A stretch of 64,000 nt of DNA from Paenibacillus sp. FSL H8-0332 (lineage in GTDB: Bacteria > Bacillota > Bacilli > Paenibacillales > Paenibacillaceae), in contig NZ_CP150145.1 of NCBI RefSeq assembly GCF_037963835.1, forward strand, positions 3,038,001-3,102,000, written 5' to 3'. The position numbers and the translations under genes were made by a program. Of this stretch, positions 1 through 64,000 are shown piece by piece; position 1 is the first letter of the stretch, and the number at the start of each line of letters is the position of its first letter. The notes beneath the pieces were generated by a model that had not been told where the DNA came from, did not search any database, and saw nothing but the letters and a program-made list of their open reading frames with translations.

Positions 1-726
1 TTCTGCCTTAATGTGCCGTATCAGGATTGGTACTCATTCATGCCAGAGGCGCTTGAGCGGGTGACGCGCTTGCTTAAAACTGGTCAGACGCTGGTATTTC
101 CGGGCAATATCTACGGTTACGGCAAGCTCCAATATCTTCCGGCGGATGAACGCCATCCGAAGGAGGCGCGAACCCGCAAGGGGAAGCTGCGGAATCAACT
201 GGAGAAGCTACTTGAGACAGAGGCTGCGCAGCGCGGTTTCCGTTACGTGATTCCGCGATATCCGAATTGTTACGGTCCCAATGTCACGAACCGATTATTC
301 GGACCGATCTTCAGCGGAGCCCTTCAGGCCAGAACGATTAAGTGGCCGGTGAAGCTGGATGTCCCGCATGATCTGGTCTATATCCGCGATGCGGCCAGAG
401 CTGCCGTGCTGCTGGCGGAGAGCGGAGAACAGGGGGAGTGGCATGTGTCCGGCTCCGGCGCTATTGAGGGGCGGCAATTCCTGATGAACATCCAGCGTGC
501 GGCAGGCAGTCCGGGGAAGTACTGTGCGGTGCCGGGCTGGTCAGTCGGATTAGCCGGTATGTTCAATAAGGAAGCTAATGAATTCCATGAGCTTCTGTAT
601 GAATTCGAGTATCCTCTGCTGCTGAATGATAATAAATTCATGAAACGGTTTCCTGAATATAATCCGACATCGTATAAAAATGCCATTAAGGAAACCATAG
701 AATGGTTCCGTGAAGAACTGGGATAG
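1..726 (+). CDS. NAD-dependent epimerase/dehydratase family protein, 3' part
   Basis: The reading frame is open from base 1, so the N-terminus with the NAD-binding GxxGxxG is outside the window. What remains looks like the C-terminal two thirds of an extended short-chain dehydrogenase: a hydrophobic strand running into NIYGYG, which matches the (S/T)xxxYG stretch of the family, then a helix with TRKGKLRNQLE where classical members have YxxxK. The catalytic Tyr position appears to be Thr, as in a subgroup of atypical SDRs annotated as nucleoside-diphosphate-sugar epimerases. The substrate cannot be told. The in-frame GTG at 13 is probably internal. No terminator is obvious before the next gene. 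Confidence 0.8.
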   Translation, partial: FCLNVPYQDWYSFMPEALERVTRLLKTGQTLVFPGNIYGYGKLQYLPADERHPKEARTRKGKLRNQLEKLLETEAAQRGFRYVIPRYPNCYGPNVTNRLFGPIFSGALQARTIKWPVKLDVPHDLVYIRDAARAAVLLAESGEQGEWHVSGSGAIEGRQFLMNIQRAAGSPGKYCAVPGWSVGLAGMFNKEANEFHELLYEFEYPLLLNDNKFMKRFPEYNPTSYKNAIKETIEWFREELG

Positions 727-840
727 CGGAATTAGCCAAGGGAAATGAGCGGCGGTGCTTTTATAACAGGCTTGCAGAATTGTACGCCTTCCCGGGTTGC
801 ATGATATGCTATAGGCAGTAATCACACGGGAGGTAATAGG

Positions 841-1371
841 ATGACACGCGATATACAGCATGTGCCTTATGGTTATGAACCGCCAGCGAATGAACGTAAG
901 GGAACGCTGATCTTCTATGATTCCTTCGAGCATATATCGGATATGGAGCTGCTTAAGGCGGCGGAGACGGCAGTGGAGCGCAAGTTCACGAAGCTGGTGC
1001 TCTACCCGCTGCATGAAGAAACCGTCCGGCGGATGACGAAGGAGCCGGTGAAAGCTTGGTATAAGCGGGACGACCGGCTGCATGAGTGGAAAAAAGACCA
1101 GGGACAATCCTTCATCACCGTGGAGAGCCTCGAAGGTAAGCGGAAGAAATATACCCCGCTGGATTCGGCGCTGCGCCATATCAGCGACATCTATCCCGCA
1201 CCGTATTTTCTCTATCTGACTCCAGAGATGGCGATTCTGTTCGCTTCCTTCTCCTCCTTCGAGGAGTGGATAGTCAAGCTGCGCCTGCTGCTCTCCGAAG
1301 AGCCGGAAGAGGTCAATCCGCGCCTGGAAAAGTTCCGTCACCGCTGGGATGTGGCAGGCAGGGAACGCTGA
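841..1371 (+). CDS. conserved hypothetical protein, 176 aa
   Basis: I do not recognise this family. The start is well supported by GGGAGG at 828-833, seven bases before the ATG. The protein is soluble, rich in charged residues, with no signal peptide or membrane segment. An early strand (TLIFYDSF) is followed by a helix and another strand (KLVLYPLH), suggesting an alpha/beta fold, and the C-terminal half is helical. It stands between the epimerase fragment and a DUF6054-like gene in the same direction and may be cotranscribed with the latter, about 50 bases away. No function is proposed. Confidence 0.75.
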   Translation: MTRDIQHVPYGYEPPANERKGTLIFYDSFEHISDMELLKAAETAVERKFTKLVLYPLHEETVRRMTKEPVKAWYKRDDRLHEWKKDQGQSFITVESLEGKRKKYTPLDSALRHISDIYPAPYFLYLTPEMAILFASFSSFEEWIVKLRLLLSEEPEEVNPRLEKFRHRWDVAGRER

Positions 1372-1419
1372 ACGGGTTACACCTTGGATTCTGAGTATAA
1401 TTCCGTGAGGAGGATAAGC

Positions 1420-1761
1420 ATGGGAGAGTCTTATCAACTGAATGTCGAATTGCAGCCGAGTGAAGTAATCATGCGGATCAAAGAGGGGATGACACAGCGG
1501 TCGGAGCTTCTGTATGAGGAGCTTAACGACCTGGGGAATGGCCGGATGATCGGGACGCTGATCTATGAACGCTTCTACTTCCGGTCCAGAAATCAGGCGG
1601 CGCTGGTAATCATCGTGGATAATCTGCGGGGAACGGGCAGTAATGTCCGTCTCATTCCGGCAGGCGCCTCCCAAGGCCTGGTTCTTAAGATGGATTGGGG
1701 CGCAGGCCAGAGTTTCGCATCTACAGTGGAAGAGATCCTTGAAGATTACGTAGTCAAGTAA
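1420..1761 (+). CDS. DUF6054-like small protein
   Basis: A 113-residue protein. The ATG at 1420 is chosen over the upstream TTG at 1384 because TGAGGAGG lies at 1406-1413, six bases before it. The N-terminus (helix, then KEGMTQRSELLYEEL), the central strand-rich part and the C-terminal helix resemble, from memory, the DUF6054 family of Bacillota, which has no known function. There is no signal peptide or membrane segment. The gene ends just before a strong hairpin at 1785-1840 that probably terminates it. Confidence 0.65.
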   Translation: MGESYQLNVELQPSEVIMRIKEGMTQRSELLYEELNDLGNGRMIGTLIYERFYFRSRNQAALVIIVDNLRGTGSNVRLIPAGASQGLVLKMDWGAGQSFASTVEEILEDYVVK

Positions 1762-1784
1762 GCCGGGAAGAAAATGAGTGAACT

Positions 1785-1840
1785 CAGGCCAGCCAAGCCT
1801 TGACAGCAGTGTTCGACTGCTGTAAGGACTGGCTGGCCTG
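1785..1840. terminator. long inverted repeat between convergent genes
   Basis: The arm CAGGCCAGCC with an inner CCTT and GACAGCAGT is mirrored by ACTGCTGT, AAGG and GGCTGGCCTG around a GTTCG loop, with one short internal mismatch. It lies between the + gene ending at 1761 and the - gene ending at 1887, so it can serve both. There is no strong T-tract, so it may be a protective 3' hairpin as much as an intrinsic terminator. Confidence 0.6.
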
Positions 1841-1886
1841 TTCTGTGACAAGGTGTAGATGTGCGCAGCAGGAAGGAAATCCCGGA

Positions 1887-2330
1887 TTATTTGTGAAGCT
1901 CGGCCTGCTTGCGTCTGTATGTGTACATTCTCCACTGATAATGAATGAAGCAGCCGATGCAGAAGCCGAGTATGGCAACCGTTGCTGCGATTCCAACCAT
2001 AATGGTGAAGATATATCCGGCGATCGTCCAGCCAGCCAGAAAGCTGACCAGTCCGGCCGCCAGACAGAAGACGGCAATCTTTTGGTTGAATTGCTGCTGC
2101 TCCGGATCTTCCAGCACATAAGTAGAACGCGGCTTGGTCAGTAGTGGGCTGCTCAGCCTGATGACGGGATTATATCCGAAGATTAGACCCGATAATCCTG
2201 CGGCAAGCGGGAGGACGAGAATCCAGTGGAGGCCTGTGAGCAAGGCCAGTAATACAGATATGACAATGAAGGCCTGATTGAGCTTTACTAACGGCCGGGG
2301 AATTCCTTGCACTGTAGGCTTTTGATTCAT
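1887..2330 (-). CDS. DUF4395 family membrane protein
   Basis: A 147-residue protein with four hydrophobic segments (about 21-38, 41-52, 87-105 and 107-130) and the DUF4395 signature pattern: GIPRPLVKLNQ at the start, a central FNQ after a polar loop, and GCF near the end of the last helix. DUF4395 proteins are small integral membrane proteins of unknown role. The start is supported by AAAGGTG eight bases upstream on the minus strand. It is a single-gene unit, convergent with the preceding gene and divergent from the TetR gene at 2539. Confidence 0.8.
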   Translation of the reverse strand: MNQKPTVQGIPRPLVKLNQAFIVISVLLALLTGLHWILVLPLAAGLSGLIFGYNPVIRLSSPLLTKPRSTYVLEDPEQQQFNQKIAVFCLAAGLVSFLAGWTIAGYIFTIMVGIAATVAILGFCIGCFIHYQWRMYTYRRKQAELHK

Positions 2331-2454
2331 TTAAATCACACCTTTCGTATTGGAATAATTAAATTTAATTAGATTATAGCCGCAGAACCGGTACGTGGCA
2401 ATCCTAAAGAACTATCATTTAAAGGCGGAATTTAAAATTTGAAATTATTAACCA

Positions 2455-2511
2455 TTGACATATGGAGTTTTTTTATGGTTTTATTATGTAGACCAATTGT
2501 TATAATGGTTG
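2455..2511 (+). promoter_or_regulatory. promoter/operator region of the TetR-exporter pair
   Basis: TTGACA at 2455-2460 can pair with TTTTAT at 2479-2484 (18-base spacer), and a perfect TATAAT is at 2501-2506. Between and over these is TAGACCAATTGTTATAAT (2489-2506), an imperfect palindrome centred on CAATTG that resembles the TAGAC-containing LmrA/YxaF box of B. subtilis as I remember it. Autoregulation by the downstream TetR protein is inferred. Confidence 0.45.
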
Positions 2512-2538
2512 GATCGTCAAGATAAGGAAGTGTACAGC

Positions 2539-3108
2539 TTGTCGAGCAAGCATAATGCACGTGAAGCCATTGTGGATACGGCTTCGAGGTTGTTTTTTAC
2601 ACAGGGCTATCATGCTACCGGACTGAATCAGATCATCAGAGACAGCGAATCGCCTAAGGGTTCCTTATATTATTATTTCCCCCATGGCAAAGAAGAGCTG
2701 GCCCTGACCTGCATTAACCGGACTAGCGAAGAGGTAGCCCGTTTATTGCGCCATTATATGGAGAGTGAAGTGGCACCGGCTCAGGCTGTGCAGAATTTCA
2801 TTCTGTCCATGGCCGATGAAGCGGAGAAATCCTCTTTTGAAGGACTGGTTCCGTTCAGCTTCTGGGTAGCCGTGGAGACTTCCTGTGTCAGCCATGAGCT
2901 GCGCACCGCTTGCCAGTGTGTCTTCAAGGATTGGCAGGATATCATTGCGAAGCGTCTGATCCGGGAGGGGGTACAGGAGGAAGCGGCAGAGTGCAAAGCT
3001 TCGGTGGTGGTCTCCTTGTTCGAGGGAGCGCTGCTGCAGGCGTTGACCTGCAGAAATATTCAACCGCTGGAAGCAGCGGCAAAGTGCATTCCGGCAATAC
3101 TGGCTTAA
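2539..3108 (+). CDS. TetR/AcrR family repressor, LmrA/YxaF-like
   Basis: A DNA-binding repressor of 189 residues. The N-terminal helix-turn-helix (about 8-55) carries the block TGLNQIIRDSESPKGSLYYY followed by FPHGKEELA, which is characteristic of the LmrA/YxaF branch that senses flavonoids or lincomycin-type drugs in B. subtilis. The C-terminal part is the all-helical ligand domain. The TTG at 2539 is preferred over the TTG at 2509 because AAGGAAG sits at 2524-2530. A DHA2 exporter follows 55 bases downstream, the lmrA-lmrB arrangement, so repression of that exporter is the likely job. Confidence 0.85.
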   Translation: MSSKHNAREAIVDTASRLFFTQGYHATGLNQIIRDSESPKGSLYYYFPHGKEELALTCINRTSEEVARLLRHYMESEVAPAQAVQNFILSMADEAEKSSFEGLVPFSFWVAVETSCVSHELRTACQCVFKDWQDIIAKRLIREGVQEEAAECKASVVVSLFEGALLQALTCRNIQPLEAAAKCIPAILA

Positions 3109-3163
3109 CCGTAATACGCAAGACCATAGAGAGAGATTACACAGATACCAGGAGGATACGAGA

Positions 3164-4630
3164 GTGAACGCAACTATGACTGACAAGGGGTCAAGCGAAC
3201 CCCGGCAATTCAAGACTTTACCCATTCTGATCTCCCTGCTGATCGCCGGCTTCATCGGCATGTTCAGTGAGACCGCCCTAAATGTAGCTTTAAGTGATCT
3301 TATGAATGTCCTGCAAATTACACCATCGAAGGCGCAGTGGCTGACTACCGCCTATCTGCTGACGCTGGGCATTCTGGTTCCGATCTCCGGGATGCTTCTG
3401 CAGTGGTTCACCACAAGACAGTTGTTCGTCGCTGCCCTATGCTTCTCCATTCTTGGCACGTTTCTTGCGGCGATAGCGCCGAATTTCGAGTTTCTGCTCA
3501 CCGCAAGAGTGGTGCAGGCCATGGGAACCGCGCTGCTCCTGCCGCTGATGTTCAATACGATTCTGATCATCATTCCCGCTGAGAAAAGAGGGGCGGCGAT
3601 GGGACTTATCGGCTTGGTCATCATGGTAGCTCCAGCGATTGGACCTACAATTGCTGGTCTGCTGATTGAGAGCCTGAGCTGGCACTGGATCTTCTGGCTG
3701 TCGTTGCCGTTCCTGGTGATCGCTCTGCTCAGCGGAATCTTCTTCATGCAGAACGTTACGGAAGTGACGAAGCCGAAGATCGATGTTCTGTCCATTATTC
3801 TGTCCTCCTTGGGCTTCGGCGGTATTGTCTACGGATTCAGCAGCGCCGGTGAAGCGGAAGGCTGGGGAAGTCCGAAGGTTATAATCGCCATCGTGATCGG
3901 TGCGATTGCCCTTATTCTGTTCTGTATCCGCCAGTTGACGATGAAGCAGCCGATGATTGATCTGCGCGCCTTCAAGTTCCCGATGTTCGTGGTTGGGGTA
4001 CTAATGGTGTTCATCTGTATGATGGTCATTCTCTCCTCGATGCTGATTCTTCCTATGTATCTGCAGCAGGGACAAGGGTATTCAGCCTTCAAGGCAGGAT
4101 TACTGCTGCTGCCAGGCGGAATTATCAACGGGCTGATGTCGCCGGTCATGGGGCGTCTATTTGATAAATATGGTCCGAAATGGCTGGTTATCCCTGGACT
4201 GGTGCTCGTCGCCGTCTCCTTGTGGTTCTTCTCGGGGATTACAGCTACTTCGACCGTTGTCTTCGTGATCGTGCTTCACAGTGTGCTGATGATCGGAATC
4301 TCCATGATTATGATGCCTGCACAGACGAATGGTATCAATCAGCTTCCGCTGGAATACTACCCGCATGGTACAGCCATTATGAATACACTCCAGCAGGTGG
4401 CGGGTGCGATTGGTACAGCGCTGGCAGTAAGCATCATGACCTCCGGCTCCAAAAGCTACATGCAGACCGTCACTAACCCGGCTGATCCGCTGAACATCGG
4501 CGCTGCCTTCACCCATGGGGTGCAGAACGCCTTTATCTTCGGGATGGTCATGGCTATTATAGGTCTGGTAATTGCATTCTTCCTTAAGCGTGTCATCATT
4601 TCGCACAAGGCTCAGGCTTCTATGCACTAA
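3164..4630 (+). CDS. MFS drug exporter, DHA2 (EmrB/QacA) family, LmrB-like
   Basis: A 488-residue inner-membrane drug:proton antiporter with about 14 hydrophobic helices. Visible DHA2 features are the first-helix block with ETALNVALSDL, motif A-like residues after helix 2, and the helix 5 antiporter motif region (GPTIAGLLIESLSWHWIF). The GTG start at 3164 is supported by AGGAGG at 3150-3155. It follows the TetR gene closely and is probably cotranscribed with it, as lmrB follows lmrA in B. subtilis. The actual substrate cannot be read from the sequence. A strong terminator follows at 4651. Confidence 0.88.
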   Translation: MNATMTDKGSSEPRQFKTLPILISLLIAGFIGMFSETALNVALSDLMNVLQITPSKAQWLTTAYLLTLGILVPISGMLLQWFTTRQLFVAALCFSILGTFLAAIAPNFEFLLTARVVQAMGTALLLPLMFNTILIIIPAEKRGAAMGLIGLVIMVAPAIGPTIAGLLIESLSWHWIFWLSLPFLVIALLSGIFFMQNVTEVTKPKIDVLSIILSSLGFGGIVYGFSSAGEAEGWGSPKVIIAIVIGAIALILFCIRQLTMKQPMIDLRAFKFPMFVVGVLMVFICMMVILSSMLILPMYLQQGQGYSAFKAGLLLLPGGIINGLMSPVMGRLFDKYGPKWLVIPGLVLVAVSLWFFSGITATSTVVFVIVLHSVLMIGISMIMMPAQTNGINQLPLEYYPHGTAIMNTLQQVAGAIGTALAVSIMTSGSKSYMQTVTNPADPLNIGAAFTHGVQNAFIFGMVMAIIGLVIAFFLKRVIISHKAQASMH

Positions 4631-4650
4631 TTCATCTGCAATTGAATAAG

Positions 4651-4700
4651 AACCTCTCCTTGGTAAAATGGGCAACCATTTTGCCAAGGAGAGGTTTATT
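4651..4700 (+). terminator. intrinsic terminator after the LmrB-like gene
   Basis: A stem of about 20 bp with arms AACCTCTCCTTGGTAAAATG and its near-perfect complement ending at 4696, a short GCAA-type loop, then TTTATTTGTGTTT on the + strand. Confidence 0.8.
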
Positions 4701-4814
4701 TGTGTTTGCTAATGTATGAAGGCGGATGTGAGGGGGATGGACTTCGTTTGGTTAATACTGTATATTGAGCATAGATTAACGATGTATAGGCGAAACAAAC
4801 AGGAGGGAATGCCG

Positions 4815-5147
4815 ATGAAGGTCAGCAAAGAAATGCTGAAGGGGAGCACAGGGACGATGATCCTTACTCTGCTGCTGGACAGGCCGCTGTATGGGTACGA
4901 GCTGATTAAGGAGCTGGAGCAGCGCTCGCAGGGAGTTTTTGCCCTGAAGGAGGGTACGCTCTACCCGATTCTACATGCGATGGAGAGTGAACGCTGGGTG
5001 GAAGCGTATTGGATGGAGGTAGACGGACGCAGACGCAAGTATTACCGGCTACTGGATGAGGGCAAGCACAAGCTTAAGGAGAAGAAGGCGGAGTGGGCGC
5101 TGTTCAAGGGCGCCATGGATACCGTTCTGGGGGAGGGCAGCGGCTGA
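4815..5147 (+). CDS. PadR family transcriptional regulator
   Basis: A 110-residue winged-helix repressor. The PadR core is clear: MLKGSTGTMILTLLLDRPLYGYELIKEL, then LKEGTLYPILHAMESE (recognition helix) and a basic wing with GRRRKYYRL. It is of the short class without a long C-terminal dimerisation helix. AGGAGGG at 4801-4807 sets the ATG at 4815 instead of the upstream ATG at 4716. Its stop codon overlaps the start of the SEDS-like gene by one base, so the two are translationally coupled. This PadR plus membrane-protein layout is common for envelope-stress or autoregulated operons. Confidence 0.9.
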   Translation: MKVSKEMLKGSTGTMILTLLLDRPLYGYELIKELEQRSQGVFALKEGTLYPILHAMESERWVEAYWMEVDGRRRKYYRLLDEGKHKLKEKKAEWALFKGAMDTVLGEGSG

Positions 5148-6481
5148 TGGAGCAGAGTAAGAAGGATCTGGAGCATTACCTGGATACAGTATGCGCCGAG
5201 GTCAGGGCGAAAGGGATGCACAATGAAATCCGGGACGAGCTCAGCGGGCATTATGCAGACCTGGTGGCAGAGCGGATGCAGCTTGGTAATTCCGAAGAAG
5301 AAGCCCAGGAGTACGCTATCGCGCAAATGGGCGACCCGCAGGCCGTAGGCAGAGAGCTGCACCAGATCCATAAACCACGCATTCCTTGGGGGCTGCTGGC
5401 CGGTGTAATATTGTTGTCAGCGGTAAGTCTGCTGGGGATGGCAGCTGTGGAAGCGGGGTTTGGGGATTATTACAAATTTCCTGATGCCCTTATGCTGCGC
5501 CAATCTGTGTATATCGTTCTTGGGATCGCGGTCATGACCATCATGTATTTCATCAATTTCAAGCACGTGCTGAGAGCTTCGGGATTTATTTATTGCGCAG
5601 CATTCATGGCGATTCTCTTCAGCATATTGGTAGGTCTTCAGGTGACTAATGGCGTTAGGCGTTATGTGGGCATCCTGGGACTCTTCTTCGATGTGATCGG
5701 ATACAGTCCTTATGTGTTTGTGGTTGCCCTGGCAGGAATATGGAACAGACAAGGCTTCATGAAATCATGGAGCGGACGAACAAGAGAATTGGCGGAATTA
5801 TCGTTATTGCTGCTGCCGGCCGTGATTTATGCGGTTATCCCCGCTGTTCCTGAACTGATTCTATATCTGGCCGTATCCCTGACGCTCTATATCTGGATGA
5901 CACGCCGCTGGATTAGAGGTGCGGTAATTGCTGTAACATGTCTAACCGGCGGGGCAATCTATGTGTGGAACCAACTGCAACTGCGGGAACGAATCATGGC
6001 GGCAATTCAAGCGGATCATAGGGATACGGGCGCAGGCTACTTGAATAGTGTAATTCACAACACGCTAACCTCCGCAGGCTGGAGAGGACAGGGAATGGGT
6101 TATAGAGGAGCGGAAGAACGCTTGTTGTTTCCTTATACGGACCTTTTTCCTGTGTACCTGATCCAATGCTTCGGCTGGGCCGGAGGCCTGCTGCTGCTTG
6201 CGCTGACTTGCTGGTTTGTACTCAAAATGGTCTCCTACGCCCGCGCGGTAAGCGATACCTATGGGCGGATGCTGATCCTTGCGTTGACGCTGATGCTATC
6301 GATCCGCTTGTTGTATGGCTTGTCTATACTCAGCGGCAGAATGCCGCTTACATCCATACCGTTTCCCTTCCTAAGCTACGGGCAGCATGTCCTGATTGAA
6401 TTCGCCGCTGTCGGATTGCTAATGGGGATCTACCGGCGCAAAGATATGCTCCCGGCGGGGCAAGCTCCATCTTCACTATAG
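5147..6481 (+). CDS. SEDS (FtsW/RodA/SpoVE) family protein with N-terminal permease-prefix domain
   Basis: A 444-residue membrane protein. Residues 1-75 form a soluble helical domain of the kind found before permeases in PadR operons (DUF1700-like: DLEHYLDTVCAEV, then EEEAQEYAIAQMGDP). The rest has about ten helices and SEDS landmarks: GAGYLNSVIHNTLTSAGWRG, the outer loop PYTDLFPVYL with Asp332 where RodA has its catalytic Asp, and the last-helix motif SIPFPFLSYG. SEDS proteins polymerise glycan strands from lipid II with a class B PBP. Here the EE pair normally after TDFIF is replaced (LIQCFGWAGG), so it is a divergent member and its activity is uncertain. The ATG at 5147 overlaps the PadR stop. 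Confidence 0.8.
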   Translation: MEQSKKDLEHYLDTVCAEVRAKGMHNEIRDELSGHYADLVAERMQLGNSEEEAQEYAIAQMGDPQAVGRELHQIHKPRIPWGLLAGVILLSAVSLLGMAAVEAGFGDYYKFPDALMLRQSVYIVLGIAVMTIMYFINFKHVLRASGFIYCAAFMAILFSILVGLQVTNGVRRYVGILGLFFDVIGYSPYVFVVALAGIWNRQGFMKSWSGRTRELAELSLLLLPAVIYAVIPAVPELILYLAVSLTLYIWMTRRWIRGAVIAVTCLTGGAIYVWNQLQLRERIMAAIQADHRDTGAGYLNSVIHNTLTSAGWRGQGMGYRGAEERLLFPYTDLFPVYLIQCFGWAGGLLLLALTCWFVLKMVSYARAVSDTYGRMLILALTLMLSIRLLYGLSILSGRMPLTSIPFPFLSYGQHVLIEFAAVGLLMGIYRRKDMLPAGQAPSSL

Positions 6482-6550
6482 ACGCTCCCTGGGGCTGCAC
6501 CGTATACTGGAAGGGTAAATATGGGATAAGGCAGGTGAGGAATAAGCATC

Positions 6551-7318
6551 GTGAACAAGCTGCGATATACAGGCACAAGACTCGGATTACTGTTAGGTGC
6601 AATGATTGTAAGCGGGGCTGCACTTCTGGGCGTAATGACAACGGCTGCAGCGGCACCCGTGACTGCTGAGACATCGTTTACACCAAGTACAGTTGTGAAG
6701 AAAAACAGTCTCCCCGGCGGGTTTGTCTATCTGGATGAGGTTATTCCCACGGCGCAATATGAGATCCGTTATTATAGTGAGAATAATTTTACCGGCACCA
6801 GGGTGGACGGGTATAAGGCACCGCTGGCAATCTTCTCGCGGACTGCCGCCGCTGCGCTGAAGAAGGTCAGTGAAGACCTGGAACAGAAGGGCTATATCCT
6901 GAGAATCTATGACGCTTACCGTCCGCAGCAAGCCGTCAACCACTTTGTGCGCTGGTCGCAGGATGCAGCCGATCTGAAGATGAAGCCACAGTATTATCCG
7001 AAGCTGGACAAGCGCAATCTGTTCAAGCTGGGCTTCATCGCCAAGAAATCCGGGCATTCCCGGGGCAGCACGATCGACCTGACCCTGGCTCAGAAGAGCA
7101 CAGGCAAGCTGGTGGATATGGGCAGTCCTTATGATTTTTTTGGTGAAATCTCTTACTATAATACGACGCTCATCAGCAGCACCCAGCATGCTAACCGCAA
7201 AATTCTGAAGGATGCGATGACGAAGCATGGCTTCAAGCCGTACGCTAAGGAATGGTGGCATTTCACACTGATTAAGGAGCCTTACCCGAAGCAATATTTC
7301 AACTTCAAAGTGGAGTAG
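6551..7318 (+). CDS. secreted D-Ala-D-Ala dipeptidase (VanX/DdpX, peptidase M15D)
   Basis: A zinc dipeptidase acting outside the membrane on D-Ala-D-Ala or related dipeptides. A signal peptide (basic start, hydrophobic core about 11-33, cleavage after the Ala run) is followed by the M15D domain. Zinc ligands and catalytic Glu are visible: His169 and Asp176 in SGHSRGSTID, Glu234 and His237 in KEWWHF, with the same spacing as in VanX (H116, D123, E181, H184). IYDAYRPQQA matches the conserved Arg region. The exported form suggests a role in wall turnover or D-Ala recovery, not vancomycin resistance, and no vanHA genes are present. The GTG start follows GGTGAGG. Confidence 0.88.
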   Translation: MNKLRYTGTRLGLLLGAMIVSGAALLGVMTTAAAAPVTAETSFTPSTVVKKNSLPGGFVYLDEVIPTAQYEIRYYSENNFTGTRVDGYKAPLAIFSRTAAAALKKVSEDLEQKGYILRIYDAYRPQQAVNHFVRWSQDAADLKMKPQYYPKLDKRNLFKLGFIAKKSGHSRGSTIDLTLAQKSTGKLVDMGSPYDFFGEISYYNTTLISSTQHANRKILKDAMTKHGFKPYAKEWWHFTLIKEPYPKQYFNFKVE

Positions 7319-7417
7319 GGCTGTTCCAGAGCTGTACAGAACGGTTAATGGATAATGTAAGGTTAATCTCTGAAGCATGCGTGCATAATATTCGAATACA
7401 GGAGAGGTGGGATCGAT

Positions 7418-8194
7418 TTGTTCAAAAGAATCGTAGCCGTATTCCTTAGTGTAATGTTATTTGCAGCAGGAGCAGGTGTATTGACCAGTCATAACGTTAG
7501 TGCAGCCGGAAGCTTGAGGATTATCGTGAATGGTCAGGAATTGCAGCTAGGCGGGGCATCGGCCTATACCGACGGACCGGACATCATGCTCCCGCTGCGG
7601 GAAACGGCCCAAGCCCTCAAATATAAGGTCAGCTTCAATGGAGCTACCGGCACATTCCTGCTGGAACGGTTCCAGGAGAGCGTTCAGTTCAGATTATCTG
7701 GTAAGGAGCTTATGCTGGACGGCAAGAACAAAGTACCGTTTACAGGCGGCTTTGAGTTAAAACAAAAAAAGGCGTACGCGCCGCTGTCTTTTTTTGCAGC
7801 GATCGGGTTAGTCACTTCCTATAATCCGGAAACAGGCCAGGTTGACGTATATACACCGGAGGTAATGGCAGGTGCCGTAGCAGGTCTGCTTGTAACTGGT
7901 AACTATCCGGCGCTGAAGGAGCGGTATTACGCCAAGGATGCAGAACCCGCTGCTCTTCCGGTGCTCCAGCAGAGCTTGGAAGGGATTAACACGCTGGCGG
8001 GCAGCTACTTCGGAGTGAAAACCACCACCAGCACACAGCAGGATGGAGTAATGACGATTGTGAGTGTATTGTCATTCACCAAAGCGGAGGCCGTATTGAC
8101 TCTGGAACTGGGCGCTTCAGGTAAGCTCACCAAGCTAACTCTAACGCCGGTCCAGGCAGCCAGTGAAGTATGGGCCAGCCCGGCTCAACCCTAG
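7418..8194 (+). CDS. secreted stalk-domain (copper amine oxidase N-term-like) protein
   Basis: A 258-residue exported protein. The TTG start at 7418 is supported by GGAGAGGTGG just upstream, and the signal peptide ends about residue 30 (NVSAAG). Residues 32-150 are a stalk domain: IIVNGQELQLGG, DIMLPLRETAQALKYKV, then APLSFFAAIGL, the pattern called copper amine oxidase N-terminal domain in Paenibacillus surface proteins, which carries no amine oxidase activity. Residues 153-250 look like a DUF3887-type domain, often found in secreted proteins of unknown role. A terminator follows at 8222. Confidence 0.75.
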   Translation: MFKRIVAVFLSVMLFAAGAGVLTSHNVSAAGSLRIIVNGQELQLGGASAYTDGPDIMLPLRETAQALKYKVSFNGATGTFLLERFQESVQFRLSGKELMLDGKNKVPFTGGFELKQKKAYAPLSFFAAIGLVTSYNPETGQVDVYTPEVMAGAVAGLLVTGNYPALKERYYAKDAEPAALPVLQQSLEGINTLAGSYFGVKTTTSTQQDGVMTIVSVLSFTKAEAVLTLELGASGKLTKLTLTPVQAASEVWASPAQP

Positions 8195-8221
8195 ATTCGC
8201 ATAAGACATAACTCTACTCCC

Positions 8222-8275
8222 AAGGGAGAATTCCACGGCTTAAGTATAGCTGCAGGAATTCTCCCTTTAACTTTC
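8222..8275 (+). terminator. hairpin after the stalk-domain gene
   Basis: AAGGGAGAATTCC at 8222-8234 is repeated as the inverse GGAATTCTCCCTT at 8255-8267, followed by TAACTTTCT. The loop of about 20 bases is long, so it may be a weak terminator. Confidence 0.55.
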
Positions 8276-8330
8276 TGTTGACAGAATGCCGGAAAGAGAG
8301 TAATTTAAAATTCGAATTAAACAATGTTTA

Positions 8331-8353
8331 AATCGTTGATTAGATCAATGATT
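8331..8353 (+). promoter_or_regulatory. candidate TetR operator (inverted repeat)
   Basis: AATCGTTGAT, TAG, ATCAATGATT: 10-bp arms with nine matches around a three-base centre, 37 bases upstream of the TetR start at 8390. Size and symmetry fit a TetR-family dimer site. Autorepression is inferred. Confidence 0.5.
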
Positions 8354-8389
8354 AAGATTCTGTGACAGAGGAGGGCGACAAGCTGCATT

Positions 8390-9019
8390 ATGGTTAAATT
8401 TAAATTGGGCAACAAAGCTGATGCTTCAGATAAAGATACGAAGCAACTTATCCTCGATGCCACGGTTGCGCTGATCCGCGAGGAGGGATTCCGCTGCATT
8501 ACCCTGCGCAGTATCGCGGCAAGGGCGGAGACCAATCTGGCGCTGGTGAACTACCACTATGGCTCCAAGGAGAAGCTGTTTGGCGACGCAGTGAAGCAGC
8601 TCGTGGGCACCTTTGACGATGCTTTTAAGGCACTTGAGGATACTTCAATGCCGCCGAAGGAGCGTATGAAGTTATTTTTCACACGGTATATTATGAATCT
8701 CAGCCGTTATCCCGGGATGGCCCGGCAGATGCTGGATCAGAGACACCATATTATGGGCTCACACGATGAATATGCGAAATATTCCAAGCTGATGCGGATT
8801 GAGCGGATTCTGGATGCTCTCGGGGAGATTACCGGCGAACAGGACCGCGATAAGCTCATGATGATGAACATGCAGATCTACGGGGCGATTGTCTTCCCGG
8901 TCATTATGGTCAGCAGTTTGCCGAAGGAACGGGAGGATCTTCAGCAGATCTTCAAGCTGGCCCCGCTGGAGGAGCAGATTGACGGATTGTTTGAGCAGTA
9001 TTTTCACAAGTATAACTAA
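8390..9019 (+). CDS. TetR/AcrR family transcriptional regulator
   Basis: A 209-residue repressor. The helix-turn-helix lies at about 18-65 (ILDATVALIREEGF, then LRSIAARAETNLALVNYHYG and SKEKLFGDAV). The C-terminal helical domain resembles those of regulators placed before efflux pumps. It is followed after 18 bases by a DHA2 MFS exporter, so it most likely represses that gene and itself. A candidate operator is at 8331-8353. It belongs to a different branch from the LmrA-like TetR protein at 2539. Confidence 0.88.
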   Translation: MVKFKLGNKADASDKDTKQLILDATVALIREEGFRCITLRSIAARAETNLALVNYHYGSKEKLFGDAVKQLVGTFDDAFKALEDTSMPPKERMKLFFTRYIMNLSRYPGMARQMLDQRHHIMGSHDEYAKYSKLMRIERILDALGEITGEQDRDKLMMMNMQIYGAIVFPVIMVSSLPKEREDLQQIFKLAPLEEQIDGLFEQYFHKYN

Positions 9020-9037
9020 TCATGAATAGAGAAAAGA

Positions 9038-10549
9038 GTGGACAAGAGAATGTCAAAACCTATGAATCCAAGTAGTACCGCCGCCGCAGAGGCGCCGTTC
9101 TCGCTGAGAGCTATACTTCCATCGTTGCTGGCGATTATTGTCGGCATGATCATGGTTATTCTGGACAGCACCGCAGTCAATGTGGCCGTTCCGAATCTGG
9201 TGCAATATTTCGATACGGATCTGAAGACTGTTCAATGGGCCATTACCGGCTACACGCTTGCGCTCGCCGCTGTAATTCCGCTGGCAGGCTATATGACGGA
9301 CCGCTTTGGCTCCAAGCAGGTGTTCCTAACGACCATTGCGATGTTCGTCCTCGGCTCTGTATTATGCTCCGTAGCCCAGACCTCGGGACAGCTGGTCCTC
9401 TTCCGTGTCATTCAAGGTCTTGGCGGCGGCATGGTCGCTCCTATCGGGATGGCGATGGTCTTCCGACTGGCTCCGGTAGAGCGTAGAGGTTCTATCATGG
9501 GGATGCTCGGTATTCCAATGCTGCTTGCTCCGGCTCTTGGACCGATCCTCGCAGGCTATCTGGTGGAGTATGTAAGCTGGCACTGGATTTTCCTGATTAA
9601 CCTGCCTATTGGTATCGTGGGTATTATTCTTGGTCTTAAATATTTGCCGGTCATCGAGAAAAAGGGAAGAGCTCACCTCGATATCTTCGGGATCATGTTG
9701 GCCCCGATCGCATTCTCTATGCTGGCTTACGGCGTTAATCAAGGCGGCGGTGAGAGCTGGACTTCAACCGGAGCGCTTGTAGGATTATCAGTCGGCGGCG
9801 TTGCACTGGTGCTGTTCGTCATCGTTGAACTGCTGCAAAAGCATCCGCTGCTGGAGCTGCGCGTCTTTCGTTCCTCGGACTTCACACGCGGGATTATTCT
9901 GTCCTGGGTTACACAGGCGGCGTTGTTCGGCTCCATGCTGTTCGTTCCGCTGTATCTCCAGCAGATCCGCAATTACACGCCGCTGGAGACCGGGCTTATC
10001 CTGCTTCCCCAGGCGCTGGCTTCCGGAGTAGGGATGCCGCTGGGCGGCCGCCTGTTTGACAAAATCGGTGCCCGTCCGCTGGTATTCGTAGGTCTCAGTA
10101 TTATATCGACGGCCCTGTTCCTTCTATCTGGAGTTACAGTAGACACCAGTCTTCCTCTTATTATACTGTCTCTGGTCATGATGGGCCTCGGTATGGGTCT
10201 GTCGATGATGCCGGTCAATACCCATGTCCTGAACTCTGCGCCGCGTGAATGGGTGAACCGGGTTACCCCGCTTACTGCCGCTGCCCAGCAGGTTGTGGTA
10301 TCGTTCGCTGTTGCCGGCATGACCGGGTACCTCACCAGCCAGATTACCGTGCATATGGGTAAAATGACGGCCGGAAGCAATCCGCTTGCCGCTGCTGTAC
10401 AGGGCTTCGGGGATGTCTTCTTCCTCTCGGGCTGCATCGCCGTGGCCGGAGTGGTCCTCAGTCTGATTCTGCGCCGTCCCAAGACAGCGGGCGCTGCACC
10501 TTCTCCTGAAGAACAGCAGAAGGATGCTGCAATGATGATGGGGCATTAA
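9038..10549 (+). CDS. MFS drug exporter, DHA2 (EmrB/QacA) family
   Basis: A membrane drug:proton antiporter of 503 residues with about 14 helices. Family marks: LDSTAVNVAVPNLVQYF in helix 1, AGYMTDRFGSKQVF (motif A), FRVIQGLGGGMVAP, and the motif C region PALGPILAGYLVEYVSWHWI. The GTG at 9038 and the ATG at 9050 are both possible starts and neither has a strong ribosome-binding site; spacing of only 18 bases from the TetR stop suggests coupling. The tail after the last helix is short and polar. Substrate unknown. Confidence 0.88.
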   Translation: MDKRMSKPMNPSSTAAAEAPFSLRAILPSLLAIIVGMIMVILDSTAVNVAVPNLVQYFDTDLKTVQWAITGYTLALAAVIPLAGYMTDRFGSKQVFLTTIAMFVLGSVLCSVAQTSGQLVLFRVIQGLGGGMVAPIGMAMVFRLAPVERRGSIMGMLGIPMLLAPALGPILAGYLVEYVSWHWIFLINLPIGIVGIILGLKYLPVIEKKGRAHLDIFGIMLAPIAFSMLAYGVNQGGGESWTSTGALVGLSVGGVALVLFVIVELLQKHPLLELRVFRSSDFTRGIILSWVTQAALFGSMLFVPLYLQQIRNYTPLETGLILLPQALASGVGMPLGGRLFDKIGARPLVFVGLSIISTALFLLSGVTVDTSLPLIILSLVMMGLGMGLSMMPVNTHVLNSAPREWVNRVTPLTAAAQQVVVSFAVAGMTGYLTSQITVHMGKMTAGSNPLAAAVQGFGDVFFLSGCIAVAGVVLSLILRRPKTAGAAPSPEEQQKDAAMMMGH

Positions 10550-10607
10550 TCGGCCACAACTATTGCTACAGCCATTATAGAAGACAAATGTTATAGACAT
10601 ACAAAGA

Positions 10608-10644
10608 GCGCCCCTGACTGCCGGTTGGCAGGGGGCGTTTTTTG
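10608..10644 (+). terminator. intrinsic terminator after the MFS exporter
   Basis: GCGCCCCTGACTGCC, GGTT, then GGCAGGGGGCG followed by TTTTTTGTG. The inner TGCCGGTTGGCA is the same as in the terminator at 18345, so this hairpin core is reused in the genome. Confidence 0.85.
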
Positions 10645-10747
10645 TGCTTTTTGAACGATCCGGAGGGAGCAGATGCAAAAGAGGGAGCATGGGTGCGAGC
10701 CGGATGTATGTGGAAAACCGAGTACAATGGGCGGGGGCCATTAAAAC

Positions 10748-11647
10748 CTATAAGTGCGCCCGCCGCTTCCTGAGCAGCCTTGCCGGCGACACAATATGCA
10801 GCTTGCCCAGCAGCTCGGAGGCCAGAATGCCCAGCAGGACAAGGGTGGCACCGGTGTAGCCCTGGAGGGAAAGCTGTTCCTGTGCGAACAAGTAGCCGAA
10901 GAAGGCAGCGAATACCGGCTCAAGTGCGAAGATCAGACCGGTGCGGGTCGGTGTAGTGTACTTCTGGGCAACCGGCTGGATGATGAACCCGCAGGCGCTG
11001 CAAAAGATCCCCAGAGCCAGAATCGCGATCCAGCCCGGGAGGGTGGACGGCAGCGAAGGCGTCTCGAAGATGGCGGATAGAATCAGGGCATAGCCCCCGG
11101 CGAAGCCGAGCTGCAGAATGCCGATATTCAGCGAGTCGCAGGTCTTGACCGCCCGGCCCGTCACGAGAATCTGCACCGCATAGAATACTGCGGACAGAAT
11201 GCAGAGCAGATCACCGGGCTGAACTTGCAGCGATCCGTTCAGCGTAAGCAGCCCGATGCCGCTAATGGCCAGGATCGTGCCGAAGATCTGCGGGGGAGCG
11301 ACTTTTTTTCGGAAGATCAGCACCTCCAGCATAGGGACAAAGACAACAGTCAATGCAACCAGGAATCCGGCGTTAGAGGTCGTGGTGGTCTTCAGCCCGA
11401 AGGTGATGCAGGTGAATACGCTAAGCAGCAGGAAGCCGAGCAAGGCTCCGTATTTCAAGGTTCTGGCATCCATACTGCGCAGCCGTCTGCGGAACAACAG
11501 CCCCGCCAGAATGAATGCAAGTCCGAAACGCAGTGCAATCAGATTGAATTCTCCCAGTGTACCCAGTCCCAGCTTCATGAACAGGTAGGAGGAGCCCCAG
11601 AATAGTGTTACTACAATGAGCATTAGCTCGGCCTTTAGCGGCTTCAT
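10748..11647 (-). CDS. EamA/DMT family transporter
   Basis: A 299-residue protein with ten hydrophobic helices and two EamA repeats (about 7-137 and 150-285). The first repeat opens with LFWGSSYLFMKLGL, the second with GDLLCILSAVFYAVQILVTG, and the family's Pro-Glu element near the end of repeat 2 appears as IFALEPVFAAFFGYLF. Such proteins export amino acids or other metabolites. It is divergent from a LysR regulator at 11768 across about 120 bases, which usually means the regulator controls it. Confidence 0.87.
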   Translation of the reverse strand: MKPLKAELMLIVVTLFWGSSYLFMKLGLGTLGEFNLIALRFGLAFILAGLLFRRRLRSMDARTLKYGALLGFLLLSVFTCITFGLKTTTTSNAGFLVALTVVFVPMLEVLIFRKKVAPPQIFGTILAISGIGLLTLNGSLQVQPGDLLCILSAVFYAVQILVTGRAVKTCDSLNIGILQLGFAGGYALILSAIFETPSLPSTLPGWIAILALGIFCSACGFIIQPVAQKYTTPTRTGLIFALEPVFAAFFGYLFAQEQLSLQGYTGATLVLLGILASELLGKLHIVSPARLLRKRRAHL

Positions 11648-11767
11648 TCAGTCATCATCCTTCTTAATTTCAAGTGAGTATAGTATAATACGCTCGAATA
11701 CATAAGGTAACTGAATGTTTATCATAAGATACATGAGAGATTGTCATGCTAAGTGAGGGGGCTGGAC

Positions 11768-12649
11768 ATGAGTCTGATTAAGTATGAAGTGTTTCTAAAA
11801 GTGGTGGAGCTGGGCAGTTTGACCAAGGCAGCGGAGATGCTGGGCTTCACCCAATCCGGCATCAGCCACACGCTGAGCAGTCTGGAGCAGGAATTCGGCT
11901 TCCCGCTGCTCGTACGTAGCCGTTCGGGTGTGAAGCTGACGGTGAACGGGGAGCAGGTGCTTCAGCCGATCCGGGAGATTCTGAATTGGAATGAGCAGCT
12001 TAAGCAGCAGGTAGCGGATATTCACGGTCTGGAGACGGGTACGATCACGATCGGCACCTTCACCAGTGTCTCTGTCCATTGGCTGCCGGACATCATCAAG
12101 CAGTTCCGTGAGGAATATCCGTACATTGAGTTCAAACTGATGGAGGGTGGTTATCTGGAGATTGAGCAGTGGATCGAGGCTGGGGTGGTTGATTGCGGCT
12201 TCCTCTCATTGCCGACAAGGGAGCGGTTCGAAGTCATTCCGCTAATGCAGGACCGGATGCTGGCGATTCTCCCGCTCGGCCATCCGCTGAGCAAGGCCCC
12301 TTATATGCCGCTGGCTCAGATCGCCTACGAGGACTTCATCATTCCGAAGCCCGGTTCGGACTATGATGTACAGCGGGTGCTGGAGAAGGCTGGAATTAAG
12401 CCGAACATCAAATTCTCGGCCGGGGACGATTACGCCATTATTGCCATGGTGGAAAAAGGTCTGGGCATCAGCATCCTCCCGGAGCTGGTCACCCGTTTCC
12501 AGTATGAGCGTGTAGCCATGCTTGAGCTGGAGGAGCAGAGCTTCCGTTCTCTGGGCATTGCGGTCAGCTCAATGAAATATGCTTCTCCTGCAACAAGGCG
12601 TTTCCTGCAGCATGTGCAGAACTGGTCTTCAGGCGGGGATGAGAGTTGA
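11768..12649 (+). CDS. LysR family transcriptional regulator
   Basis: A 293-residue regulator with an N-terminal winged helix (about 1-60: YEVFLKVVELGSLTKAAEML, then SGISHTLSSLEQEFG) and a periplasmic-binding-like effector domain (about 88-290). The ATG at 11768 is preferred over the GTG at 11753 because of the GGGGG run ending at 11761, six bases before it. Divergent placement next to an EamA exporter suggests it activates that gene in response to the exported compound. A perfect bidirectional terminator follows. Confidence 0.88.
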   Translation: MSLIKYEVFLKVVELGSLTKAAEMLGFTQSGISHTLSSLEQEFGFPLLVRSRSGVKLTVNGEQVLQPIREILNWNEQLKQQVADIHGLETGTITIGTFTSVSVHWLPDIIKQFREEYPYIEFKLMEGGYLEIEQWIEAGVVDCGFLSLPTRERFEVIPLMQDRMLAILPLGHPLSKAPYMPLAQIAYEDFIIPKPGSDYDVQRVLEKAGIKPNIKFSAGDDYAIIAMVEKGLGISILPELVTRFQYERVAMLELEEQSFRSLGIAVSSMKYASPATRRFLQHVQNWSSGGDES

Positions 12650-12664
12650 CTTTATAAATCCAGC

Positions 12665-12706
12665 GCAAAAAGGCATGTTTTCAATTTTGAAAACATGCCT
12701 TTTTGC
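12665..12706. terminator. bidirectional terminator, 20-bp perfect stem
   Basis: GCAAAAAGGCATGTTTTCAA and its exact inverse complement are separated by two bases. A and T runs at both ends give a T-tract on either strand, serving the convergent LysR gene and the gene ending at 12724. Confidence 0.9.
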
Positions 12707-12723
12707 CAATGTGCATCCGTGCC

Positions 12724-14037
12724 TCACCCGCTTAATTTACGCCCCTCATTGTCGAGAAACAACAACTCGTAGTATTTTTTTGGCCGACCCTTACTGTTGT
12801 TCCTTTTTTCAAATACCGCTTGTACTTGTTTACTTTCTTCGATTTTGTTAAGGATGCGGTTTGCACCTTTGACGGTCATAGACAGGCACTCCGCAACATC
12901 CTCAGAGGATAGCTTATTGGTTCGCATGATTTCTGCGTAGGACATGATTTTTTGCAAATTGATGTTGTTGATTCCGATGGTTTTGGCTAACGCAAGGATT
13001 TCCGGGTCCCCCTGTTCGGAGAAATGGATGATATTCATGCTCCGCATGGGGCCGGCAACCTTCTGATTCTCGTCTATAAAAAAGCTGCTGCTGCCCGTAT
13101 AGGCTTCTGCCTGTCTGTGAGCCTTGGTGGCGTTGACGTTCGCTTGAAAATATTCATGCCCCGAGCCCCAGCCGATCTTTACCTTGCCCTGTATGCGCTC
13201 CTCCAGATACTCCAGCAGGGAACAGTTATGAGCGTTAGAGGTGATTCTCATGAAATTGCCGAAGGTGGTGTACAGTCTGACATAGCCTTCTGAGATTTGG
13301 GCCGTGTCAGCCAGATTCATGCTATGCAGAAACCTGCCAACCAGGGCTTTCAGCTCTTGAAGCTGCTCCTCAGATGGTGGCTGCTCATTGTGGACCGATA
13401 AGTATGCGACAACGGCCCGCTGGTTCTTAAGCTTACGGATGGTAATCTCGTTGATGATCTCGCTGATGGTCTCTTTAACGCTCTCCAAAGTGGGCCGGAT
13501 TAAGATAAATTTGACGCCGTGCCTCTGGAGTTCCGGAACAAAGTGGCCGAACGCCGTGATGGACAGATCTATTTTCTTGTCTTCCCACAGACTGATATGG
13601 TTCTCCAGCATGGTCTCCACCCGTTCGGACAGATCTCCGCAGTCAACGGGCTTTCCCTCATGAGTCAGGTATTGCTGGAATTCGCTGAAAGATTCGATGA
13701 TATATGCATAATCCACATAGATCCGGGAGATATCAAGTCCAGGTTCTGTAACCAGCAGCCGGAAAAGCTCCCTGTACAGCAGGTTCTCATCATCCTGCAA
13801 AATGTGAACAGGGACTTTATCATCCAGGCATTCCTTATCGATGGACTCGTAGAGCATCCTGCCACTGATCACAAATCCATCCACCGAATCTAAGTTTTTG
13901 AGATAGATGTCCGTTGTTTCCCGGAAATTGCTGATGGTAAGGAAGCGGAACTGGCATAAGGGACGCATTTCTTTTTCAATGGCGCGGAAATAGTCCATAT
14001 GGGTCTCAGGCGTGATAATACCCAGCTTGATTTTCAT
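12724..14037 (-). CDS. PucR/CdaR-like regulator with sensor, degenerate GGDEF and HTH domains
   Basis: A 437-residue protein of mixed architecture. Residues 1-195 look like an alpha/beta sensing domain (MKIKLGIITP, later FVISGRMLYESI) similar in layout to PrpR-N. Residues about 205-345 resemble the degenerate GGDEF domain of PucR/CdaR regulators (VKIGWGSGHEYFQANVNATK, then HRQAEAY). The C-terminus has a helix-turn-helix (SSEDVAECLSMTVKGANRIL) and a basic tail. Nucleotide cyclase activity is not expected. It is divergent from the amidohydrolase gene at 14180, so it is the probable controller of the 14180-18318 operon. The family assignment is by pattern only. Confidence 0.6.
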   Translation of the reverse strand: MKIKLGIITPETHMDYFRAIEKEMRPLCQFRFLTISNFRETTDIYLKNLDSVDGFVISGRMLYESIDKECLDDKVPVHILQDDENLLYRELFRLLVTEPGLDISRIYVDYAYIIESFSEFQQYLTHEGKPVDCGDLSERVETMLENHISLWEDKKIDLSITAFGHFVPELQRHGVKFILIRPTLESVKETISEIINEITIRKLKNQRAVVAYLSVHNEQPPSEEQLQELKALVGRFLHSMNLADTAQISEGYVRLYTTFGNFMRITSNAHNCSLLEYLEERIQGKVKIGWGSGHEYFQANVNATKAHRQAEAYTGSSSFFIDENQKVAGPMRSMNIIHFSEQGDPEILALAKTIGINNINLQKIMSYAEIMRTNKLSSEDVAECLSMTVKGANRILNKIEESKQVQAVFEKRNNSKGRPKKYYELLFLDNEGRKLSG

Positions 14038-14104
14038 GGTAGATTCCTTTCATAAAACAGTTCAATCAAAAGAGTTATATCACAATAAAAGTGTTCTTAA
14101 AAAG

Positions 14105-14117
14105 TCTTAAATTAAGA
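14105..14117. promoter_or_regulatory. palindrome in the divergent regulator-operon gap
   Basis: TCTTAA, A, TTAAGA is a perfect 13-base palindrome, with an extra TTCTTAA at 14094-14100. It lies between the regulator start at 14037 and the operon start at 14180 in an AT-rich stretch, a fitting place for an operator. Confidence 0.4.
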
Positions 14118-14179
14118 AGGGGGTAATGGTCACTCTAATCTAACGTTCATTTAATTTATGTTTTGGGAGATGTTCATTT

Positions 14180-15397
14180 GTGATTGAAAAAGCTGGAGAC
14201 TTAATGAGTATGGCTCATCAGCTGCAGGACAAATTGGTCATGTACAGGCATCATCTTCATGCGATTCCGGAGCTTGATTTAAGTTTGCCCAGGACAACTG
14301 CTTACGTAAAAGAGGTGTTGGAGTCGATGGGGCTTAAGCCCGCTCCCGTAGGGGAATCAGGGCTAACGGTTACCATTGGCGGACAGCATGACGGGAAGGT
14401 GGTTCTGCTCCGTGCGGATATGGACGGGCTGCCCATTCAGGAAGAAACGGAGTTGTCTTACGCATCGTTGAGCGGAAACATGCATGCTTGCGGTCATGAC
14501 ATGCATACTTCCATGCTGCTGGGAGCTGCGGAGATTCTGAAGGCTAACGAAGGGCAGCTTCGCGGGACGGTTAAGCTTATGTTTCAGCCAGGTGAAGAGA
14601 CGCTGCACGGGGCAAAAATGATGCTTGAGAGCGGGATTCTCGACAATCCTAAAGTGGATGCAGCCACGATGCTTCACGTGTTGACCGGAATGCCACTTCC
14701 TATCGGACAATTTGTTGTGCCTGAGGAAGGTGGAGCGATTTCTGCTTCTTCGGATTGGTTCGAAATCATCATCCGCGGAAGGGGGTCACATGGCGCAATG
14801 CCCGAGGCCGCAGTGGACCCTTTGAATGTGGCAGCTCATCTTCATCTGGCGCTACAGGGTATTCTTAGCCGGGAAATTTCGCCGATTGATAATGCAGTCC
14901 TTACCATCGGCGTGATGGAAGGCGGAACCACGAACAACGTGATTCCCGATACGGCCAGAATGAAAGGCAGTGTACGCACATTTAACACCGCATTGCGGGA
15001 TAAAGTGGAGACCCGTATCCGCGAAATTACCGCAGGGATCGGAGAAACTTTTCAGGCCAAGGTGGAAGTGATCTATACGAGAGGCTGTCCTGAAGTAAAA
15101 ACGGATGGCGGGCTTAATGAGCAAATGAGGGTTTCGATTGCAAATACCTTTGGTGACGGCTCCTATATCGGTATAACTGAGCTGGTACCCGGCGGTAAAT
15201 TAATGGGCTCGGAAGATTTCGCCTTTGTCTCACAGGCGGTGCCAAGTACCACAGTGTTTCTTAACGCAGGCAATATCGAAGATGGTTATCGTTACCCTGT
15301 TCACCATCCTAAGACGATGTTCTCGGATGAGGTGCTTTATAGAGGGGCTGCGGCTTACGCAGCTTTTGCCAGAGACTGGCTTGAAAGTAACAGATAA
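14180..15397 (+). CDS. M20 family amidohydrolase (peptidase M20D, hippurate hydrolase-like)
   Basis: A cytoplasmic metal-dependent amidohydrolase of 405 residues, normal for M20D. Metal-binding parts are visible: ADMDGLPIQEE, the HACGHDMH motif with the ligand Cys, FQPGEE with the catalytic Glu pair, a dimerisation domain with GSHGAMPEAAVDP, and a late HHPKTMFSDE. Members remove N-acyl groups from amino acids or hydrolyse hippurate and indole-acetyl conjugates. The GTG start at 14180 follows GGGAGA at 14165-14170. It heads a run of four + genes and may free an amino compound for the crotonases and the dehydratase-like enzyme downstream, an inference from context. Confidence 0.87.
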   Translation: MIEKAGDLMSMAHQLQDKLVMYRHHLHAIPELDLSLPRTTAYVKEVLESMGLKPAPVGESGLTVTIGGQHDGKVVLLRADMDGLPIQEETELSYASLSGNMHACGHDMHTSMLLGAAEILKANEGQLRGTVKLMFQPGEETLHGAKMMLESGILDNPKVDAATMLHVLTGMPLPIGQFVVPEEGGAISASSDWFEIIIRGRGSHGAMPEAAVDPLNVAAHLHLALQGILSREISPIDNAVLTIGVMEGGTTNNVIPDTARMKGSVRTFNTALRDKVETRIREITAGIGETFQAKVEVIYTRGCPEVKTDGGLNEQMRVSIANTFGDGSYIGITELVPGGKLMGSEDFAFVSQAVPSTTVFLNAGNIEDGYRYPVHHPKTMFSDEVLYRGAAAYAAFARDWLESNR

Positions 15398-15426
15398 GCT
15401 CTAAACCAAACTTAGGAGGAATTACA

Positions 15427-16266
15427 ATGACAGAGAGACGTATGATTGGACCCACCAAATTTGAAGAGTACTCGGAGAAATACAAGGAATTTCTGTTAAT
15501 GACCCGCCGTGACGGAATCCTTGAAGTGCGTCTTCACACGGGCGGAGGATCGTACACGCACAATTGGGAAGCTCATACCGCCTGGTCTCATGCCTGGTCA
15601 GATATTGGCCGTGACCCTGAGAACGAAGTCATGATTATTACGGGAACCGGGGATAAATGGTTGATTGGCGACCCTGAGGTCTGGAATACGAAATTCATGG
15701 ACTGGCCGAAGCAAAAGAAGCTCGAACAGTATCATGAATCGCTGAGACTGCTTGAGAATCTGATCTTCTGCATTGACATCCCGACAATCGGGGCAGTCAA
15801 CGGCCCGGGAACGCACTGTGAACTCGCAACGCTCTGCGATATTACCATTTGTACGGAAGACGCGGACTTTTTCGATCCGCATTATCTGGGAGGCACGCCT
15901 CCAGGAGATGGAATGCTGCTCACACTGCAGAGCATGATCGGTTTCAAAAAAGCAGCCTACTACGCATACACCGGCAAGAATATCAACGGTCAGACCGCGT
16001 TAGATCTGGGTATCGTCAGTGAAGTGCTGCCCCGTGAGCAGCTTCTTCCACGCGCTTGGGAGCTCGCGGAGATGATCATGCAGGTACCGCGTTCAACGAG
16101 ACATCTGTCTCACTCCATTATCTCCCGGCCATGGAAGCAGGCTCTGGTCGCTGATCAGGGATTCCAGCTTGCCCACCAGATGTACGACATGGCCATTGAT
16201 GAAGAAGGAGCGCTGGAGCGGCTGAAGAAAATGCAGGGACGCCTGATGGGCAACGATGTTCAATAG
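15427..16266 (+). CDS. crotonase family, 6-oxocamphor hydrolase-like (copy 1)
   Basis: A 279-residue crotonase-fold protein. Beyond the general enoyl-CoA hydratase pattern (VMIITGTGDKW, IGAVNGPGTHCELATLCD) it matches 6-oxocamphor hydrolase of Rhodococcus at its catalytic sites: His130 (for H122), His152 (for H145) and Asp161 in PPGDG (for D154), with the same 9-residue gap between the last two. That enzyme splits a C-C bond in cyclic beta-diketones without CoA. A retro-Claisen hydrolase is therefore a better guess than a CoA hydratase. Comparison is from memory. AGGAGG precedes the ATG by seven bases. The next gene is a close paralogue. Confidence 0.75.
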   Translation: MTERRMIGPTKFEEYSEKYKEFLLMTRRDGILEVRLHTGGGSYTHNWEAHTAWSHAWSDIGRDPENEVMIITGTGDKWLIGDPEVWNTKFMDWPKQKKLEQYHESLRLLENLIFCIDIPTIGAVNGPGTHCELATLCDITICTEDADFFDPHYLGGTPPGDGMLLTLQSMIGFKKAAYYAYTGKNINGQTALDLGIVSEVLPREQLLPRAWELAEMIMQVPRSTRHLSHSIISRPWKQALVADQGFQLAHQMYDMAIDEEGALERLKKMQGRLMGNDVQ

Positions 16267-17092
16267 AAAGATGACGGGACCTACTCGGCTCGAAGAATAC
16301 TCGGAGAAGTACAAGGACTTATTCCTCATGACCCGCCGCGGCGGCATCCTCGAAGTGCGTATGCACACTGACGGGGGACCTTTACAATTCGACTGGCCGG
16401 TCCAAGCCGCTTATGGTCACGTATGGTCAGATATTGGCCGTGATCCTGAGAATGAGGTCATGATTCTTACAGGGACAGAAGAGTTATGGCAGACCGGCAA
16501 TCCTGAAGTCTGGAATACGAAATTCATGGATTGGCCGAACCGCCGGAAGCTGGAAATGTACCATGAATCACTTAGAATGATTGAAAATATGGTTCAGTGC
16601 ATCGACATCCCCACGATTGGGGCGGTTAATGGCACTGGCGCACACTGGCAGCTGGGAACGCTTTGTGATATTACGATCTGTGCGGAAGACACGGCGTTCT
16701 TCGATGCCCATTATCTGGGCGGTGTTCCGCCTGGAGACGGAATCGTCCTGGCACTTCAAAGGATACTGGGAACCAAGAAAGCGGCATACTATGCATACAC
16801 GGGCTTGAACATTAATGCTCAAGAGGCATTAGATCTCGGTCTGGTCAGTGAGGTGCTGCCTCGTGAACAGCTTCTTCCACGGGCATGGGAGCTGGCAGAG
16901 CTGATCATGCAGGCACCCCGCTCAACAAGACATCTTACGCATTCGATTGTGTCGCACCCGTGGAAACAAGCTTTTGCAGAGAATCAAGGTCTTCAGCTTA
17001 CCCACCAATTGGTTGACATGGCTATTGATGAAGAAGGGATTCATGAGCGGCTGATGAAGTTTAAGGAACGTTTTCAGAGGAATGACAACTGA
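16256..17092 (+). CDS. crotonase family, 6-oxocamphor hydrolase-like (copy 2)
   Basis: A 278-residue paralogue of the preceding protein, colinear over its whole length and sharing blocks such as TRLEEYSEKYK, PEVWNTKFMDWP and EVLPREQLLPRAWELAE. His130, His152 and Asp161 are all kept at the same numbers. The start at 16256 overlaps the previous stop by 11 bases and reproduces the N-terminus of copy 1, so translation is coupled. Retention of the catalytic set in both copies argues for two working subunits or two related substrates instead of a decaying duplicate. Confidence 0.75.
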   Translation: MFNRKMTGPTRLEEYSEKYKDLFLMTRRGGILEVRMHTDGGPLQFDWPVQAAYGHVWSDIGRDPENEVMILTGTEELWQTGNPEVWNTKFMDWPNRRKLEMYHESLRMIENMVQCIDIPTIGAVNGTGAHWQLGTLCDITICAEDTAFFDAHYLGGVPPGDGIVLALQRILGTKKAAYYAYTGLNINAQEALDLGLVSEVLPREQLLPRAWELAELIMQAPRSTRHLTHSIVSHPWKQAFAENQGLQLTHQLVDMAIDEEGIHERLMKFKERFQRNDN

Positions 17093-17109
17093 GAAGGGAT
17101 AAGGGTGCT

Positions 17110-18318
17110 ATGAGATCGTTGACTGAGCTATTTAAGATTGGCAGCGGACCGTCCAGCTCCCATACCATGGGACCGGAGAAAGCGGCCGGAATCTTCAAAG
17201 CAGAAAATGAAGACGCAGACCAGTTCAAGGCGTTGATCTATGGTTCCCTTGCCAAAACAGGTAAAGGCCATATGACGGACAAGGCTATTATTCGGGCACT
17301 CTATCCCGTCCGGACGGAGGTTCAATTTGTTCCGCAGCCTGACTTTGATTTGCCTCATCCCAATACAATGGACTTGTTCGCTTACAAAGACGGTCAGCAA
17401 ACAGCCTCCATGCGTGTTGCCAGTATCGGTGGTGGGGAGATCGTGATTGATGGGCGGGAGGAGACGCGGGGACCTGATGTCTACCCGGAGAACAGCTTTG
17501 CCGAGATCAGTGCCTATTGTAAAGCGAATCATATCCGCTTAAGCGATTACGTCGAGCAGCATGAAGGCCTGCAGATCTGGGAGTTCCTCCAAGGCATCTG
17601 GGAAGCGATGAAGCGGTCGATCGACGAAGGACTGTCTGTCACAGGTATTCTGGAGGGCGGCCTGAATGTCGAGCGCAAGGCGAAATATCTGTATCATCAG
17701 GGGACTGTGGATGAGAGCCCGGAGACGCGGGAGAACCGGATCGTCAGCGCTTACGCTTTTGCCGTCAATGAACAGAATGCGGCTGCCGGTACAGTCGTAA
17801 CGGCTCCAACCTGCGGGGCCTGCGGTGTTGTACCCGCCTCGCTCGGTTATATGCAGGAGAAGCTGCAGGTCCCGGACGAACGAATTCTCCGGGCGCTGGC
17901 CGTCGGCGGGCTCATTGGCAATCTGGTCAAGCATAACGCCTCGATCAGCGGTGCTCAGTGCGGCTGCCAGGCGGAGGTGGGCACGGCTTGCTCTATGGCA
18001 GCGGCAGCGCTGGCTGAGCTGTCCGGGATGGAGATCGGCCAGATTGAGTATGCGGCGGAGGTTGCCATGGAGCATCACTTGGGGTTAACCTGTGATCCGA
18101 TTAACGGATTGGTTCAGATTCCTTGCATCGAGCGGAATGCGGTCGGTGCGATGCGGGCGATCAATGCGCTGAGTCTGGCTAAGTTCTTGTCAGGTACCCG
18201 TAAAATATCCTTTGATCTGGTTGTACAGACCATGTACGAAACTGGCCTGGATATGAACAGCAGGTACCGTGAAACTTCAGAGGGCGGGCTCGCTAAGTTC
18301 TACAACATGGGCAGTTAA
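17110..18318 (+). CDS. L-serine dehydratase family protein, single chain, Fe-S type
   Basis: A 402-residue protein joining the beta-type N-terminal domain (LFKIGSGPSSSHTMGP) and the alpha-type catalytic domain in one chain, as in E. coli SdaA (about 454 aa) but shorter. Cysteine motifs expected for the [4Fe-4S] cluster are present: APTCGACGV, AQCGCQAEVGTAC and GLTCDPINGLVQIPCIERN. Known members deaminate L-serine to pyruvate. In this operon, behind an amidohydrolase and two C-C hydrolases, it may act on another beta-hydroxy amino acid. No separate sdaAB-type gene or transporter is adjacent. A terminator follows at 18345. Confidence 0.82.
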   Translation: MRSLTELFKIGSGPSSSHTMGPEKAAGIFKAENEDADQFKALIYGSLAKTGKGHMTDKAIIRALYPVRTEVQFVPQPDFDLPHPNTMDLFAYKDGQQTASMRVASIGGGEIVIDGREETRGPDVYPENSFAEISAYCKANHIRLSDYVEQHEGLQIWEFLQGIWEAMKRSIDEGLSVTGILEGGLNVERKAKYLYHQGTVDESPETRENRIVSAYAFAVNEQNAAAGTVVTAPTCGACGVVPASLGYMQEKLQVPDERILRALAVGGLIGNLVKHNASISGAQCGCQAEVGTACSMAAAALAELSGMEIGQIEYAAEVAMEHHLGLTCDPINGLVQIPCIERNAVGAMRAINALSLAKFLSGTRKISFDLVVQTMYETGLDMNSRYRETSEGGLAKFYNMGS

Positions 18319-18344
18319 CTGATAATGATATCGCTCTAGACGAG

Positions 18345-18390
18345 GAACGTCCCTTGCTGCCGGTTGGCAGAAGGGGCGTTCTTTCGTTTT
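18345..18390 (+). terminator. intrinsic terminator of the amidohydrolase operon
   Basis: GAACGTCCCTTGCTGCC, GGTT, GGCAGAAGGGGCGTTC followed by TTTCGTTTT. The core TGCCGGTTGGCA is shared with the terminator at 10608. Confidence 0.85.
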
Positions 18391-18510
18391 GCGGGAGGAT
18401 CTGTAGGACGGAGCCTGGTGTATGAAAAGAAGTGATTTGACGGAGGGCGGCCGGGATGAGAAAATGTATGCGTGTACATGCAGCAGTGAATTAAGTAGAG
18501 GAGGCACCAA

Positions 18511-19671
18511 ATGGAACAGCTACGCATTGGAATGATAGGTTATAAATTCATGGGCAAGGCCCACAGCAATGCTTACCGCAGCCTGCCGATGTTCTTCCCC
18601 AAGGCAGTTAAGCCGCACATGTCCGTCATCTGCGGACGTAATGAAGAAGCGCTGAAGGAGGCGGCAGACCAACTGGGCTGGGCAGAGAGTGTAACCGACT
18701 GGAAAGAACTGATCGGGCGTGACGATATTGATCTGGTCGATATCAACGCGCCGAGCAATGCCCATAAAGAAATTGCCCTTGCGGCTGCGGCAGCAGGCAA
18801 GCATATCTTCTGCGAGAAGCCGCTGGCCCTGAACCTGGAGGATTCCCGCGAAATGCTGGAGGCTGCCGAAAAGGCGGGAATTGCGCATATGATCGGCTTC
18901 AACTACCGTTTCTCCCCGGCGGTGCGGCTGGCGAAGCGTCTGATTGAGAGCGGCCGGTTGGGCACAATCTATCACTTCCGCGCGTGGTTCCTGCAAGACT
19001 GGATTCTCGACCCGGAATTCCCGCTGGTCTGGCGGCTGCAGAAAGAGATTGCCGGCTCGGGATCGCATGGTGATCTGGGGGCGCATCTGATTGATCTGGC
19101 TCATTTCCTGGTAGGGGATGTGCAGGAGGTCATCGGCATGAGCGAGACCTTTGTCAAGGAACGGCCGCTGGCCATGGAAATGACAGGTCTGAGTGCTAAG
19201 GCAGGCAAGGATGCTCCACGCGGTCCGGTAACCGTAGACGATGCCACGTTGTTCCTGGCCCGTTTTGCAAACGGTGCCCTGGGCAGCTTTGAGGCTACAC
19301 GTTTTGCTGCCGGACACCGGTCTACTAATTCTTTTGAGATTAACGGCAGTCTGGGCAGTGTGAAATTTGACTTCGAGCGGATGAATGAGCTGGAGGTCTA
19401 TCTGACCTCGGATGACGAGGATGTGCAGGGCTTCCGCCGGGTGCTTGCGACCGATCCGTCCCATGACTATGCGGAGGCCTGGTGGCCGCCGGGTCATACC
19501 ATCGGGTTCGAGCATACATTCATTCATGAGATGCTGGAGCTGTCGAATGCCATTGAGGAGGGACGCCAGCCGGAGCCGAACTTCAAGGACGGCGTGAAAT
19601 GTCAGGCGGTACTTGAAGCTGTAGAACGTTCGATTGAGCAGCGGCGCTGGGTTCCGATATCTGAGATGTAA
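18511..19671 (+). CDS. Gfo/Idh/MocA family oxidoreductase
   Basis: A 386-residue NAD(P)-dependent sugar or cyclitol dehydrogenase. The Rossmann start is GMIGYKFMGKAHSNAY (the middle Gly of GxGxxG is replaced by Tyr), followed by IFCEKPLAL, the conserved EKP motif with the catalytic Lys, and a C-terminal alpha/beta domain with GSHGDLGAHLIDLAHFLVG carrying the expected Asp and His. GAGGAGG precedes the ATG by seven bases. TTGACG at 18437-18442 with GAAAAT 17 bases on may be its promoter. Probably a single-gene unit, ended by the hairpin at 19689. Substrate unknown. Confidence 0.87.
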   Translation: MEQLRIGMIGYKFMGKAHSNAYRSLPMFFPKAVKPHMSVICGRNEEALKEAADQLGWAESVTDWKELIGRDDIDLVDINAPSNAHKEIALAAAAAGKHIFCEKPLALNLEDSREMLEAAEKAGIAHMIGFNYRFSPAVRLAKRLIESGRLGTIYHFRAWFLQDWILDPEFPLVWRLQKEIAGSGSHGDLGAHLIDLAHFLVGDVQEVIGMSETFVKERPLAMEMTGLSAKAGKDAPRGPVTVDDATLFLARFANGALGSFEATRFAAGHRSTNSFEINGSLGSVKFDFERMNELEVYLTSDDEDVQGFRRVLATDPSHDYAEAWWPPGHTIGFEHTFIHEMLELSNAIEEGRQPEPNFKDGVKCQAVLEAVERSIEQRRWVPISEM

Positions 19672-19688
19672 GTACATCCGCACAACAA

Positions 19689-19725
19689 ACACCGCCGAGC
19701 GCTCCGGGCTTTGGCGGTGTTTTTG
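19689..19725. terminator. terminator between convergent genes
   Basis: ACACCGCC at 19689-19696 pairs with GGCGGTGT at 19713-19720, followed by TTTTG. It lies between the + oxidoreductase and the - AraC gene. Confidence 0.8.
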
Positions 19726-19742
19726 CACATAGGGCTGATTGG

Positions 19743-20636
19743 TTACTCCTGCTTCCGAGCCTGGGAAGGGGTTAGACCCTTGTACTGCTTGTACAGCTTG
19801 GTGAAGTAATTCGGATTGTCGCAGCCGACACGGCCTGAGATCTCGGTAATCGTCAGGTCAGTCTCCAGCAGCAGCCGCTGCGCCTCATCCATTCTGCAGA
19901 AATTCACATAATCGATGAACGTCCGCCCGGTGAGCTTCTTGAAGGTTTTGCAGAAATGAAAAGGGTTCAGATTCACGAATTTGGCAGCAGCCTCAATCGA
20001 CATCTTCTGATCGGCGTGGTTCTCCAGGTGTTCCAGCAGCGGCTTGAAGCGCTCCCGGTGGATGGAATGGCGTTCGCTGTGCTCCCGCTCGCTGCGCTGC
20101 CGGGCCGGGAAGGCCCGGGACATCAGGGTGAAGAACAGGTGCAGCTGATTCTTGACCACGAGTTGAAAGGCCGGCTGTTTCGCCTCCACTTCGGCAATCA
20201 CCCGCTCCAGTAAATGATAATAAGCGGCGCATTCAGGCTGCTGGGCGGCGGGCATCACAGGGAACTGATTCAGATTATTGAGGTACGGAGCTACGAATTG
20301 CTCATGCTGGGAATCCTGGTTCCGGTCCTTGAACAGCGAGGCATGGAAGACAATCGAGACATACGACAGGTCACCGCTGCACTGGCTATAGCCGACATGA
20401 AGCCCGCCGGACGGCACCATAAGGACATCCCCCGGCCCGGCCTCATAAGGCTTACTGTCCACATGGAAAATAGCCTGACCTTCGCGCATAATGATGATCT
20501 CGAAATGCTCATGCCAGTGCAGAAACAGGATGTTCTGTTCAGGCGCTACCTCCCGGCAGGTGTTGAAGAACAGACGGAACGGATACGTTTTCTCTTCCAG
20601 CCTGGGATATTCCTTAAGTTCCTTCGGATAGGTCAT
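19743..20636 (-). CDS. AraC family transcriptional regulator with cupin sensor
   Basis: A 297-residue regulator. The N-terminal cupin part (about 35-110: WHEHFEIIIMREGQAIFHV, GPGDVLMVPSGGLHVGY) is a sugar-sensing pocket, and the C-terminal 100 residues hold two helix-turn-helix units (MSIEAAAKFVNLNPFHFCKT; ITEISGRVGCDNPNYFTKLY). It is divergent from the isomerase and oxidoreductase pair at 20761-22734, which it probably activates. The - strand start has GGGAG about ten bases upstream. It is one of three AraC proteins here linked to carbohydrate genes. Confidence 0.88.
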   Translation of the reverse strand: MTYPKELKEYPRLEEKTYPFRLFFNTCREVAPEQNILFLHWHEHFEIIIMREGQAIFHVDSKPYEAGPGDVLMVPSGGLHVGYSQCSGDLSYVSIVFHASLFKDRNQDSQHEQFVAPYLNNLNQFPVMPAAQQPECAAYYHLLERVIAEVEAKQPAFQLVVKNQLHLFFTLMSRAFPARQRSEREHSERHSIHRERFKPLLEHLENHADQKMSIEAAAKFVNLNPFHFCKTFKKLTGRTFIDYVNFCRMDEAQRLLLETDLTITEISGRVGCDNPNYFTKLYKQYKGLTPSQARKQE

Positions 20637-20760
20637 GCTTGGTTCAACTCCCGCAAGATTCAGCTAGTTTAGCACAAGATAAGTAGAGATTTTGCCCAAA
20701 ATGAGCGATATACTAGGAATGTTGCATTAACTATAAACCAATATTGGAGTGGCATACAAG

Positions 20761-21648
20761 ATGCAGGATACATTAAGAATCGGAACACTGGTTGGAGGTG
20801 GGGATGCGCTCAGAGTCATTCCTCAGATTATAGGGCATGGATTCGAATCCTTCAGCTTAACCTTCTGGCAGACTACGGGAACTACCGATCTGGCGGAAAC
20901 AGCGGCACGGTTGCGTGAACTGGCTGCGGAGCATGATTTCACGATTTCTTCAGTCGGCATATTTGGGAATCCGCTTACAGGGACAGGCGACAATTCAGAT
21001 ACGCTTGCCAGCTGGGAACGGCTGATCGATCATGCCCATTTGTTCGGGACGGACCTGGTCTCCGGCTTCACCGGGCGTCTGCCCGGCGTATCTATAGATG
21101 AGTCGATTCCGAAGTTCGCTGAGGTGTTCGGTGAGTTGTCGAAGCGGGCGGCGGAGCGCGGGGTCAAGATCGCTTTTGAGAATTGCTCGATGGACGGGAA
21201 CTGGCGGGCAGGGGACTGGAATATTGCGCATAACCCTACAGCCTGGGAGAAAATGTTCAACGCGGTCAATGCCGATAATCTCGGCCTGGAATGGGAGCCT
21301 TGTCACCAGATGGTGCAGCTGATTGACCCGATTCCGCAGCTGCGCAAATGGACGGATAAGATCTTCCATGTCCACGGCAAGGACGCAACCATCGCCTGGG
21401 ATATTATTAAGGAATACGGAATCCACGGGCCTAAGCCTTATGTGTGGCACCGGACGCCGGGCTTCGGGGATACGAACTGGACAGATGTGATCTCGATTCT
21501 TCGTCAGGCCGGGTATAAGGGAACGATCGATATCGAAGGCTGGCATGATCCTGTCTACCGTGACGATCTGGAGATGACCGGTCAGGTTCATGCACTGAAT
21601 TATCTCAAAACCTGCCGGGGCGGCAGCTTCATCCCGAACCCGGTGTAA
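20761..21648 (+). CDS. sugar phosphate isomerase/epimerase family, TIM barrel
   Basis: A 295-residue xylose-isomerase-like TIM barrel (AP endonuclease 2 superfamily). Metal-site residues typical of the family appear at strand ends: IAFENCSMDG (Glu), LGLEWEPCHQ (Glu and His), FHVHGKDA (His-x-His) and IDIEGWHDP (Glu). The ATG at 20761 is chosen since the GTG at 20749 overlaps the ribosome-binding site TTGGAG. It is followed after 15 bases by a Gfo/Idh/MocA oxidoreductase, the common pairing in inositol or keto-sugar catabolism. The substrate is not determinable. Confidence 0.85.
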   Translation: MQDTLRIGTLVGGGDALRVIPQIIGHGFESFSLTFWQTTGTTDLAETAARLRELAAEHDFTISSVGIFGNPLTGTGDNSDTLASWERLIDHAHLFGTDLVSGFTGRLPGVSIDESIPKFAEVFGELSKRAAERGVKIAFENCSMDGNWRAGDWNIAHNPTAWEKMFNAVNADNLGLEWEPCHQMVQLIDPIPQLRKWTDKIFHVHGKDATIAWDIIKEYGIHGPKPYVWHRTPGFGDTNWTDVISILRQAGYKGTIDIEGWHDPVYRDDLEMTGQVHALNYLKTCRGGSFIPNPV

Positions 21649-21663
21649 CTGGAGGAAAGAGTG

Positions 21664-22734
21664 ATGACAGCAGGACATCGTGTGGTTGTGGCGGGTTGCG
21701 GGGCTATGGCTAATGAGTGGATCACCTATGCACTGAAGCATGTTGATGGAATAGAGATTGTAGCGCTCGTGGATATCCGGCCGGAGTCCGCTCAGGCCAT
21801 GGCAGAAAGGCACGGGCTTACTTGCCCGGTATTTACTGAATTGGAGCAGGCGATTGCGGATACAGCAGCTAATCTGGTATTCGATGTGACGGTGCCGTCC
21901 AGCCATTACAGTATTGCTAGTACGGCGCTTGAGGCAGGTTGCCATGTGTTCGCGGAAAAGCCGCTGGCGGAGACGATGGAGCAGTGCAACTCAATCGTCA
22001 GCATCGCTGAACGTACCGGCAGGAGCCACGCGGTGATGCAGAACCGCCGGTATGATCCGCGCATCCGCTCATTGCGGGAGCTGATAACTTCAGGGGGTAT
22101 AGGGCGGACAGGCTCTATCAGCGCGAATTTCTTTCTGGCTCCGCATTTCGGCGGCTTCCGGGATGCGATGGACAGCCCGCTGCTGCTGGATATGGCGATT
22201 CATACCTTCGATCAGGCCCGCTATATAAGTGGTGCTGATCCGGTAAGCGTGTATTGCCAGGAGTTCAATCCGCCGGGATCGTGGTATGCAGGGAATGCGG
22301 CGGCTGTCTGTATTTTTGAAATGTCGGACGGCTCCGTGTTCTGTTATCAAGGCTCCTGGTGTGCGGAAGGCGCGCCTACGTCCTGGGAAGCTTCATGGCG
22401 GGTTCAAGGTGAAAAGGGCGCTGCTATCTGGGATGGCCGGGATCTGCCTTATGCCGAGGTGATTAGTGCCGGGAGTGAACACTCCGGCCAGTTCCTCCAT
22501 GAATTCGAGCAGGTCGAAGCGCCGGAGGTACAGATGGAGGAGACCTTCCATCAGGGCTGTCTCGATGAAATGTTCCGTTCGCTGGCAGAAGGCCGTCCGG
22601 CCGAGACGGATTGCCGCGATAACCGCTACAGCATGGCCATGGTGCTGGGCGCTCTGGAGAGTGCGCGGACAGGCCGCAAGCTGAGTATTGGAGAATTCAT
22701 AGAGGGCGCTAAGCTGACGGGGAGTAAGGAGTAG
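21664..22734 (+). CDS. Gfo/Idh/MocA family oxidoreductase
   Basis: A 356-residue Rossmann dehydrogenase. It begins with HRVVVAGCGAMANEW (NAD-binding loop), has VFAEKPLAE (EKP motif) and NRRYDPRIRSLRELI, and the C-terminal domain has DMAIHTFDQARYI with the Asp-x-x-x-His pair. GGAGG at 21651-21655 favours the ATG at 21664 over the GTG at 21661. It forms an operon with the isomerase just upstream and is likely controlled by the divergent AraC protein. A double hairpin follows at 22805. Confidence 0.87.
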   Translation: MTAGHRVVVAGCGAMANEWITYALKHVDGIEIVALVDIRPESAQAMAERHGLTCPVFTELEQAIADTAANLVFDVTVPSSHYSIASTALEAGCHVFAEKPLAETMEQCNSIVSIAERTGRSHAVMQNRRYDPRIRSLRELITSGGIGRTGSISANFFLAPHFGGFRDAMDSPLLLDMAIHTFDQARYISGADPVSVYCQEFNPPGSWYAGNAAAVCIFEMSDGSVFCYQGSWCAEGAPTSWEASWRVQGEKGAAIWDGRDLPYAEVISAGSEHSGQFLHEFEQVEAPEVQMEETFHQGCLDEMFRSLAEGRPAETDCRDNRYSMAMVLGALESARTGRKLSIGEFIEGAKLTGSKE

Positions 22735-22804
22735 GAGATTTTAGAGTAAGGGTTAAGGATCAAGTAAGGGATTACGGTAAAGGATCTACAGGGATATTAT
22801 TAGG

Positions 22805-22852
22805 GCAGCCGCGAGGCTGCTTTTTTTCTCGTTGGCGTGTCAACGAGAAAAA
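22805..22852 (+). terminator. terminator with an interlocked second hairpin
   Basis: GCAGCC, GCGA, GGCTGC then seven Ts (22805-22827) is a normal terminator. Its T-tract is also the first arm of a second perfect hairpin: TTTTTCTCGTTG (22823-22834), six-base loop, CAACGAGAAAAA (22841-22852). The rest of the gap to 23039 shows nothing I recognise. Confidence 0.75.
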
Positions 22853-23038
22853 CCAAACACAATTGGACTGGGCGCGCCTCGAAATTAAGACGCGTTTTTC
22901 CACTTGTTGGGTGAAGTTTCAAACTGTTTTGAAGTCACATAATTCCATATTCTCCTCACATCACTGTATTCCAGATCTGTGCAATGAAGATTAGAATAAA
23001 TACCAGACAGTGGATGTAACTTACAAGGAGTGATTCCG

Positions 23039-23590
23039 ATGGATGAGCAGTTAAAAGTGGTGATTGGGAGCGGCGGAAGTCGGCATAATCAGGGGTGGCT
23101 GCATACGGAGGAGAGGGAGCTTAATCTTTTGCAGGATGAACAGTGGGCCAACAGGTTCAAGAAAAGCTCCATAAAAGCCATCCTTGCGGAGCATGTCTGG
23201 GAGCATCTGACGTATGAGGAGGGGATACAGGCGGCAAGAATCTGCTATCCTTATCTGGCACCTGGCGGGTATATACGCTGTGCTGTGCCGGACGGGTATT
23301 TTCCGGATGAAGCTTATCAGAAAATTGTACAGGTCGGGGGACCGGGTCCCCTGGATCATCCCGCGGCGTCTCACCGCATCGTACATACTTACAATACCCT
23401 GCGAGGCATGTTCACGGCTGGCGGCTTCAAGGTCAAACTGCTGGAATATTGCGATGAATCCGGGCAGTTCCATTATAACCACTGGGATGAGAGCGGAGGT
23501 TTTATCTACCGTTCCAAGCGCTTTGACCACCGCAATACAGAGGGAAGGTTAGGTTTTGTCTCGCTAATAGTAGATGCCGTTAAGAGATGA
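23039..23590 (+). CDS. SAM-dependent methyltransferase-like protein (COG4627 type)
   Basis: A 183-residue protein. It starts with KVVIGSGGSRHNQGWLHTEE, comparable to the short SAM-binding glycine loop of the COG4627 predicted methyltransferases, followed by the HVWEHLTYEEGIQAARICYPYLAPGGYIR block that is common in class I methyltransferases (motif around the HVxEH loop). The C-terminal part has HYNHWDESGGFIYRS. The ATG at 23039 is set by AAGGAG at 23025-23030. The target is unknown. It is small for the superfamily, and the first glycine loop is atypical, so an inactive relative is possible. Confidence 0.7.
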   Translation: MDEQLKVVIGSGGSRHNQGWLHTEERELNLLQDEQWANRFKKSSIKAILAEHVWEHLTYEEGIQAARICYPYLAPGGYIRCAVPDGYFPDEAYQKIVQVGGPGPLDHPAASHRIVHTYNTLRGMFTAGGFKVKLLEYCDESGQFHYNHWDESGGFIYRSKRFDHRNTEGRLGFVSLIVDAVKR

Positions 23591-23686
23591 CACACAGCAT
23601 CCGCTCCTAACAAAAAAGGCTGATTCCCGCAGCACTACTCGCTACGCAGAGATCAGCCTGTCCTTCATTCAATCAACCCGCCCGGG

Positions 23687-23893
23687 CTAGAAGCCCCGGT
23701 ATTGCGGTTCTTCCTTTTCCAGCTCAGTTACGCGTCCTTCTACTTGCTGGACAACCTGCTGGGTCTGCTCGGCCGCTTGGGTGAACAGGGTCTTGGCTTC
23801 TTCATTCTGCGTTTCCATGGCGAATTGCTCCAGGCTGGCCTGGGCGCTTTTCAGCGAAGCTACGCAGGTCTTGACTTGTGAGGCGACTGTCAT
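23687..23893 (-). CDS. DUF1657 domain protein
   Basis: A 68-residue helical protein: TVASQVKTCVASLKSAQASL, then QFAMETQNEEAKTLF and a coiled C-terminal helix. DUF1657 proteins are found in spore-formers, often in spoVA-2mob-type clusters beside YetF-like proteins. The ATG at 23893 is used because GGAGG lies just upstream on the minus strand; an upstream in-frame start at 23929 is less likely. It is divergent from the YetF-like gene at 24113, whose own C-terminus carries a related segment. Confidence 0.85.
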   Translation of the reverse strand: MTVASQVKTCVASLKSAQASLEQFAMETQNEEAKTLFTQAAEQTQQVVQQVEGRVTELEKEEPQYRGF

Positions 23894-24112
23894 CGGTATA
23901 CCCTCCTCCATATCATCGAAATGGATCATAATCCACGGATTCTAGTATCTGCAATCCCGCAGCTCATATTCTGGGAAATCACTCCAACCTCACAAGAGCA
24001 TAATCAACCGGCACAAAATCTTTTGGTTAATTCACCCCTAGTTTGACAAATACTGAAGCTGAATGTTTGACTACACAGAGCATGAAATATCACAATACAG
24101 GGGGTTATTCGA

Positions 24113-24973
24113 ATGCCTGAAGCGCTGGAGGTTGTCGTACGGACCTTGTTTGCTGTGGTCGTAATGTTTTTTTTAACCAAAATACTCGGCAAACGGCAGG
24201 TTTCGCAGTTGTCTTTTTTTGAATATATTACGGGAATTACGGTGGGGAGCTTGGCTGCGTACATCTCGCTGGACACGGATAAGACCTGGCATCTGGGCCT
24301 GATTGCCTTAGGCGTCTGGGTTGCCTGTTCGCTGGGAATCGAATATCTGCAGATTAAGAGTAAGAAGGCCCGCGATTTCATTGACTTCAAATCGACGGTG
24401 CTGATTAAGGACGGCAAGATTCTGGAGAATAATATGAAAAAAGAGCGTCTGAGTGTCGACGAGCTGCTGGAGGAATTGCGCAAAAAGGATGTCTTCAAGG
24501 TGGCCGATGTGGAATTTGCGATTATGGAATCGGATGGTGCGATTAATGTGCTTTTGACCAAGGAGAATCAGCCCTTCACCCCCAAGGATCTGGGGATAAA
24601 GGTCGCCCCGGAGAAGGAGACGCTCGCTGTGATTATGGATGGTGAGATTCTGGACGAGCCTCTGGATACGCTGAATCTGTCACGGAAATGGCTGCAGACC
24701 GAGCTGGAAAAGCTGAATCTGACCGTGAAGGAGGTTTTCCTCGGGCAGGTAGATTCATACGGTGAGCTTACCGTGGATCTCTATGCCGACAATGTGAAGG
24801 TGCCGCAGCCGCAGGATAAACCTCAGCTGTATGCGCTGCTGAAGAAATGCGAAGCCGATCTGGAGCTGTTCGGTCTGTCCACCAAGAACAAAGCGGCGAA
24901 GCAAATGTACGGAAATTGTTCAGAGCAAATGCAGGAGCTGCTGCAGAAGCTGAAGCCTTTTATCCAGAACTGA
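24113..24973 (+). CDS. YetF/DUF421 membrane protein with C-terminal DUF1657-like segment
   Basis: A 286-residue protein: three N-terminal membrane helices (about 5-22, 38-52, 60-78), then the cytoplasmic YetF domain (about 85-215) with FKSTVLIKDGKILENNM, the usual LLEELRKKDVF, and DLGI near 160. The final 60 residues (LLKKCEADLELFGLSTKNKA, then KQMYGNCSEQMQELLQKL) follow the same pattern as the DUF1657 protein encoded divergently at 23687. DUF421 proteins are linked to spore or envelope functions without a defined activity. The upstream gap of about 220 bases probably holds both promoters. Confidence 0.85.
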   Translation: MPEALEVVVRTLFAVVVMFFLTKILGKRQVSQLSFFEYITGITVGSLAAYISLDTDKTWHLGLIALGVWVACSLGIEYLQIKSKKARDFIDFKSTVLIKDGKILENNMKKERLSVDELLEELRKKDVFKVADVEFAIMESDGAINVLLTKENQPFTPKDLGIKVAPEKETLAVIMDGEILDEPLDTLNLSRKWLQTELEKLNLTVKEVFLGQVDSYGELTVDLYADNVKVPQPQDKPQLYALLKKCEADLELFGLSTKNKAAKQMYGNCSEQMQELLQKLKPFIQN

Positions 24974-25087
24974 CAGCCCAATGCTTGAACGGGACAATAG
25001 GGGACATTTTCCATTCATGCGTTGTAGAGGTATACTATAATCGATTTCATAGGATCTACTTCAAGTATAGGGAGGATGCTATCGATT

Positions 25088-26065
25088 ATGGATTATGTGA
25101 AGCTGGGGACGACCGGACTGGATGTATCACGGATCTGCTTAGGGTGTATGAGCTATGGGGTGCCGGAGCGCGGTACCCATCCTTGGTCGCTGAATGAGCA
25201 GGAGAGCCGGCCGTTTATCCGCAAGGCGCTGGAGCTGGGCATTAATTTCTTCGACACGGCTAATATCTATTCGGATGGGACCAGTGAAGAGATTGTCGGA
25301 CGGGCCCTCAAGGAGTTTGCCTCCCGTGACGAGATCGTGCTGGCCACCAAGGTGCACGGGCGCATGCGTCCCGGCCCCAATGGCGGCGGACTGTCGCGCA
25401 AAGCCATCCTGAGCGAAATCGATCACAGCCTGAAGCGGCTGGGCACAGATTATGTGGACCTGTATCAGATTCACCGCTGGGACCCGTCCACGCCGGTTGA
25501 GGAGACGATGGAAGCCCTGCATGATGTGGTCAAAGCGGGCAAAGCCCGCTATATCGGCGCTTCCTCCATGCCTGCATGGCAATTCCTTAAGGCACTGCAT
25601 ACCGCTGAGCGCCATGGCTGGACCCGGTTCGTATCGATGCAGAACTATGTGAATCTGCTGTACCGGGAGGAGGAGCGGGAGATGCTGCCGCTGTGCGCCG
25701 CGGAAGGAATCGGTGTGATTCCCTGGAGTCCGCTGGCCCGCGGCCGTCTGACCCGGGACTGGCAGGAGACAAGCGCCCGCTCGGAGAGTGATCAGTTCGG
25801 CAAGCTGCTGTATTCACAGACGGAGGAAGCGGATCGGCTGGTGGCCCTGCGGCTGAAGGAGATTGCGGAGCAGCGGGGAATTCCCCGTGCACAGGCGGCA
25901 CTGGCTTGGGTTCTGCAGAAGAAGCCTGTCACGGCGCCGATTGTTGGAGCAACCCGGATGAGCCATCTGGAGGATGCCGCCGCAGCGGTATTGGTTACCC
26001 TCACCGATGAGGAAATCCGCCGGCTTGAGGAGCCTTACGTGCCTCATCCGGTGATGGGCTTTTAG
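25088..26065 (+). CDS. aldo/keto reductase, YajO-like
   Basis: A 325-residue NADPH-dependent (beta/alpha)8 oxidoreductase. The start KLGTTGLDVSRICLGCMSYG is typical of the YajO/YakC branch. The catalytic tetrad is visible as Asp in FFDTANIY, Tyr in the same stretch, Lys in LATKVHG and His in YQIHRWD. The NADP-binding end has PIVGATRMSHLEDA. The ATG at 25076 directly abuts GGGAGG, so the ATG at 25088 is the better start, although spacing is then 12 bases. Physiological substrate unknown; probably a single-gene unit ended by the hairpin at 26098. Confidence 0.88.
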   Translation: MDYVKLGTTGLDVSRICLGCMSYGVPERGTHPWSLNEQESRPFIRKALELGINFFDTANIYSDGTSEEIVGRALKEFASRDEIVLATKVHGRMRPGPNGGGLSRKAILSEIDHSLKRLGTDYVDLYQIHRWDPSTPVEETMEALHDVVKAGKARYIGASSMPAWQFLKALHTAERHGWTRFVSMQNYVNLLYREEEREMLPLCAAEGIGVIPWSPLARGRLTRDWQETSARSESDQFGKLLYSQTEEADRLVALRLKEIAEQRGIPRAQAALAWVLQKKPVTAPIVGATRMSHLEDAAAAVLVTLTDEEIRRLEEPYVPHPVMGF

Positions 26066-26097
26066 CACAGGCATTCTATGATAATGTGATTTGAACA

Positions 26098-26125
26098 GGA
26101 GCCGGATGACGGCTCCTTATTTGTT
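26098..26125 (+). terminator. hairpin after the aldo/keto reductase
   Basis: GGAGCC, seven-base loop, GGCTCC, then TTATTTGTT. Confidence 0.65.
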
Positions 26126-26228
26126 CGTCCTCGCTTGGAATACTCACTATTATATAATGTAGGCGCTTTCTGGTATGATTAGCTTATATGTACATACCTT
26201 TTTTTGGAATAGGATGGTGTTATTATTC

Positions 26229-27206
26229 ATGAATCTTCAAGAAGCAACCGCTCTAATTGAATCGATCCGAAGTAATCTGGCAAAAGTTATTGTGGGCAAA
26301 GAGGGCGGCGTGAATCTGCTGCTGACCGCCTTGCTGGCGAATGGTCATGTGCTGCTGGAGGATGTGCCCGGCACCGGAAAGACACTGCTCGCCAAAACAC
26401 TGGCCCGTTCCCTGGACTGCACGTTCAAGCGGATTCAGTTCACGCCCGACCTGCTGCCGTCCGACTTAAGCGGCATCAACTACTATAATCAGAAGAGCGG
26501 TGAATTTCAATTCCGCCCAGGTCCGGTATTTGCCAGCATTCTGCTCGCGGATGAGATCAACCGGGCCACGCCGCGCACCCAGTCCAGCCTGCTGGAGTGT
26601 ATGGAGGAGCGGCAGATTACGATTGACGGCGTGACGCATGAGCTGGAGCGGCCGTTCCTGGTCATTGCTACCCAGAATCCGGTGGACAGCCAGGGGACCT
26701 TTCCGCTGCCGGAAGCGCAGCTGGACCGGTTCCTGATGCGGATTACCAGCGGGTATCCGACATTTGAGGAAGGGGTACATATCCTCCAGAGATTCCGCCA
26801 AAATAACCCGCTGGAGGATACCGCTGCGGTGGCTACGGCCCGGCAGATTCAGGACATTCAACGTCTGGCTGCGGAGGTTGCCGTCAGTGACGAGCTGCTC
26901 GCTTATATGATGCGCGTAGTCGAGGCCACACGCACCTCCCCGGCGGTCCGGCTGGGAGCAAGCCCCCGGGCAGCTTTCGCCCTGCTGCGCGCTTCGCAGG
27001 GATACGCACTGATCCAGGGCAGAAGCTACTGTATTCCAGATGATATCAAAGAAGTTGCTGTTGCCGTGCTGGCGCACCGGCTGATTCTTCAGCGCGGCCC
27101 CGGAGTCCGTGAAGGCCAGTCGGCAGAGGTAGTGCTTCAGGTGCTGCGTGAAATTGAAGTGCCTGCTGAGCCTGCAGTCTTGTCCAGAGGCGGAAGGGTG
27201 GAGTAA
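26229..27206 (+). CDS. MoxR family AAA+ ATPase
   Basis: A 325-residue AAA+ ATPase of the MoxR class. Walker A is VPGTGKT (about 46-52), Walker B ILLADEINR, sensor 1 IATQNP, and the family signature EGTFPLPEAQ appears as SQGTFPLPEAQLDRF. MoxR ATPases act as chaperones that mature or activate partner VWA/DUF58 proteins. The ATG at 26229 fits AGGATGG upstream better than the ATGs at 26175 or 26214. It is followed three bases later by a DUF58 gene, the standard partner, and then by a DUF4129 membrane protein. Confidence 0.9.
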   Translation: MNLQEATALIESIRSNLAKVIVGKEGGVNLLLTALLANGHVLLEDVPGTGKTLLAKTLARSLDCTFKRIQFTPDLLPSDLSGINYYNQKSGEFQFRPGPVFASILLADEINRATPRTQSSLLECMEERQITIDGVTHELERPFLVIATQNPVDSQGTFPLPEAQLDRFLMRITSGYPTFEEGVHILQRFRQNNPLEDTAAVATARQIQDIQRLAAEVAVSDELLAYMMRVVEATRTSPAVRLGASPRAAFALLRASQGYALIQGRSYCIPDDIKEVAVAVLAHRLILQRGPGVREGQSAEVVLQVLREIEVPAEPAVLSRGGRVE

Positions 27207-27209
27207 TCC

Positions 27210-28298
27210 ATGTCGCTGCCGTGGTTCATTGCAAGTACGTTCATCCTGCTGGTCCTGATCTCGCTGGTCTATGACCGGAATGCACTGAAGAAGGTCAGTT
27301 ATACCCGTTACTTCTCTGCCAAAGCGGTGTACGCCGGTGAACAGGTAGAGATGGTTGAGGAGATTATGAACAAGAAGCTGCTGCCGCTGCCGTGGCTGCG
27401 GCTGGAATCCAGCATAGCCAAGGGGCTTGAATTCGGTAACCAGGAGAATCTGGGCATCAGCAGCGGAGAGATTTCCCAGAATCATGTCAGCCTGTTCTTC
27501 CTGAGGTCTTTCCGCCAGATCAAACGGCGGCATAATATCACTTGCAAGGAGCGGGGCTTGTTCGTCCTGGAGACGGCAACCATGACTACCGGCGATCTGT
27601 TCGGACTGAGCCGCAGCGCCAAGACCTTCCCGCTCCATCTGGAGCTGCTGGTCTACCCCGGACTGCTGCGTTTCCATGACCTTCCGTTGCCGGTTCACAG
27701 CTGGCTTGGAGAGCTGCCGGTCAAACGCTGGATTGTTGAAGATCCGTTCCTGACCGCCGGTACAAGAGAATACAGCGCCGGGGATTCCCTGGCGAGCATT
27801 AACTGGAAAGCGACAGCCCGGACGGGAAGTATGCAGGTGCATCGGAAGGATTACACCGCCGATTCCCGGCTGGTCATCTGCCTGAACGTGGAGACCAGTG
27901 AGTCCATGTGGAGAACGGTTACCGATGTGCAGCGCATAGAGCTGGGTATCCGCTATGCGGCGACTGTGGCCGAGTATGCGATCAGCCACGGTATTGAGGT
28001 CCGGTTGCTCAGCAATGGAAGACTGGACGGCAGCGGGGCAAGAGATTCGGTTGATACCTGGTCCATTGCCCATACCGAGGAGTTCCTTGGCCTGCTGGCC
28101 AGACTGAATCTGGACCGGACTGTGCCTATGAGCAGGCTGATGGAGATCGAAGCGGACAAGGGTGAGGGAAATATGGATTATCTGATCATTACCTGTCACC
28201 GGGGAGCGGAGCTGCAGCTGGCAGCATCGGGATTAAGCTTCCTCGGAAACGGTGTAGAGTGGCTGGATATTCCTTCTGAAGGGGGCGGTGAGCTATGA
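27210..28298 (+). CDS. DUF58 domain protein
   Basis: A 362-residue protein with one N-terminal membrane helix (about 4-20), a beta-rich middle part, and the DUF58 block REYSAGDSLASINWKATART at about 188-207 followed by a VWA-like fold (LVICLNVETSE). DUF58 proteins partner MoxR ATPases in envelope-linked or secretion-linked complexes. The start overlaps nothing but lies three bases after the moxR-like stop, with GGTGGAG as ribosome-binding site inside that gene. It shares ATGA with the next gene, so all three genes form one operon. Confidence 0.88.
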   Translation: MSLPWFIASTFILLVLISLVYDRNALKKVSYTRYFSAKAVYAGEQVEMVEEIMNKKLLPLPWLRLESSIAKGLEFGNQENLGISSGEISQNHVSLFFLRSFRQIKRRHNITCKERGLFVLETATMTTGDLFGLSRSAKTFPLHLELLVYPGLLRFHDLPLPVHSWLGELPVKRWIVEDPFLTAGTREYSAGDSLASINWKATARTGSMQVHRKDYTADSRLVICLNVETSESMWRTVTDVQRIELGIRYAATVAEYAISHGIEVRLLSNGRLDGSGARDSVDTWSIAHTEEFLGLLARLNLDRTVPMSRLMEIEADKGEGNMDYLIITCHRGAELQLAASGLSFLGNGVEWLDIPSEGGGEL

Positions 28299-29626
28299 CT
28301 TCCCGAATTCCGGATGCCTTCAAAGAAAACTTCGCCATATGGATGTCAGCCTTCATCGAATGGCTGCTGCTGCTCCCGGTATGGCTGGTGCTCCAGACTT
28401 ATTTCCAGCCGGAGGCCCAAGCAATGCGCTGGATCTATCTGCTGCCGGTACTGGCCGCAGCCGGTGTGCTGCTACGGGAGATATGCAACCGCCGCTGGAA
28501 GCAGCTCCTCGCGGCGCTGGTTCTCGGAGCAATATCAGCGGCGTTAACCGGTACGATGACACTTATAGGTCTTCCGCTGGCAGCCGGAGCGGCAGTGTCT
28601 GCCTTCCTTGGCATGACAGCAGCCACAAGGGTGAACCGGCTGTGGCTGTATATCAGCGGGATCATGCTGTATTTTGTCGCTTCCATTGCCTTCTCGCGCA
28701 TCCCCGGTCTCCAGCCGAGTGCCCCGGTGCTCACCTGGAGCGGCAGCTTGTGCCTGATCCTGGCACTGCTGGCTACGAACAGCACCCACCTGCGTTATAG
28801 CTCCTTGAACGGAGGTGCAGGAAATCTGCCTCAAGGACTGCGGCGGCATAACCGGATGTTCGTGGTCGGCTTCATTATCCTGGCAGCACTGCTTGCAGCG
28901 GGGGGCGGCAGGGCGGTTGGGATGCTGCTATGGAATATGACGCGGGCATTCTTCGCCTGGCTCAGCCGGTTATCCTCCGGTTCCGAGGAGGCACCGCCAG
29001 CAGAAGCTCTGCCTGAGGCCATCCCTCCCATGCCGGCAGCGGAGCCGGGTGAACCGGGCTTGCTGTCGATGATTCTGAATATAGGCTTCTATATTCTAGG
29101 GGCGGCAGCCATTCTTGCGGTACTGTATTTTATCATGCGTTGGTTATACAGAAATACAGGAGGCATCCTGCGCAGAACGATGGACAGGCTATTATCCCTG
29201 CTGCGCAGAGAGACACCAGCGGCTTCGGGGTATCAGGATGAGGAGACCAGCCTGTTCAACTGGGAGCAGACCGTCCAGGACTTCCGCCAATACGTGCGTT
29301 CCAAGCTGACACCAGCCAGCCGAAGGGACCGCTGGGAGGGGATGGACGGAAGCCGCGAGCGTATCCGCTGGCTCTACCGGCACTGGCTGCGGGCCAGACA
29401 TGCGGAAGGGTATGAGGTGAAGCCCTACCTGACCCCGCAGGAGACAGCAGCTGATGTAGCCGCCTGGTCGCAAGGCCAGAAACGCTCAAGCAAACAGTCT
29501 GGCGGAGATGCCTCTGTCAATGACCGGCTGCTCGGCCTATATAACAAGGCCCGCTATACGGAGGAGGAGCTGCCTGAACTTACTGCCGCTGAGGCGGCAG
29601 CGCTTAAGGAGCAGTTGAAGCTGTAG
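28295..29626 (+). CDS. membrane protein with C-terminal DUF4129 domain
   Basis: A 443-residue protein. About eight hydrophobic helices fill residues 15-300, then a cytoplasmic DUF4129 domain with RIRWLYRHWLRARHAEGYEV, LTPQETAADV and the closing YNKARYTEEELPEL. In many Bacillota this region is fused to or placed beside a transglutaminase domain; here no transglutaminase core (Cys-His-Asp) is visible, so the protein is the short form. Overlap of four bases with the DUF58 gene means translational coupling. With MoxR and DUF58 it forms the familiar three-gene set of unknown exact role. Confidence 0.8.
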   Translation: MTSRIPDAFKENFAIWMSAFIEWLLLLPVWLVLQTYFQPEAQAMRWIYLLPVLAAAGVLLREICNRRWKQLLAALVLGAISAALTGTMTLIGLPLAAGAAVSAFLGMTAATRVNRLWLYISGIMLYFVASIAFSRIPGLQPSAPVLTWSGSLCLILALLATNSTHLRYSSLNGGAGNLPQGLRRHNRMFVVGFIILAALLAAGGGRAVGMLLWNMTRAFFAWLSRLSSGSEEAPPAEALPEAIPPMPAAEPGEPGLLSMILNIGFYILGAAAILAVLYFIMRWLYRNTGGILRRTMDRLLSLLRRETPAASGYQDEETSLFNWEQTVQDFRQYVRSKLTPASRRDRWEGMDGSRERIRWLYRHWLRARHAEGYEVKPYLTPQETAADVAAWSQGQKRSSKQSGGDASVNDRLLGLYNKARYTEEELPELTAAEAAALKEQLKL

Positions 29627-29669
29627 CAGCTTCATCACGTTCAGCGAATACGGGAAAGGAGCGGCAGGC

Positions 29670-30077
29670 ATGACCCCTTATCTGCGCGGTGAGCTGGCTA
29701 AAGAGGCTCAGATTAATATAGAAACACTCAGGTTCTATGAGAAAAACGGGCTGATCCCGCTGCCGCAGCGTTCAGCAGGCGGATATCGGCTGTATCCGGA
29801 GGAGACGCTCCTCCGGATTGCTTTTATCCGTAATGCCAAGAACTGCGGGTTCACACTTCAGGAGATCAAGAAGGCACTCGTTAAATCTGCCGACCGCAGC
29901 ATCGGAATCAGTGATTTCGCCGAAGTCATTGAGCGGAAGATCGCCGCTGTCGATCTGGAGATTGCCCGGAGGAACGAGACACGCAGTCAGCTTGAAGCGT
30001 TAAAGTCCGGCATTCTGTCTCAAGACAGGCACCCGGGCGTGCAGGATACACTTGCTATGTTGAACATGAATGATTAA
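29670..30077 (+). CDS. MerR family transcriptional regulator
   Basis: A 135-residue regulator with the winged helix at the start (GELAKEAQINIETLRFYEKN, SAGGYRLYPEE) and the coiled dimerisation helix (about 85-120). There is no Cys-rich metal loop at the C-terminus, although it resembles the ZntR/CueR/HMR group in its HTH. The ligand is therefore unclear. A MerR-type promoter with a 20-base spacer lies at 30113-30144 between it and the hydrolase gene at 30180, making that gene its probable target. GGAG precedes the ATG. Confidence 0.88.
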   Translation: MTPYLRGELAKEAQINIETLRFYEKNGLIPLPQRSAGGYRLYPEETLLRIAFIRNAKNCGFTLQEIKKALVKSADRSIGISDFAEVIERKIAAVDLEIARRNETRSQLEALKSGILSQDRHPGVQDTLAMLNMND

Positions 30078-30112
30078 TTCGCTGCCACCTGTAATACTTG
30101 AGGAATTGCCGC

Positions 30113-30144
30113 TTGACTCTGTATACAGCTACAGGGTTTATAGT
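30113..30144 (+). promoter_or_regulatory. MerR-type promoter with dyad in a 20-base spacer
   Basis: TTGACT at 30113-30118 and TATAGT at 30139-30144 are separated by 20 bases, too long for unassisted sigma-A. ACTCTGTA (30116-30123) and TACAGGGT (30130-30137) form an inverted repeat with seven of eight matches, placed exactly between the two elements. This is the hallmark of promoters that MerR proteins twist open. Confidence 0.8.
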
Positions 30145-30179
30145 ATGGGCATCCCAGGATAACAGGAGGAATTACACGT

Positions 30180-31145
30180 ATGTTGTATCCGAGCAGCACC
30201 CTGATTGAACAGTTGCAGGCCATTAGAGCTTATCTGAAAAGCAATAATAGTTACTCCAGAAGACAGGTTCAGGAGATCCGGGCGGCGGCAGTGGAAGCTT
30301 CCAGGCAGTTACCCATACTTGAAGGCGTGAAGGTTAAACCGGTTGAGGCGGAGACCTTCAGCGGAGAGTGGGTCAGGGCGGAGGGGGAAAGTCTACTAAG
30401 TGAAGGACAATTGCAACCCACGAAGAACAAGGTGATTCTATATTTTCACGGTGGAGGGTTCGTGTCTGGCAGCTGCGAGATCTATAGGGGTCTGGCAGCC
30501 CGTCTATCTGAAGCAGCTGGGGGAATTACCGTTTTAACTGTGGAGTACCGGCTTGCACCGGAGTTCTGCTACCCGGCAGCCAATGAGGATTGCCTTGCCG
30601 CTTACCGCTGGCTACTGGAACAAGGCGTTCATGCCGGGAATATCATAGTCTGTGGAGATTCCGTCGGAGGCACGCTTGCGCTGATGACCTTGATTACGCT
30701 GCGGGACCAGGGGGGCAAGCTCCCTGCCGGTGCCTGCCTGCTATCTCCCCATGCCGATCTTGTTCATTTGGATGGGGAGTCGTATGACAGCCGTGCGGGA
30801 ACGGACCCGACAGGAAGCCGGGAAGCGAATCAGAGAATGATTGTGGAATATATGGGGGACTACAACGGTGCATGGCCTGCAATATTATCACCGCTAAGAA
30901 TGGATCTCGGGGGCTTGCCGCCCCTGCTCATACAGGCGGGCGATCATGAGGTGCTGCTGAGTGATGCAGAACGCTTGGCTGAACAGGCAAGGGCGGCGGG
31001 CATCACTGTAGAGCTTCAAATCTGGGAGAACATGTGGTGCGCCTTTCAGCTGATGGCTGCCATGCTTCCTGAAGCGCAGCAGGCCATCGGAAATATAGGC
31101 AGCTTCATTAAGAAAGTATTGCAGTTGGAGGGCAGGCAAGATTAG
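30180..31145 (+). CDS. alpha/beta hydrolase, hormone-sensitive-lipase family, catalytic His replaced
   Basis: A 321-residue esterase-type protein. The oxyanion motif HGGGF, the nucleophile motif GDSVGG with Ser161, and the acid Asp255 in GDHEVLLSD are all present. At the position of the catalytic His, where family members read MWHxFQ, the protein has MWCAFQ with Cys287 (codon TGC at 31038-31040). Unless another His serves, the esterase should be impaired. The gene is otherwise intact and has a strong ribosome-binding site and a MerR-type promoter upstream. Confidence 0.85.
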   Translation: MLYPSSTLIEQLQAIRAYLKSNNSYSRRQVQEIRAAAVEASRQLPILEGVKVKPVEAETFSGEWVRAEGESLLSEGQLQPTKNKVILYFHGGGFVSGSCEIYRGLAARLSEAAGGITVLTVEYRLAPEFCYPAANEDCLAAYRWLLEQGVHAGNIIVCGDSVGGTLALMTLITLRDQGGKLPAGACLLSPHADLVHLDGESYDSRAGTDPTGSREANQRMIVEYMGDYNGAWPAILSPLRMDLGGLPPLLIQAGDHEVLLSDAERLAEQARAAGITVELQIWENMWCAFQLMAAMLPEAQQAIGNIGSFIKKVLQLEGRQD

Positions 31146-31190
31146 CGCCGCAGCCTGAATGGGATCGTACAGCGTATCCAGTGGACGGGG

Positions 31191-31517
31191 TCAGAACAGC
31201 AGACGCAACAGCATCAGCGTCATAATACCGGTCAATACGGTGGCCAGCAGGCTGCGTGTCTTGACGGCTACCCAGAAGGTGGGGAGGGCAGCGATTAGCT
31301 CCACATTGGTAGACAGGACTGCGAACCTGCCGCCGGTTACGAGCAGCTCTTGGGCAACCAGTGCAGCCATGACGGCAATCGGCACATAGCTCAGCCAGCG
31401 CATGCCCCATTCCGGGATAGCGATCCGGCTTAGCAGCATCAGGGGAAGGACACGCGGAATGAAGGTGACGAGCGCGGCTCCGAGAATGATTATGGCAATA
31501 TCCAGTCTTATTTCCAT
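31191..31517 (-). CDS. azlD: AzlD family branched-chain amino acid exporter subunit
   Basis: A 108-residue protein with four hydrophobic helices and the AzlD opening (IIILGAALVTFIPRVLPLML). With AzlC it forms an exporter that in B. subtilis confers 4-azaleucine resistance and exports branched-chain amino acids. The ATG at 31517 is chosen because it overlaps the end of azlC by ten bases, the usual coupled arrangement; the longer upstream frame reads into azlC. No dedicated regulator is adjacent. Confidence 0.87.
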   Translation of the reverse strand: MEIRLDIAIIILGAALVTFIPRVLPLMLLSRIAIPEWGMRWLSYVPIAVMAALVAQELLVTGGRFAVLSTNVELIAALPTFWVAVKTRSLLATVLTGIMTLMLLRLLF

Positions 31518-32272
31518 TGTTCCATCACCACTCCAATCGTTGAGGCTACCAGCGCCGCAGCTATAACGCCCATGCTGGGTGACCACAGCACTGAGACGAG
31601 CACGGCGACCACAGCGGCCGCTAGGCCGACAGTGATATCCAGTTTATACTTGCGCCGGCCCATAATGGTTAGGACCGGCAGTCCGATGAACATGGCTGGC
31701 AGGGCGAAATCCAGTCCCCATTTCTCAGGGCTGGATATCCATTGACCGAGAATAGCACCAGTGATATTAGCCAGGAACCAGTTCAGATAAGCGGTAATAT
31801 TCAAGCCGTGCATCCATCTCTCGCTGATTTGCTTCCTTGTGGCGCTCTTCTGAATGGCTACGCCGAAGGTCTCATCTGTAAGCAGCGAGCCGATCAGCAG
31901 GTTGCGCAGCGGGGGCAGATGGCGGAAGTAAGGCGACAATGCTGCGCTTAACAGCAGATGGCGCAGGTTAACCAGCAGAATCGTAATGACAATACCGGAG
32001 GCGCTGCTCCCGGCGGCAATCATGCCTGCGGCAATGAACTGGGCCGAACCGGCGTATAGGATGATGGAGATCATGGCGATTTCGGCAAGGGTCAGCCCCG
32101 CTGTTTTCTCCACAACGCCTGCGGCGAACCCGATGCTGAGATAACCGAGCAGGGTGGGTAGGCAGTCCTTGACCCCTTGCCAGAACGTATCGCTGTTCTG
32201 CGGAACGCTTGGGCTATCTGTAACCAGGCTGCCGCCGGATAGCGGCTCCTGATGAATGGATTCAGGCTTCAT
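31508..32272 (-). CDS. azlC: AzlC family branched-chain amino acid exporter subunit
   Basis: A 254-residue membrane protein. A polar N-terminal tail is followed by GVKDCLPTLLGYLSIGFAAG and, later, SIILYAGSAQFIAAGM, LLVNLRHLLLSAAL and LLTDETFGVA, which are the AzlC signature blocks. Of two ATGs (32278 and 32272) the second has AGGAG seven bases upstream and is preferred. It is first in a two-gene - strand operon with azlD. Confidence 0.9.
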   Translation of the reverse strand: MKPESIHQEPLSGGSLVTDSPSVPQNSDTFWQGVKDCLPTLLGYLSIGFAAGVVEKTAGLTLAEIAMISIILYAGSAQFIAAGMIAAGSSASGIVITILLVNLRHLLLSAALSPYFRHLPPLRNLLIGSLLTDETFGVAIQKSATRKQISERWMHGLNITAYLNWFLANITGAILGQWISSPEKWGLDFALPAMFIGLPVLTIMGRRKYKLDITVGLAAAVVAVLVSVLWSPSMGVIAAALVASTIGVVMEQWK

Positions 32273-32419
32273 GGGCATACTCCTTCAGGTTCATGGAATA
32301 ACGACAAGTACAGCGTCAGATTTAAACTAGTGGATGGGGCGCTATCATACCTGAATGAGTACAGGAGTGGAGCCCCCTACAGGTGTCATTCCCAGATGAA
32401 GACGAGAGTTGTCCATTAG

Positions 32420-32625
32420 GGACGTTGGCCTGACGTAACGGACTGAGGTGCGCTTATTCTGGTATAAAGTCACCACTTGGGCAAGTTATGGACCTCATGG
32501 AGCTTATTCATGGAATTTCTACTCCTAAACCTCTCGTAGAGAGACGATAAGGGCTACTCAGTCCGTTAAACCGCAAAAAGTGGCGTTTGACTGGGGATAG
32601 GGTCTCTCAGGTCCGTTAGGAGCAC
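32420..32625. repeat. degenerate intergenic repeats of about 50 bp
   Basis: In the 560-base gap 32280-32843 I see no gene. Units related to TAACGGACTGAGGTGC followed by GCTTATTC start near 32436 and again near 32486 (the CTTATT parts are 50 bases apart at 32453 and 32503). On the minus strand two more occur, with TAACGGACTGAGTAGCCC near 32570 and TAACGGACCTGAGAGACCC near 32620. The set forms direct and inverted copies. Confidence 0.6.
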
Positions 32626-32782
32626 ACTCGAACGGCCGGTGATGTTTCGTTTTACGGAACCTCCGGGATTCGACTCTATTCACAGAATTACATCGGATAC
32701 TCTACTATCGCCGATAATAAATACATTGTATTAATATCTAATAATTCCTAGCGAATTGCAAGGGAATATGAGCTGTAACTGT

Positions 32783-32832
32783 AAAAAGGGTTCCGCCGTC
32801 CACAGAGCGATCTGCGGCAGCGGAACCCTTTT
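32783..32832 (-). terminator. terminator of the GH42 gene
   Basis: AAAAAGGGTTCCGC and GCGGAACCCTTTT enclose a loop of about 20 bases. On the minus strand the T-tract follows the stem just downstream of the beta-galactosidase stop. Confidence 0.75.
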
Positions 32833-32843
32833 GGAGTTCATGG

Positions 32844-34907
32844 TTATTTCAAGACCAGTACACCGAACCCTTCCATCGTGTAGCTCCCCGACAGGGTCTG
32901 GCCGCTTAAGAGATCCGTCTTGGCTGTCTTAAGCACAATCTGTGCGGGTTCTTCGCTGTAGTTGAGCAGGAAGGCGACACCGGAAGAGGCGTCTTCCCCC
33001 ATAGCACGAATCTGCAATTCAACCTCTGGCGGCAGCTCCGCCCAATCGGCGGCTGGCGAGACCAAACCCAGACCGCCAAGTATCTGCAGCACAGCAGGCT
33101 CATTGAACACGGCGCCGTAATACCATACTTCGCCTTTGCCCCTGGTGTTGCGGGTTACCGCCGGTTTGCCGGCATAGTAGTCGGACGCATAGGTTGCTAT
33201 GACCTCGACGCTGTCCTCTTCCACCTGCAGAATGTCATTGAAGGCATCTGCACCGGTCAGTGCTTCAGGATCATGGTTCCAGCGGATGGAGGTAGGCTTG
33301 CGCGTTCCTTTGACCAGCGTGAATTCTTCCACGGTTACCCCGCACATCTCCTGCGCCGCTCCGGGAAAAGGCCGCATGTAGCATTGTCCGGTAATATCCT
33401 TATAGCCTGTGCGGCAGCCGAAGACCAGCTTCCCGCCTTGCTGTACATACTGGTCCAGCAGGGCCGCCGTATCATCGGTCATAATCGCCGGATGCGGGTA
33501 GACCAGCACTTCATAACGGGCAAGCTCTGCAAGGGTTGTATGGCTGCGCAGGTACAGAACGTCATTCGGAATATGCTTCCGCTGCAGAGCCTTGAACCAT
33601 TCCTTGTTGCTCTGCCACATAAACGGGCCGTGCCAGACATCATATTCCCCGTCCCACTCATTGTCATAATCACGTACGATAGCAACGCTCGCCTGAGTCC
33701 GGCTGCCGATGAACTGCTGTCCGATGCTGGCCAGCTCGCGGCCGATCTGCTCCGCTTCCCTTACCCTCCGGTTAGGCTGGTTATGGTAGTCGTTCAAGCC
33801 GTGCCAATAGATCTCATTGCCCATCGTAGCGGTCCGCCAGCGGAAATAGAGCAGCATGTCAGCGCCGTGGGCGACGGACTGGTATGTCCAGAGACGCATC
33901 TGCCCCGGCTTTGGTGAAGGCATGTCCAGCCGGTTGACCCAGCCCCCGGGACCGGATTGCTGTTCCATGACACAGAAGTTGCTGCTGACCGAACGTACAG
34001 CCGACAGGGACAGGCCCCAGCCGCGGTCAAGCATCGGGTTCACCTCAGCCGGATCGAAGCCGATGGTGGAGAATTGCGGGTACGAGTCATAGCTGAAGAA
34101 ATCCAGCAGCTCGTCATTCAGCTCATGGCTGTCCAGATGTCCGAACAGACCGTTCGTGGTAACCCACTGATTAGGGGCCAATTCCCGGAGGATATCTGCC
34201 TGGATTTTGGCGAAATGGATGGTGTTGTCAGAGATGAAGCGCTTCTCGTCCAGAGCCTGGTGCGGATTCGGCTGATTCGGTGAAGGGGTAGGCCGGGTGA
34301 GGCAGACCTGAGACCAGCTCGTATAGGTCTGATTCCAGAACACCGTGCCCCAAGCCTGATTAAGCTTGTCCAAGGTGACATACTTCTCCTGCAGCCAGAG
34401 GCGGAAGGCCTGATGATCACTCTCCGAGTAGAATACATTGATCTCACAGTTCAGCTCGTTGTCAATCTGCCAGCCGACAACGCCCGGATGATTGCCGTAA
34501 TGTTCAGCAAGCTTCGTTACAATTCGGGCACAGAGCTCACGGTATTTGGGACTGCTGTAATTGTAATGGCGGCGCATGCCGTGCTGTAGCGTCACACCTT
34601 CATAAGTAACATTCAAGGCCTCAGGGTACTTCTCTGTAAGCCAGGCAGGTGGAGTGGCCGTAGGCGTTCCCAGAATGACCTTCAGCCCGTAGCTGTGTGC
34701 CATGTCGACCGCACGGTCAAACAGATCGTATTGAAATACGCCTTCTTCCGGTTCAAAAATGGACCAGGCGAACTCAGCCAGACGTACAATGGTGAATCCG
34801 GTTTCAACCATACGCCGGTAATCGTCAGCCCACATGGATTCAGGCCAGTGCTCGGGATAATAGCAGACGCCCAGTTCAAATCGTTCTGCTGCAACAGGTT
34901 TCTTCAT
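32844..34907 (-). CDS. beta-galactosidase, glycoside hydrolase family 42
   Basis: A 687-residue cytoplasmic enzyme of normal GH42 length. The start FELGVCYYPEHWPESMWADD is typical. The acid/base is Glu151 in QIDNELNC and the nucleophile Glu315 in VMEQQSGPGGW. A trimerisation domain (about 400-600) and a small beta domain follow. GH42 enzymes release galactose from beta-galactosides, often plant-derived oligosaccharides instead of lactose. No signal peptide is present. The ATG at 34907 has GGAGG five bases upstream. It is divergent from an AraC regulator, its probable activator. Confidence 0.92.
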   Translation of the reverse strand: MKKPVAAERFELGVCYYPEHWPESMWADDYRRMVETGFTIVRLAEFAWSIFEPEEGVFQYDLFDRAVDMAHSYGLKVILGTPTATPPAWLTEKYPEALNVTYEGVTLQHGMRRHYNYSSPKYRELCARIVTKLAEHYGNHPGVVGWQIDNELNCEINVFYSESDHQAFRLWLQEKYVTLDKLNQAWGTVFWNQTYTSWSQVCLTRPTPSPNQPNPHQALDEKRFISDNTIHFAKIQADILRELAPNQWVTTNGLFGHLDSHELNDELLDFFSYDSYPQFSTIGFDPAEVNPMLDRGWGLSLSAVRSVSSNFCVMEQQSGPGGWVNRLDMPSPKPGQMRLWTYQSVAHGADMLLYFRWRTATMGNEIYWHGLNDYHNQPNRRVREAEQIGRELASIGQQFIGSRTQASVAIVRDYDNEWDGEYDVWHGPFMWQSNKEWFKALQRKHIPNDVLYLRSHTTLAELARYEVLVYPHPAIMTDDTAALLDQYVQQGGKLVFGCRTGYKDITGQCYMRPFPGAAQEMCGVTVEEFTLVKGTRKPTSIRWNHDPEALTGADAFNDILQVEEDSVEVIATYASDYYAGKPAVTRNTRGKGEVWYYGAVFNEPAVLQILGGLGLVSPAADWAELPPEVELQIRAMGEDASSGVAFLLNYSEEPAQIVLKTAKTDLLSGQTLSGSYTMEGFGVLVLK

Positions 34908-35051
34908 CTTAACCTCCAAGTGTAAAAATATGCTTTAATTAAGCTACCAATCTATTGTATTATCAGCAGTGTATCCACTTATATAACAGAATATTGCTAT
35001 TATATCATTATATTGCGTGCTTGATTCAGCGCAGGGCAGGAGGAGATTCAC

Positions 35052-35885
35052 ATGAGAAAACACTGGGTTCTGCCGCAGCCCGCTTATGCCCACTATGTAT
35101 GTTATCCGGAGATGCTGGGGCATTACAGCGACTTCCCGGAGCATGCAGAGCGCAGAAGCGAGGGGTTCTTGAACAGCTATAATCTCCACATGGTTTTCGG
35201 GGGAGAAGGATATGTGTTTCAGGGAGGGGAGCGGATATCCATGAGGCGGGGCAGCGGGTTTCTTTTTCCTAGGGGGGCTTATCAGCAGTACGGTTCTGAT
35301 CCCGGAGCCGCCTGGGATGTGCGCTGGATGCACTTCGCCACGACTATGCCTCTGCCTATGCTGGAGGAGGCGGATCAGTCACGCGGCTACTTCTTCACCT
35401 TTGATCCCGCCACCGGCTATGAAGCGCTCTTCGAGGAAATGTACCGGCTCAGCGCAGGCTATGAGACCCGGAGTGAACCGCGCCTCTCCACATTGCTCTA
35501 TGAGATTCTGGTTACGCTGATGCAGAACTCCGAGCCGCTCCACGGCTCCGTTCCGCTGGAGATCCGGCATTCCATCCGGCTTACAGCCGACAGGATCTAC
35601 AGTGAGTGTGAGCGGCCCTGGACGCTAGAGTCTATGGCTAGACTTGCCGGTTATAGCAGCTACCATTTTCTTCGCCTGTTCCGCAGCATTATGGGCAAGA
35701 CGCCGAACCGGTATTTGAGCGATTGCCGGATGGCCCGGGCCAAGCTGCTGCTGGCTTCCACCAAACTGTCCGTTGCACAAATTGCGCTGCAGAGCGGCTT
35801 TCAACAATCGAGTTATTTCATCAAGGTGTTCAGACAGCTGGAAGGGATGCCGCCGAACCAATACAGACGTTCCTTTAACTCATAG
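35052..35885 (+). CDS. AraC family transcriptional regulator
   Basis: A 277-residue regulator with an N-terminal arm-type cupin domain (about 10-100, HMVFGGEGYVFQGGERISM, FLFPRGAYQQY) and a C-terminal double helix-turn-helix (WTLESMARLAGYSSYHFLRL; SVAQIALQSGFQQSSYFIKV). AGGAGGAG precedes the ATG. It is divergent from the GH42 beta-galactosidase across 144 bases, implying control by a galactoside. It is not followed closely by a related gene. Confidence 0.88.
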   Translation: MRKHWVLPQPAYAHYVCYPEMLGHYSDFPEHAERRSEGFLNSYNLHMVFGGEGYVFQGGERISMRRGSGFLFPRGAYQQYGSDPGAAWDVRWMHFATTMPLPMLEEADQSRGYFFTFDPATGYEALFEEMYRLSAGYETRSEPRLSTLLYEILVTLMQNSEPLHGSVPLEIRHSIRLTADRIYSECERPWTLESMARLAGYSSYHFLRLFRSIMGKTPNRYLSDCRMARAKLLLASTKLSVAQIALQSGFQQSSYFIKVFRQLEGMPPNQYRRSFNS

Positions 35886-35965
35886 AATCAAGTCTTTTTA
35901 GGACCAAGTATTAAGAAAGTTTGTTACATTTATGGCAGAGTTCACGCCGCGACAGTCTTGATTAT

Positions 35966-36016
35966 GTGACAGAAAGTTACAAATGGAAACAAAGGGTTAC
36001 AAAGTGGATACAAATT
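35966..36016 (+). repeat. five phased 10-bp direct repeats upstream of the secreted-protein operon
   Basis: GTGACAGAAA, GTTACAAATG, GAAACAAAGG, GTTACAAAGTG and GATACAAATT follow head to tail with a 10- or 11-base period. A further GTTACATT lies at 35923. TATACT at 36033-36038 could be the -10 element, putting the last repeat over the -35 position. The layout suits an activator that binds one face of the helix. Confidence 0.6.
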
Positions 36017-36069
36017 CCACGCGCCAAGCAACTATACTATTGCTAGTAAATACATCTGGAGGGAAATAA

Positions 36070-38670
36070 ATGAGAAAGTATAGAGTTACATATGCTGCAT
36101 TGCTGGTGAGTTCACTCGTTGCCGGCCAGGTGGCTGGCAGTATCACTGCGCCTGCTGCACATGCAGCCCCGGCGGCGAAGGCCCCCGCAATATCCGCTCC
36201 GGCGGCATTCAAGTTCAATTCCGTTCCCATGGGTGCCGGAGTGACCGCAGTACTGGAGAATATCAACATATGGAGCCAGTCCAGCGGGAACATCTTGTCA
36301 TACACACTTAAATATACGAATTCCGGCAATTCAAGCGCAAGCTTAATGCATTATTTCTCACGCGTGGTCACTCTTGGTGGGTCAGTGCTTCCAGGTAATC
36401 CCTTAGGTGCGGATGCCCTGAAGAAGAAGGTCGGCGCCAAAGAAACCCTTAGCGTGACCTACTATGTAAATGTGGGACAAACCTCCTCTTTGCAGGGGAT
36501 CAAAATCTCGATGCTGGTCTGGGATGCCAAGGCGAAGGGGTACCTGAAGCAGACGGGATCTTTTGGAGTGCCAGCTAATTATTCAACTACAGCTGCAGTT
36601 GGAACAAGCCTGAATACAGCCATGAACGACATCCCCGTTGCAGCTAGTGCAGATTCCCTCCAGCTCTATAAATACAGCGGCAAGGTTTATGCCAAAGTAG
36701 GGGTCAGTCTGACCAACAAGGGCAATAAAGTCCTCAGTGATCCGGGCTATTCGGCTTATCTGGTATCAGCCAGCGGCACCTCCTTCGAGCTGGCGCTGAG
36801 CGGCACACAGGCCGATTATAAGATTCAGCCGCAAGAGAAGCGGAGCATTTATTATATTACCGAAATCCCGGCCTATCTCAAAACAGATAATATGAAGCTG
36901 CAATTCACGAAGAAGGATGAGACCGCGAAGCTGGAGCTGGCAAAATCCTCTTATAAGCTGCCCGCAGCAAGCTCGCCTGATCTGGTAGTGGGCAGCGGGG
37001 TAGTCAAAAAGATTGTAGTCAATAACAACACAGTAGACACGCTGCTCCGCAACGCCAATGTGTACGCACAGGATGCAGATGCGGTATGGACGTTCCAGAT
37101 GCAGCTTAAGAATACCGGCAACAAGGCGGTAACCCTGCCAAGCTACGACCTGGCGGTCAAATCGGTGAAGGGCAAGGTCTTTCCGGTGAATTCCAAAGGC
37201 GTAAGCGGAGTCACCCTCAAACCTCTCGAGACCAAAATCGTACCGCTTACGGTTCGCGTACCGCTTGAAGTCGATCAATCCGGACTACAGCTCATGATGA
37301 TAGAATCGGTAGGCGCAGAGAGCCCAAGTGTACCTGATCCGAGCGGAACCGGCGAGACACCCGGGAATACCGGGACACCGTCCACTGCGGCTCCTGCAAC
37401 ACCGACTGCCAAAGTGATTTTCCCGGTCGCCTACTTCGTCATTCCATACGCACTTCGTACGGAAGTCATGTCCGGCCAGGAGTATATGACCACGAATTCA
37501 TACGGCTCCTTCTCATACAGCATTCAATCTCTGCAGCGCTATCCTTGGAGAGATGATGACATCGTAGCTGCCAGACTGAGAATCACTAATACCCAGAACG
37601 TGTCTCTTACGCTGCCTGAGCTGAAGGGAACCATTAAGCTGGATAAAGAAAACCTGCCCGTGACTACAGAGCTGTATTTGGACAATAAGGATACTTCTGT
37701 CCTGGCGCCAGGGAAGTCGGTGGAGCTGTATGTACTCGGCAAAATCGCCTATACCTCTGAGTTTCAGAATATGCGGATTGCTCTGAACGGCACACAGAAT
37801 TCAGAGACCGTTCCGTTCCTGGATGTCAGCGTCAACAACTCGATTAACAGTATTCCGACCATCGAGAAGGGCAAGAGCTACACCATTAGCGGCAAAGGCA
37901 AGACGGCCAGTGTACAGGAGAACCGGACAACGATCTATCAAGGGGAGAGCCACAATCTGGTATACACAGAGCTCTATCTGAGCAGTGAGGAGAAAAGACA
38001 GAGCAAAATGGCCCGTCTCCAGGCTTACTATAAGACCAAGGACGGCCAGTATTTCGAAGCGGGCACCAGCCAGTCGGAGAACAGCGCGTCTCCGGGTGCC
38101 AAGCAGCTCGTAGTCCTGTGGGCCAAGGTGCCTAAGGCTACAGACCTCGCGGATGCCGCGCTCTACCTCGGTTCCGGTATCAAAGAAGGCAAGCTGATCG
38201 AGGCCAAGGAGGAAGCAACCGGATTCGTCAATGTGGCAGCACTGCAGCTGAATCCGCAGGCTAACGTACCGAAGAATACGCTGGAATCTACGGTCTTATA
38301 TCCTTATACGATTTCTGTTCTGACCTCTGAAGGCAAGCGGATGAAGTCATCGGATACCTTGGACATTACTATGAACTACAGCCTGAGGAAGGATAACCTC
38401 TACGATGCAGGCGTTCTGGAGCATAAGCTGATTCTGCAGATTACCGATCCGTTCGGCATCGCTACCGAGAAGGTTCTTACACTGGGGACAGACTTGATTG
38501 AAGGGACGAACAACCAGTATTCCTTCTCCCTCAGCAGACCCGTGTACAAGACGATGGACGGCGGCGCTTATAAGTTAGCTTTCTATGATGAATTCCAGGG
38601 TGAACGTCTGATGCTGGGCAGCCAGGCCTTTGGAGTCACTAACGTGGTTCCGAACAAGACACAGGAATAA
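36070..38670 (+). CDS. large secreted multi-domain protein, unknown function
   Basis: An 866-residue exported protein. The signal peptide (about 1-32, ending HAAPA) is followed by at least three beta-rich repeats that look like Ig-like or DUF4352-type domains (phrases such as LSYTLKYTNSGNSSASL, WTFQMQLKNTGNKAVTLP and VAARLRITNTQNVSLTLP recur). A Pro/Thr/Gly-rich linker lies at about 419-448. There is no wall anchor or C-terminal membrane segment. It is the first gene of an operon with a MacB-type ATPase and permease and a MacA-like adaptor, so it may be an outer partner or a substrate-binding part of that transporter. No enzyme motif is visible. Confidence 0.75.
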   Translation: MRKYRVTYAALLVSSLVAGQVAGSITAPAAHAAPAAKAPAISAPAAFKFNSVPMGAGVTAVLENINIWSQSSGNILSYTLKYTNSGNSSASLMHYFSRVVTLGGSVLPGNPLGADALKKKVGAKETLSVTYYVNVGQTSSLQGIKISMLVWDAKAKGYLKQTGSFGVPANYSTTAAVGTSLNTAMNDIPVAASADSLQLYKYSGKVYAKVGVSLTNKGNKVLSDPGYSAYLVSASGTSFELALSGTQADYKIQPQEKRSIYYITEIPAYLKTDNMKLQFTKKDETAKLELAKSSYKLPAASSPDLVVGSGVVKKIVVNNNTVDTLLRNANVYAQDADAVWTFQMQLKNTGNKAVTLPSYDLAVKSVKGKVFPVNSKGVSGVTLKPLETKIVPLTVRVPLEVDQSGLQLMMIESVGAESPSVPDPSGTGETPGNTGTPSTAAPATPTAKVIFPVAYFVIPYALRTEVMSGQEYMTTNSYGSFSYSIQSLQRYPWRDDDIVAARLRITNTQNVSLTLPELKGTIKLDKENLPVTTELYLDNKDTSVLAPGKSVELYVLGKIAYTSEFQNMRIALNGTQNSETVPFLDVSVNNSINSIPTIEKGKSYTISGKGKTASVQENRTTIYQGESHNLVYTELYLSSEEKRQSKMARLQAYYKTKDGQYFEAGTSQSENSASPGAKQLVVLWAKVPKATDLADAALYLGSGIKEGKLIEAKEEATGFVNVAALQLNPQANVPKNTLESTVLYPYTISVLTSEGKRMKSSDTLDITMNYSLRKDNLYDAGVLEHKLILQITDPFGIATEKVLTLGTDLIEGTNNQYSFSLSRPVYKTMDGGAYKLAFYDEFQGERLMLGSQAFGVTNVVPNKTQE

Positions 38671-38724
38671 TCGTCATTCGCTCAACTACAACATTCTTGT
38701 ATTTTTAAAAAAGGAGCAGCTTCC

Positions 38725-39669
38725 ATGTTGCGTGTTGAAGATATTACGCATTCGTACAAAAGCGGTAATGAATGGACATCCGTTCTTCATAAAATCAATT
38801 TCGTTGTCAAAAAAGGGGAGATGGTTGCACTGCTGGGCAGTTCAGGGTCCGGTAAGTCAACGCTCCTCAATCTGATGGCCGGCTTGATGAAGCCGACGGA
38901 AGGCCATATCTACATTGCCGATCAGGATATTGTGAAGATGGGCGAGAATAAGCTGGCCGAGTTCCGCCGCAAGAATATCGGATTTATTTTTCAGGCCTAT
39001 GAGCTGATTACCAGCCTGACAGTCCGCGAGAACGTGGAGCTTCCGCTGGTCTTCCAGTCAGTATCGCCCAGGGCCCGCAAGGCCAAGGCGCTTGCACTGC
39101 TGGAGCAGGTGGGGATTCCCGACAAGGCGGATGTGTTCCCCTCACAGCTCTCCGGGGGACAGCAGCAGCGCGTCAGTATCGCCCGGTCACTGATCACAGA
39201 GCCGTCGGTCATCTTCGCCGATGAACCGACGGGGAATCTGGATTCCAAGACTGAAGAGGAGATTATCGGCATTCTGCTGAACCTGAACCGTACGATGAAG
39301 ACGACATTTATTGTCGTTACGCATGAATATAAGGTGGCTGAACAAATGCAGCGGATTTTCACGCTGAAGGACGGCTTCCTGGTCACTGAAACGCAGGCAG
39401 AACCGCACATAGAACCGCACACAGTAACAGAGCCGCAGATCGAACCGCAGCTTGAGCTGCAGACTGAAGTACAGATTGAAGAGCAAATCGCTGAGGAAGC
39501 TGAACCGCAGACCATGGTAGAGGTTGAAGAACAATTAGCTGCAGGAGCTGAACAGGAAGCTGTAGAGCCAATACCGCAGACAGCAGCAGTGGATGAAGAT
39601 CCGCCAGCTGATGAATCTGAACACCAGACCGCTGCGGAAGCTGATCCTGCAGAGGGAGGGAAGCCGTGA
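38725..39669 (+). CDS. ABC transporter ATP-binding protein, MacB/LolD type, with acidic C-terminal tail
   Basis: A 314-residue ATPase. The core (1-221) has Walker A GSSGSGKST, Q-loop FIFQAYELI, signature LSGGQQQRVSIARS and Walker B VIFADEPTG, as in exporters with FtsX-like permeases. From about residue 222 a 90-residue tail rich in Glu, Gln, Pro and Ala is added, built from short repeats of the kind EPHIEPHTVTEPQIEPQ; this is unusual for the family. GGAGCAG precedes the ATG and the stop overlaps the permease start (GTGA). It follows the large secreted protein by 54 bases. Confidence 0.87.
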   Translation: MLRVEDITHSYKSGNEWTSVLHKINFVVKKGEMVALLGSSGSGKSTLLNLMAGLMKPTEGHIYIADQDIVKMGENKLAEFRRKNIGFIFQAYELITSLTVRENVELPLVFQSVSPRARKAKALALLEQVGIPDKADVFPSQLSGGQQQRVSIARSLITEPSVIFADEPTGNLDSKTEEEIIGILLNLNRTMKTTFIVVTHEYKVAEQMQRIFTLKDGFLVTETQAEPHIEPHTVTEPQIEPQLELQTEVQIEEQIAEEAEPQTMVEVEEQLAAGAEQEAVEPIPQTAAVDEDPPADESEHQTAAEADPAEGGKP

Positions 39670-41057
39670 AGATCAGAGACATTTCACGGATGGCCTGGGA
39701 ACAGGTCAAACGGCGCAAGGTGGTTACAGGTCTGTGTATGACCGGGATTTCCATCGGCTGCGCAGCCATTATTGTAGCCCTGAGCGTAGGTCAGTCTGCA
39801 CAGGTCTATGTGACTGAACAGGTGAACCAGAATTTCAAAATGGATGAAATCATGGTCTCGCCGGGCGGCGGGCCTCCAACGAACGGGAAGAGCGGAGGTG
39901 GAGGCGGCGGATCGGGTGAGGTGAATGAGAATCTCGACCCCGGCAAGCTGACCGACCAGAAGCTGAAGATTATCCAGGGGCTGAATCATGTGAAGGCGGC
40001 TTCGCCTTTTCATCAAGCAGGATATCTGCAGATGGTAACCATAGACAACAAGATCTCCGATGTTCAGGTCGTTGTCGCCGATTTACAGAAGCTGACGGCG
40101 TACGACCACAAGTTCAAGCAGGGAGGGGCGAATGGTCAGCTCGGATCCATTGTGCTCAATCACGGGGCTACACTGGGCCTGATTGACCTGGAGACCCGGC
40201 AGAAACTGTTCGATCAGATGAGTACCGATCCGTTCAACCAGGAGCTGTACCAGCAATATGACAAATTAGCTACTGTGCCTACTGAACTGTACCGCAAGCA
40301 GGTTCAGATTCAGGCGCAGGACTATAGCTCTACATCACCGGTGTTCAAGCTTAGCTCGCCCCTGCAGATCTCCGGAATTCTGGCGCTTCCCAAGGGAATG
40401 GATGAACTGCGGTCATCCTATGAGAAGATTATGTATGTGTCTCCCGAGACCGCACAGCAGCTCTCGAAGGAGCTTGCATTCGATAATTCCACCACCAGTG
40501 TGCTTACACTCCCGCCGGAGGGCAGCTATAACTCGATTACAGTCAAGGTGGACGACGTGGCGAACATCAAGCCGGTAGAGCAGATGATTCAGAAGCTGTC
40601 ACTGAGTGCTCAAGACAATCTGTTCCAGCAGGAGATGCTGAAGGAGCAATTTGATATGATCAAAATGGCGGCGCTCGGCATCGGGGTATTCATCCTGATC
40701 ATCGCCTCCATCTCCATCATAGTGGCCATGACCATGTCCACCCATCAGCGGCGGCGCCAGATTGGGATTATGAAGGTCCTAGGGGCCAACATGGGGCAGA
40801 TCCGTAATATGTTCATTACCGAAGCTGCACTTTTAGGGCTGCTCGGGGGCATGCTGGGCGTCGCTTTCTCCTATTTAATTGTCATGGCGCTCAACAAGCT
40901 GGTGGGCAGTGCAGGGGATGGGATGAATTTCTTCATTCCGACGACGAATCTGCCGATCGGGATATCCTTTGCCATTATGACCGGCGTGCTGTCGGGGATC
41001 TATCCTGCGATCAGCGCCTCCAGAACCGATGCATTAACTGCTATTAAACGAGACTAA
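39666..41057 (+). CDS. MacB-like FtsX-type ABC permease
   Basis: A 463-residue permease with the MacB layout: one N-terminal helix (about 19-40, GLCMTGISIGCAAIIVALSV), a long extracytoplasmic domain (about 45-330) containing a Gly-rich stretch near residues 75-88, and three C-terminal helices with ERRRQIGIMKVLGA-like text (RRRQIGIMKVLGANMGQIRN). The GTG start overlaps the ATPase stop by four bases. With the ATPase upstream and the adaptor downstream it forms a tripartite-like exporter, as in the YknXYZ system of B. subtilis. Confidence 0.88.
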   Translation: MKIRDISRMAWEQVKRRKVVTGLCMTGISIGCAAIIVALSVGQSAQVYVTEQVNQNFKMDEIMVSPGGGPPTNGKSGGGGGGSGEVNENLDPGKLTDQKLKIIQGLNHVKAASPFHQAGYLQMVTIDNKISDVQVVVADLQKLTAYDHKFKQGGANGQLGSIVLNHGATLGLIDLETRQKLFDQMSTDPFNQELYQQYDKLATVPTELYRKQVQIQAQDYSSTSPVFKLSSPLQISGILALPKGMDELRSSYEKIMYVSPETAQQLSKELAFDNSTTSVLTLPPEGSYNSITVKVDDVANIKPVEQMIQKLSLSAQDNLFQQEMLKEQFDMIKMAALGIGVFILIIASISIIVAMTMSTHQRRRQIGIMKVLGANMGQIRNMFITEAALLGLLGGMLGVAFSYLIVMALNKLVGSAGDGMNFFIPTTNLPIGISFAIMTGVLSGIYPAISASRTDALTAIKRD

Positions 41058-41084
41058 CCCTATGCTAGAAAGGAAGCCGAAACG

Positions 41085-42185
41085 ATGAAGAGGACTCTAA
41101 AGAAGAGCCTGAAATGGATCATAATCTTAGGTATCATCGGAACTGCCGGTTATTTTGGATATACCAAATTCTTCAAGGCTGATGAGACCGCAAATCTCCC
41201 GGTTGAAGAGGTGCAGGTGATCAGCTTCCCGGTAACGGAAGAGACGTTAACCAGCTCCGTGCAGATCAAAGGCAGATCGCAATATCAGAAGGAGACGCTG
41301 GTATATGCCCCCTTTGCTTCCAAGGTCACTTCCTGGAAGGTGGAGAATGGGGCCCAGGTGAAGAAGGGCCAGGTGCTCTTCACCCTGGATCAGAGCACAC
41401 TCCGTAATGAGATTGCGACGGCGGAGGCAGCCGCCCGTAAGGCGAAGCTGGAAGGGGAGCTGAACGCTTTTGTCAGCCAGCAAGAGGATGATTCATTGGC
41501 CCCGGCCGGTACAGAAGCGGAACGGCTGAAAGCCTTGGCTGCCCAGGAATCCGCCCGTCTGAGTGAGGAGCTGAACCAGGTGAATGCCGAGATTCAAGCC
41601 AAAGAGCTTACGGAGAAGAAGGCGAAGCTGAACACTGCGGTATACCATGCACCGGAGAACGGCATCTTTCTCTTCGACAGCAGTGCGGAACGGCCGCAGA
41701 CCGTCACCGACAATCAGTACATCGGTAAGATTGTGGACACGAACAAGGTAGAGTTCATAGCACAGGTCGGGGAGCAGGACATCTTCCGCATCAAAAAGGG
41801 CATGAAGGTGAAGGTGAAGATGACCGCTGTAAAAGATCTGGTCCTGGACGGAGAGGTAACCGGAGTGGCCAAGTTCGCTACGACGACCACCGGACAAAAC
41901 ACGGCAGGCCAGCTTCCGCAATTCGAGGTGGTCATCTCCATGCAGCCGGACGAGCATTTGATGGGCGGCCTTAGCCTGAGTGGAGACGTAGAGACTTCGC
42001 GCAAAGAGAAGGCGGTAGTTGTATCCAATATCGCCGTCATCCGTGAAGGGGATCTGGCCTTCGTTATGGTGGACAAAGGAAACGGCCAGTACGTACGTAA
42101 AGAGATCAAGACCGGAATGGAAACGACGGATAAAACAGAGGTGCTGTCGGGACTGAAGGCAGGAGACACCGTGGTTCTACAATAG
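41085..42185 (+). CDS. MacA/YknX-like RND-type periplasmic adaptor (HlyD family)
   Basis: A 366-residue membrane-anchored adaptor: one N-terminal helix (about 10-26), a barrel-sandwich part (VYAPFASKVTSWKVENGAQV, KKGQVLFTLD), a short coiled-coil hairpin (about 100-190), then a beta-barrel and membrane-proximal domain (AVVVSNIAVIREGDLAFV). It is the partner expected for a MacB-type permease and matches B. subtilis YknX in layout. A good Shine-Dalgarno GAAAGGAAG precedes the ATG. Operon end is marked by the terminator at 42219. Confidence 0.87.
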   Translation: MKRTLKKSLKWIIILGIIGTAGYFGYTKFFKADETANLPVEEVQVISFPVTEETLTSSVQIKGRSQYQKETLVYAPFASKVTSWKVENGAQVKKGQVLFTLDQSTLRNEIATAEAAARKAKLEGELNAFVSQQEDDSLAPAGTEAERLKALAAQESARLSEELNQVNAEIQAKELTEKKAKLNTAVYHAPENGIFLFDSSAERPQTVTDNQYIGKIVDTNKVEFIAQVGEQDIFRIKKGMKVKVKMTAVKDLVLDGEVTGVAKFATTTTGQNTAGQLPQFEVVISMQPDEHLMGGLSLSGDVETSRKEKAVVVSNIAVIREGDLAFVMVDKGNGQYVRKEIKTGMETTDKTEVLSGLKAGDTVVLQ

Positions 42186-42218
42186 TTAGCAGTTGTTAGA
42201 AGTAGTTGAAAACAGCTG

Positions 42219-42260
42219 AAAGCCCCAAACCCGGGTATTAACCGGATTTGGGGCTTTTCT
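42219..42260. terminator. terminator between convergent genes
   Basis: AAAGCCCCAAACCCGG and CCGGATTTGGGGCTTTT flank a seven-base loop. It serves the transporter operon on + and the GH3 gene on -. Confidence 0.8.
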
Positions 42261-42292
42261 GCGGATTGTAGCCTGAGTGGGGGCAGCAGTTG

Positions 42293-43630
42293 TTACTTCC
42301 GTATGAACGGCTTACGCCAAGCCTGGATGTCACTGTTCAGTCCGGCGAGATCTGGCAAGGACACCGCTTCGTCCGTTAACTGATACTTGGCCTTCAGCGC
42401 CAGAATACGGTAGACACTCTCATCAATGCGGGATTCAGAAATCTTGCCGTTCTTGACACTGTCCAGCAGTGCGGTCCGTACGGCCTGTTCGTTCTTGTAC
42501 TCATGAGCGACCAGGAGGATGTCACTTCCGGCCAGTACGGTGTCTACTGCGGCAGCCGGGAGGCTGTAGTTCTTGACAATAGCGCCCATCGTCAGATCAT
42601 CCGTAATCACAACCCCGTCATATCCCATCTGTCCGCGTAACTGCTGGCCGATAATCACTTGGGACAGAGAGGCAGGCTTGTCCGGGTCGAGCTTCGGATA
42701 TAGAATATGGGCCACCATTACAGCATCGGCCTTCTCCCGGATTGCTGCCTGGAATGGCAGCCATTCCAGTTCTGCCAGCTGGGCCTCTGTCTTGTTGATG
42801 ACCGGCAGCTCCAGATGAGAGTCTACTGAGGTATCTCCATGGCCCGGGTAGTGCTTGACTACAGGAATGACGCCTTCACGTTCAAGCCCCTGCATCTCGG
42901 CAATGCCAAGCCGGGTGACCAGCTCTGCGCTGCTGCCGAAGGAACGGTCACCAATCACCGGATTATCCGGGTTGCTGTTGATGTCAAGCACGGGCGCGAA
43001 GTCCATATTGAAGCCGGAGGATTTCACCGCCCGGGCAAGCAGTTCGCCCATCGTTCCCGCAGCAGCGGCGTTGTCTCCGCTGCCGACAGCAGCGTTCGAG
43101 GGGAAGGTAGCGTAATCATCAGGAAGACGGCTGACCTTGCCGCCTTCCTGATCGACACTCATGAACAGCGGCGCGGGATTCCCCGCATTGCTCTGCTTCA
43201 GGGCGTTGGTCAGCTGCACCAGTTCCTTTAAGTTGCCGACATTATTGGAGTACAGAATGATTCCGCCCACCTTATCTTCGGCAATCATCTTCCGCGCTTC
43301 AGCTCCTGCCGTTTTGCCTTGGATGCCGACCAGCAGCATCTGCCCGATCTTCTCCTCCAGGGTCATTCCGGCGAGCTTCCGGGAGATGGGGTCAGGAGTG
43401 GCCGAAGCCGCTGGTGACGGTGTCGCTGGAGCTTCGGTTGCCGCAGGCGTCTGTGCAGCAGCCGGGGAGGCTGACACCGCTGCCGGAGCGGAGCCGGTGG
43501 TGCTACCCTGTGCGGAATTTCCATTCCCCTCGCAGCCGCTTGCCAGAAGCAGGCAGGCGGAGGCGGCGAGCAGGAGGAGAGAGCGGCGGGGGTACTTATT
43601 TTTTATTTTTTGGCGGCTGAACCATTTCAT
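42293..43630 (-). CDS. beta-N-acetylhexosaminidase lipoprotein, glycoside hydrolase family 3 (NagZ/YbbD-like)
   Basis: A 445-residue lipoprotein that trims N-acetylglucosamine from wall-derived muropeptides. A lipobox LASGC with Cys33 is followed by a low-complexity Ala/Pro/Thr/Ser linker (about 34-80) and the GH3 barrel. The NagZ-type motif KHYPGHGDTSVDSH holds the catalytic His-Asp dyad, and DDLTMGAI holds the nucleophile Asp. It lacks the second GH3 domain, as do other NagZ forms; B. subtilis NagZ (YbbD) has an extra domain that this one does not. Anchored outside the membrane, it fits peptidoglycan recycling. Confidence 0.9.
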   Translation of the reverse strand: MKWFSRQKIKNKYPRRSLLLLAASACLLLASGCEGNGNSAQGSTTGSAPAAVSASPAAAQTPAATEAPATPSPAASATPDPISRKLAGMTLEEKIGQMLLVGIQGKTAGAEARKMIAEDKVGGIILYSNNVGNLKELVQLTNALKQSNAGNPAPLFMSVDQEGGKVSRLPDDYATFPSNAAVGSGDNAAAAGTMGELLARAVKSSGFNMDFAPVLDINSNPDNPVIGDRSFGSSAELVTRLGIAEMQGLEREGVIPVVKHYPGHGDTSVDSHLELPVINKTEAQLAELEWLPFQAAIREKADAVMVAHILYPKLDPDKPASLSQVIIGQQLRGQMGYDGVVITDDLTMGAIVKNYSLPAAAVDTVLAGSDILLVAHEYKNEQAVRTALLDSVKNGKISESRIDESVYRILALKAKYQLTDEAVSLPDLAGLNSDIQAWRKPFIRK

Positions 43631-43745
43631 CGGGGGAATCTTCCTTTCGATTGCGGTTTGGCGGATAAGGATGATAGAATGAACAAGACATTACATAAGC
43701 ACTGCTTCAAGCATAATCAATACTATAGGATGAGGTGACCTGTCA

Positions 43746-44249
43746 ATGAAAGAGCAATTAATGAACTCGCTTAATGAACAAATGAATTTCGAATTCTATT
43801 CTGCTCATGTCTATCTTGCGATGGCGGCGTATTGTTCCGGTGAGAGCCTGGACGGCTTCGCCAATTTCTTCCTGGTGCAGGCTGAAGAAGAACGGTTCCA
43901 TGCCATGAAAATCTACAAATTCCTGAATGACCGCGATTACCGGGCCACCCTTGCGGCGATGCCTGAACCGAACAATGAGTATAGCTCCATGCTGGATGCG
44001 TTCGAGCATGCCTTCGCCCATGAGCAGCAGAACACGAAGAAATTCTATCATCTGGCGGATCTGGCCCTGGATGAACGGGAGCATGCGACGATCTATTTCC
44101 TGAAATGGTTCATTGATGAGCAGGTGGAAGAAGAGGCGCTCTTCAGCAACATTATCGCCAAGCTCAAACGGATCGAAACCGACAGCAATGCCTTCTATAT
44201 GCTGGATGCAGAATTTGCAGGACGGTCGTTCACTCCGCCAGCGGAGTAG
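43746..44249 (+). CDS. ferritin (bacterial non-heme, Ftn type)
   Basis: A 167-residue four-helix iron-storage protein. Ferroxidase residues are recognisable: Glu in MNFEFYSAHVYLAMA, the EEERFHAMK group (Glu, Glu, His), Glu in HEQQNTKKFYHLAD, and FIDEQVEEE with Gln and Glu. There is no Met ligand typical for heme-binding bacterioferritin, so this is Ftn. Length is typical. It has its own terminator at 44284 and no adjacent regulator. Confidence 0.92.
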   Translation: MKEQLMNSLNEQMNFEFYSAHVYLAMAAYCSGESLDGFANFFLVQAEEERFHAMKIYKFLNDRDYRATLAAMPEPNNEYSSMLDAFEHAFAHEQQNTKKFYHLADLALDEREHATIYFLKWFIDEQVEEEALFSNIIAKLKRIETDSNAFYMLDAEFAGRSFTPPAE

Positions 44250-44283
44250 AGGACAGCCAGTGTAACCGACCATACGCAAGCTC

Positions 44284-44320
44284 AGCGGCGTTCTCCTGAA
44301 GAGGGGAAGCCGCTTGTTTT
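44284..44320 (+). terminator. terminator after ferritin
   Basis: AGCGGC, TTCTCC, TGAA, GGGGAA, GCCGCT with TTGTTTTTG after it. In the following 250 bases (44321-44570) I find no gene; a small TAGTAT/ATACTA hairpin near 44535 is the only visible structure before the next ribosome-binding site. Confidence 0.75.
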
Positions 44321-44570
44321 TGTGCGCCGACTTAGGGTTTCCATATAGTTAGACTACGTTTTTGGGGAAAAGTTACACGGCCTGTCAGCAGCAGATGAGC
44401 TGCAAAGTTGAACAAGGGCAAAGAATGTAGGGGACCGCAACTTACTTCCGGCTTCCCAACTCTATTTAGCGGGGTTAACTCTTGCGCTGTCCGGCAACAC
44501 TGTTTCTCTAGACCCACCCGTAAGTCAGCGTGTAGTATGGAACAATACTAATCTTTGGAGGTCCTTTTTC

Positions 44571-45434
44571 TTGGAAAATTACAGCGACATCAAACAAAGT
44601 GAAAAAGGAGCATGGCTAAGTCTTTTAGCATACATACTCTTATCTGCCGTCAAATTATTCATAGGAACGGTGTCAGGCTCTCAGGCACTCCTTGCTGACG
44701 GGCTGAATAACAGCACCGACATTATTGCTTCCCTGGCTATCCTGACCGGGCTTAGGATTTCCCGCAGACCCCCGGATTCCAACCATAGCTATGGTCATTT
44801 CAGAGCAGAGACAGTTGCCGCACTGGTCGCCTCTTTTATCATGATTGCTGTAGGCTTCCAAGTGCTCTATCAGGGTGTGAACAAATTCATTCAGCCTTCG
44901 CTGGAGACCCCTGATCTGATTGCCGCGTGGACGGCAGCTGCCTGTGCTGTGGTGATGATCGCCGTATACCGTTACAACATCAGGCTTGCCCGCAACCTGA
45001 ACAGCAATGCAATGCATGCAGTGGCGCAGGATAACCGTTCGGATGCGTTGGTCAGCATGGGAGCCTTTGTCGGTATTATCGGCTCACAGTTTGGAATTCC
45101 CTGGTTAGATCCGCTCACTGCCACGATTGTCGGATTGCTGATCTGCAAGACGGCCTGGGATATTTTCCGCAAAGCTACACATGACCTCACCGACGGCTTC
45201 GATGCCGGTAAGCTTGAGCTGATGAAGCAGACGGTCGCGGAGATTGAAGGCGTGGAGTCAATTAAAGATATCAAGGCCCGTATTCACGGCAATAATGTGC
45301 TGGTAGATACCACAGTGCTGGTGGATTCCAATCTGAATGTGGTGCAGAGTCACGATATTACCGAGGAGATCGAAGATCAGCTTAAGGACCGTCATCAGGT
45401 CGCTACCGTGCTGGTCCATATCGAACCAATGTGA
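44571..45434 (+). CDS. cation diffusion facilitator, manganese-type (MneP/MntE-like)
   Basis: A 287-residue antiporter with six membrane helices and a cytoplasmic C-terminal domain (about 205-287). In zinc exporters helices 2 and 5 carry HxxxD; here they carry Asn46-x-x-x-Asp50 (NNSTD) and Asp154-x-x-x-Asp158 (DNRSD). The Asn-Asp/Asp-Asp set is the one described for manganese exporters such as MntE, so export of Mn2+ is the best guess. The TTG start follows GGAGG by ten bases. The gene probably has its own promoter. Confidence 0.85.
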   Translation: MENYSDIKQSEKGAWLSLLAYILLSAVKLFIGTVSGSQALLADGLNNSTDIIASLAILTGLRISRRPPDSNHSYGHFRAETVAALVASFIMIAVGFQVLYQGVNKFIQPSLETPDLIAAWTAAACAVVMIAVYRYNIRLARNLNSNAMHAVAQDNRSDALVSMGAFVGIIGSQFGIPWLDPLTATIVGLLICKTAWDIFRKATHDLTDGFDAGKLELMKQTVAEIEGVESIKDIKARIHGNNVLVDTTVLVDSNLNVVQSHDITEEIEDQLKDRHQVATVLVHIEPM

Positions 45435-45465
45435 TCAACAGGTGCACAACAAGAATAAGTTACAT

Positions 45466-45500
45466 GAATTGCCTTGCTTTCGGGTGGGGCGATTTTTTTG
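45466..45500 (+). terminator. possible terminator of the CDF gene
   Basis: ATTGCC with a wobble-rich stem to GGGGCGAT, followed by seven Ts. Stem quality is modest. Confidence 0.5.
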
Positions 45501-45545
45501 TGTTAGATAAGGCGCACTAAAGAAATTAACGAAAAGCAAAAAGAA

Positions 45546-45672
45546 GCGGAGGGGAAATTTGGAACTGTAGGAGCGATAGCGATCGCCTTTGTCACCGGAT
45601 TTCTACCACGAATAGTGGTTTAAATCAAGAAATCTGGGGGCGGGCAGCGGCCGGAAGTCCAAATGTTCACCG
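45546..45672. repeat. structured dispersed repeat, copy 1
   Basis: About 125 bp, homologous to 53851-53972. It can fold into an outer stem (45557-45563 with 45658-45664), hairpin A (GCGAT 45573-45577 with ATCGC 45582-45586) and hairpin B (45595-45604 with 45628-45637, plus ACCAC 45605-45609 with GTGGT 45615-45619 around GAATA). Base changes between the copies keep pairing. It lies in the gap after the CDF gene; no ORF covers it, and the rest of the gap to 45843 shows nothing else I recognise. Confidence 0.75.
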
Positions 45673-45842
45673 CAGCGACAACCAAGCTTCGAGTTCAAAC
45701 CTTGAGTACGTCTTATATAGATTGGGAAAAAACGTTCTTCCCCCGGGCCCAGACTTGCCCGCATTCCAGGAACATGTATATAATATCAATATGTTATTAA
45801 CAAACGAATCCTATTAATCAATTCAAGACAAGGAGAATATCC

Positions 45843-46748
45843 ATGCCAAATCAACCGTTCACCGACCCTAACGGCTTAAACGAGGAGCAATTCCTGCAGA
45901 ATTATAATGCGGGCAGCTACGAACGTCCGTCTGTCACCGTCGATATGCTGATTTTCACCGTGATGGAGCAGGAGCAGAATAACTACCGCAAGCTGGCGGA
46001 TAAGTCCTTGCAGCTCTTGCTGATTCAGCGCGGGGAGCATCCTTTTCTGGGACAATGGGCCTTGCCCGGAGGGTTCGTAGGGATCAGCGAGAGCGTAGAG
46101 GAAGCAGCCCGCCGGGAGCTGTACAGCGAGACTAATATCGATAACATCTACATGGAGCAGCTGTATACCTGGGGCGATGTAGACCGTGATCCGCGGATGA
46201 GGGTGATCAGCTGCTCCTACATGGCGCTCGTGGACCGCAAGGCTCTGGACGTACAGGCAGGGGATGATGCAGCCGCAGCCGCCTGGTTCGACGTCTCGTA
46301 CCACATTCTGGAGACCCGCCGTGAGGCGCTGGAGCAGGACGTCCGCCAGGAGACACTGGTGGAGATTATACTGGAGAGTGAGCAGGAGAAGCTAAGCGGG
46401 GTGATCAAACTTACGGAGACTATTCAGGGGCATGTCCGCCAGGTCAGCCGTGAGATCGTGCGCAGCGCGGGGTTTTCTTTTGACCATCTGCTCATGGTGC
46501 AGTATGCCATCGAACGTCTGCGCGGCAAGGCGGAATACACGGATATCATCTTCAATCTCATGCCGCCGCTGTTCACCTTGTCCGAGCTGCAACGCGTCTA
46601 TGAGATTATCCTCGGCAAAGAGCTGCTCGCCGCCGCCTTCCGCCGCAAAATCGCAGAGCGGGTCATCGAGACGGATCAGAGCACCCGGGATGCCGGACAC
46701 CGTCCCTCGAAGCTGTACCGGTATAACCGGGAGTGGAATTTATTTTGA
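45843..46748 (+). CDS. Nudix domain protein with NrtR-like C-terminal domain
   Basis: A 301-residue protein. Residues about 30-170 form a Nudix fold and residues about 215-300 a winged-helix segment of the NrtR type (MPPLFTLSELQRVYEIILGK, later HRPSKLYRYN). The Nudix box runs from Gly77 to Ile99: Gly77, Glu83, Arg91, Glu92 are kept but the next metal-binding Glu is Ser95 and the box Gly is Asn98. That suggests reduced hydrolase activity and a sensing role for ADP-ribose or a similar NAD-linked compound. It has a ribosome-binding site AAGGAG and is not adjacent to NAD genes. Confidence 0.8.
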   Translation: MPNQPFTDPNGLNEEQFLQNYNAGSYERPSVTVDMLIFTVMEQEQNNYRKLADKSLQLLLIQRGEHPFLGQWALPGGFVGISESVEEAARRELYSETNIDNIYMEQLYTWGDVDRDPRMRVISCSYMALVDRKALDVQAGDDAAAAAWFDVSYHILETRREALEQDVRQETLVEIILESEQEKLSGVIKLTETIQGHVRQVSREIVRSAGFSFDHLLMVQYAIERLRGKAEYTDIIFNLMPPLFTLSELQRVYEIILGKELLAAAFRRKIAERVIETDQSTRDAGHRPSKLYRYNREWNLF

Positions 46749-46868
46749 GAATGCCCTCCTGTCCGGCAACGCTGCCTTGTGATGTTGTTAATAGAACTTT
46801 CATAGGGAAAAGCAGACAATTAGTTATATTTTGACTATTGTGTTTATGGAAAAGGACAGGGTGAGCCT

Positions 46869-47282
46869 ATGATTAGCTGGAAGGATTCGTATGATATCGG
46901 AGTAGAAAAGATTGATTGTCAGCACAGACAGCTGCTGATGAAGCTGAATGATTTTTTTGAAGCCTGCAGCAACCAGCAGGGCAAAGAAAAGATCGAAGAA
47001 ACGCTGAGGTTCCTCAAGGACTATACCGTGGAGCATTTCGGCAGTGAAGAGCAGCTGATGAAGGATATCGACTTCCCGGAGCTGTCGGAACACCAGAAGA
47101 CCCATGCAGAGTTCGTGCAGACGGTGTTGGAACTGGAGGAGACGATCAAGACCAAGGGCGTATCCGTCTTATCCACAATCAAGCTGAACCGGACGCTGAC
47201 AGACTGGCTGATCAATCATATTCATAAATGCGACAAGCTAATCGGTGAATGCATCGCTGCCAAGGGGAACCGGGCGGTCTAA
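46869..47282 (+). CDS. bacteriohemerythrin
   Basis: A 137-residue di-iron oxygen-binding protein. The hemerythrin ligands are visible: His in IDCQHRQLL, His and Glu in VEHFGSEEQLM, two His in SEHQKTHAEF, and His and Asp in WLINHIHKCD. Size is that of single-domain bacterial forms. Likely roles are oxygen carriage or sensing, or iron and redox protection. It is a single-gene unit with GGGTGAG before the ATG. Confidence 0.92.
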   Translation: MISWKDSYDIGVEKIDCQHRQLLMKLNDFFEACSNQQGKEKIEETLRFLKDYTVEHFGSEEQLMKDIDFPELSEHQKTHAEFVQTVLELEETIKTKGVSVLSTIKLNRTLTDWLINHIHKCDKLIGECIAAKGNRAV

Positions 47283-47302
47283 CTGAATGATCGGAAACAA
47301 GG

Positions 47303-47328
47303 AGATGCTGTAAGGCATTTCTTTTTTT
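47303..47328 (+). terminator. weak terminator after hemerythrin
   Basis: AGATGC, six-base loop, GCATTT, then CTTTTTTT. Confidence 0.5.
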
Positions 47329-47405
47329 ATGTTAGCTGCTTGGACCGGATGTATACGAATTGATATTATCATAGTATTCATTGTGTTTAAGGGGGGAGGA
47401 TCATC

Positions 47406-47846
47406 ATGGATTGCCTGGGCTGTAGAATTGCGAACGGGCTGGAGCCTGATCTGAATATCGTCTATGAGAATGAATATATAACCTGTGTACTCGATATCGA
47501 TCCCTTCAATGAAGGTCATACCCTGATTCTGCCGAAAAAGCACTATTGGGACGTCGATGAGATGGATGCGGAAACTGCACACGCAATTATGGAGGCTTCA
47601 CAGAAGCTCTCCGCGCTGCTCAAATATCTGTACCAGCCGGACGGGATCAGAATTATTGCTGATGGCGGTAAATTCAACGATCTAACTCACTATCATATGC
47701 ATGTCATTCCCCGGTATGAGGGGGACGGGCTACTGTGGGGAGAACCGCTGCACCCGGACGGAGCCGGGGAACGGCTGGGGGAGACGAGACGGAGAATGGT
47801 AGAAGTGTTGGTGAATGAAGCCAAGGGAAGTATGTTTAATCAGTAA
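47406..47846 (+). CDS. HIT family protein
   Basis: A 146-residue histidine-triad nucleotide hydrolase or transferase. The HxHxHxx motif is HYHMHVIPRY, the N-terminus has CLGCRIANG like HinT/Hit proteins, and TLILPKKHYWDVDEM is the usual middle strand. Members hydrolyse AMP-amino acid or AMP-lysine type bonds; the physiological role is generally unclear. GGGGGGAGG precedes the ATG. It is followed 48 bases later by the Rpn-like gene with no clear terminator between. Confidence 0.88.
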   Translation: MDCLGCRIANGLEPDLNIVYENEYITCVLDIDPFNEGHTLILPKKHYWDVDEMDAETAHAIMEASQKLSALLKYLYQPDGIRIIADGGKFNDLTHYHMHVIPRYEGDGLLWGEPLHPDGAGERLGETRRRMVEVLVNEAKGSMFNQ

Positions 47847-47893
47847 GGATAAAATGGTATACTGAAAATAATCAGGAATGGAGTGAGAGGCTC

Positions 47894-48715
47894 ATGCTTG
47901 AACTGCTTGATCCGCGAGTAGATGTTATTTTTAAACGAATCTTTGGCAGCGAGCATAATAAGGATGTACTGCTGGCTTTTCTGAACAGCACATTCCGCGA
48001 GGCGGGCGAACCCCCTCTGACTGAGATTGTCTTGCTTAATCCTTACACGGAGCCTGACAGTCCGAACGATAAGCAATCGATTATGGACATTAAGGCGAAG
48101 ACGGCGAAGGGCGAGCTTTTAAATATTGAAATGCAGTTATTTAACCCATACCATATGGAAAAACGCACACTTTTCTATTGGTCTGAAATGTATTATCATC
48201 AGATTCCTAAAGGCGGAAATTACAATACGTTGAGGAAATGCGTGACTATTAATATACTGAATTATTCATGTCTGCCTAATGACCGTTATCATAGTGTATT
48301 TCATCTGCGAGAGGACCGTACGGGAATTCCGCTGCTGGATGATATTGAAATTCATGTAATTGAGCTGACCAAGCTGAGTGAACATGCGGTAGAGCTTGAA
48401 GAAGGCGGACTGGTGAACTGGCTGCTGTTTCTAAAGGGAGTCGATCAATCCAACTGGGAGGTGCTGACCATGAAAGAGCCGATGCTAAAAAAAGCGATGG
48501 ACACCCTGGAATTTCTGAGCCAGGATGCGGCAGCGCGAATGGCTTATGATGCCCGGATGAAGGCGCTGAGCGATGAACATTCTCGTATTGAAGGAGCCAA
48601 GGCCGAGACGAGTAAAGAAATTGCCATTAAACTTCTGGAGCGCGGCATAGACCTGCAAACCATTTCCGATGCCACCGGGTTATCGCTTGAAGAAATTAAG
48701 GGACTGAGACAATAA
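47894..48715 (+). CDS. Rpn family PD-(D/E)XK nuclease-transposase
   Basis: A 273-residue protein of the Rpn/YhgA group. The N-terminus (LDPRVDVIFKRIFGSE) and the nuclease core with SIMDIKAKTAKGELLNIEMQ (Asp, then E-x-Q) are typical. The C-terminal part is a helical, coiled-coil-rich tail (about 190-273) ending in TISDATGLSLEEIKGLR. Such proteins promote recA-independent recombination in E. coli and are often present in many copies per genome. This copy is full length with an intact catalytic motif. Only one copy is in the window. Confidence 0.87.
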   Translation: MLELLDPRVDVIFKRIFGSEHNKDVLLAFLNSTFREAGEPPLTEIVLLNPYTEPDSPNDKQSIMDIKAKTAKGELLNIEMQLFNPYHMEKRTLFYWSEMYYHQIPKGGNYNTLRKCVTINILNYSCLPNDRYHSVFHLREDRTGIPLLDDIEIHVIELTKLSEHAVELEEGGLVNWLLFLKGVDQSNWEVLTMKEPMLKKAMDTLEFLSQDAAARMAYDARMKALSDEHSRIEGAKAETSKEIAIKLLERGIDLQTISDATGLSLEEIKGLRQ

Positions 48716-48738
48716 GCGAAAGCACGCATTCTATCTAC

Positions 48739-48770
48739 GGCAGCCGCAGGGCTGTCTTTCTTTTTTTATC
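48739..48770 (+). terminator. terminator after the Rpn gene
   Basis: GGCAGCC, GCA, GGGCTGTC then TTTCTTTTTTT. Confidence 0.75.
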
Positions 48771-48884
48771 CAAGGGGAACTCAGGTTTATCACAGGTTGA
48801 CGGCACAGTTTATACCTGGTGAATACTTTGTGTTATGATTTGAAGTAGATAGGATAGAAACTTACTTTAAGGGAGTGGAATGAA

Positions 48885-50081
48885 GTGAGAAACATGCGGA
48901 TGCTGGCCGGGGCTGCGGTCATGGTGCTGGTGCTTGGACTGGTGAATGTCTATATTGGATGGCATCTGTCCGTATTGCTCCAGGCATGGCTGCCGGGGAT
49001 GAATATTGCTGCGTACTGGACTGTCTTTCTTGTCATTTCCTTCTCTTATATGATTGGCCGGGTGCCGCTGCCGCAGGCGCTGAGACCGGTAGGCAGGTTG
49101 TTCAAAGTGATCGGCTCTTATTATCTGGCTTGTATGGAGTTCGCGGTGATCATGCTGCCGCTGACCGATTTGCTCTATGGTGTGCTGGTGCTTGCAGGCG
49201 TAGGACTCTCCGCATTCGTGACGGAAGCAGGGACTACAGTGCTGGTATTGCTCGCCGTCTTCCTGATCTGGGGATCACGCAATGCCTGGAGTACTGTGGT
49301 GCGGACCCACCGGCTTAAGGTGGACAAATCCATCGGAACCAGCGTTCCGCTGACGGTAGCAGTAGCCTCCGACCTCCATCTGGGCAACATTGTCGGCAAC
49401 CGCCATCTACGAAGAATGGTCAGGGAGATGAACGCGATGAACCCGGATATCGTGCTGCTGGCCGGGGATGTGCTGGATGACAGCATTGAGCCTTTTCTCC
49501 GCAATGGGATGGAGCAGCAGCTGAAGCAGCTGAAGGCACGTTATGGAGTCTACGCCGTGCTGGGGAATCACGAATACTACGGCGGCTCGATTGCGCAGTA
49601 TACGGAGGTTATGCGGAGTGTCGGCATTCAGGTGTTACAGGATGAAGTGGTGGAGACGTCGGGAGTCTACGTGGTCGGGCGCAAAGACAAGACTGCCGAG
49701 CACATGGAGGGTGGACGGCTCAGCGTGGAGACTCTTCTACATGGAGTGGACCGCAGCAAGCCGATCCTGATGATGGATCATCAGCCGACCGGCTTTGGGA
49801 TCGCTTCACAGGCTGGAGTGGATGTGCTGCTGTCAGGACATACCCACCGGGGGCAGATTGCACCGAATCACTGGATTACCAGACGTTTGTTTGAACTGGA
49901 CTGGGGATATCTGCTCAAAAACAAGCTGCATGTCATTGTCTCTTCCGGCTACGGAACCTGGGGGCCGCCGATCCGGCTGGCCAGCCGCTCTGAACTGATC
50001 AAGCTGGAAATTGTGCTGGATGGCAGCATGAGCTATGGTGAAGACAAGGTGTCAGCTGCGGCTAAGCCTGTTTTGATCTAA
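48885..50081 (+). CDS. membrane metallophosphoesterase, YkuE/YaeI-like
   Basis: A 398-residue protein. The first 145 residues contain four hydrophobic helices; the calcineurin-like phosphoesterase domain follows. Metal ligands are visible in ASDLHLGN (Asp, His), LLAGDVLDD (Asp), LGNHEYY (Asn, His), MDHQP (His) and SGHTHRGQ (His, His). The GTG at 48885 lies 11 bases after GGGAG; the ATG at 48894 is an alternative. Related membrane-linked members act on UDP-sugar or phospholipid compounds, but the substrate here is unknown. Confidence 0.87.
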   Translation: MRNMRMLAGAAVMVLVLGLVNVYIGWHLSVLLQAWLPGMNIAAYWTVFLVISFSYMIGRVPLPQALRPVGRLFKVIGSYYLACMEFAVIMLPLTDLLYGVLVLAGVGLSAFVTEAGTTVLVLLAVFLIWGSRNAWSTVVRTHRLKVDKSIGTSVPLTVAVASDLHLGNIVGNRHLRRMVREMNAMNPDIVLLAGDVLDDSIEPFLRNGMEQQLKQLKARYGVYAVLGNHEYYGGSIAQYTEVMRSVGIQVLQDEVVETSGVYVVGRKDKTAEHMEGGRLSVETLLHGVDRSKPILMMDHQPTGFGIASQAGVDVLLSGHTHRGQIAPNHWITRRLFELDWGYLLKNKLHVIVSSGYGTWGPPIRLASRSELIKLEIVLDGSMSYGEDKVSAAAKPVLI

Positions 50082-50108
50082 TGTAATTCTGCATGTGGCT
50101 GTATCGAT

Positions 50109-50143
50109 CCCTCTGCCTTTCTTAGGAAGGATAGGGGGTTTTT
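50109..50143 (+). terminator. terminator after the phosphoesterase
   Basis: CCCTCTGCCTTTC and GGAAGGATAGGGGG around TTA, followed by TTTTTGTTT. Confidence 0.7.
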
Positions 50144-50174
50144 GTTTAACTAAGAGGGAGTTGTTCTGTTTCTT

Positions 50175-50232
50175 TTGACAATCCGGACAGAATCAGCTAC
50201 TCTATCTGTAGATATAGTTAAGCTATTAACTA
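50175..50232 (+). promoter_or_regulatory. promoter and candidate MarR operator
   Basis: TTGACA at 50175-50180 and TACTCT at 50198-50203 are 17 bases apart. Just downstream, TAGTTAA, GCTA, TTAACTA (50215-50232) is a perfect inverted repeat ending 20 bases before the MarR start, in the usual size for a MarR dimer site. Confidence 0.6.
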
Positions 50233-50252
50233 AATGGAGTTGACGACTGCTA

Positions 50253-50699
50253 ATGGATGATTTACAAAAGTTTGTGCTTGAGCTGCCGCTTGAAAATGAG
50301 GTTTTCTTCGCCTTGGTGGGAGCGACTGCCGGCACTGTGGCCGTCTCCGAGAAATACTGGCAGGCGCAGGGGCTGAACGGGGCAAGAATCCGCGTTCTGG
50401 TTGAGATTGCGAAGCAGGGAGGATCGATCCTGCCCTCACTGCTTGCTGAGCGAATCGCGGTAACCAAAGCCAATATCAGCCTGCTGCTGACTCCGCTGGA
50501 GAAGGATGGCTATATTACGAGGGCGGCTCACGCACAGGATGGGCGTAAGACGGTCATTTCACTGGCCGAAGCAGGTAAGCGCCTGCTGCTGGAACAGCTG
50601 CCGGGGAACCGGGAAGCGGTTGCGGCAGTAATGAACCGGCTGGATGAAGGGGAGCTGCACCTGCTGCTAGGGCTGCTGAACAAGCTGAGCAGAGGATAG
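50253..50699 (+). CDS. MarR family transcriptional regulator
   Basis: A 148-residue winged-helix regulator. The HTH and wing are at about 55-100 (SLLAERIAVTKANISLLLTP, LEKDGYITRAAHAQDGRKT). There is no Cys near the N-terminus of the sort used by redox MarR proteins such as OhrR or QsrR. An NmrA-like reductase starts 124 bases downstream in the same direction, suggesting a quinone- or electrophile-linked pair. It is likely autoregulated through 50215-50232. Confidence 0.87.
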   Translation: MDDLQKFVLELPLENEVFFALVGATAGTVAVSEKYWQAQGLNGARIRVLVEIAKQGGSILPSLLAERIAVTKANISLLLTPLEKDGYITRAAHAQDGRKTVISLAEAGKRLLLEQLPGNREAVAAVMNRLDEGELHLLLGLLNKLSRG

Positions 50700-50822
50700 A
50701 AGGTCTGGAATGTTTCACTTGCCTGGAGGCTGCCCGCAGACAGAGATTATATATAGCGGCTTGAATATGCCGATGGATATGTGAAGAAATCTGATTTCAA
50801 TAAGGAAAGGGTGTTATCGCCT

Positions 50823-51644
50823 ATGACGACAATAATGATTACGGGAGCAAACGGGCAATTGGGGAGTCTGATTCTGGAGAATCTGCGCAGCCGCATCCCT
50901 GTAGGGCATATCATTGCCGGAGTAAGAAGTGTTGAGCAAGCTTCTTTTATCCGGGAGCAGGGAATTGAAGTCCGCAAGGTGGATTATGATGTGCCGGAAT
51001 CACTGAATGAAGCTTTTGACGGGATTTCACGGCTCCTGCTGATCTCCAGCTCGCACACGGATGATAATGTTCGTCTGGCTCAGCATAAACGGGTGATTGA
51101 TGCGGCCGTGCGAAGCGGGGTGGGGCATATTCTCTACACGGGCTTTGCCTTCTCACAGCAGAGATCAGATCCGGGCAAGCCGGATAATGTGCATACCCTG
51201 ACGGAACAGGCGATTATGGAGTCCGGGATGGAATATACCTTTTTGCGCAATGCTCTTTATATTGATTTCGTTGGGGTGCTGGGACTGAAGGAGGCGCTCT
51301 CCAGTGGAGAGTTGGTGACGGCACCGGGAGAGTGGAGGTTCAACTCGGTTGGCCGCCGGGACCTTGCATTGGCTGCTACTGCTGCTGTACTTGGCGAAGG
51401 GGGAGCAGGCAACCGTATCTATGAATTGACCGCTCCGCAGACCTGGGATTTTGGCGATCTGGCTGAGGTTCTGACAGAGGTTGCCGGGAAGCCGGTGGTG
51501 CACCGCCAGGATGACGGAGTTCAGCACTGGATCTATGCTTTTATGAGCAAGCTGGATACTTCGTCTACCTCCGGAGATCTGGAGCGGCTTATGGGCAGAC
51601 CGGTCACCCCGCTGAGGGACAGCATTCTGCCTTTTATAGTGTAG
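50823..51644 (+). CDS. NmrA-like NAD(P)H-dependent oxidoreductase (QorB-type SDR)
   Basis: A 273-residue atypical SDR. The Rossmann loop is ITGANGQLGSLILENL, typical of QorB/NmrA proteins that bind NAD(P)H. LYTGFAFSQQ replaces the usual YxxxK centre, and FLRNALYIDFVG is also typical of the group. QorB-type enzymes reduce quinones. The ATG at 50823 is used since AAGGAAAGG lies upstream and the GTG at 50781 has no ribosome-binding site. Pairing with MarR fits response to electrophiles. Confidence 0.85.
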   Translation: MTTIMITGANGQLGSLILENLRSRIPVGHIIAGVRSVEQASFIREQGIEVRKVDYDVPESLNEAFDGISRLLLISSSHTDDNVRLAQHKRVIDAAVRSGVGHILYTGFAFSQQRSDPGKPDNVHTLTEQAIMESGMEYTFLRNALYIDFVGVLGLKEALSSGELVTAPGEWRFNSVGRRDLALAATAAVLGEGGAGNRIYELTAPQTWDFGDLAEVLTEVAGKPVVHRQDDGVQHWIYAFMSKLDTSSTSGDLERLMGRPVTPLRDSILPFIV

Positions 51645-51753
51645 AACGTACTGGCCTAACTGAGCTTGTTGGTGTGGAGTCCTATTGTTTTGAGCAGGGT
51701 TTGTTGCTAGTATGATGACATTGATCAGGCAAGCCGGAGGGAGCGTATGTAAG

Positions 51754-52431
51754 TTGAAAAAGATACTGGTAGCCGACGACGATGTTCATATCCGCACGCT
51801 GCTGCGGCATGTTCTTACCAGAGAGGGATATCAAGCGATAGAAGCCGGAGACGGGCTGGAAGCGGCGGCACGCATGAAGGAGCAGACGGTCGATCTGGCG
51901 GTGGTGGATGTGATGATGCCGCATATGGGCGGATTGGAGCTGTGTGCATACATAAGGGAGAACTACGATATTCCCGTAATTCTGCTGACGGCCCGTCAGC
52001 AGCTCAGTGATAAGGAGCAGGGTTATCTGCACGGGACGGATGATTATGTAACCAAGCCTTTTGAGCCGGAGGAGCTGCTCTTTCGCATCAAGGCCTTGTT
52101 CCGCCGTTATTCCATCGCCTCAGATGACCGGATTCGCCTGAATTCGCTGGTGATAGACCGTAAGAATTACGAGATCAGTGACGGGACAGAGGTGCTGCTG
52201 CTGCCGGTGAAGGAATTCGAGCTGCTGGCTCAGCTGGCCCAATATCCGGGACGCCTGTTCACGCGTGGTGAGCTGATTGAGCTGGTCTGGGGAGCGGACT
52301 ACGAAGGGGACGAGCGGACGGTGGATGTGCATATCAAACGCCTGCGTCAGCGGTTCAGCGAATACCAGAACGATTTTATCATCCGTACGGTCCGGGGAAT
52401 TGGCTACAAAGTGGACATGGTGAACCCATGA
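51754..52431 (+). CDS. hssR: OmpR-family response regulator, HssR-like
   Basis: A 225-residue response regulator: receiver domain (acidic pair in LVADDDVH, phosphorylated Asp52 in VVDVMMPHMGG, Lys in YVTKPF) and a winged-helix DNA-binding domain (about 125-222, VKEFELLAQLAQYPGRLFTR, DERTVDVHIKRLR). The TTG at 51754 is preferred over the ATG at 51712, with GGAGGGAG at 51737-51744. It is coupled by ATGA with the sensor gene and lies before an hrtBA-like transporter, as in the heme-sensing HssRS system. A candidate binding site is at 54035-54051. Confidence 0.85.
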   Translation: MKKILVADDDVHIRTLLRHVLTREGYQAIEAGDGLEAAARMKEQTVDLAVVDVMMPHMGGLELCAYIRENYDIPVILLTARQQLSDKEQGYLHGTDDYVTKPFEPEELLFRIKALFRRYSIASDDRIRLNSLVIDRKNYEISDGTEVLLLPVKEFELLAQLAQYPGRLFTRGELIELVWGADYEGDERTVDVHIKRLRQRFSEYQNDFIIRTVRGIGYKVDMVNP

Positions 52432-53816
52432 GATCGCTCTATGTAAGGATGAGTATTATCTTCTGCTCGGTGATTATGATCAGCAGTGTGCTGGGATTTC
52501 TGGTCTCCAACCTGTATTACCAGTCACAAATCAAGCCGAAAAATGATGCTAAGCTGACCCGGATGGCCATAGGTTTGCAGCAGTTTATTGAGGATCACCC
52601 GGATGCGGTGGAAGAATATCTCCTGAGTACGGCTTCCCTGGGGTACAAAATGTATCTGGTCAATGCTGGCGGAGAAGAACGCTTCTACGGCCTGCCTTTC
52701 CGCAAAAATGACCTCAAGGAGGAGTCGCTGCGCAAGGTGTTGGACGGGGAGATCTACCATGGGGTGGGGAATTTCCCCGGCCAGCTGTTCGTGACCGGCT
52801 TTTTCGATAATCAGCTCAGCAATTCCATTGGGGTGCCGGTCCATATTAACGGGGAGACCTATGCCTTGTTCATGCGTCCGGATGCCCAGGTGCAGTTCGG
52901 GGAGCTGCGGATCTTTTTTGTCGTGATCATTGGGGTCATTATTCTGCTAAGCCTGTGGTTCATGCTGATTACTGTATTTCATGTGGTGCGGCCGATCACC
53001 CGGCTGACCGAGGCCACGCTCCTAATCTCCAAGGGGCGCTACGACATCAAGCTCTACACCGCACGCCGCGACGAGATCGGCCAACTGGCTTCCCACTTCA
53101 TGACGATGAGCCGAGAACTGGAACGCACGAACCGGGCAAGACAGGAATTTGTCGCCAATGTCTCGCATGAGATTGAATCGCCGCTAACCTCTATTCAGGG
53201 CTTCGCTCATGCGCTCCAGGATGGTACCCTGCCGGAAGCTCAGCGTCTGGAGTATCTGTCTATTATCGGGGATGAGAGCCGGCGGTTGTCCATGCTCAGC
53301 ACGCAGCTGCTCACCTTGTCCTCGCTGGACTATGACGAGCATGCCCTGCAGAAAAGAAGCTTCGATCTGCGCGCCCAGCTGCGCCAGGTAATTCAGATTA
53401 TGGAGTGGCATCTTACGGAGAAGGAGCTTGCGGTACGGCTCCATGCCGGAGAGATCACGCTTGCGGGTGATTCCAATCTGCTCTATCAGGTGTGGATGAA
53501 TCTGGTGACGAATGCGATCAAATACACCCCGGTGGGCGGGACCCTCAGTATCGCAGCGCATGTGGAAGGACAGCAATGTATAGTAACCGTAACCGATAAC
53601 GGTGCGGGTATTCCGGCGGAGCAGCTGCCGATGATCTTCGACCGGTTCTATAAGGTGGACCAGTCGCGCTCCCGTGAGCCAGGCAGCAGCGGGCTGGGAC
53701 TGGCAATCGCTCAAAAGATCGTCCAGGCGCATGGCGGAACCATCGAGGTGACGAGCACAGTAGGAGAAGGAACTACGTTCACTGTTTCTTTGCCCTGCCA
53801 CCCTGCCGCTATATAA
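52428..53816 (+). CDS. hssS: heme-responsive sensor histidine kinase, HssS-like
   Basis: A 462-residue membrane kinase. Two helices (about 8-28 and 163-186) enclose an extracytoplasmic domain whose text FYGLPFRKNDL, VLDGEIYHGV and LFVTGFFDN closely follows Staphylococcus aureus HssS as I recall it. HAMP (about 187-240), the H-box with His247 in SHEIESPLTSIQG, and an HATPase domain (NAIKYTPVGG, GLGLAIAQKIV) follow. HssS detects heme excess and phosphorylates HssR. The start overlaps hssR by four bases. Confidence 0.87.
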   Translation: MRSLYVRMSIIFCSVIMISSVLGFLVSNLYYQSQIKPKNDAKLTRMAIGLQQFIEDHPDAVEEYLLSTASLGYKMYLVNAGGEERFYGLPFRKNDLKEESLRKVLDGEIYHGVGNFPGQLFVTGFFDNQLSNSIGVPVHINGETYALFMRPDAQVQFGELRIFFVVIIGVIILLSLWFMLITVFHVVRPITRLTEATLLISKGRYDIKLYTARRDEIGQLASHFMTMSRELERTNRARQEFVANVSHEIESPLTSIQGFAHALQDGTLPEAQRLEYLSIIGDESRRLSMLSTQLLTLSSLDYDEHALQKRSFDLRAQLRQVIQIMEWHLTEKELAVRLHAGEITLAGDSNLLYQVWMNLVTNAIKYTPVGGTLSIAAHVEGQQCIVTVTDNGAGIPAEQLPMIFDRFYKVDQSRSREPGSSGLGLAIAQKIVQAHGGTIEVTSTVGEGTTFTVSLPCHPAAI

Positions 53817-53850
53817 GTTGAACTGAAAATTTAGAGTTAAAGGAAAAGTG

Positions 53851-53972
53851 GCGGAGGGGAATTTTGGAACTGGAGGAGCGGTAGCGTCCGCCTTTGTATT
53901 TGGATTTCTACCGCGAAGAGCGGTTCAATCAGGAAATTCAAATACAACAGCGGCCGGAAGTCCAAAACTTCT
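53851..53972. repeat. structured dispersed repeat, copy 2
   Basis: Homologous to 45546-45672. Outer stem TTTTGGA (53862-53868) with TCCAAAA (53961-53967); hairpin A GCGG (53878-53881) with CCGC (53888-53891); hairpin B 53896-53909 with 53932-53945 (about 14 bp), with inner ACCGC (53910-53914) and GCGGT (53920-53924) around GAAGA. It lies between hssS and hrtB. The remaining part of the 280-base gap holds the candidate HssR site. Confidence 0.75.
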
Positions 53973-54034
53973 CTGGAGTCACGGCAATCCCAAAACATAG
54001 ACTTATAAGTTCAATCTATATAGTGTAATTCTCT

Positions 54035-54051
54035 ATTCATACTCCGTTCAT
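54035..54051 (+). promoter_or_regulatory. candidate HssR direct repeat upstream of hrtB
   Basis: ATTCAT at 54035-54040 and GTTCAT at 54046-54051 form a direct repeat with an 11-base period, 47 bases before the hrtB start. The S. aureus HssR site, as I remember it, is a direct repeat of GTTCATATT with the same period. A third GTTCAA lies at 54009. Confidence 0.6.
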
Positions 54052-54097
54052 CTTCACTCGCTAAACTGTGGATATACAGATTAGAAGGAGTGGTTAT

Positions 54098-55222
54098 ATG
54101 TTCTTGGCAATTCGGGAGATGAGGCACTCCAAAGCACGCTACAGTCTCATTATGGTGATTATGCTGCTGGTCTCATTCCTGGTGCTGTTCGTCACCGGCC
54201 TGGCCAGAGGTCTTGCTTATGCCAATATTTCGGCGCTGAAAAATATGCCCGCCAATTACTTTGCCGTGCAGAGCGACGCGGATCATACCTTCAGACGTTC
54301 ACAGTTAACGGATACGGAGCTTGCAGCTGCCCGGTCGGTAGCCGGAGAGGCGAATGCGACTCCGCTGGGGGTACAGACCAGTACAATTATGGCTGCCGGT
54401 GCAGACATTAAAGCGGATATTACGTTTTTTGCCGTAGATATGACGGGGATGCTGGCTCCTGAAGTAACGGAAGGCGCCGGATTCACCAATGAGGTGCAAG
54501 GGAGCGCGGTTGCAGACTCCAAGCTGGAACAGTCCGGCGTTACCATTGGCAGTACGATCCGTGATCAGGCTTCCGGCATGAGCTGGACGGTTACCGGCTT
54601 CGTGAAGGACAGCTCCTATAGCCATACTCCGGTGGTCTATATCAATCAGCTGGACTGGCAGGCGATGAAACAGGGAGCGGTTCAGGGAGGCGGTAGCTCA
54701 GGCAATGCCAATGCCCCTTACAATGTTATTGCGCTGGATGTAACGGCGGCTCAAGCTGCGCAGATTGCGGATCAGCAGCAGTCCATAGAGGTAATTACAC
54801 AAAAACAGGCGATCGCCAGTGTTCCCGGATATTCCGCCGAGCAGAATTCGCTGCTGATGATGATTGTGTTCCTGTTCGTGATTGCTGCAGTAGTTCTTGC
54901 TGTATTCTTCTATGTCATTACGATCCAGAAGACCAGCCAATTCGGCATTCTGAAGGCGATGGGGACCAAGATGTCCTATCTGGCCTGGAGTGTAGTCGGT
55001 CAAGTGATGCTGCTGTCTGTCGCCAGTCTGGCGCTGGGCATTCTGCTTACGCTTGGGATGAATATGGGCCTGCCCGACACAATGCCGTTTGAGCTGGATG
55101 GACAGACGATGGCGATGACAAGTCTGCTGTTCATAGGGATGTCCTTGCTGGGCTCGTTAATTTCGGTAGCAAGAGTAGCCAAGGTGGATGCCTTGGAAGC
55201 GATAGGGAGGACTGGAGCATGA
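54098..55222 (+). CDS. hrtB: heme efflux ABC permease, HrtB-like
   Basis: A 374-residue FtsX-type permease: an N-terminal helix (about 15-36, RYSLIMVIMLLVSFLVLFVT), an extracytoplasmic domain (about 45-255) and three C-terminal helices ending IGRTGA-like. The opening FLAIREMRHSKARYSLIMV, GLARGLAYANISALKNMP follows S. aureus HrtB. HrtAB removes toxic heme. GGAG ends seven bases before the ATG at 54098, so upstream in-frame codons from 54068 are not used. It shares ATGA with hrtA. Confidence 0.87.
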   Translation: MFLAIREMRHSKARYSLIMVIMLLVSFLVLFVTGLARGLAYANISALKNMPANYFAVQSDADHTFRRSQLTDTELAAARSVAGEANATPLGVQTSTIMAAGADIKADITFFAVDMTGMLAPEVTEGAGFTNEVQGSAVADSKLEQSGVTIGSTIRDQASGMSWTVTGFVKDSSYSHTPVVYINQLDWQAMKQGAVQGGGSSGNANAPYNVIALDVTAAQAAQIADQQQSIEVITQKQAIASVPGYSAEQNSLLMMIVFLFVIAAVVLAVFFYVITIQKTSQFGILKAMGTKMSYLAWSVVGQVMLLSVASLALGILLTLGMNMGLPDTMPFELDGQTMAMTSLLFIGMSLLGSLISVARVAKVDALEAIGRTGA

Positions 55223-55908
55223 GTGCGAAATTAGTGATGAAGGAGGTAACCAAGACTTACGGGGATGGGGACGGGGCGATGACTGTTCTGAACCATCTGG
55301 ATCTTACGGTGAACGAAGGCGAATTCATAGCAGTACTGGGACCATCCGGCTCCGGGAAAAGCACGTTTCTCTCCGCAGCCGGTGCGCTGCTTACGCCCAC
55401 CAGCGGAGAGATCCTCCTCGACGGCGAGTCGCTGCGTGACAAGGACAAGGGGGAACTGACGGAGCTGCGGCTGAAAAAAATCGGCTTCATGTTCCAAAGT
55501 GCGCAGCTGTTGCCGTTCCTGAAGGTAGAGGAGCAATTGCTCTATGTAGCAAAGCTGGCTAAGCTGAGCCAAAAGGAAGCGAAGGTGCGCGCCGCCTATC
55601 TGCTGAAGCGTCTGGAGATCTGGGAACGCCGCAACCATTACCCCGAACAGCTGTCCGGGGGCGAAAAGCAGCGGGTAGCGATTGCCCGGGCGTGGATGAA
55701 CAAGCCAGCCATTCTGTTCGCCGATGAACCAACGGCCAGCCTGGATTACAGCCGTGGCCGCGAAGTCGTGCGGATGATCGCCGACGAGGTGCGGAGCGAA
55801 GGCAAGGCCGCCGTGATGGTAACTCATGACGAACGGATGCTGGACTGGTGTGACCGGGTACTGCATCTGGAGGATGGTGTGCTGGTTGAAGCGCATAGCC
55901 TTAATTAA
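55219..55908 (+). CDS. hrtA: heme efflux ABC ATPase, HrtA-like
   Basis: A 229-residue ATPase: Walker A GPSGSGKST, Q-loop FMFQSAQLLPFLKV, signature LSGGEKQRVAIARA and Walker B ILFADEPTAS. The FQSAQLLPYLKV-type text and the paired permease just upstream make HrtA the best match. It powers heme export by HrtB. Start overlaps the hrtB stop. A terminator follows at 55913, closing the hssRS-hrtBA set. Confidence 0.88.
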   Translation: MSAKLVMKEVTKTYGDGDGAMTVLNHLDLTVNEGEFIAVLGPSGSGKSTFLSAAGALLTPTSGEILLDGESLRDKDKGELTELRLKKIGFMFQSAQLLPFLKVEEQLLYVAKLAKLSQKEAKVRAAYLLKRLEIWERRNHYPEQLSGGEKQRVAIARAWMNKPAILFADEPTASLDYSRGREVVRMIADEVRSEGKAAVMVTHDERMLDWCDRVLHLEDGVLVEAHSLN

Positions 55909-55912
55909 TTGG

Positions 55913-55947
55913 AACTGAACCCTGGGGACGGGGTTCAGTTTTTTTAA
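55913..55947. terminator. terminator between hrtA and the SDR gene
   Basis: AACTGAACCC, short loop with GGGGAC, GGGTTCAGTT, followed by TTTTTT. It can serve both convergent genes. Confidence 0.8.
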
Positions 55948-55974
55948 ATGCCGGTTTCCCGCTGCAGAATGCCT

Positions 55975-56829
55975 TCACACGCCAGAGTAGGACATAAACC
56001 CGCCATCCACCGGCACGGTGATGCCGGTCACAAACCCGGACATTTGCTCATCGGCCAGCCAGAGCAAGGTGCCGAGCAGATCCTCCGGTGTGCCGAAGCG
56101 GCGCATCGGGGTCTGGGAGATGATTTTGAGCGAACGTTCGGTTAGTTCACCCTTCGGGTCCTTCAGCAGCTGTTCATTCTGCGCGGTGACGAAGAAGCCG
56201 GGGGCGATAGCATTCACCCGTATGCCGGATTCAGCCAGATGCACCGCAAGCCACTGCGTGAAATTGTTGATGCCTGCCTTGGCCGCGCTGTAAGCCGGAA
56301 CCTTGGTGAGTGGAGAAGCGGCGCTCATAGATGAAATGTTGATTACCGCAGCTCCGGGGCGTCCGAGCATCTGCTTGGCGAAGATTTGGGTTGGAATTAA
56401 TGTTCCAGTCAGATTCAGGTCGAGGACCGTGCGGAAGCCGCTTACGGACAGATCGAAGAAGGAGACGACATCGGGATTCTCCAGGTCTCCCGGCTCTAAT
56501 GTCTCCTTGGTGGTGATCGCCGAAGGCTGATTGCCCCCGGCTCCGTTGATTAACAAGTCGCAAGGACCCCACTGCTTAAGAATCTCTTCTGCTGCCTGCC
56601 GGACACTCCCGGCATCCATAACATCGCAGGCCAAGGCCAGGGACTGGCCGCCCCCGGAAGTGATCTGTGCAGCCAGAGCCGCTCCCTTGGCCACCGTACG
56701 GTTCAGGATGGCGACCTTCACGCCTTGACGGGCCAGCTCCAGCGCCATGGCGCTGCAGAGGGCTCCGGCTCCTCCGGTAATTACAGCGGTTTTGCCTGCC
56801 AGTGCAGGCTGTAATGCCAACTCGGACAT
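55975..56829 (-). CDS. SDR family D-mannonate oxidoreductase (fructuronate reductase, UxuB/YjmF-like)
   Basis: A 284-residue classical SDR. Cofactor loop [18 protein letters not shown], catalytic Ser in NISSMSA, Tyr and Lys in [13 protein letters not shown], and the closing TVPVDGGF. The C-terminal and central text ([24 protein letters not shown]) is that of the SDR-type D-mannonate oxidoreductases such as B. subtilis UxuB. It converts D-fructuronate and D-mannonate into each other in glucuronate breakdown. It follows the GntR gene on the same strand by 48 bases, and uxaC is divergent. Confidence 0.83.
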
Positions 56830-56877
56830 AGTGATCCAACCCTTCTTGGTGAAAGTATGATCGTGCGTCAGGTTATA

Positions 56878-57570
56878 TCAGTCTGCGGATCTTTGCTTAT
56901 AATACTGCGGATATTTCTCCATCAGCATCTCCTGGTCGGCGATCGTCAGGGCCATATGCTCCTGCATAATCTGATCCCCTTGCTGAATACTATGCTGCTC
57001 AATGGCTTCATATAGACCATAATGCTGCCGGTACAGATGCTCCCAGTTGTGATCCGCCGTGAGCTTGAGCATCCGGCTGCGGTTCAGGTGAACCTTGATC
57101 TGCTGGATGACCTCCCAGGTATTCTTTTTATTGCAGCCCATGAAAATCACATGATGGAACTCTTCGTCCAGCATGAACATTTCTTTATAGTCCTGGTCCT
57201 CGATGCAGAGCTTCTGCTTGTCCAGATTAGCCTTCAGTTCAATAAGATTCCTGGCCTGGAAGTTGCTGCACGCTTCCCGGATGATTGCCCGCTCCAGATG
57301 CTCACGCATGAAGCGGGCTTCTTCCACGAGCTCGGAATCAATCAGGGAGACGACCGTGCCCCGCTGGGGATATACGGCAAGCAGGCCCTCCTGGGCCAGA
57401 CGGACAAAGGCCTCACGGACCGGGGTGCGGCTGACATTGAACTTCAGTGAAATCTCCTTCTCCGAAATCCCCGTTCCGGGCGGCAGCTCCAGCAGCAGAA
57501 TCTGATTCTTCAGTGAACGATACACGATGTCCCTAGTGGAGAGTGCTTGTGTACCGATAGTGTATTCCAT
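56878..57570 (-). CDS. GntR family regulator with FCD domain (UxuR/ExuR-like)
   Basis: A 230-residue repressor. The winged helix is at about 10-75 (GISEKEISLKFNVSRTPVRE, RLAQEGLLAVYPQRGTVVS). The FCD effector domain (about 85-215) carries the metal-binding residues in MLDEEFHHVIF, QHYGLYEAI and MQEHMAL. AGGAGGG precedes the ATG by eight bases. Placement between the SDR gene and uxaC, with a large palindrome in the divergent promoter region, indicates control of hexuronate genes, probably induced by a hexuronate intermediate. Confidence 0.88.
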   Translation of the reverse strand: MEYTIGTQALSTRDIVYRSLKNQILLLELPPGTGISEKEISLKFNVSRTPVREAFVRLAQEGLLAVYPQRGTVVSLIDSELVEEARFMREHLERAIIREACSNFQARNLIELKANLDKQKLCIEDQDYKEMFMLDEEFHHVIFMGCNKKNTWEVIQQIKVHLNRSRMLKLTADHNWEHLYRQHYGLYEAIEQHSIQQGDQIMQEHMALTIADQEMLMEKYPQYYKQRSAD

Positions 57571-57600
57571 CGTGTAACCCTCCTGTTATCGATTTTGTAA

Positions 57601-57642
57601 GCACTACCATACTACCATACAAGTATGGTAGTATGGTAGTGC
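57601..57642. promoter_or_regulatory. 42-base near-perfect palindrome, candidate GntR operator
   Basis: Arms of 20 bases (57601-57620 and 57623-57642) are exact inverse complements around two As. Each arm holds a tandem ACTACCAT or ATGGTAGT, giving nested half-sites. It lies between the divergent GntR (start 57570) and uxaC (start 57725) genes and has no T-tract, so an operator is favoured over a terminator. No other sign of structure is needed in this gap. Confidence 0.75.
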
Positions 57643-57724
57643 GAATGGGCAGAAGCAACTGCTGTCCGCTTACGGACAGTATCTGTGGCCCGCCAATATC
57701 ATTGACGAGAGGCTGGAGAACAAT

Positions 57725-59134
57725 ATGAGTACCTCATCTTTTATTCATGACGACTGGCTGCTGTTAAGTTCAAGTGCACAGAGACTGTATCACGATTATG
57801 CCGCCGCAATGCCGATTTATGATTTCCATAGTCATCTGAATCCGCAGGAGATCAGCAGTAACCGCAGGTTCCGCAATATCGCTGATCTTGCCTTATCCGG
57901 GGACCATTACAAGTGGCGGGCGCTCCGCTGGCTGGGCGTAGACGAACAGCTAATTACCGGGAATGCGCCGGACAAAGACAAATTCATGATCTGGGCGCGT
58001 TCCCTGCCTGAGATGGTGGGCAATCCGCTCTACCACTGGACCCATCTGGAGTTGAAGCGCTACTTCGGGATCGACGAGCTGCTCTCCAAGGAGACAGCGG
58101 ACAGTGTATGGGAACGCTGCAATGAGCAGCTCCAGGGAGATGAACTGACTACGCAGGGAATTCTCAAAAAACTCAAGGTCAATGTGGTCTGCACAACGGA
58201 TGATCCGATTGATTCACTGGAGCATCACATTCAGCTTAAGAAGGATCATGCGCTTCAGACGGTGGTTGCGCCAACCTTCAGACCGGACCGGGTACTGAAT
58301 ATCCGTGATGATGGGTTCACTGGATACGTGAGCCTGCTTGGTGAGGCGAGCGGTCTTGAAATCCACGATTACTCCGGGTTCCTCCAGGCTGTTACAGCGC
58401 GGATCGATTATTTCCATAAGCATGGCTGCCGGCTGTCAGATCAGGCCTTCGGCGAGCTGCCGCATGCCCAGTCTACAGAGCATGAAGCGGCCTACATATT
58501 CGCCCGGGCCTTCAAAGGGGAAGAGATCAGCCCGCACGAGGAACAGAAGTTCCAGAGCCATACGCTGATCAAATTAGGCCGGCTCTATCATGAGCGGGGC
58601 TGGAGCATGCAACTGCATATCGGAGCGCTGCGCAACAACAACGCACGTATGTTCAGTGCCATCGGCAAGGACAGCGGCTTCGATTCTATTCTGGATTTCA
58701 ATATGGCCCGCAGCCTCAACGCGCTGCTGAATGAGCTGGATGCCAGCGGACAGCTGCCGAAGACCATCGTCTACACGCTGAACCCTTCGCAATATGAGAT
58801 GATCGCCACCGCAATCGGCAACTTCCAGGGGGACGGCATCAAGGGCAAGGTGCAGATGGGCTCCGGCTGGTGGTTCCATGATCAGAAGGAGGGCATGCTG
58901 CAGCAGTTGAAGGCACTCTCCAGCATCGGGCTGATCAGTCCATTTGTCGGCATGCTGACTGACTCCAGAAGCTTCCTCTCCTTCACGCGCCATGAATACT
59001 TCCGGCGCATCCTCTGCAACCTGTTCGGCACGTGGATGGAAGAGGGAGACCTGCCGCGAGATTATGCCTTGATCGGCCGGACCATTGAGAATATATGCTA
59101 CAACAATGCGGATGCGTATTTCGGGATCAAGTAG
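57725..59134 (+). CDS. uxaC: glucuronate isomerase
   Basis: A 469-residue enzyme that isomerises D-glucuronate to D-fructuronate and D-galacturonate to D-tagaturonate. UxaC marks: YDFHSHLNPQEI with the metal-binding His-x-His, WRALRWLGVDE, VVCTTDDPIDSL, MQLHIGALRNNN, and MGSGWWFHDQKEGM. Length matches the family. GGAG lies upstream of the ATG. It is the only + strand gene of the hexuronate set; the mannonate dehydratase, KDG kinase and aldolase are not in the window. Confidence 0.95.
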   Translation: MSTSSFIHDDWLLLSSSAQRLYHDYAAAMPIYDFHSHLNPQEISSNRRFRNIADLALSGDHYKWRALRWLGVDEQLITGNAPDKDKFMIWARSLPEMVGNPLYHWTHLELKRYFGIDELLSKETADSVWERCNEQLQGDELTTQGILKKLKVNVVCTTDDPIDSLEHHIQLKKDHALQTVVAPTFRPDRVLNIRDDGFTGYVSLLGEASGLEIHDYSGFLQAVTARIDYFHKHGCRLSDQAFGELPHAQSTEHEAAYIFARAFKGEEISPHEEQKFQSHTLIKLGRLYHERGWSMQLHIGALRNNNARMFSAIGKDSGFDSILDFNMARSLNALLNELDASGQLPKTIVYTLNPSQYEMIATAIGNFQGDGIKGKVQMGSGWWFHDQKEGMLQQLKALSSIGLISPFVGMLTDSRSFLSFTRHEYFRRILCNLFGTWMEEGDLPRDYALIGRTIENICYNNADAYFGIK

Positions 59135-59181
59135 GCGGGCGTCCGCCCGTTCCGTTGTTTAAGTCTAAGGTGTTCCATTCC

Positions 59182-59224
59182 AAAAACAGCAAGACTCCTA
59201 AAGGGTGGAGGCTTGCTGTTTTTG
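59182..59224 (+). terminator. terminator after uxaC
   Basis: AAAAACAGCAAGACTCC and GGAGGCTTGCTGTTTTTG enclose an eight-base loop. Confidence 0.8.
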
Positions 59225-59284
59225 TTGTATATGGCTTGCAAGGGGAGCGAAGGCATGCTGATCTTAGTGAGGTGGTGTGTGGCG

Positions 59285-59590
59285 GAAGCTAGTTGGATAA
59301 ACGTCATCTAATACCGCGGCAAACCCTGAATCTGGAGAATTAGTTGGAAAAACCGAACTTAATCCCACTGAAAATGTGGGTTAACAGGAGATCCAGCAGA
59401 ATTAAGTGCCGAATTTCCACTTAGTCCCGATCAAGCAGCTCCAGCAGGAAAATTAAGCTACAAAAATCCAACTGCTATGTCCCCCACACAGGCGGAAGGG
59501 GCCACATAACAGTCAGGATCAGCACTTGTTGTCCTACAGGCGGAGGGAGATGCATAACAACCGGGTCCAGCAACGGATCAACTCGCAGTA
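59285..59590. repeat. degenerate tandem repeats of about 48 bp
   Basis: In the 560-base gap after uxaC several related units follow each other: AGTTGGATAAAC near 59291 and AGTTGGAAAAAC near 59342; CCAGCAG at 59393 and 59441 (48 bases apart), each followed by AATTAAG; and ACAGGCGG at 59488 and 59536 (48 bases apart), each followed by CATAACA. No ORF uses them. Similar in style, not in sequence, to the repeats at 32420-32625. From 59591 to 59690 I see nothing else. Confidence 0.6.
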
Positions 59591-59690
59591 TAAATGGATG
59601 AATGGTACATCGAATCTCGGCAACGTGAAAAAGCGGAAGCGTCCATCCAAACCTGCTAATGTTGATCGTACTTAGGTACTAATTAGCCCC

Positions 59691-60524
59691 CTACCTCGTA
59701 CTGCTCCGGTAAGCAGACGGGGATACGCCTGTCGACTTCTTGAACACCTTGGAGAAGTGGGCCAGCTCCATGCCGACCTGCTCAGCGATACTGGAGATGC
59801 TGAAATCGGTGTAGGAGAGCTGCCTCTTGGCCAGCTCCATCCGTTTCAGCTGGACGTACTGCATCGGCGGAACACCGATGAATTTCTTGAAATAGGGAAT
59901 GAAATAGTTCGGGTGCAGATGGACCCGCTCTGCCAGCTCCTCCACCGTCAGCGGCCGCATTAACCGTTGATCGATGTAGCCCAGCACATTTGCCAGCTTA
60001 CCCTGGTCGCTCGTATGCGTCAGATCGTCAAGGAAATTGCTATATCCTCCCGATTCCAGACAGAGGGACAGCAGCGTAAGCAGCGCGGCCTGCGTCCGCA
60101 GGGTAGCGAGGAAGCCGGTATCCTGAAACCATTCAATCATCTCCGCGAACATCGTCCGGGTGGCCTCCGGATCAGGCACATCACAGATATAGAGCTTATT
60201 CGCCGAATGAAACAGCGGCCATTCCCCGATCTGCGCATCGAAGTGGCAATAGTAGCGTGTATAAGGATCATCACGTGAAGTATCCGTGGTCTGGGTGGAG
60301 CCTGCGGGCATAATCATCAGCTGTCCGGGTCTCGGATAGTACGTCACTCCGTTGATAATCACCTTGCCTTCGCCGGAATCAATATAGTACAGCCGGTTGA
60401 AGGCAGGGGTCTCATTCGTCCGGTTCCATCCCGGATATCTGCTGGTTAACTGGGCATGGGTAACGGTAACCGTCAGGTTGTGCAGCAGGCGTCCGGTCAA
60501 ATTACCGTTCGCAATTATATTCAT
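59691..60524 (-). CDS. AraC family transcriptional regulator
   Basis: A 277-residue regulator. The N-terminal cupin domain (about 40-110) includes RLYYIDSGEGKVIINGVTY and GQLMIMPAGSTQTT. The C-terminal double helix-turn-helix is seen in LTVEELAERVHLHPNYFIPY and SISSIAEQVGMELAHFSKVF. GGAGGAG precedes the start by seven bases on the minus strand. It is divergent from the oxidoreductase and isomerase operon at 60683-64000, its probable target. Confidence 0.9.
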   Translation of the reverse strand: MNIIANGNLTGRLLHNLTVTVTHAQLTSRYPGWNRTNETPAFNRLYYIDSGEGKVIINGVTYYPRPGQLMIMPAGSTQTTDTSRDDPYTRYYCHFDAQIGEWPLFHSANKLYICDVPDPEATRTMFAEMIEWFQDTGFLATLRTQAALLTLLSLCLESGGYSNFLDDLTHTSDQGKLANVLGYIDQRLMRPLTVEELAERVHLHPNYFIPYFKKFIGVPPMQYVQLKRMELAKRQLSYTDFSISSIAEQVGMELAHFSKVFKKSTGVSPSAYRSSTR

Positions 60525-60682
60525 GTCTGGGCTCCTCCATTAAGGATATAAATCTATTATAACGCTTCCATTTATCCAATACATCTTATTATTATACAAA
60601 TATACCTTAATTACAGTCATGTTCACCACCGGCAAATAGGGTTATCCTCATAACATAAACTGTTTCAGGAAGGGAATGGGAG

Positions 60683-61846
60683 ATGGATAAGGTACGTTAT
60701 GGAATTATTGGCGTTGGGGGTATGGGGCGGACCCATGCACAGAGTCTGCTGAGTGATATTAAGGGGGCCGAGCTAACCGCCGTCTGCGACATCAGCCCTG
60801 AGCGGCTGGAATGGGCAGAGGAGCTTTTGCCGGATCATGTGCAGCGCTTTCTGTCGCCGGAGGAACTGTTCAAGTCCGGGGTCATTGATGCGGTGATGAT
60901 TGCCACCCCGCATTATGATCATCCGCCGCTGGCGATTGAAGCGCTGGGCTACGGGCTGCATGTTCTGATCGAGAAGCCTGCCGGTGTCTATACGAAGGCA
61001 GTACAGGAGATGAATGACGCCGCAGCGAAGTCTGACCGCAAATTCGGAATTATGTATAACCAGCGGACGAATCCGCTCTATCAGAAGCTGAGAGAATTGA
61101 TTCAGTCCGGGGAGCTGGGAGAGATCCGGCGCACGAATTGGATTATCACCAATTGGTACCGCTCTCAGAGCTACTATGATTCCGGCGGCTGGCGGGCGAC
61201 CTGGGGCGGGGAAGGCGGCGGAGTGCTGCTGAACCAGGACCCGCACCAGCTTGATCTCTGGCAGTGGACTACCGGAATGATGCCTAAGCGGGTACGCGCT
61301 TTTTGCCAGTTCGGGAAGTACCGGAATATTGAGGTTGAGGATGATGTGACCGCCTACGTGGAGTATGAGAATGGCGCAACCGGGCTGTTTATCACGACTA
61401 CAGGGGAAGCACCGGGGACGAACCGGTTCGAGATTACAGGCGACAACGGTAAAATCGTCATCGAAGACGGCACGCTGACCTTCTTCCGCCTTCGCACCCC
61501 TGAGCCGAAGTTCAATGCGGAATATACCGGGGGCTTCGGAGCGCCGGAATGCTGGAAATGCGAGATTCCGGTGGACTCCGGAAATGGAGAGCAGCATAAG
61601 GGGATTCTGCGTAACTTCACCAATGCGATTCTGCATGATGAGCCGCTATTGGCTCCGGGGGAAGAGGGCATTCACGGGCTGACCCTGTCCAATGCCATGT
61701 ATCTGTCTGCGTGGACCGACAACTGGGTGGACCTGCCGATCGACAGCGAGCTGTTCTATGAGAAGCTGATGGAGCAGGTGGAGAATTCGACTTTTCAGAA
61801 AGCTCCGGTCAGCCAGAAAGCCCTTGATGTATCGGGTACCCACTAG
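60683..61846 (+). CDS. Gfo/Idh/MocA family oxidoreductase
   Basis: A 387-residue dehydrogenase. Rossmann loop YGIIGVGGMGRTHAQSLL, EKP motif VLIEKPAGVY, and the catalytic LLNQDPHQLDLWQW with Asp and His. The C-terminal alpha/beta domain is complete. GGAAGGGAATGGGAG lies before the ATG. It is the first gene of an operon with a TIM-barrel isomerase and two further family members, a composition seen in inositol, scyllo-inositol or keto-sugar pathways. Exact substrate unknown. Confidence 0.88.
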   Translation: MDKVRYGIIGVGGMGRTHAQSLLSDIKGAELTAVCDISPERLEWAEELLPDHVQRFLSPEELFKSGVIDAVMIATPHYDHPPLAIEALGYGLHVLIEKPAGVYTKAVQEMNDAAAKSDRKFGIMYNQRTNPLYQKLRELIQSGELGEIRRTNWIITNWYRSQSYYDSGGWRATWGGEGGGVLLNQDPHQLDLWQWTTGMMPKRVRAFCQFGKYRNIEVEDDVTAYVEYENGATGLFITTTGEAPGTNRFEITGDNGKIVIEDGTLTFFRLRTPEPKFNAEYTGGFGAPECWKCEIPVDSGNGEQHKGILRNFTNAILHDEPLLAPGEEGIHGLTLSNAMYLSAWTDNWVDLPIDSELFYEKLMEQVENSTFQKAPVSQKALDVSGTH

Positions 61847-61890
61847 ATTAACTTTACTCTCTTACGCCAATTAAACTTATCTAGGAGTGG

Positions 61891-62676
61891 ATGAATACAA
61901 TGAACCGTTCAACGATTGCCGCCCAAATGTATACCCTGCGTGAATATACCCAGACGCCGGAAGCCTTGCGGGAGAGCCTGCGGAAGGTGAGCAGCATCGG
62001 GTACCAGGCTGTCCAGATCTCCGGGATCGGTCCCATGGACCCTAGGCTGGTGAAGGAATATGCCGATGAATTTAATCTGAAAATATGTGCGACACACGTT
62101 CCCTGGGACCGGCTGGTGAATGATCTGGATGCACTCGCCGCCGAACATAAGCTGTGGGACTGCAAATACATCGGTCTTGGCTCGCTGCCTGCGGAATATC
62201 AGACCAGCCAGGAGGGCTACCGCACCTTCGCCAAGCTGGCTTCCGGCATTGCACGTACACTTAAGGAAGAGTATGGTCTGCAATTAGTTTATCATAATCA
62301 TGATTTTGAATTTGAACGTTTTGACGGTCTGACCGGTATGGATGTGCTGCTGCAGGACAGTGATCCGGAGGTCTTCGGGTTCGAGCTGGATCTATACTGG
62401 GTTCAGGCGGGGGGCGGAGATCCTGTAGAGTGGATTCACAAGGTGGAAGGCAGAATGCAGGCCGTGCATTTCAAGGATATGACTATTCTAAACCGTAAGG
62501 CTGTGTTCGCTGAGATTGGCGAAGGCAATATGAATTATGGAGCGATTATTGATGCCTGCCGCAGGACGGGTGTGGAATGGCATATCGTAGAGCAGGATGT
62601 ATGCCAGCGTGATCCGTTCGAGAGCCTGGAGATCAGCCTCCGGCATCTGCATTCCAGATTGGAGGTGCAAGCATGA
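61891..62676 (+). CDS. sugar phosphate isomerase/epimerase family, TIM barrel
   Basis: A 261-residue xylose-isomerase-like barrel. Metal-binding positions appear in LVYHNHDFEFE (His, Glu), GFELDLYWVQAGG (Glu, Asp), VHFKDM (His) and WHIVEQD (Glu). Two ATGs at 61891 and 61900 compete and AGGAG at 61883-61887 lies between optimal distances for both; the first is used here. It overlaps the next gene by four bases (ATGA). Likely partner of the flanking dehydrogenases in isomerising their keto product. Confidence 0.85.
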   Translation: MNTMNRSTIAAQMYTLREYTQTPEALRESLRKVSSIGYQAVQISGIGPMDPRLVKEYADEFNLKICATHVPWDRLVNDLDALAAEHKLWDCKYIGLGSLPAEYQTSQEGYRTFAKLASGIARTLKEEYGLQLVYHNHDFEFERFDGLTGMDVLLQDSDPEVFGFELDLYWVQAGGGDPVEWIHKVEGRMQAVHFKDMTILNRKAVFAEIGEGNMNYGAIIDACRRTGVEWHIVEQDVCQRDPFESLEISLRHLHSRLEVQA

Positions 62677-63761
62677 GCCGCAAGGATGGAATGATGTATG
62701 CCCCGGTACATGAGGCGAAGCCAGTGGTGGGACCGGGTGAATTCGTAATCGCCGCGCTGGCACTGGATCATGGGCATATCTACGGGATGTGCAACGGGCT
62801 GGTAGAAGCGGGAGCCGAGCTGAAGTGGGTATACGATCCTGATCCCGAGAAGGTAAAAGCGTTCCAGAACAAGTATCCCGGCGTCAGAGCCGCACGCTCT
62901 GCTGAAGAGATTCTTGAAGATCCTGAGGTCCGGCTCGTAGCAGCAGCGGCCGTTCCTTCGGAGCGCGGTCCGCTCGGTCTGCGCGTGATGGCACACGGGA
63001 AGGATTATTTTACAGACAAATCTCCGTTCACTTCTCTGGACCAGCTCGCGGCAGCACGCCTTCAGGTGGAGCAGACGGGGCAGAAATACATGACGTATTA
63101 CAGTGAAAGACTGCATGTAGAGAGCGCTGTCTATGCCGGTCAGCTGGTGCAGCAGGGGACGATTGGCCGTGTGCTTCAGGTCATGGGACTGGGTCCGCAC
63201 CGGTTAAATGCACCCAGCCGGCCGGAATGGTTCTTCCAGCGTGACAAATACGGCGGCATTCTCTGTGATATCGGCAGCCATCAGATTGAACAGTTCCTCT
63301 TCTATGCGGGCTGCCGTGATGCCAAGGTACTGCACAGCAAGGTCGCCAACTACAACAATCCGGCCTACCCCGAGCTGGAGGATTACGGTGATGCTACGCT
63401 GGTTGGGGATAACGGGGCTACACAGTATTTTCGCGTGGACTGGTTCACTCCGGCTGGGCTCGGGACCTGGGGCGACGGACGGACGATCATTCTCGGTACG
63501 GAAGGCTATATCGAACTGCGCAAATACAGCGATATCGGCCGCTCCAGCACCCCGGATCATGTCTTCTGGGTAGACGGCGAGGGAGAGCATTATGAGCATG
63601 TGGCCGGGAAGATCGGCTTCCCGTTCTTCGGTGAGCTGATTCTCGACTGCCTGGAACGGACCGAGAAGGCGATGACCCAGGAGCATGCGTTCAAGGCGGC
63701 TGAGCTGTGTCTGGAGGCACAGCGGCAAGCGGTGAATCTGACCCCGGATACGCTCAAATAG
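62673..63761 (+). CDS. Gfo/Idh/MocA family oxidoreductase
   Basis: A 362-residue protein of the same superfamily. The Rossmann part begins with FVIAALALDHGHIYGMCNGL, so the canonical GxGxxG is lost. The next part has KDYFTDKSPFTSL where others carry EKP, with Asp-Lys in place of Glu-Lys; the Lys is kept. The C-terminal part has GGILCDIGSHQIEQFLFYAG with Asp and His. Such members are common beside other Gfo/Idh/MocA genes and may use a different cofactor geometry. The start overlaps the isomerase stop by four bases. Confidence 0.82.
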   Translation: MSRKDGMMYAPVHEAKPVVGPGEFVIAALALDHGHIYGMCNGLVEAGAELKWVYDPDPEKVKAFQNKYPGVRAARSAEEILEDPEVRLVAAAAVPSERGPLGLRVMAHGKDYFTDKSPFTSLDQLAAARLQVEQTGQKYMTYYSERLHVESAVYAGQLVQQGTIGRVLQVMGLGPHRLNAPSRPEWFFQRDKYGGILCDIGSHQIEQFLFYAGCRDAKVLHSKVANYNNPAYPELEDYGDATLVGDNGATQYFRVDWFTPAGLGTWGDGRTIILGTEGYIELRKYSDIGRSSTPDHVFWVDGEGEHYEHVAGKIGFPFFGELILDCLERTEKAMTQEHAFKAAELCLEAQRQAVNLTPDTLK

Positions 63762-63799
63762 TTGCAGGACAGCTAGCAGAAGATCGGAAGGTGGTTAAG

Positions 63800-64000
63800 A
63801 TGAATACCAATGGAGCAGCGATTATCGGCTGTGGGGCGATTGCCCCGCTGCATGCCAGAGCCATTGCTTCGATAGAGAATGCGCAGCTGGTAGCCGTGGT
63901 GGACAGTGACCCTGTTCAGGCAGCACAGTCTGCTCAGGATTACGAATGTGAAGGCCTGACAGATTACAGGGAACTGCTGGAACGTGCAGATATCGGCATC
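63800..64000 (+). CDS. Gfo/Idh/MocA family oxidoreductase, 5' part
   Basis: The gene is cut by the window end after 67 codons. GGAAGGTGG at 63786-63794 precedes the ATG. The N-terminus reads GAAIIGCGAIAPLHARAIAS, a standard NAD-binding loop, followed by LVAVVDSDPVQAA and the second part of the Rossmann fold. It is the fourth gene of the operon that starts at 60683 and lies 38 bases after the previous stop. Confidence 0.8.
   Translation, partial: MNTNGAAIIGCGAIAPLHARAIASIENAQLVAVVDSDPVQAAQSAQDYECEGLTDYRELLERADIGI

Follow-up and report, generated by a model that had tools for sequence, protein, structure and literature searches.

We identified a padR gene that overlaps the gene of a divergent SEDS-fold membrane protein with an N-terminal soluble prefix, both on the forward strand of the window (the whole 64,000-nucleotide stretch of Paenibacillus sp. 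FSL H8-0332 DNA that was analysed). By a modest balance of the evidence, the two genes probably form an envelope-stress module of the PadR-HAAS type that regulates itself, with a repurposed SEDS domain as its membrane part, which is probably not a processive peptidoglycan polymerase.

Organization of the padR-SEDS locus

The padR gene (4815-5147) encodes a 110-aa PadR-like winged-helix repressor (PF03551, 85 bits), which matches solved PadR structures at an E-value of 4e-21. As the sequence-only reading had it, the overlap with the following gene (5147-6481), which encodes the 444-aa prefix-SEDS protein, amounts to one base: the padR stop codon TGA occupies 5145-5147 and the ATG start codon of the SEDS gene begins at 5147. 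A strong intrinsic terminator with a 20-bp stem, a 4-nt loop and a T-rich tail (4652-4695, forward strand) sets the upstream MFS gene apart from the padR operon. Between this terminator and padR, also on the forward strand, lie a possible sigma-70-like promoter (TGGACT-17-TATATT, 4738-4766), with 9 of 12 consensus matches in a region where promoter-like sites occur at chance level, and the predicted PadR operator GAGCATAGATTAACGATGTATAG that it abuts (4767-4789, 25 bits).

Downstream, 69 nt 3' of the SEDS gene and on the same strand, begins a gene for a VanX-like peptidase of the D-Ala-D-Ala dipeptidase family M15 (6551-7318; PF01427, 152 bits), which has a signal-peptide-like N-terminus and scores 224 bits against NF033115, under the cut-off of 320. 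The search for terminators returned none between the two genes, and the VanX-like gene is possibly the third gene of the operon, in which case it would be co-transcribed with the SEDS gene; otherwise its position would reflect conserved gene order. A VanX-like gene lies 3' of the SEDS gene, directly or after one gene of unknown family, in about 26 members, which belong to one Paenibacillus subclade only. Loci with such a downstream gene include L038, L039 and L041, and several relatives encode a protein of ~300 aa with no Pfam or NCBIfam match between the SEDS and VanX-like genes. No class B PBP gene was seen beside the operon among the ORFs at the locus. Elsewhere in the window (15427-17092), a pair of neighbouring enoyl-CoA hydratase-like genes that resemble each other lies next to an M20-peptidase-like gene and a serine-dehydratase-like gene, all annotated by eye from the translations only.

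A divergent SEDS protein with a HAAS-like prefix

The membrane domain of the 444-aa protein (residues 108-431; 5468-6439, forward strand) was assigned to the FtsW/RodA/SpoVE family by PF01098 (74.4 bits, cut-off 26.4; E = 1e-20). Both SEDS landmarks picked out by the sequence-only reading, PYTDLFPVYL and IPFPFLSYG, are present. The Asp in PYTDLF is residue 332 (codon at 6140-6142) and is by alignment the equivalent of the RodA catalytic Asp (E. coli Asp262), a correspondence suspected beforehand and found by phmmer, which placed the PYTD motif on the catalytic-Asp loops (HTDF) of E. coli MrdB and Thermus RodA. The EE pair, correctly reported as absent, is replaced by Q340/C341 and is present in all 25 canonical SEDS proteins compared. 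All equivalog models scored under their cut-offs (TIGR02210, 88.7 against 336.7 bits; TIGR02614, 72.1 against 337.5 bits; TIGR02615, 59.3 against 448.8 bits), and the four other SEDS genes of the same 7.54-Mb, single-contig genome reach 255-399 bits, compared with 72 for the prefix-SEDS gene. Two adjoining SEDS paralogues (L003, L004) were located in this genome at G000:C1:6599633-6602138; one of them has Glu in place of the catalytic Asp (YSESIF), yet its QPAExxK motif and EE pair are intact. The closest named relative of the window protein, in a contig search with the single protein that gave two loci, is a Paenibacillus silagei protein with 68% identity. A chance match to the SEDS family is excluded because of the E-values and of 141 relatives of like layout. 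The possibility of a pseudogene was dropped, the ORF being intact in the window and in relatives. An AlphaFold2 model of the full-length protein, made with a 3-row alignment, was poor in the membrane part (pLDDT 49).

The N-terminal soluble helical prefix (permease prefix 1/HAAS-like; residues 21-72; 5207-5362, forward strand) matched NF038403 with 41.4 bits against a cut-off of 30, which bears out its proposed similarity to the soluble prefixes of permeases. Residues 1-81 were modelled by AlphaFold2 as entirely helical (pLDDT 84), and the prefix contains a GxP motif, G62-D-P64. A Foldseek search of solved structures with the prefix model returned no significant match. The Pfam HAAS model PF22564 scored 16.2 bits on the window protein, below its cut-off of 27, and reached E<=0.01 in 4 of 18 family members. 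Two further prefix/HAAS proteins are encoded in the same genome, each following an overlapping padR gene. From the NCBIfam model, the GxP motif, the weak Pfam HAAS matches, the PadR partner and published precedent, we infer that the prefix is of the HAAS type.

Distribution, phylogeny and linkage to padR

The genus, the class and the phylum were searched with a profile made from 18 members, and prefix-SEDS were split from ordinary SEDS proteins. From the fetched loci, 141 distinct prefix-SEDS proteins of Bacilli and Clostridia were gathered; these sequences are phylogenetically non-independent, and prefix-less relatives may be missing from the set because the collecting profile contains the prefix. 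When 100 genomes from the genus were searched, more than half had strong prefix-bearing matches; across the class and the phylum a minority of genomes did, and the unit is therefore accessory and patchy in its distribution. Several prefix-SEDS genes are interrupted by stop codons or shortened (L046, L085 and others), which points to repeated loss of the unit. In trees of the membrane domain only, computed with limited rooting and a limited canonical sample, the prefix-SEDS proteins formed one clade apart from 24 canonical SEDS proteins (FastTree, 131 versus 24 sequences, SH support 0.997; IQ-TREE, 45 versus 24 sequences, ultrafast bootstrap 100); a clade of prefix-bearing SEDS proteins had been put forward as a possibility beforehand.

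A padR gene is located directly upstream of 133 of the 141 prefix-SEDS genes, usually with an overlap of 1-28 nt, and of none of the 25 canonical SEDS genes. The eight prefix-SEDS genes without padR comprise four second copies in tandem pairs, two genes at contig ends and two broken genes. The sequence-only reading had assumed that a ligand-type repressor does not normally control SEDS genes; the prefix-SEDS genes show this to be wrong, and the arrangement was published in 2019 and 2024. Tandem duplicates of prefix-SEDS genes behind a single padR were observed in some Paenibacillus (L050, 5854-8790; L088; L090; L091), the second copies having no padR of their own. An ECF sigma gene precedes padR in 14 of 118 loci, and the PadR proteins of these loci are nearly all of a divergent, LstR-like type. 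In LstR-type PadR proteins next to an ECF sigma factor (L201:3570-4001, L057:5588-5989), the N-terminal extension FSFSEERKNAVKETI presumably resembles the N-termini of ECF anti-sigma factors, so that these proteins may bind both DNA and the sigma factor.

Predicted operator and regulon

Of 107 homologous padR genes with distinct upstream regions, 105 are preceded by a site that scores above the 99th percentile of shuffles, with a motif refined on the same sequences on which it was scored. The operator is 23 bp long and has the family consensus ATACATAGATTTACGATGTATAG. Raw 8-mer counts show the motif independently, with ATACATAG occurring in 55 of the 107 regions. The 7.5-Mb genome contains one zero-mismatch core site, which is situated before the window padR, and its sole one-mismatch core site falls inside an mnmG-like coding region. 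With one core site in the genome, the predicted regulon is the padR-SEDS operon alone, and such a single-operon regulon would agree with the RNA-seq data for LstR in Listeria (PMC6624303). The SEDS protein would then also be an effector, or part of the output, and not a pure sensor. None of the sigma-type operons scanned contained the motif.

Residue losses and putative function

Residue numbering and mutant data follow RodA (PMC10449877). Nearly all prefix-SEDS proteins have other residues in place of Gln111, Glu114, Lys117 and Asp159, which in RodA sit within or between the cavities (PMC10449877); the window protein has D182, G185, P188 and A233. At the positions of the TM4 motif QPSExxK (Gln111, Glu114, Lys117), the tips of the prefix-SEDS tree have Q in 0 of 124 and K/R in 1 of 131, versus Q in 25 and K in 24 of 25 canonical SEDS proteins, and the EE pair is gone across the clade. 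The Arg210 equivalent (Arg282 in the window protein) is kept in 122 of 141 members and the Ser344 equivalent (Ser410) in 113; the Trp102 position is mostly aromatic (Tyr173 in the window protein), and at the Arg48 position 85 members have Arg or Lys. As the catalytic residue, 107 members have Asp and 18 have Glu; the other 16 have a different residue there. Non-acidic residues at position 332 (N, A, G, H, T, V or Q) are found in 16 of 131 tree tips, corresponding to ~10 changes by parsimony, and padR is retained beside nearly all of these genes. A loss of the lipid II cavity in the clade, which the sequence-only reading had named as refuting its proposal, was thus found in part: a portion of the residue cluster in or between the cavities has disappeared, and Arg282, Ser410 and mostly Asp/Glu332 have stayed.

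These residues bear on the alternative that the unit supplies an inducible backup glycosyltransferase, with PadR sensing a wall-active compound and releasing a divergent SEDS polymerase when FtsW/RodA are inhibited, or an enzyme that uses another Und-PP donor or modified lipid II. Such a backup role was put forward for Lmo0421 of Listeria by Hauf et al. (PMC6624303). The presence of Asp332 and Arg282 in the window protein, an acidic residue at 332 in 125 of 141 members, mostly Arg/Lys at 282, and Ser410 in 113 would leave room for catalysis, more so in members that keep Asp332, the window protein included. The losses in TM4/5 are not proof of inactivity, because E. coli RodA E114A and K117N retain most of their activity in vitro, while the SpoVE counterparts fail in vivo (PMC10449877). 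Against a backup enzyme stand the near-universal loss of the TM4/5 cluster, the repeated loss of the acidic residue at 332 with padR still in place, and the finding that overproduced Lmo0421 substituted for neither FtsW nor RodA and left susceptibility to wall antibiotics unaltered (PMC6624303); we regard this alternative as unlikely. Where the sequence-only reading had offered an inducible polymerase or a repurposed SEDS protein, the TM4/5 losses, the lax Asp position and the non-replacement by Lmo0421 favour the repurposed protein, and the polymerase half of the proposal comes out weaker.

The prefix holds most of the positions that rank highest in conservation: every sequence scored has H35 and G62, and G68, E31, A53, A57 and G47 are nearly invariant, whereas Asp332 ranks only 61st. 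A PadR-switched, non-catalytic resistance protein, with a SEDS domain that would bind lipid II/Und-PP, shield it, or modulate house-keeping SEDS-bPBP complexes, would have the prefix only as a scaffold for assembly or close to the membrane. The relaxed Asp332, the patchy accessory distribution and the precedent of BC4206-BC4207 and enterocin AS-48 in Bacillus cereus (PMC2774856) are consistent with this explanation, which however leaves unexplained both the top conservation of the prefix and its sharing only with other PadR partners in the genome, and we hold it to be distinctly improbable. Chance neighbourhood of an ordinary divergent SEDS paralogue and an unrelated padR has next to no probability left and was ruled out by the 133/141 padR linkage, spread over Bacilli and Clostridia and mostly with overlapping genes, together with an operator common to 105/107 padR upstream regions.

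In the favoured PadR-HAAS module, PadR would bind the predicted operator at 4767-4789 and repress the operon, and the cytoplasmic prefix of the second gene's product would, as a HAAS-type module, contact PadR. The SEDS domain, which keeps the Arg for binding the Und-PP phosphate (Arg282) and, here, the catalytic Asp, and lacks the canonical RodA TM4/TM5 cluster, would probably bind lipid II, Und-PP or an envelope-active compound. Its bound state would be relayed through the prefix to PadR, and derepression of the operon would yield more SEDS protein and perhaps more of a secreted VanX-like peptidase. A more specific version, which we put forward tentatively and hold to be possible though rather doubtful, is that this SEDS clade turned into a receptor for lipid II/Und-PP occupancy, in which the old polymerase cavity would signal through the prefix to PadR as an alternative to a two-component system. 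If the SEDS fold indeed signals and does not polymerise, it would act as a built-in sensor for the lipid II cycle, at which many antibiotics are aimed, and the detection of wall-active natural products by Bacilli and Clostridia could be explained in this way. Even for a mere backup enzyme, the conserved operator and the clade make the inducer and the function testable.

Comparison with known systems

The window protein shares with RodA/FtsW/SpoVE (PF01098, CAZy GT119) the fold, as judged by sequence, and the equivalents of the catalytic Asp, Arg210 and Ser344. It differs in the missing equivalents of Gln111, Glu114, Lys117, Asp159 and the EE pair, in its prefix and in its PadR partner. BC4206-BC4207 of Bacillus cereus likewise consists of a PadR gene followed by a membrane-protein gene; it is strongly induced by the membrane-active enterocin AS-48, and the PadR-controlled membrane protein confers resistance to this peptide (PMC2774856). 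BC4207, however, was dropped as a homologue because its description gives it 4 transmembrane segments; it has not been reported to be a SEDS protein, and the comparison is one of a system that works alike only.

The HAAS-PadR dyad was named by Ravi et al. (2024), who proposed such dyads as an alternative to two-component systems and found FtsW/RodA/SpoVE among the fused membrane parts (PMC11237479). The window pair resembles the HAAS-PadR-like wHTH dyad in its helical GxP prefix N-terminal to a multi-TM domain and in its standalone PadR, and an FtsW/RodA fusion (CAC98500.1) is already in their list. It differs in that the window prefix scores under the Pfam HAAS cut-off and in that no PspC or Toastrack domain was seen nearby.

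In L. monocytogenes, the PadR protein LstR represses lmo0423-lstR-lmo0421 ~145-fold and mainly affects its own operon in RNA-seq (Hauf et al. 2019, PMC6624303). We located this sigC operon on a record labelled as a plasmid (locus L201); NZ_LR134402.1, the 569-kb 'plasmid 5' of L. monocytogenes NCTC7974, has genes known from the chromosome (sigC operon, pgdA), to which it probably belongs as a fragment. As in the window, padR overlaps a prefix-SEDS gene, and the repressor is mainly autoregulatory, as predicted for the window PadR. Lmo0421 has the prefix (NF038403, 38.5 bits), falls inside the prefix-SEDS clade and lacks QPSExxK, and its identity to the window protein is 28%, with 98% of the query aligned. 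The Listeria operon differs in its upstream ECF sigma gene sigC, where the window has an MFS gene and a terminator and no sigma gene. LstR is a longer PadR (NF006931), to which model the shorter window PadR reaches 56 of 112 bits; the Listeria operon yielded no copy of the window operator, and of the two loci it is the window's that has a VanX-like gene downstream. The pairing of padR with a prefix-SEDS gene is thus already known in kind (PMC6624303, PMC11237479). New are the set of 141 members, their clade, the counts of PadR linkage, the 23-bp operator with its uniqueness in the genome, and the residue losses.
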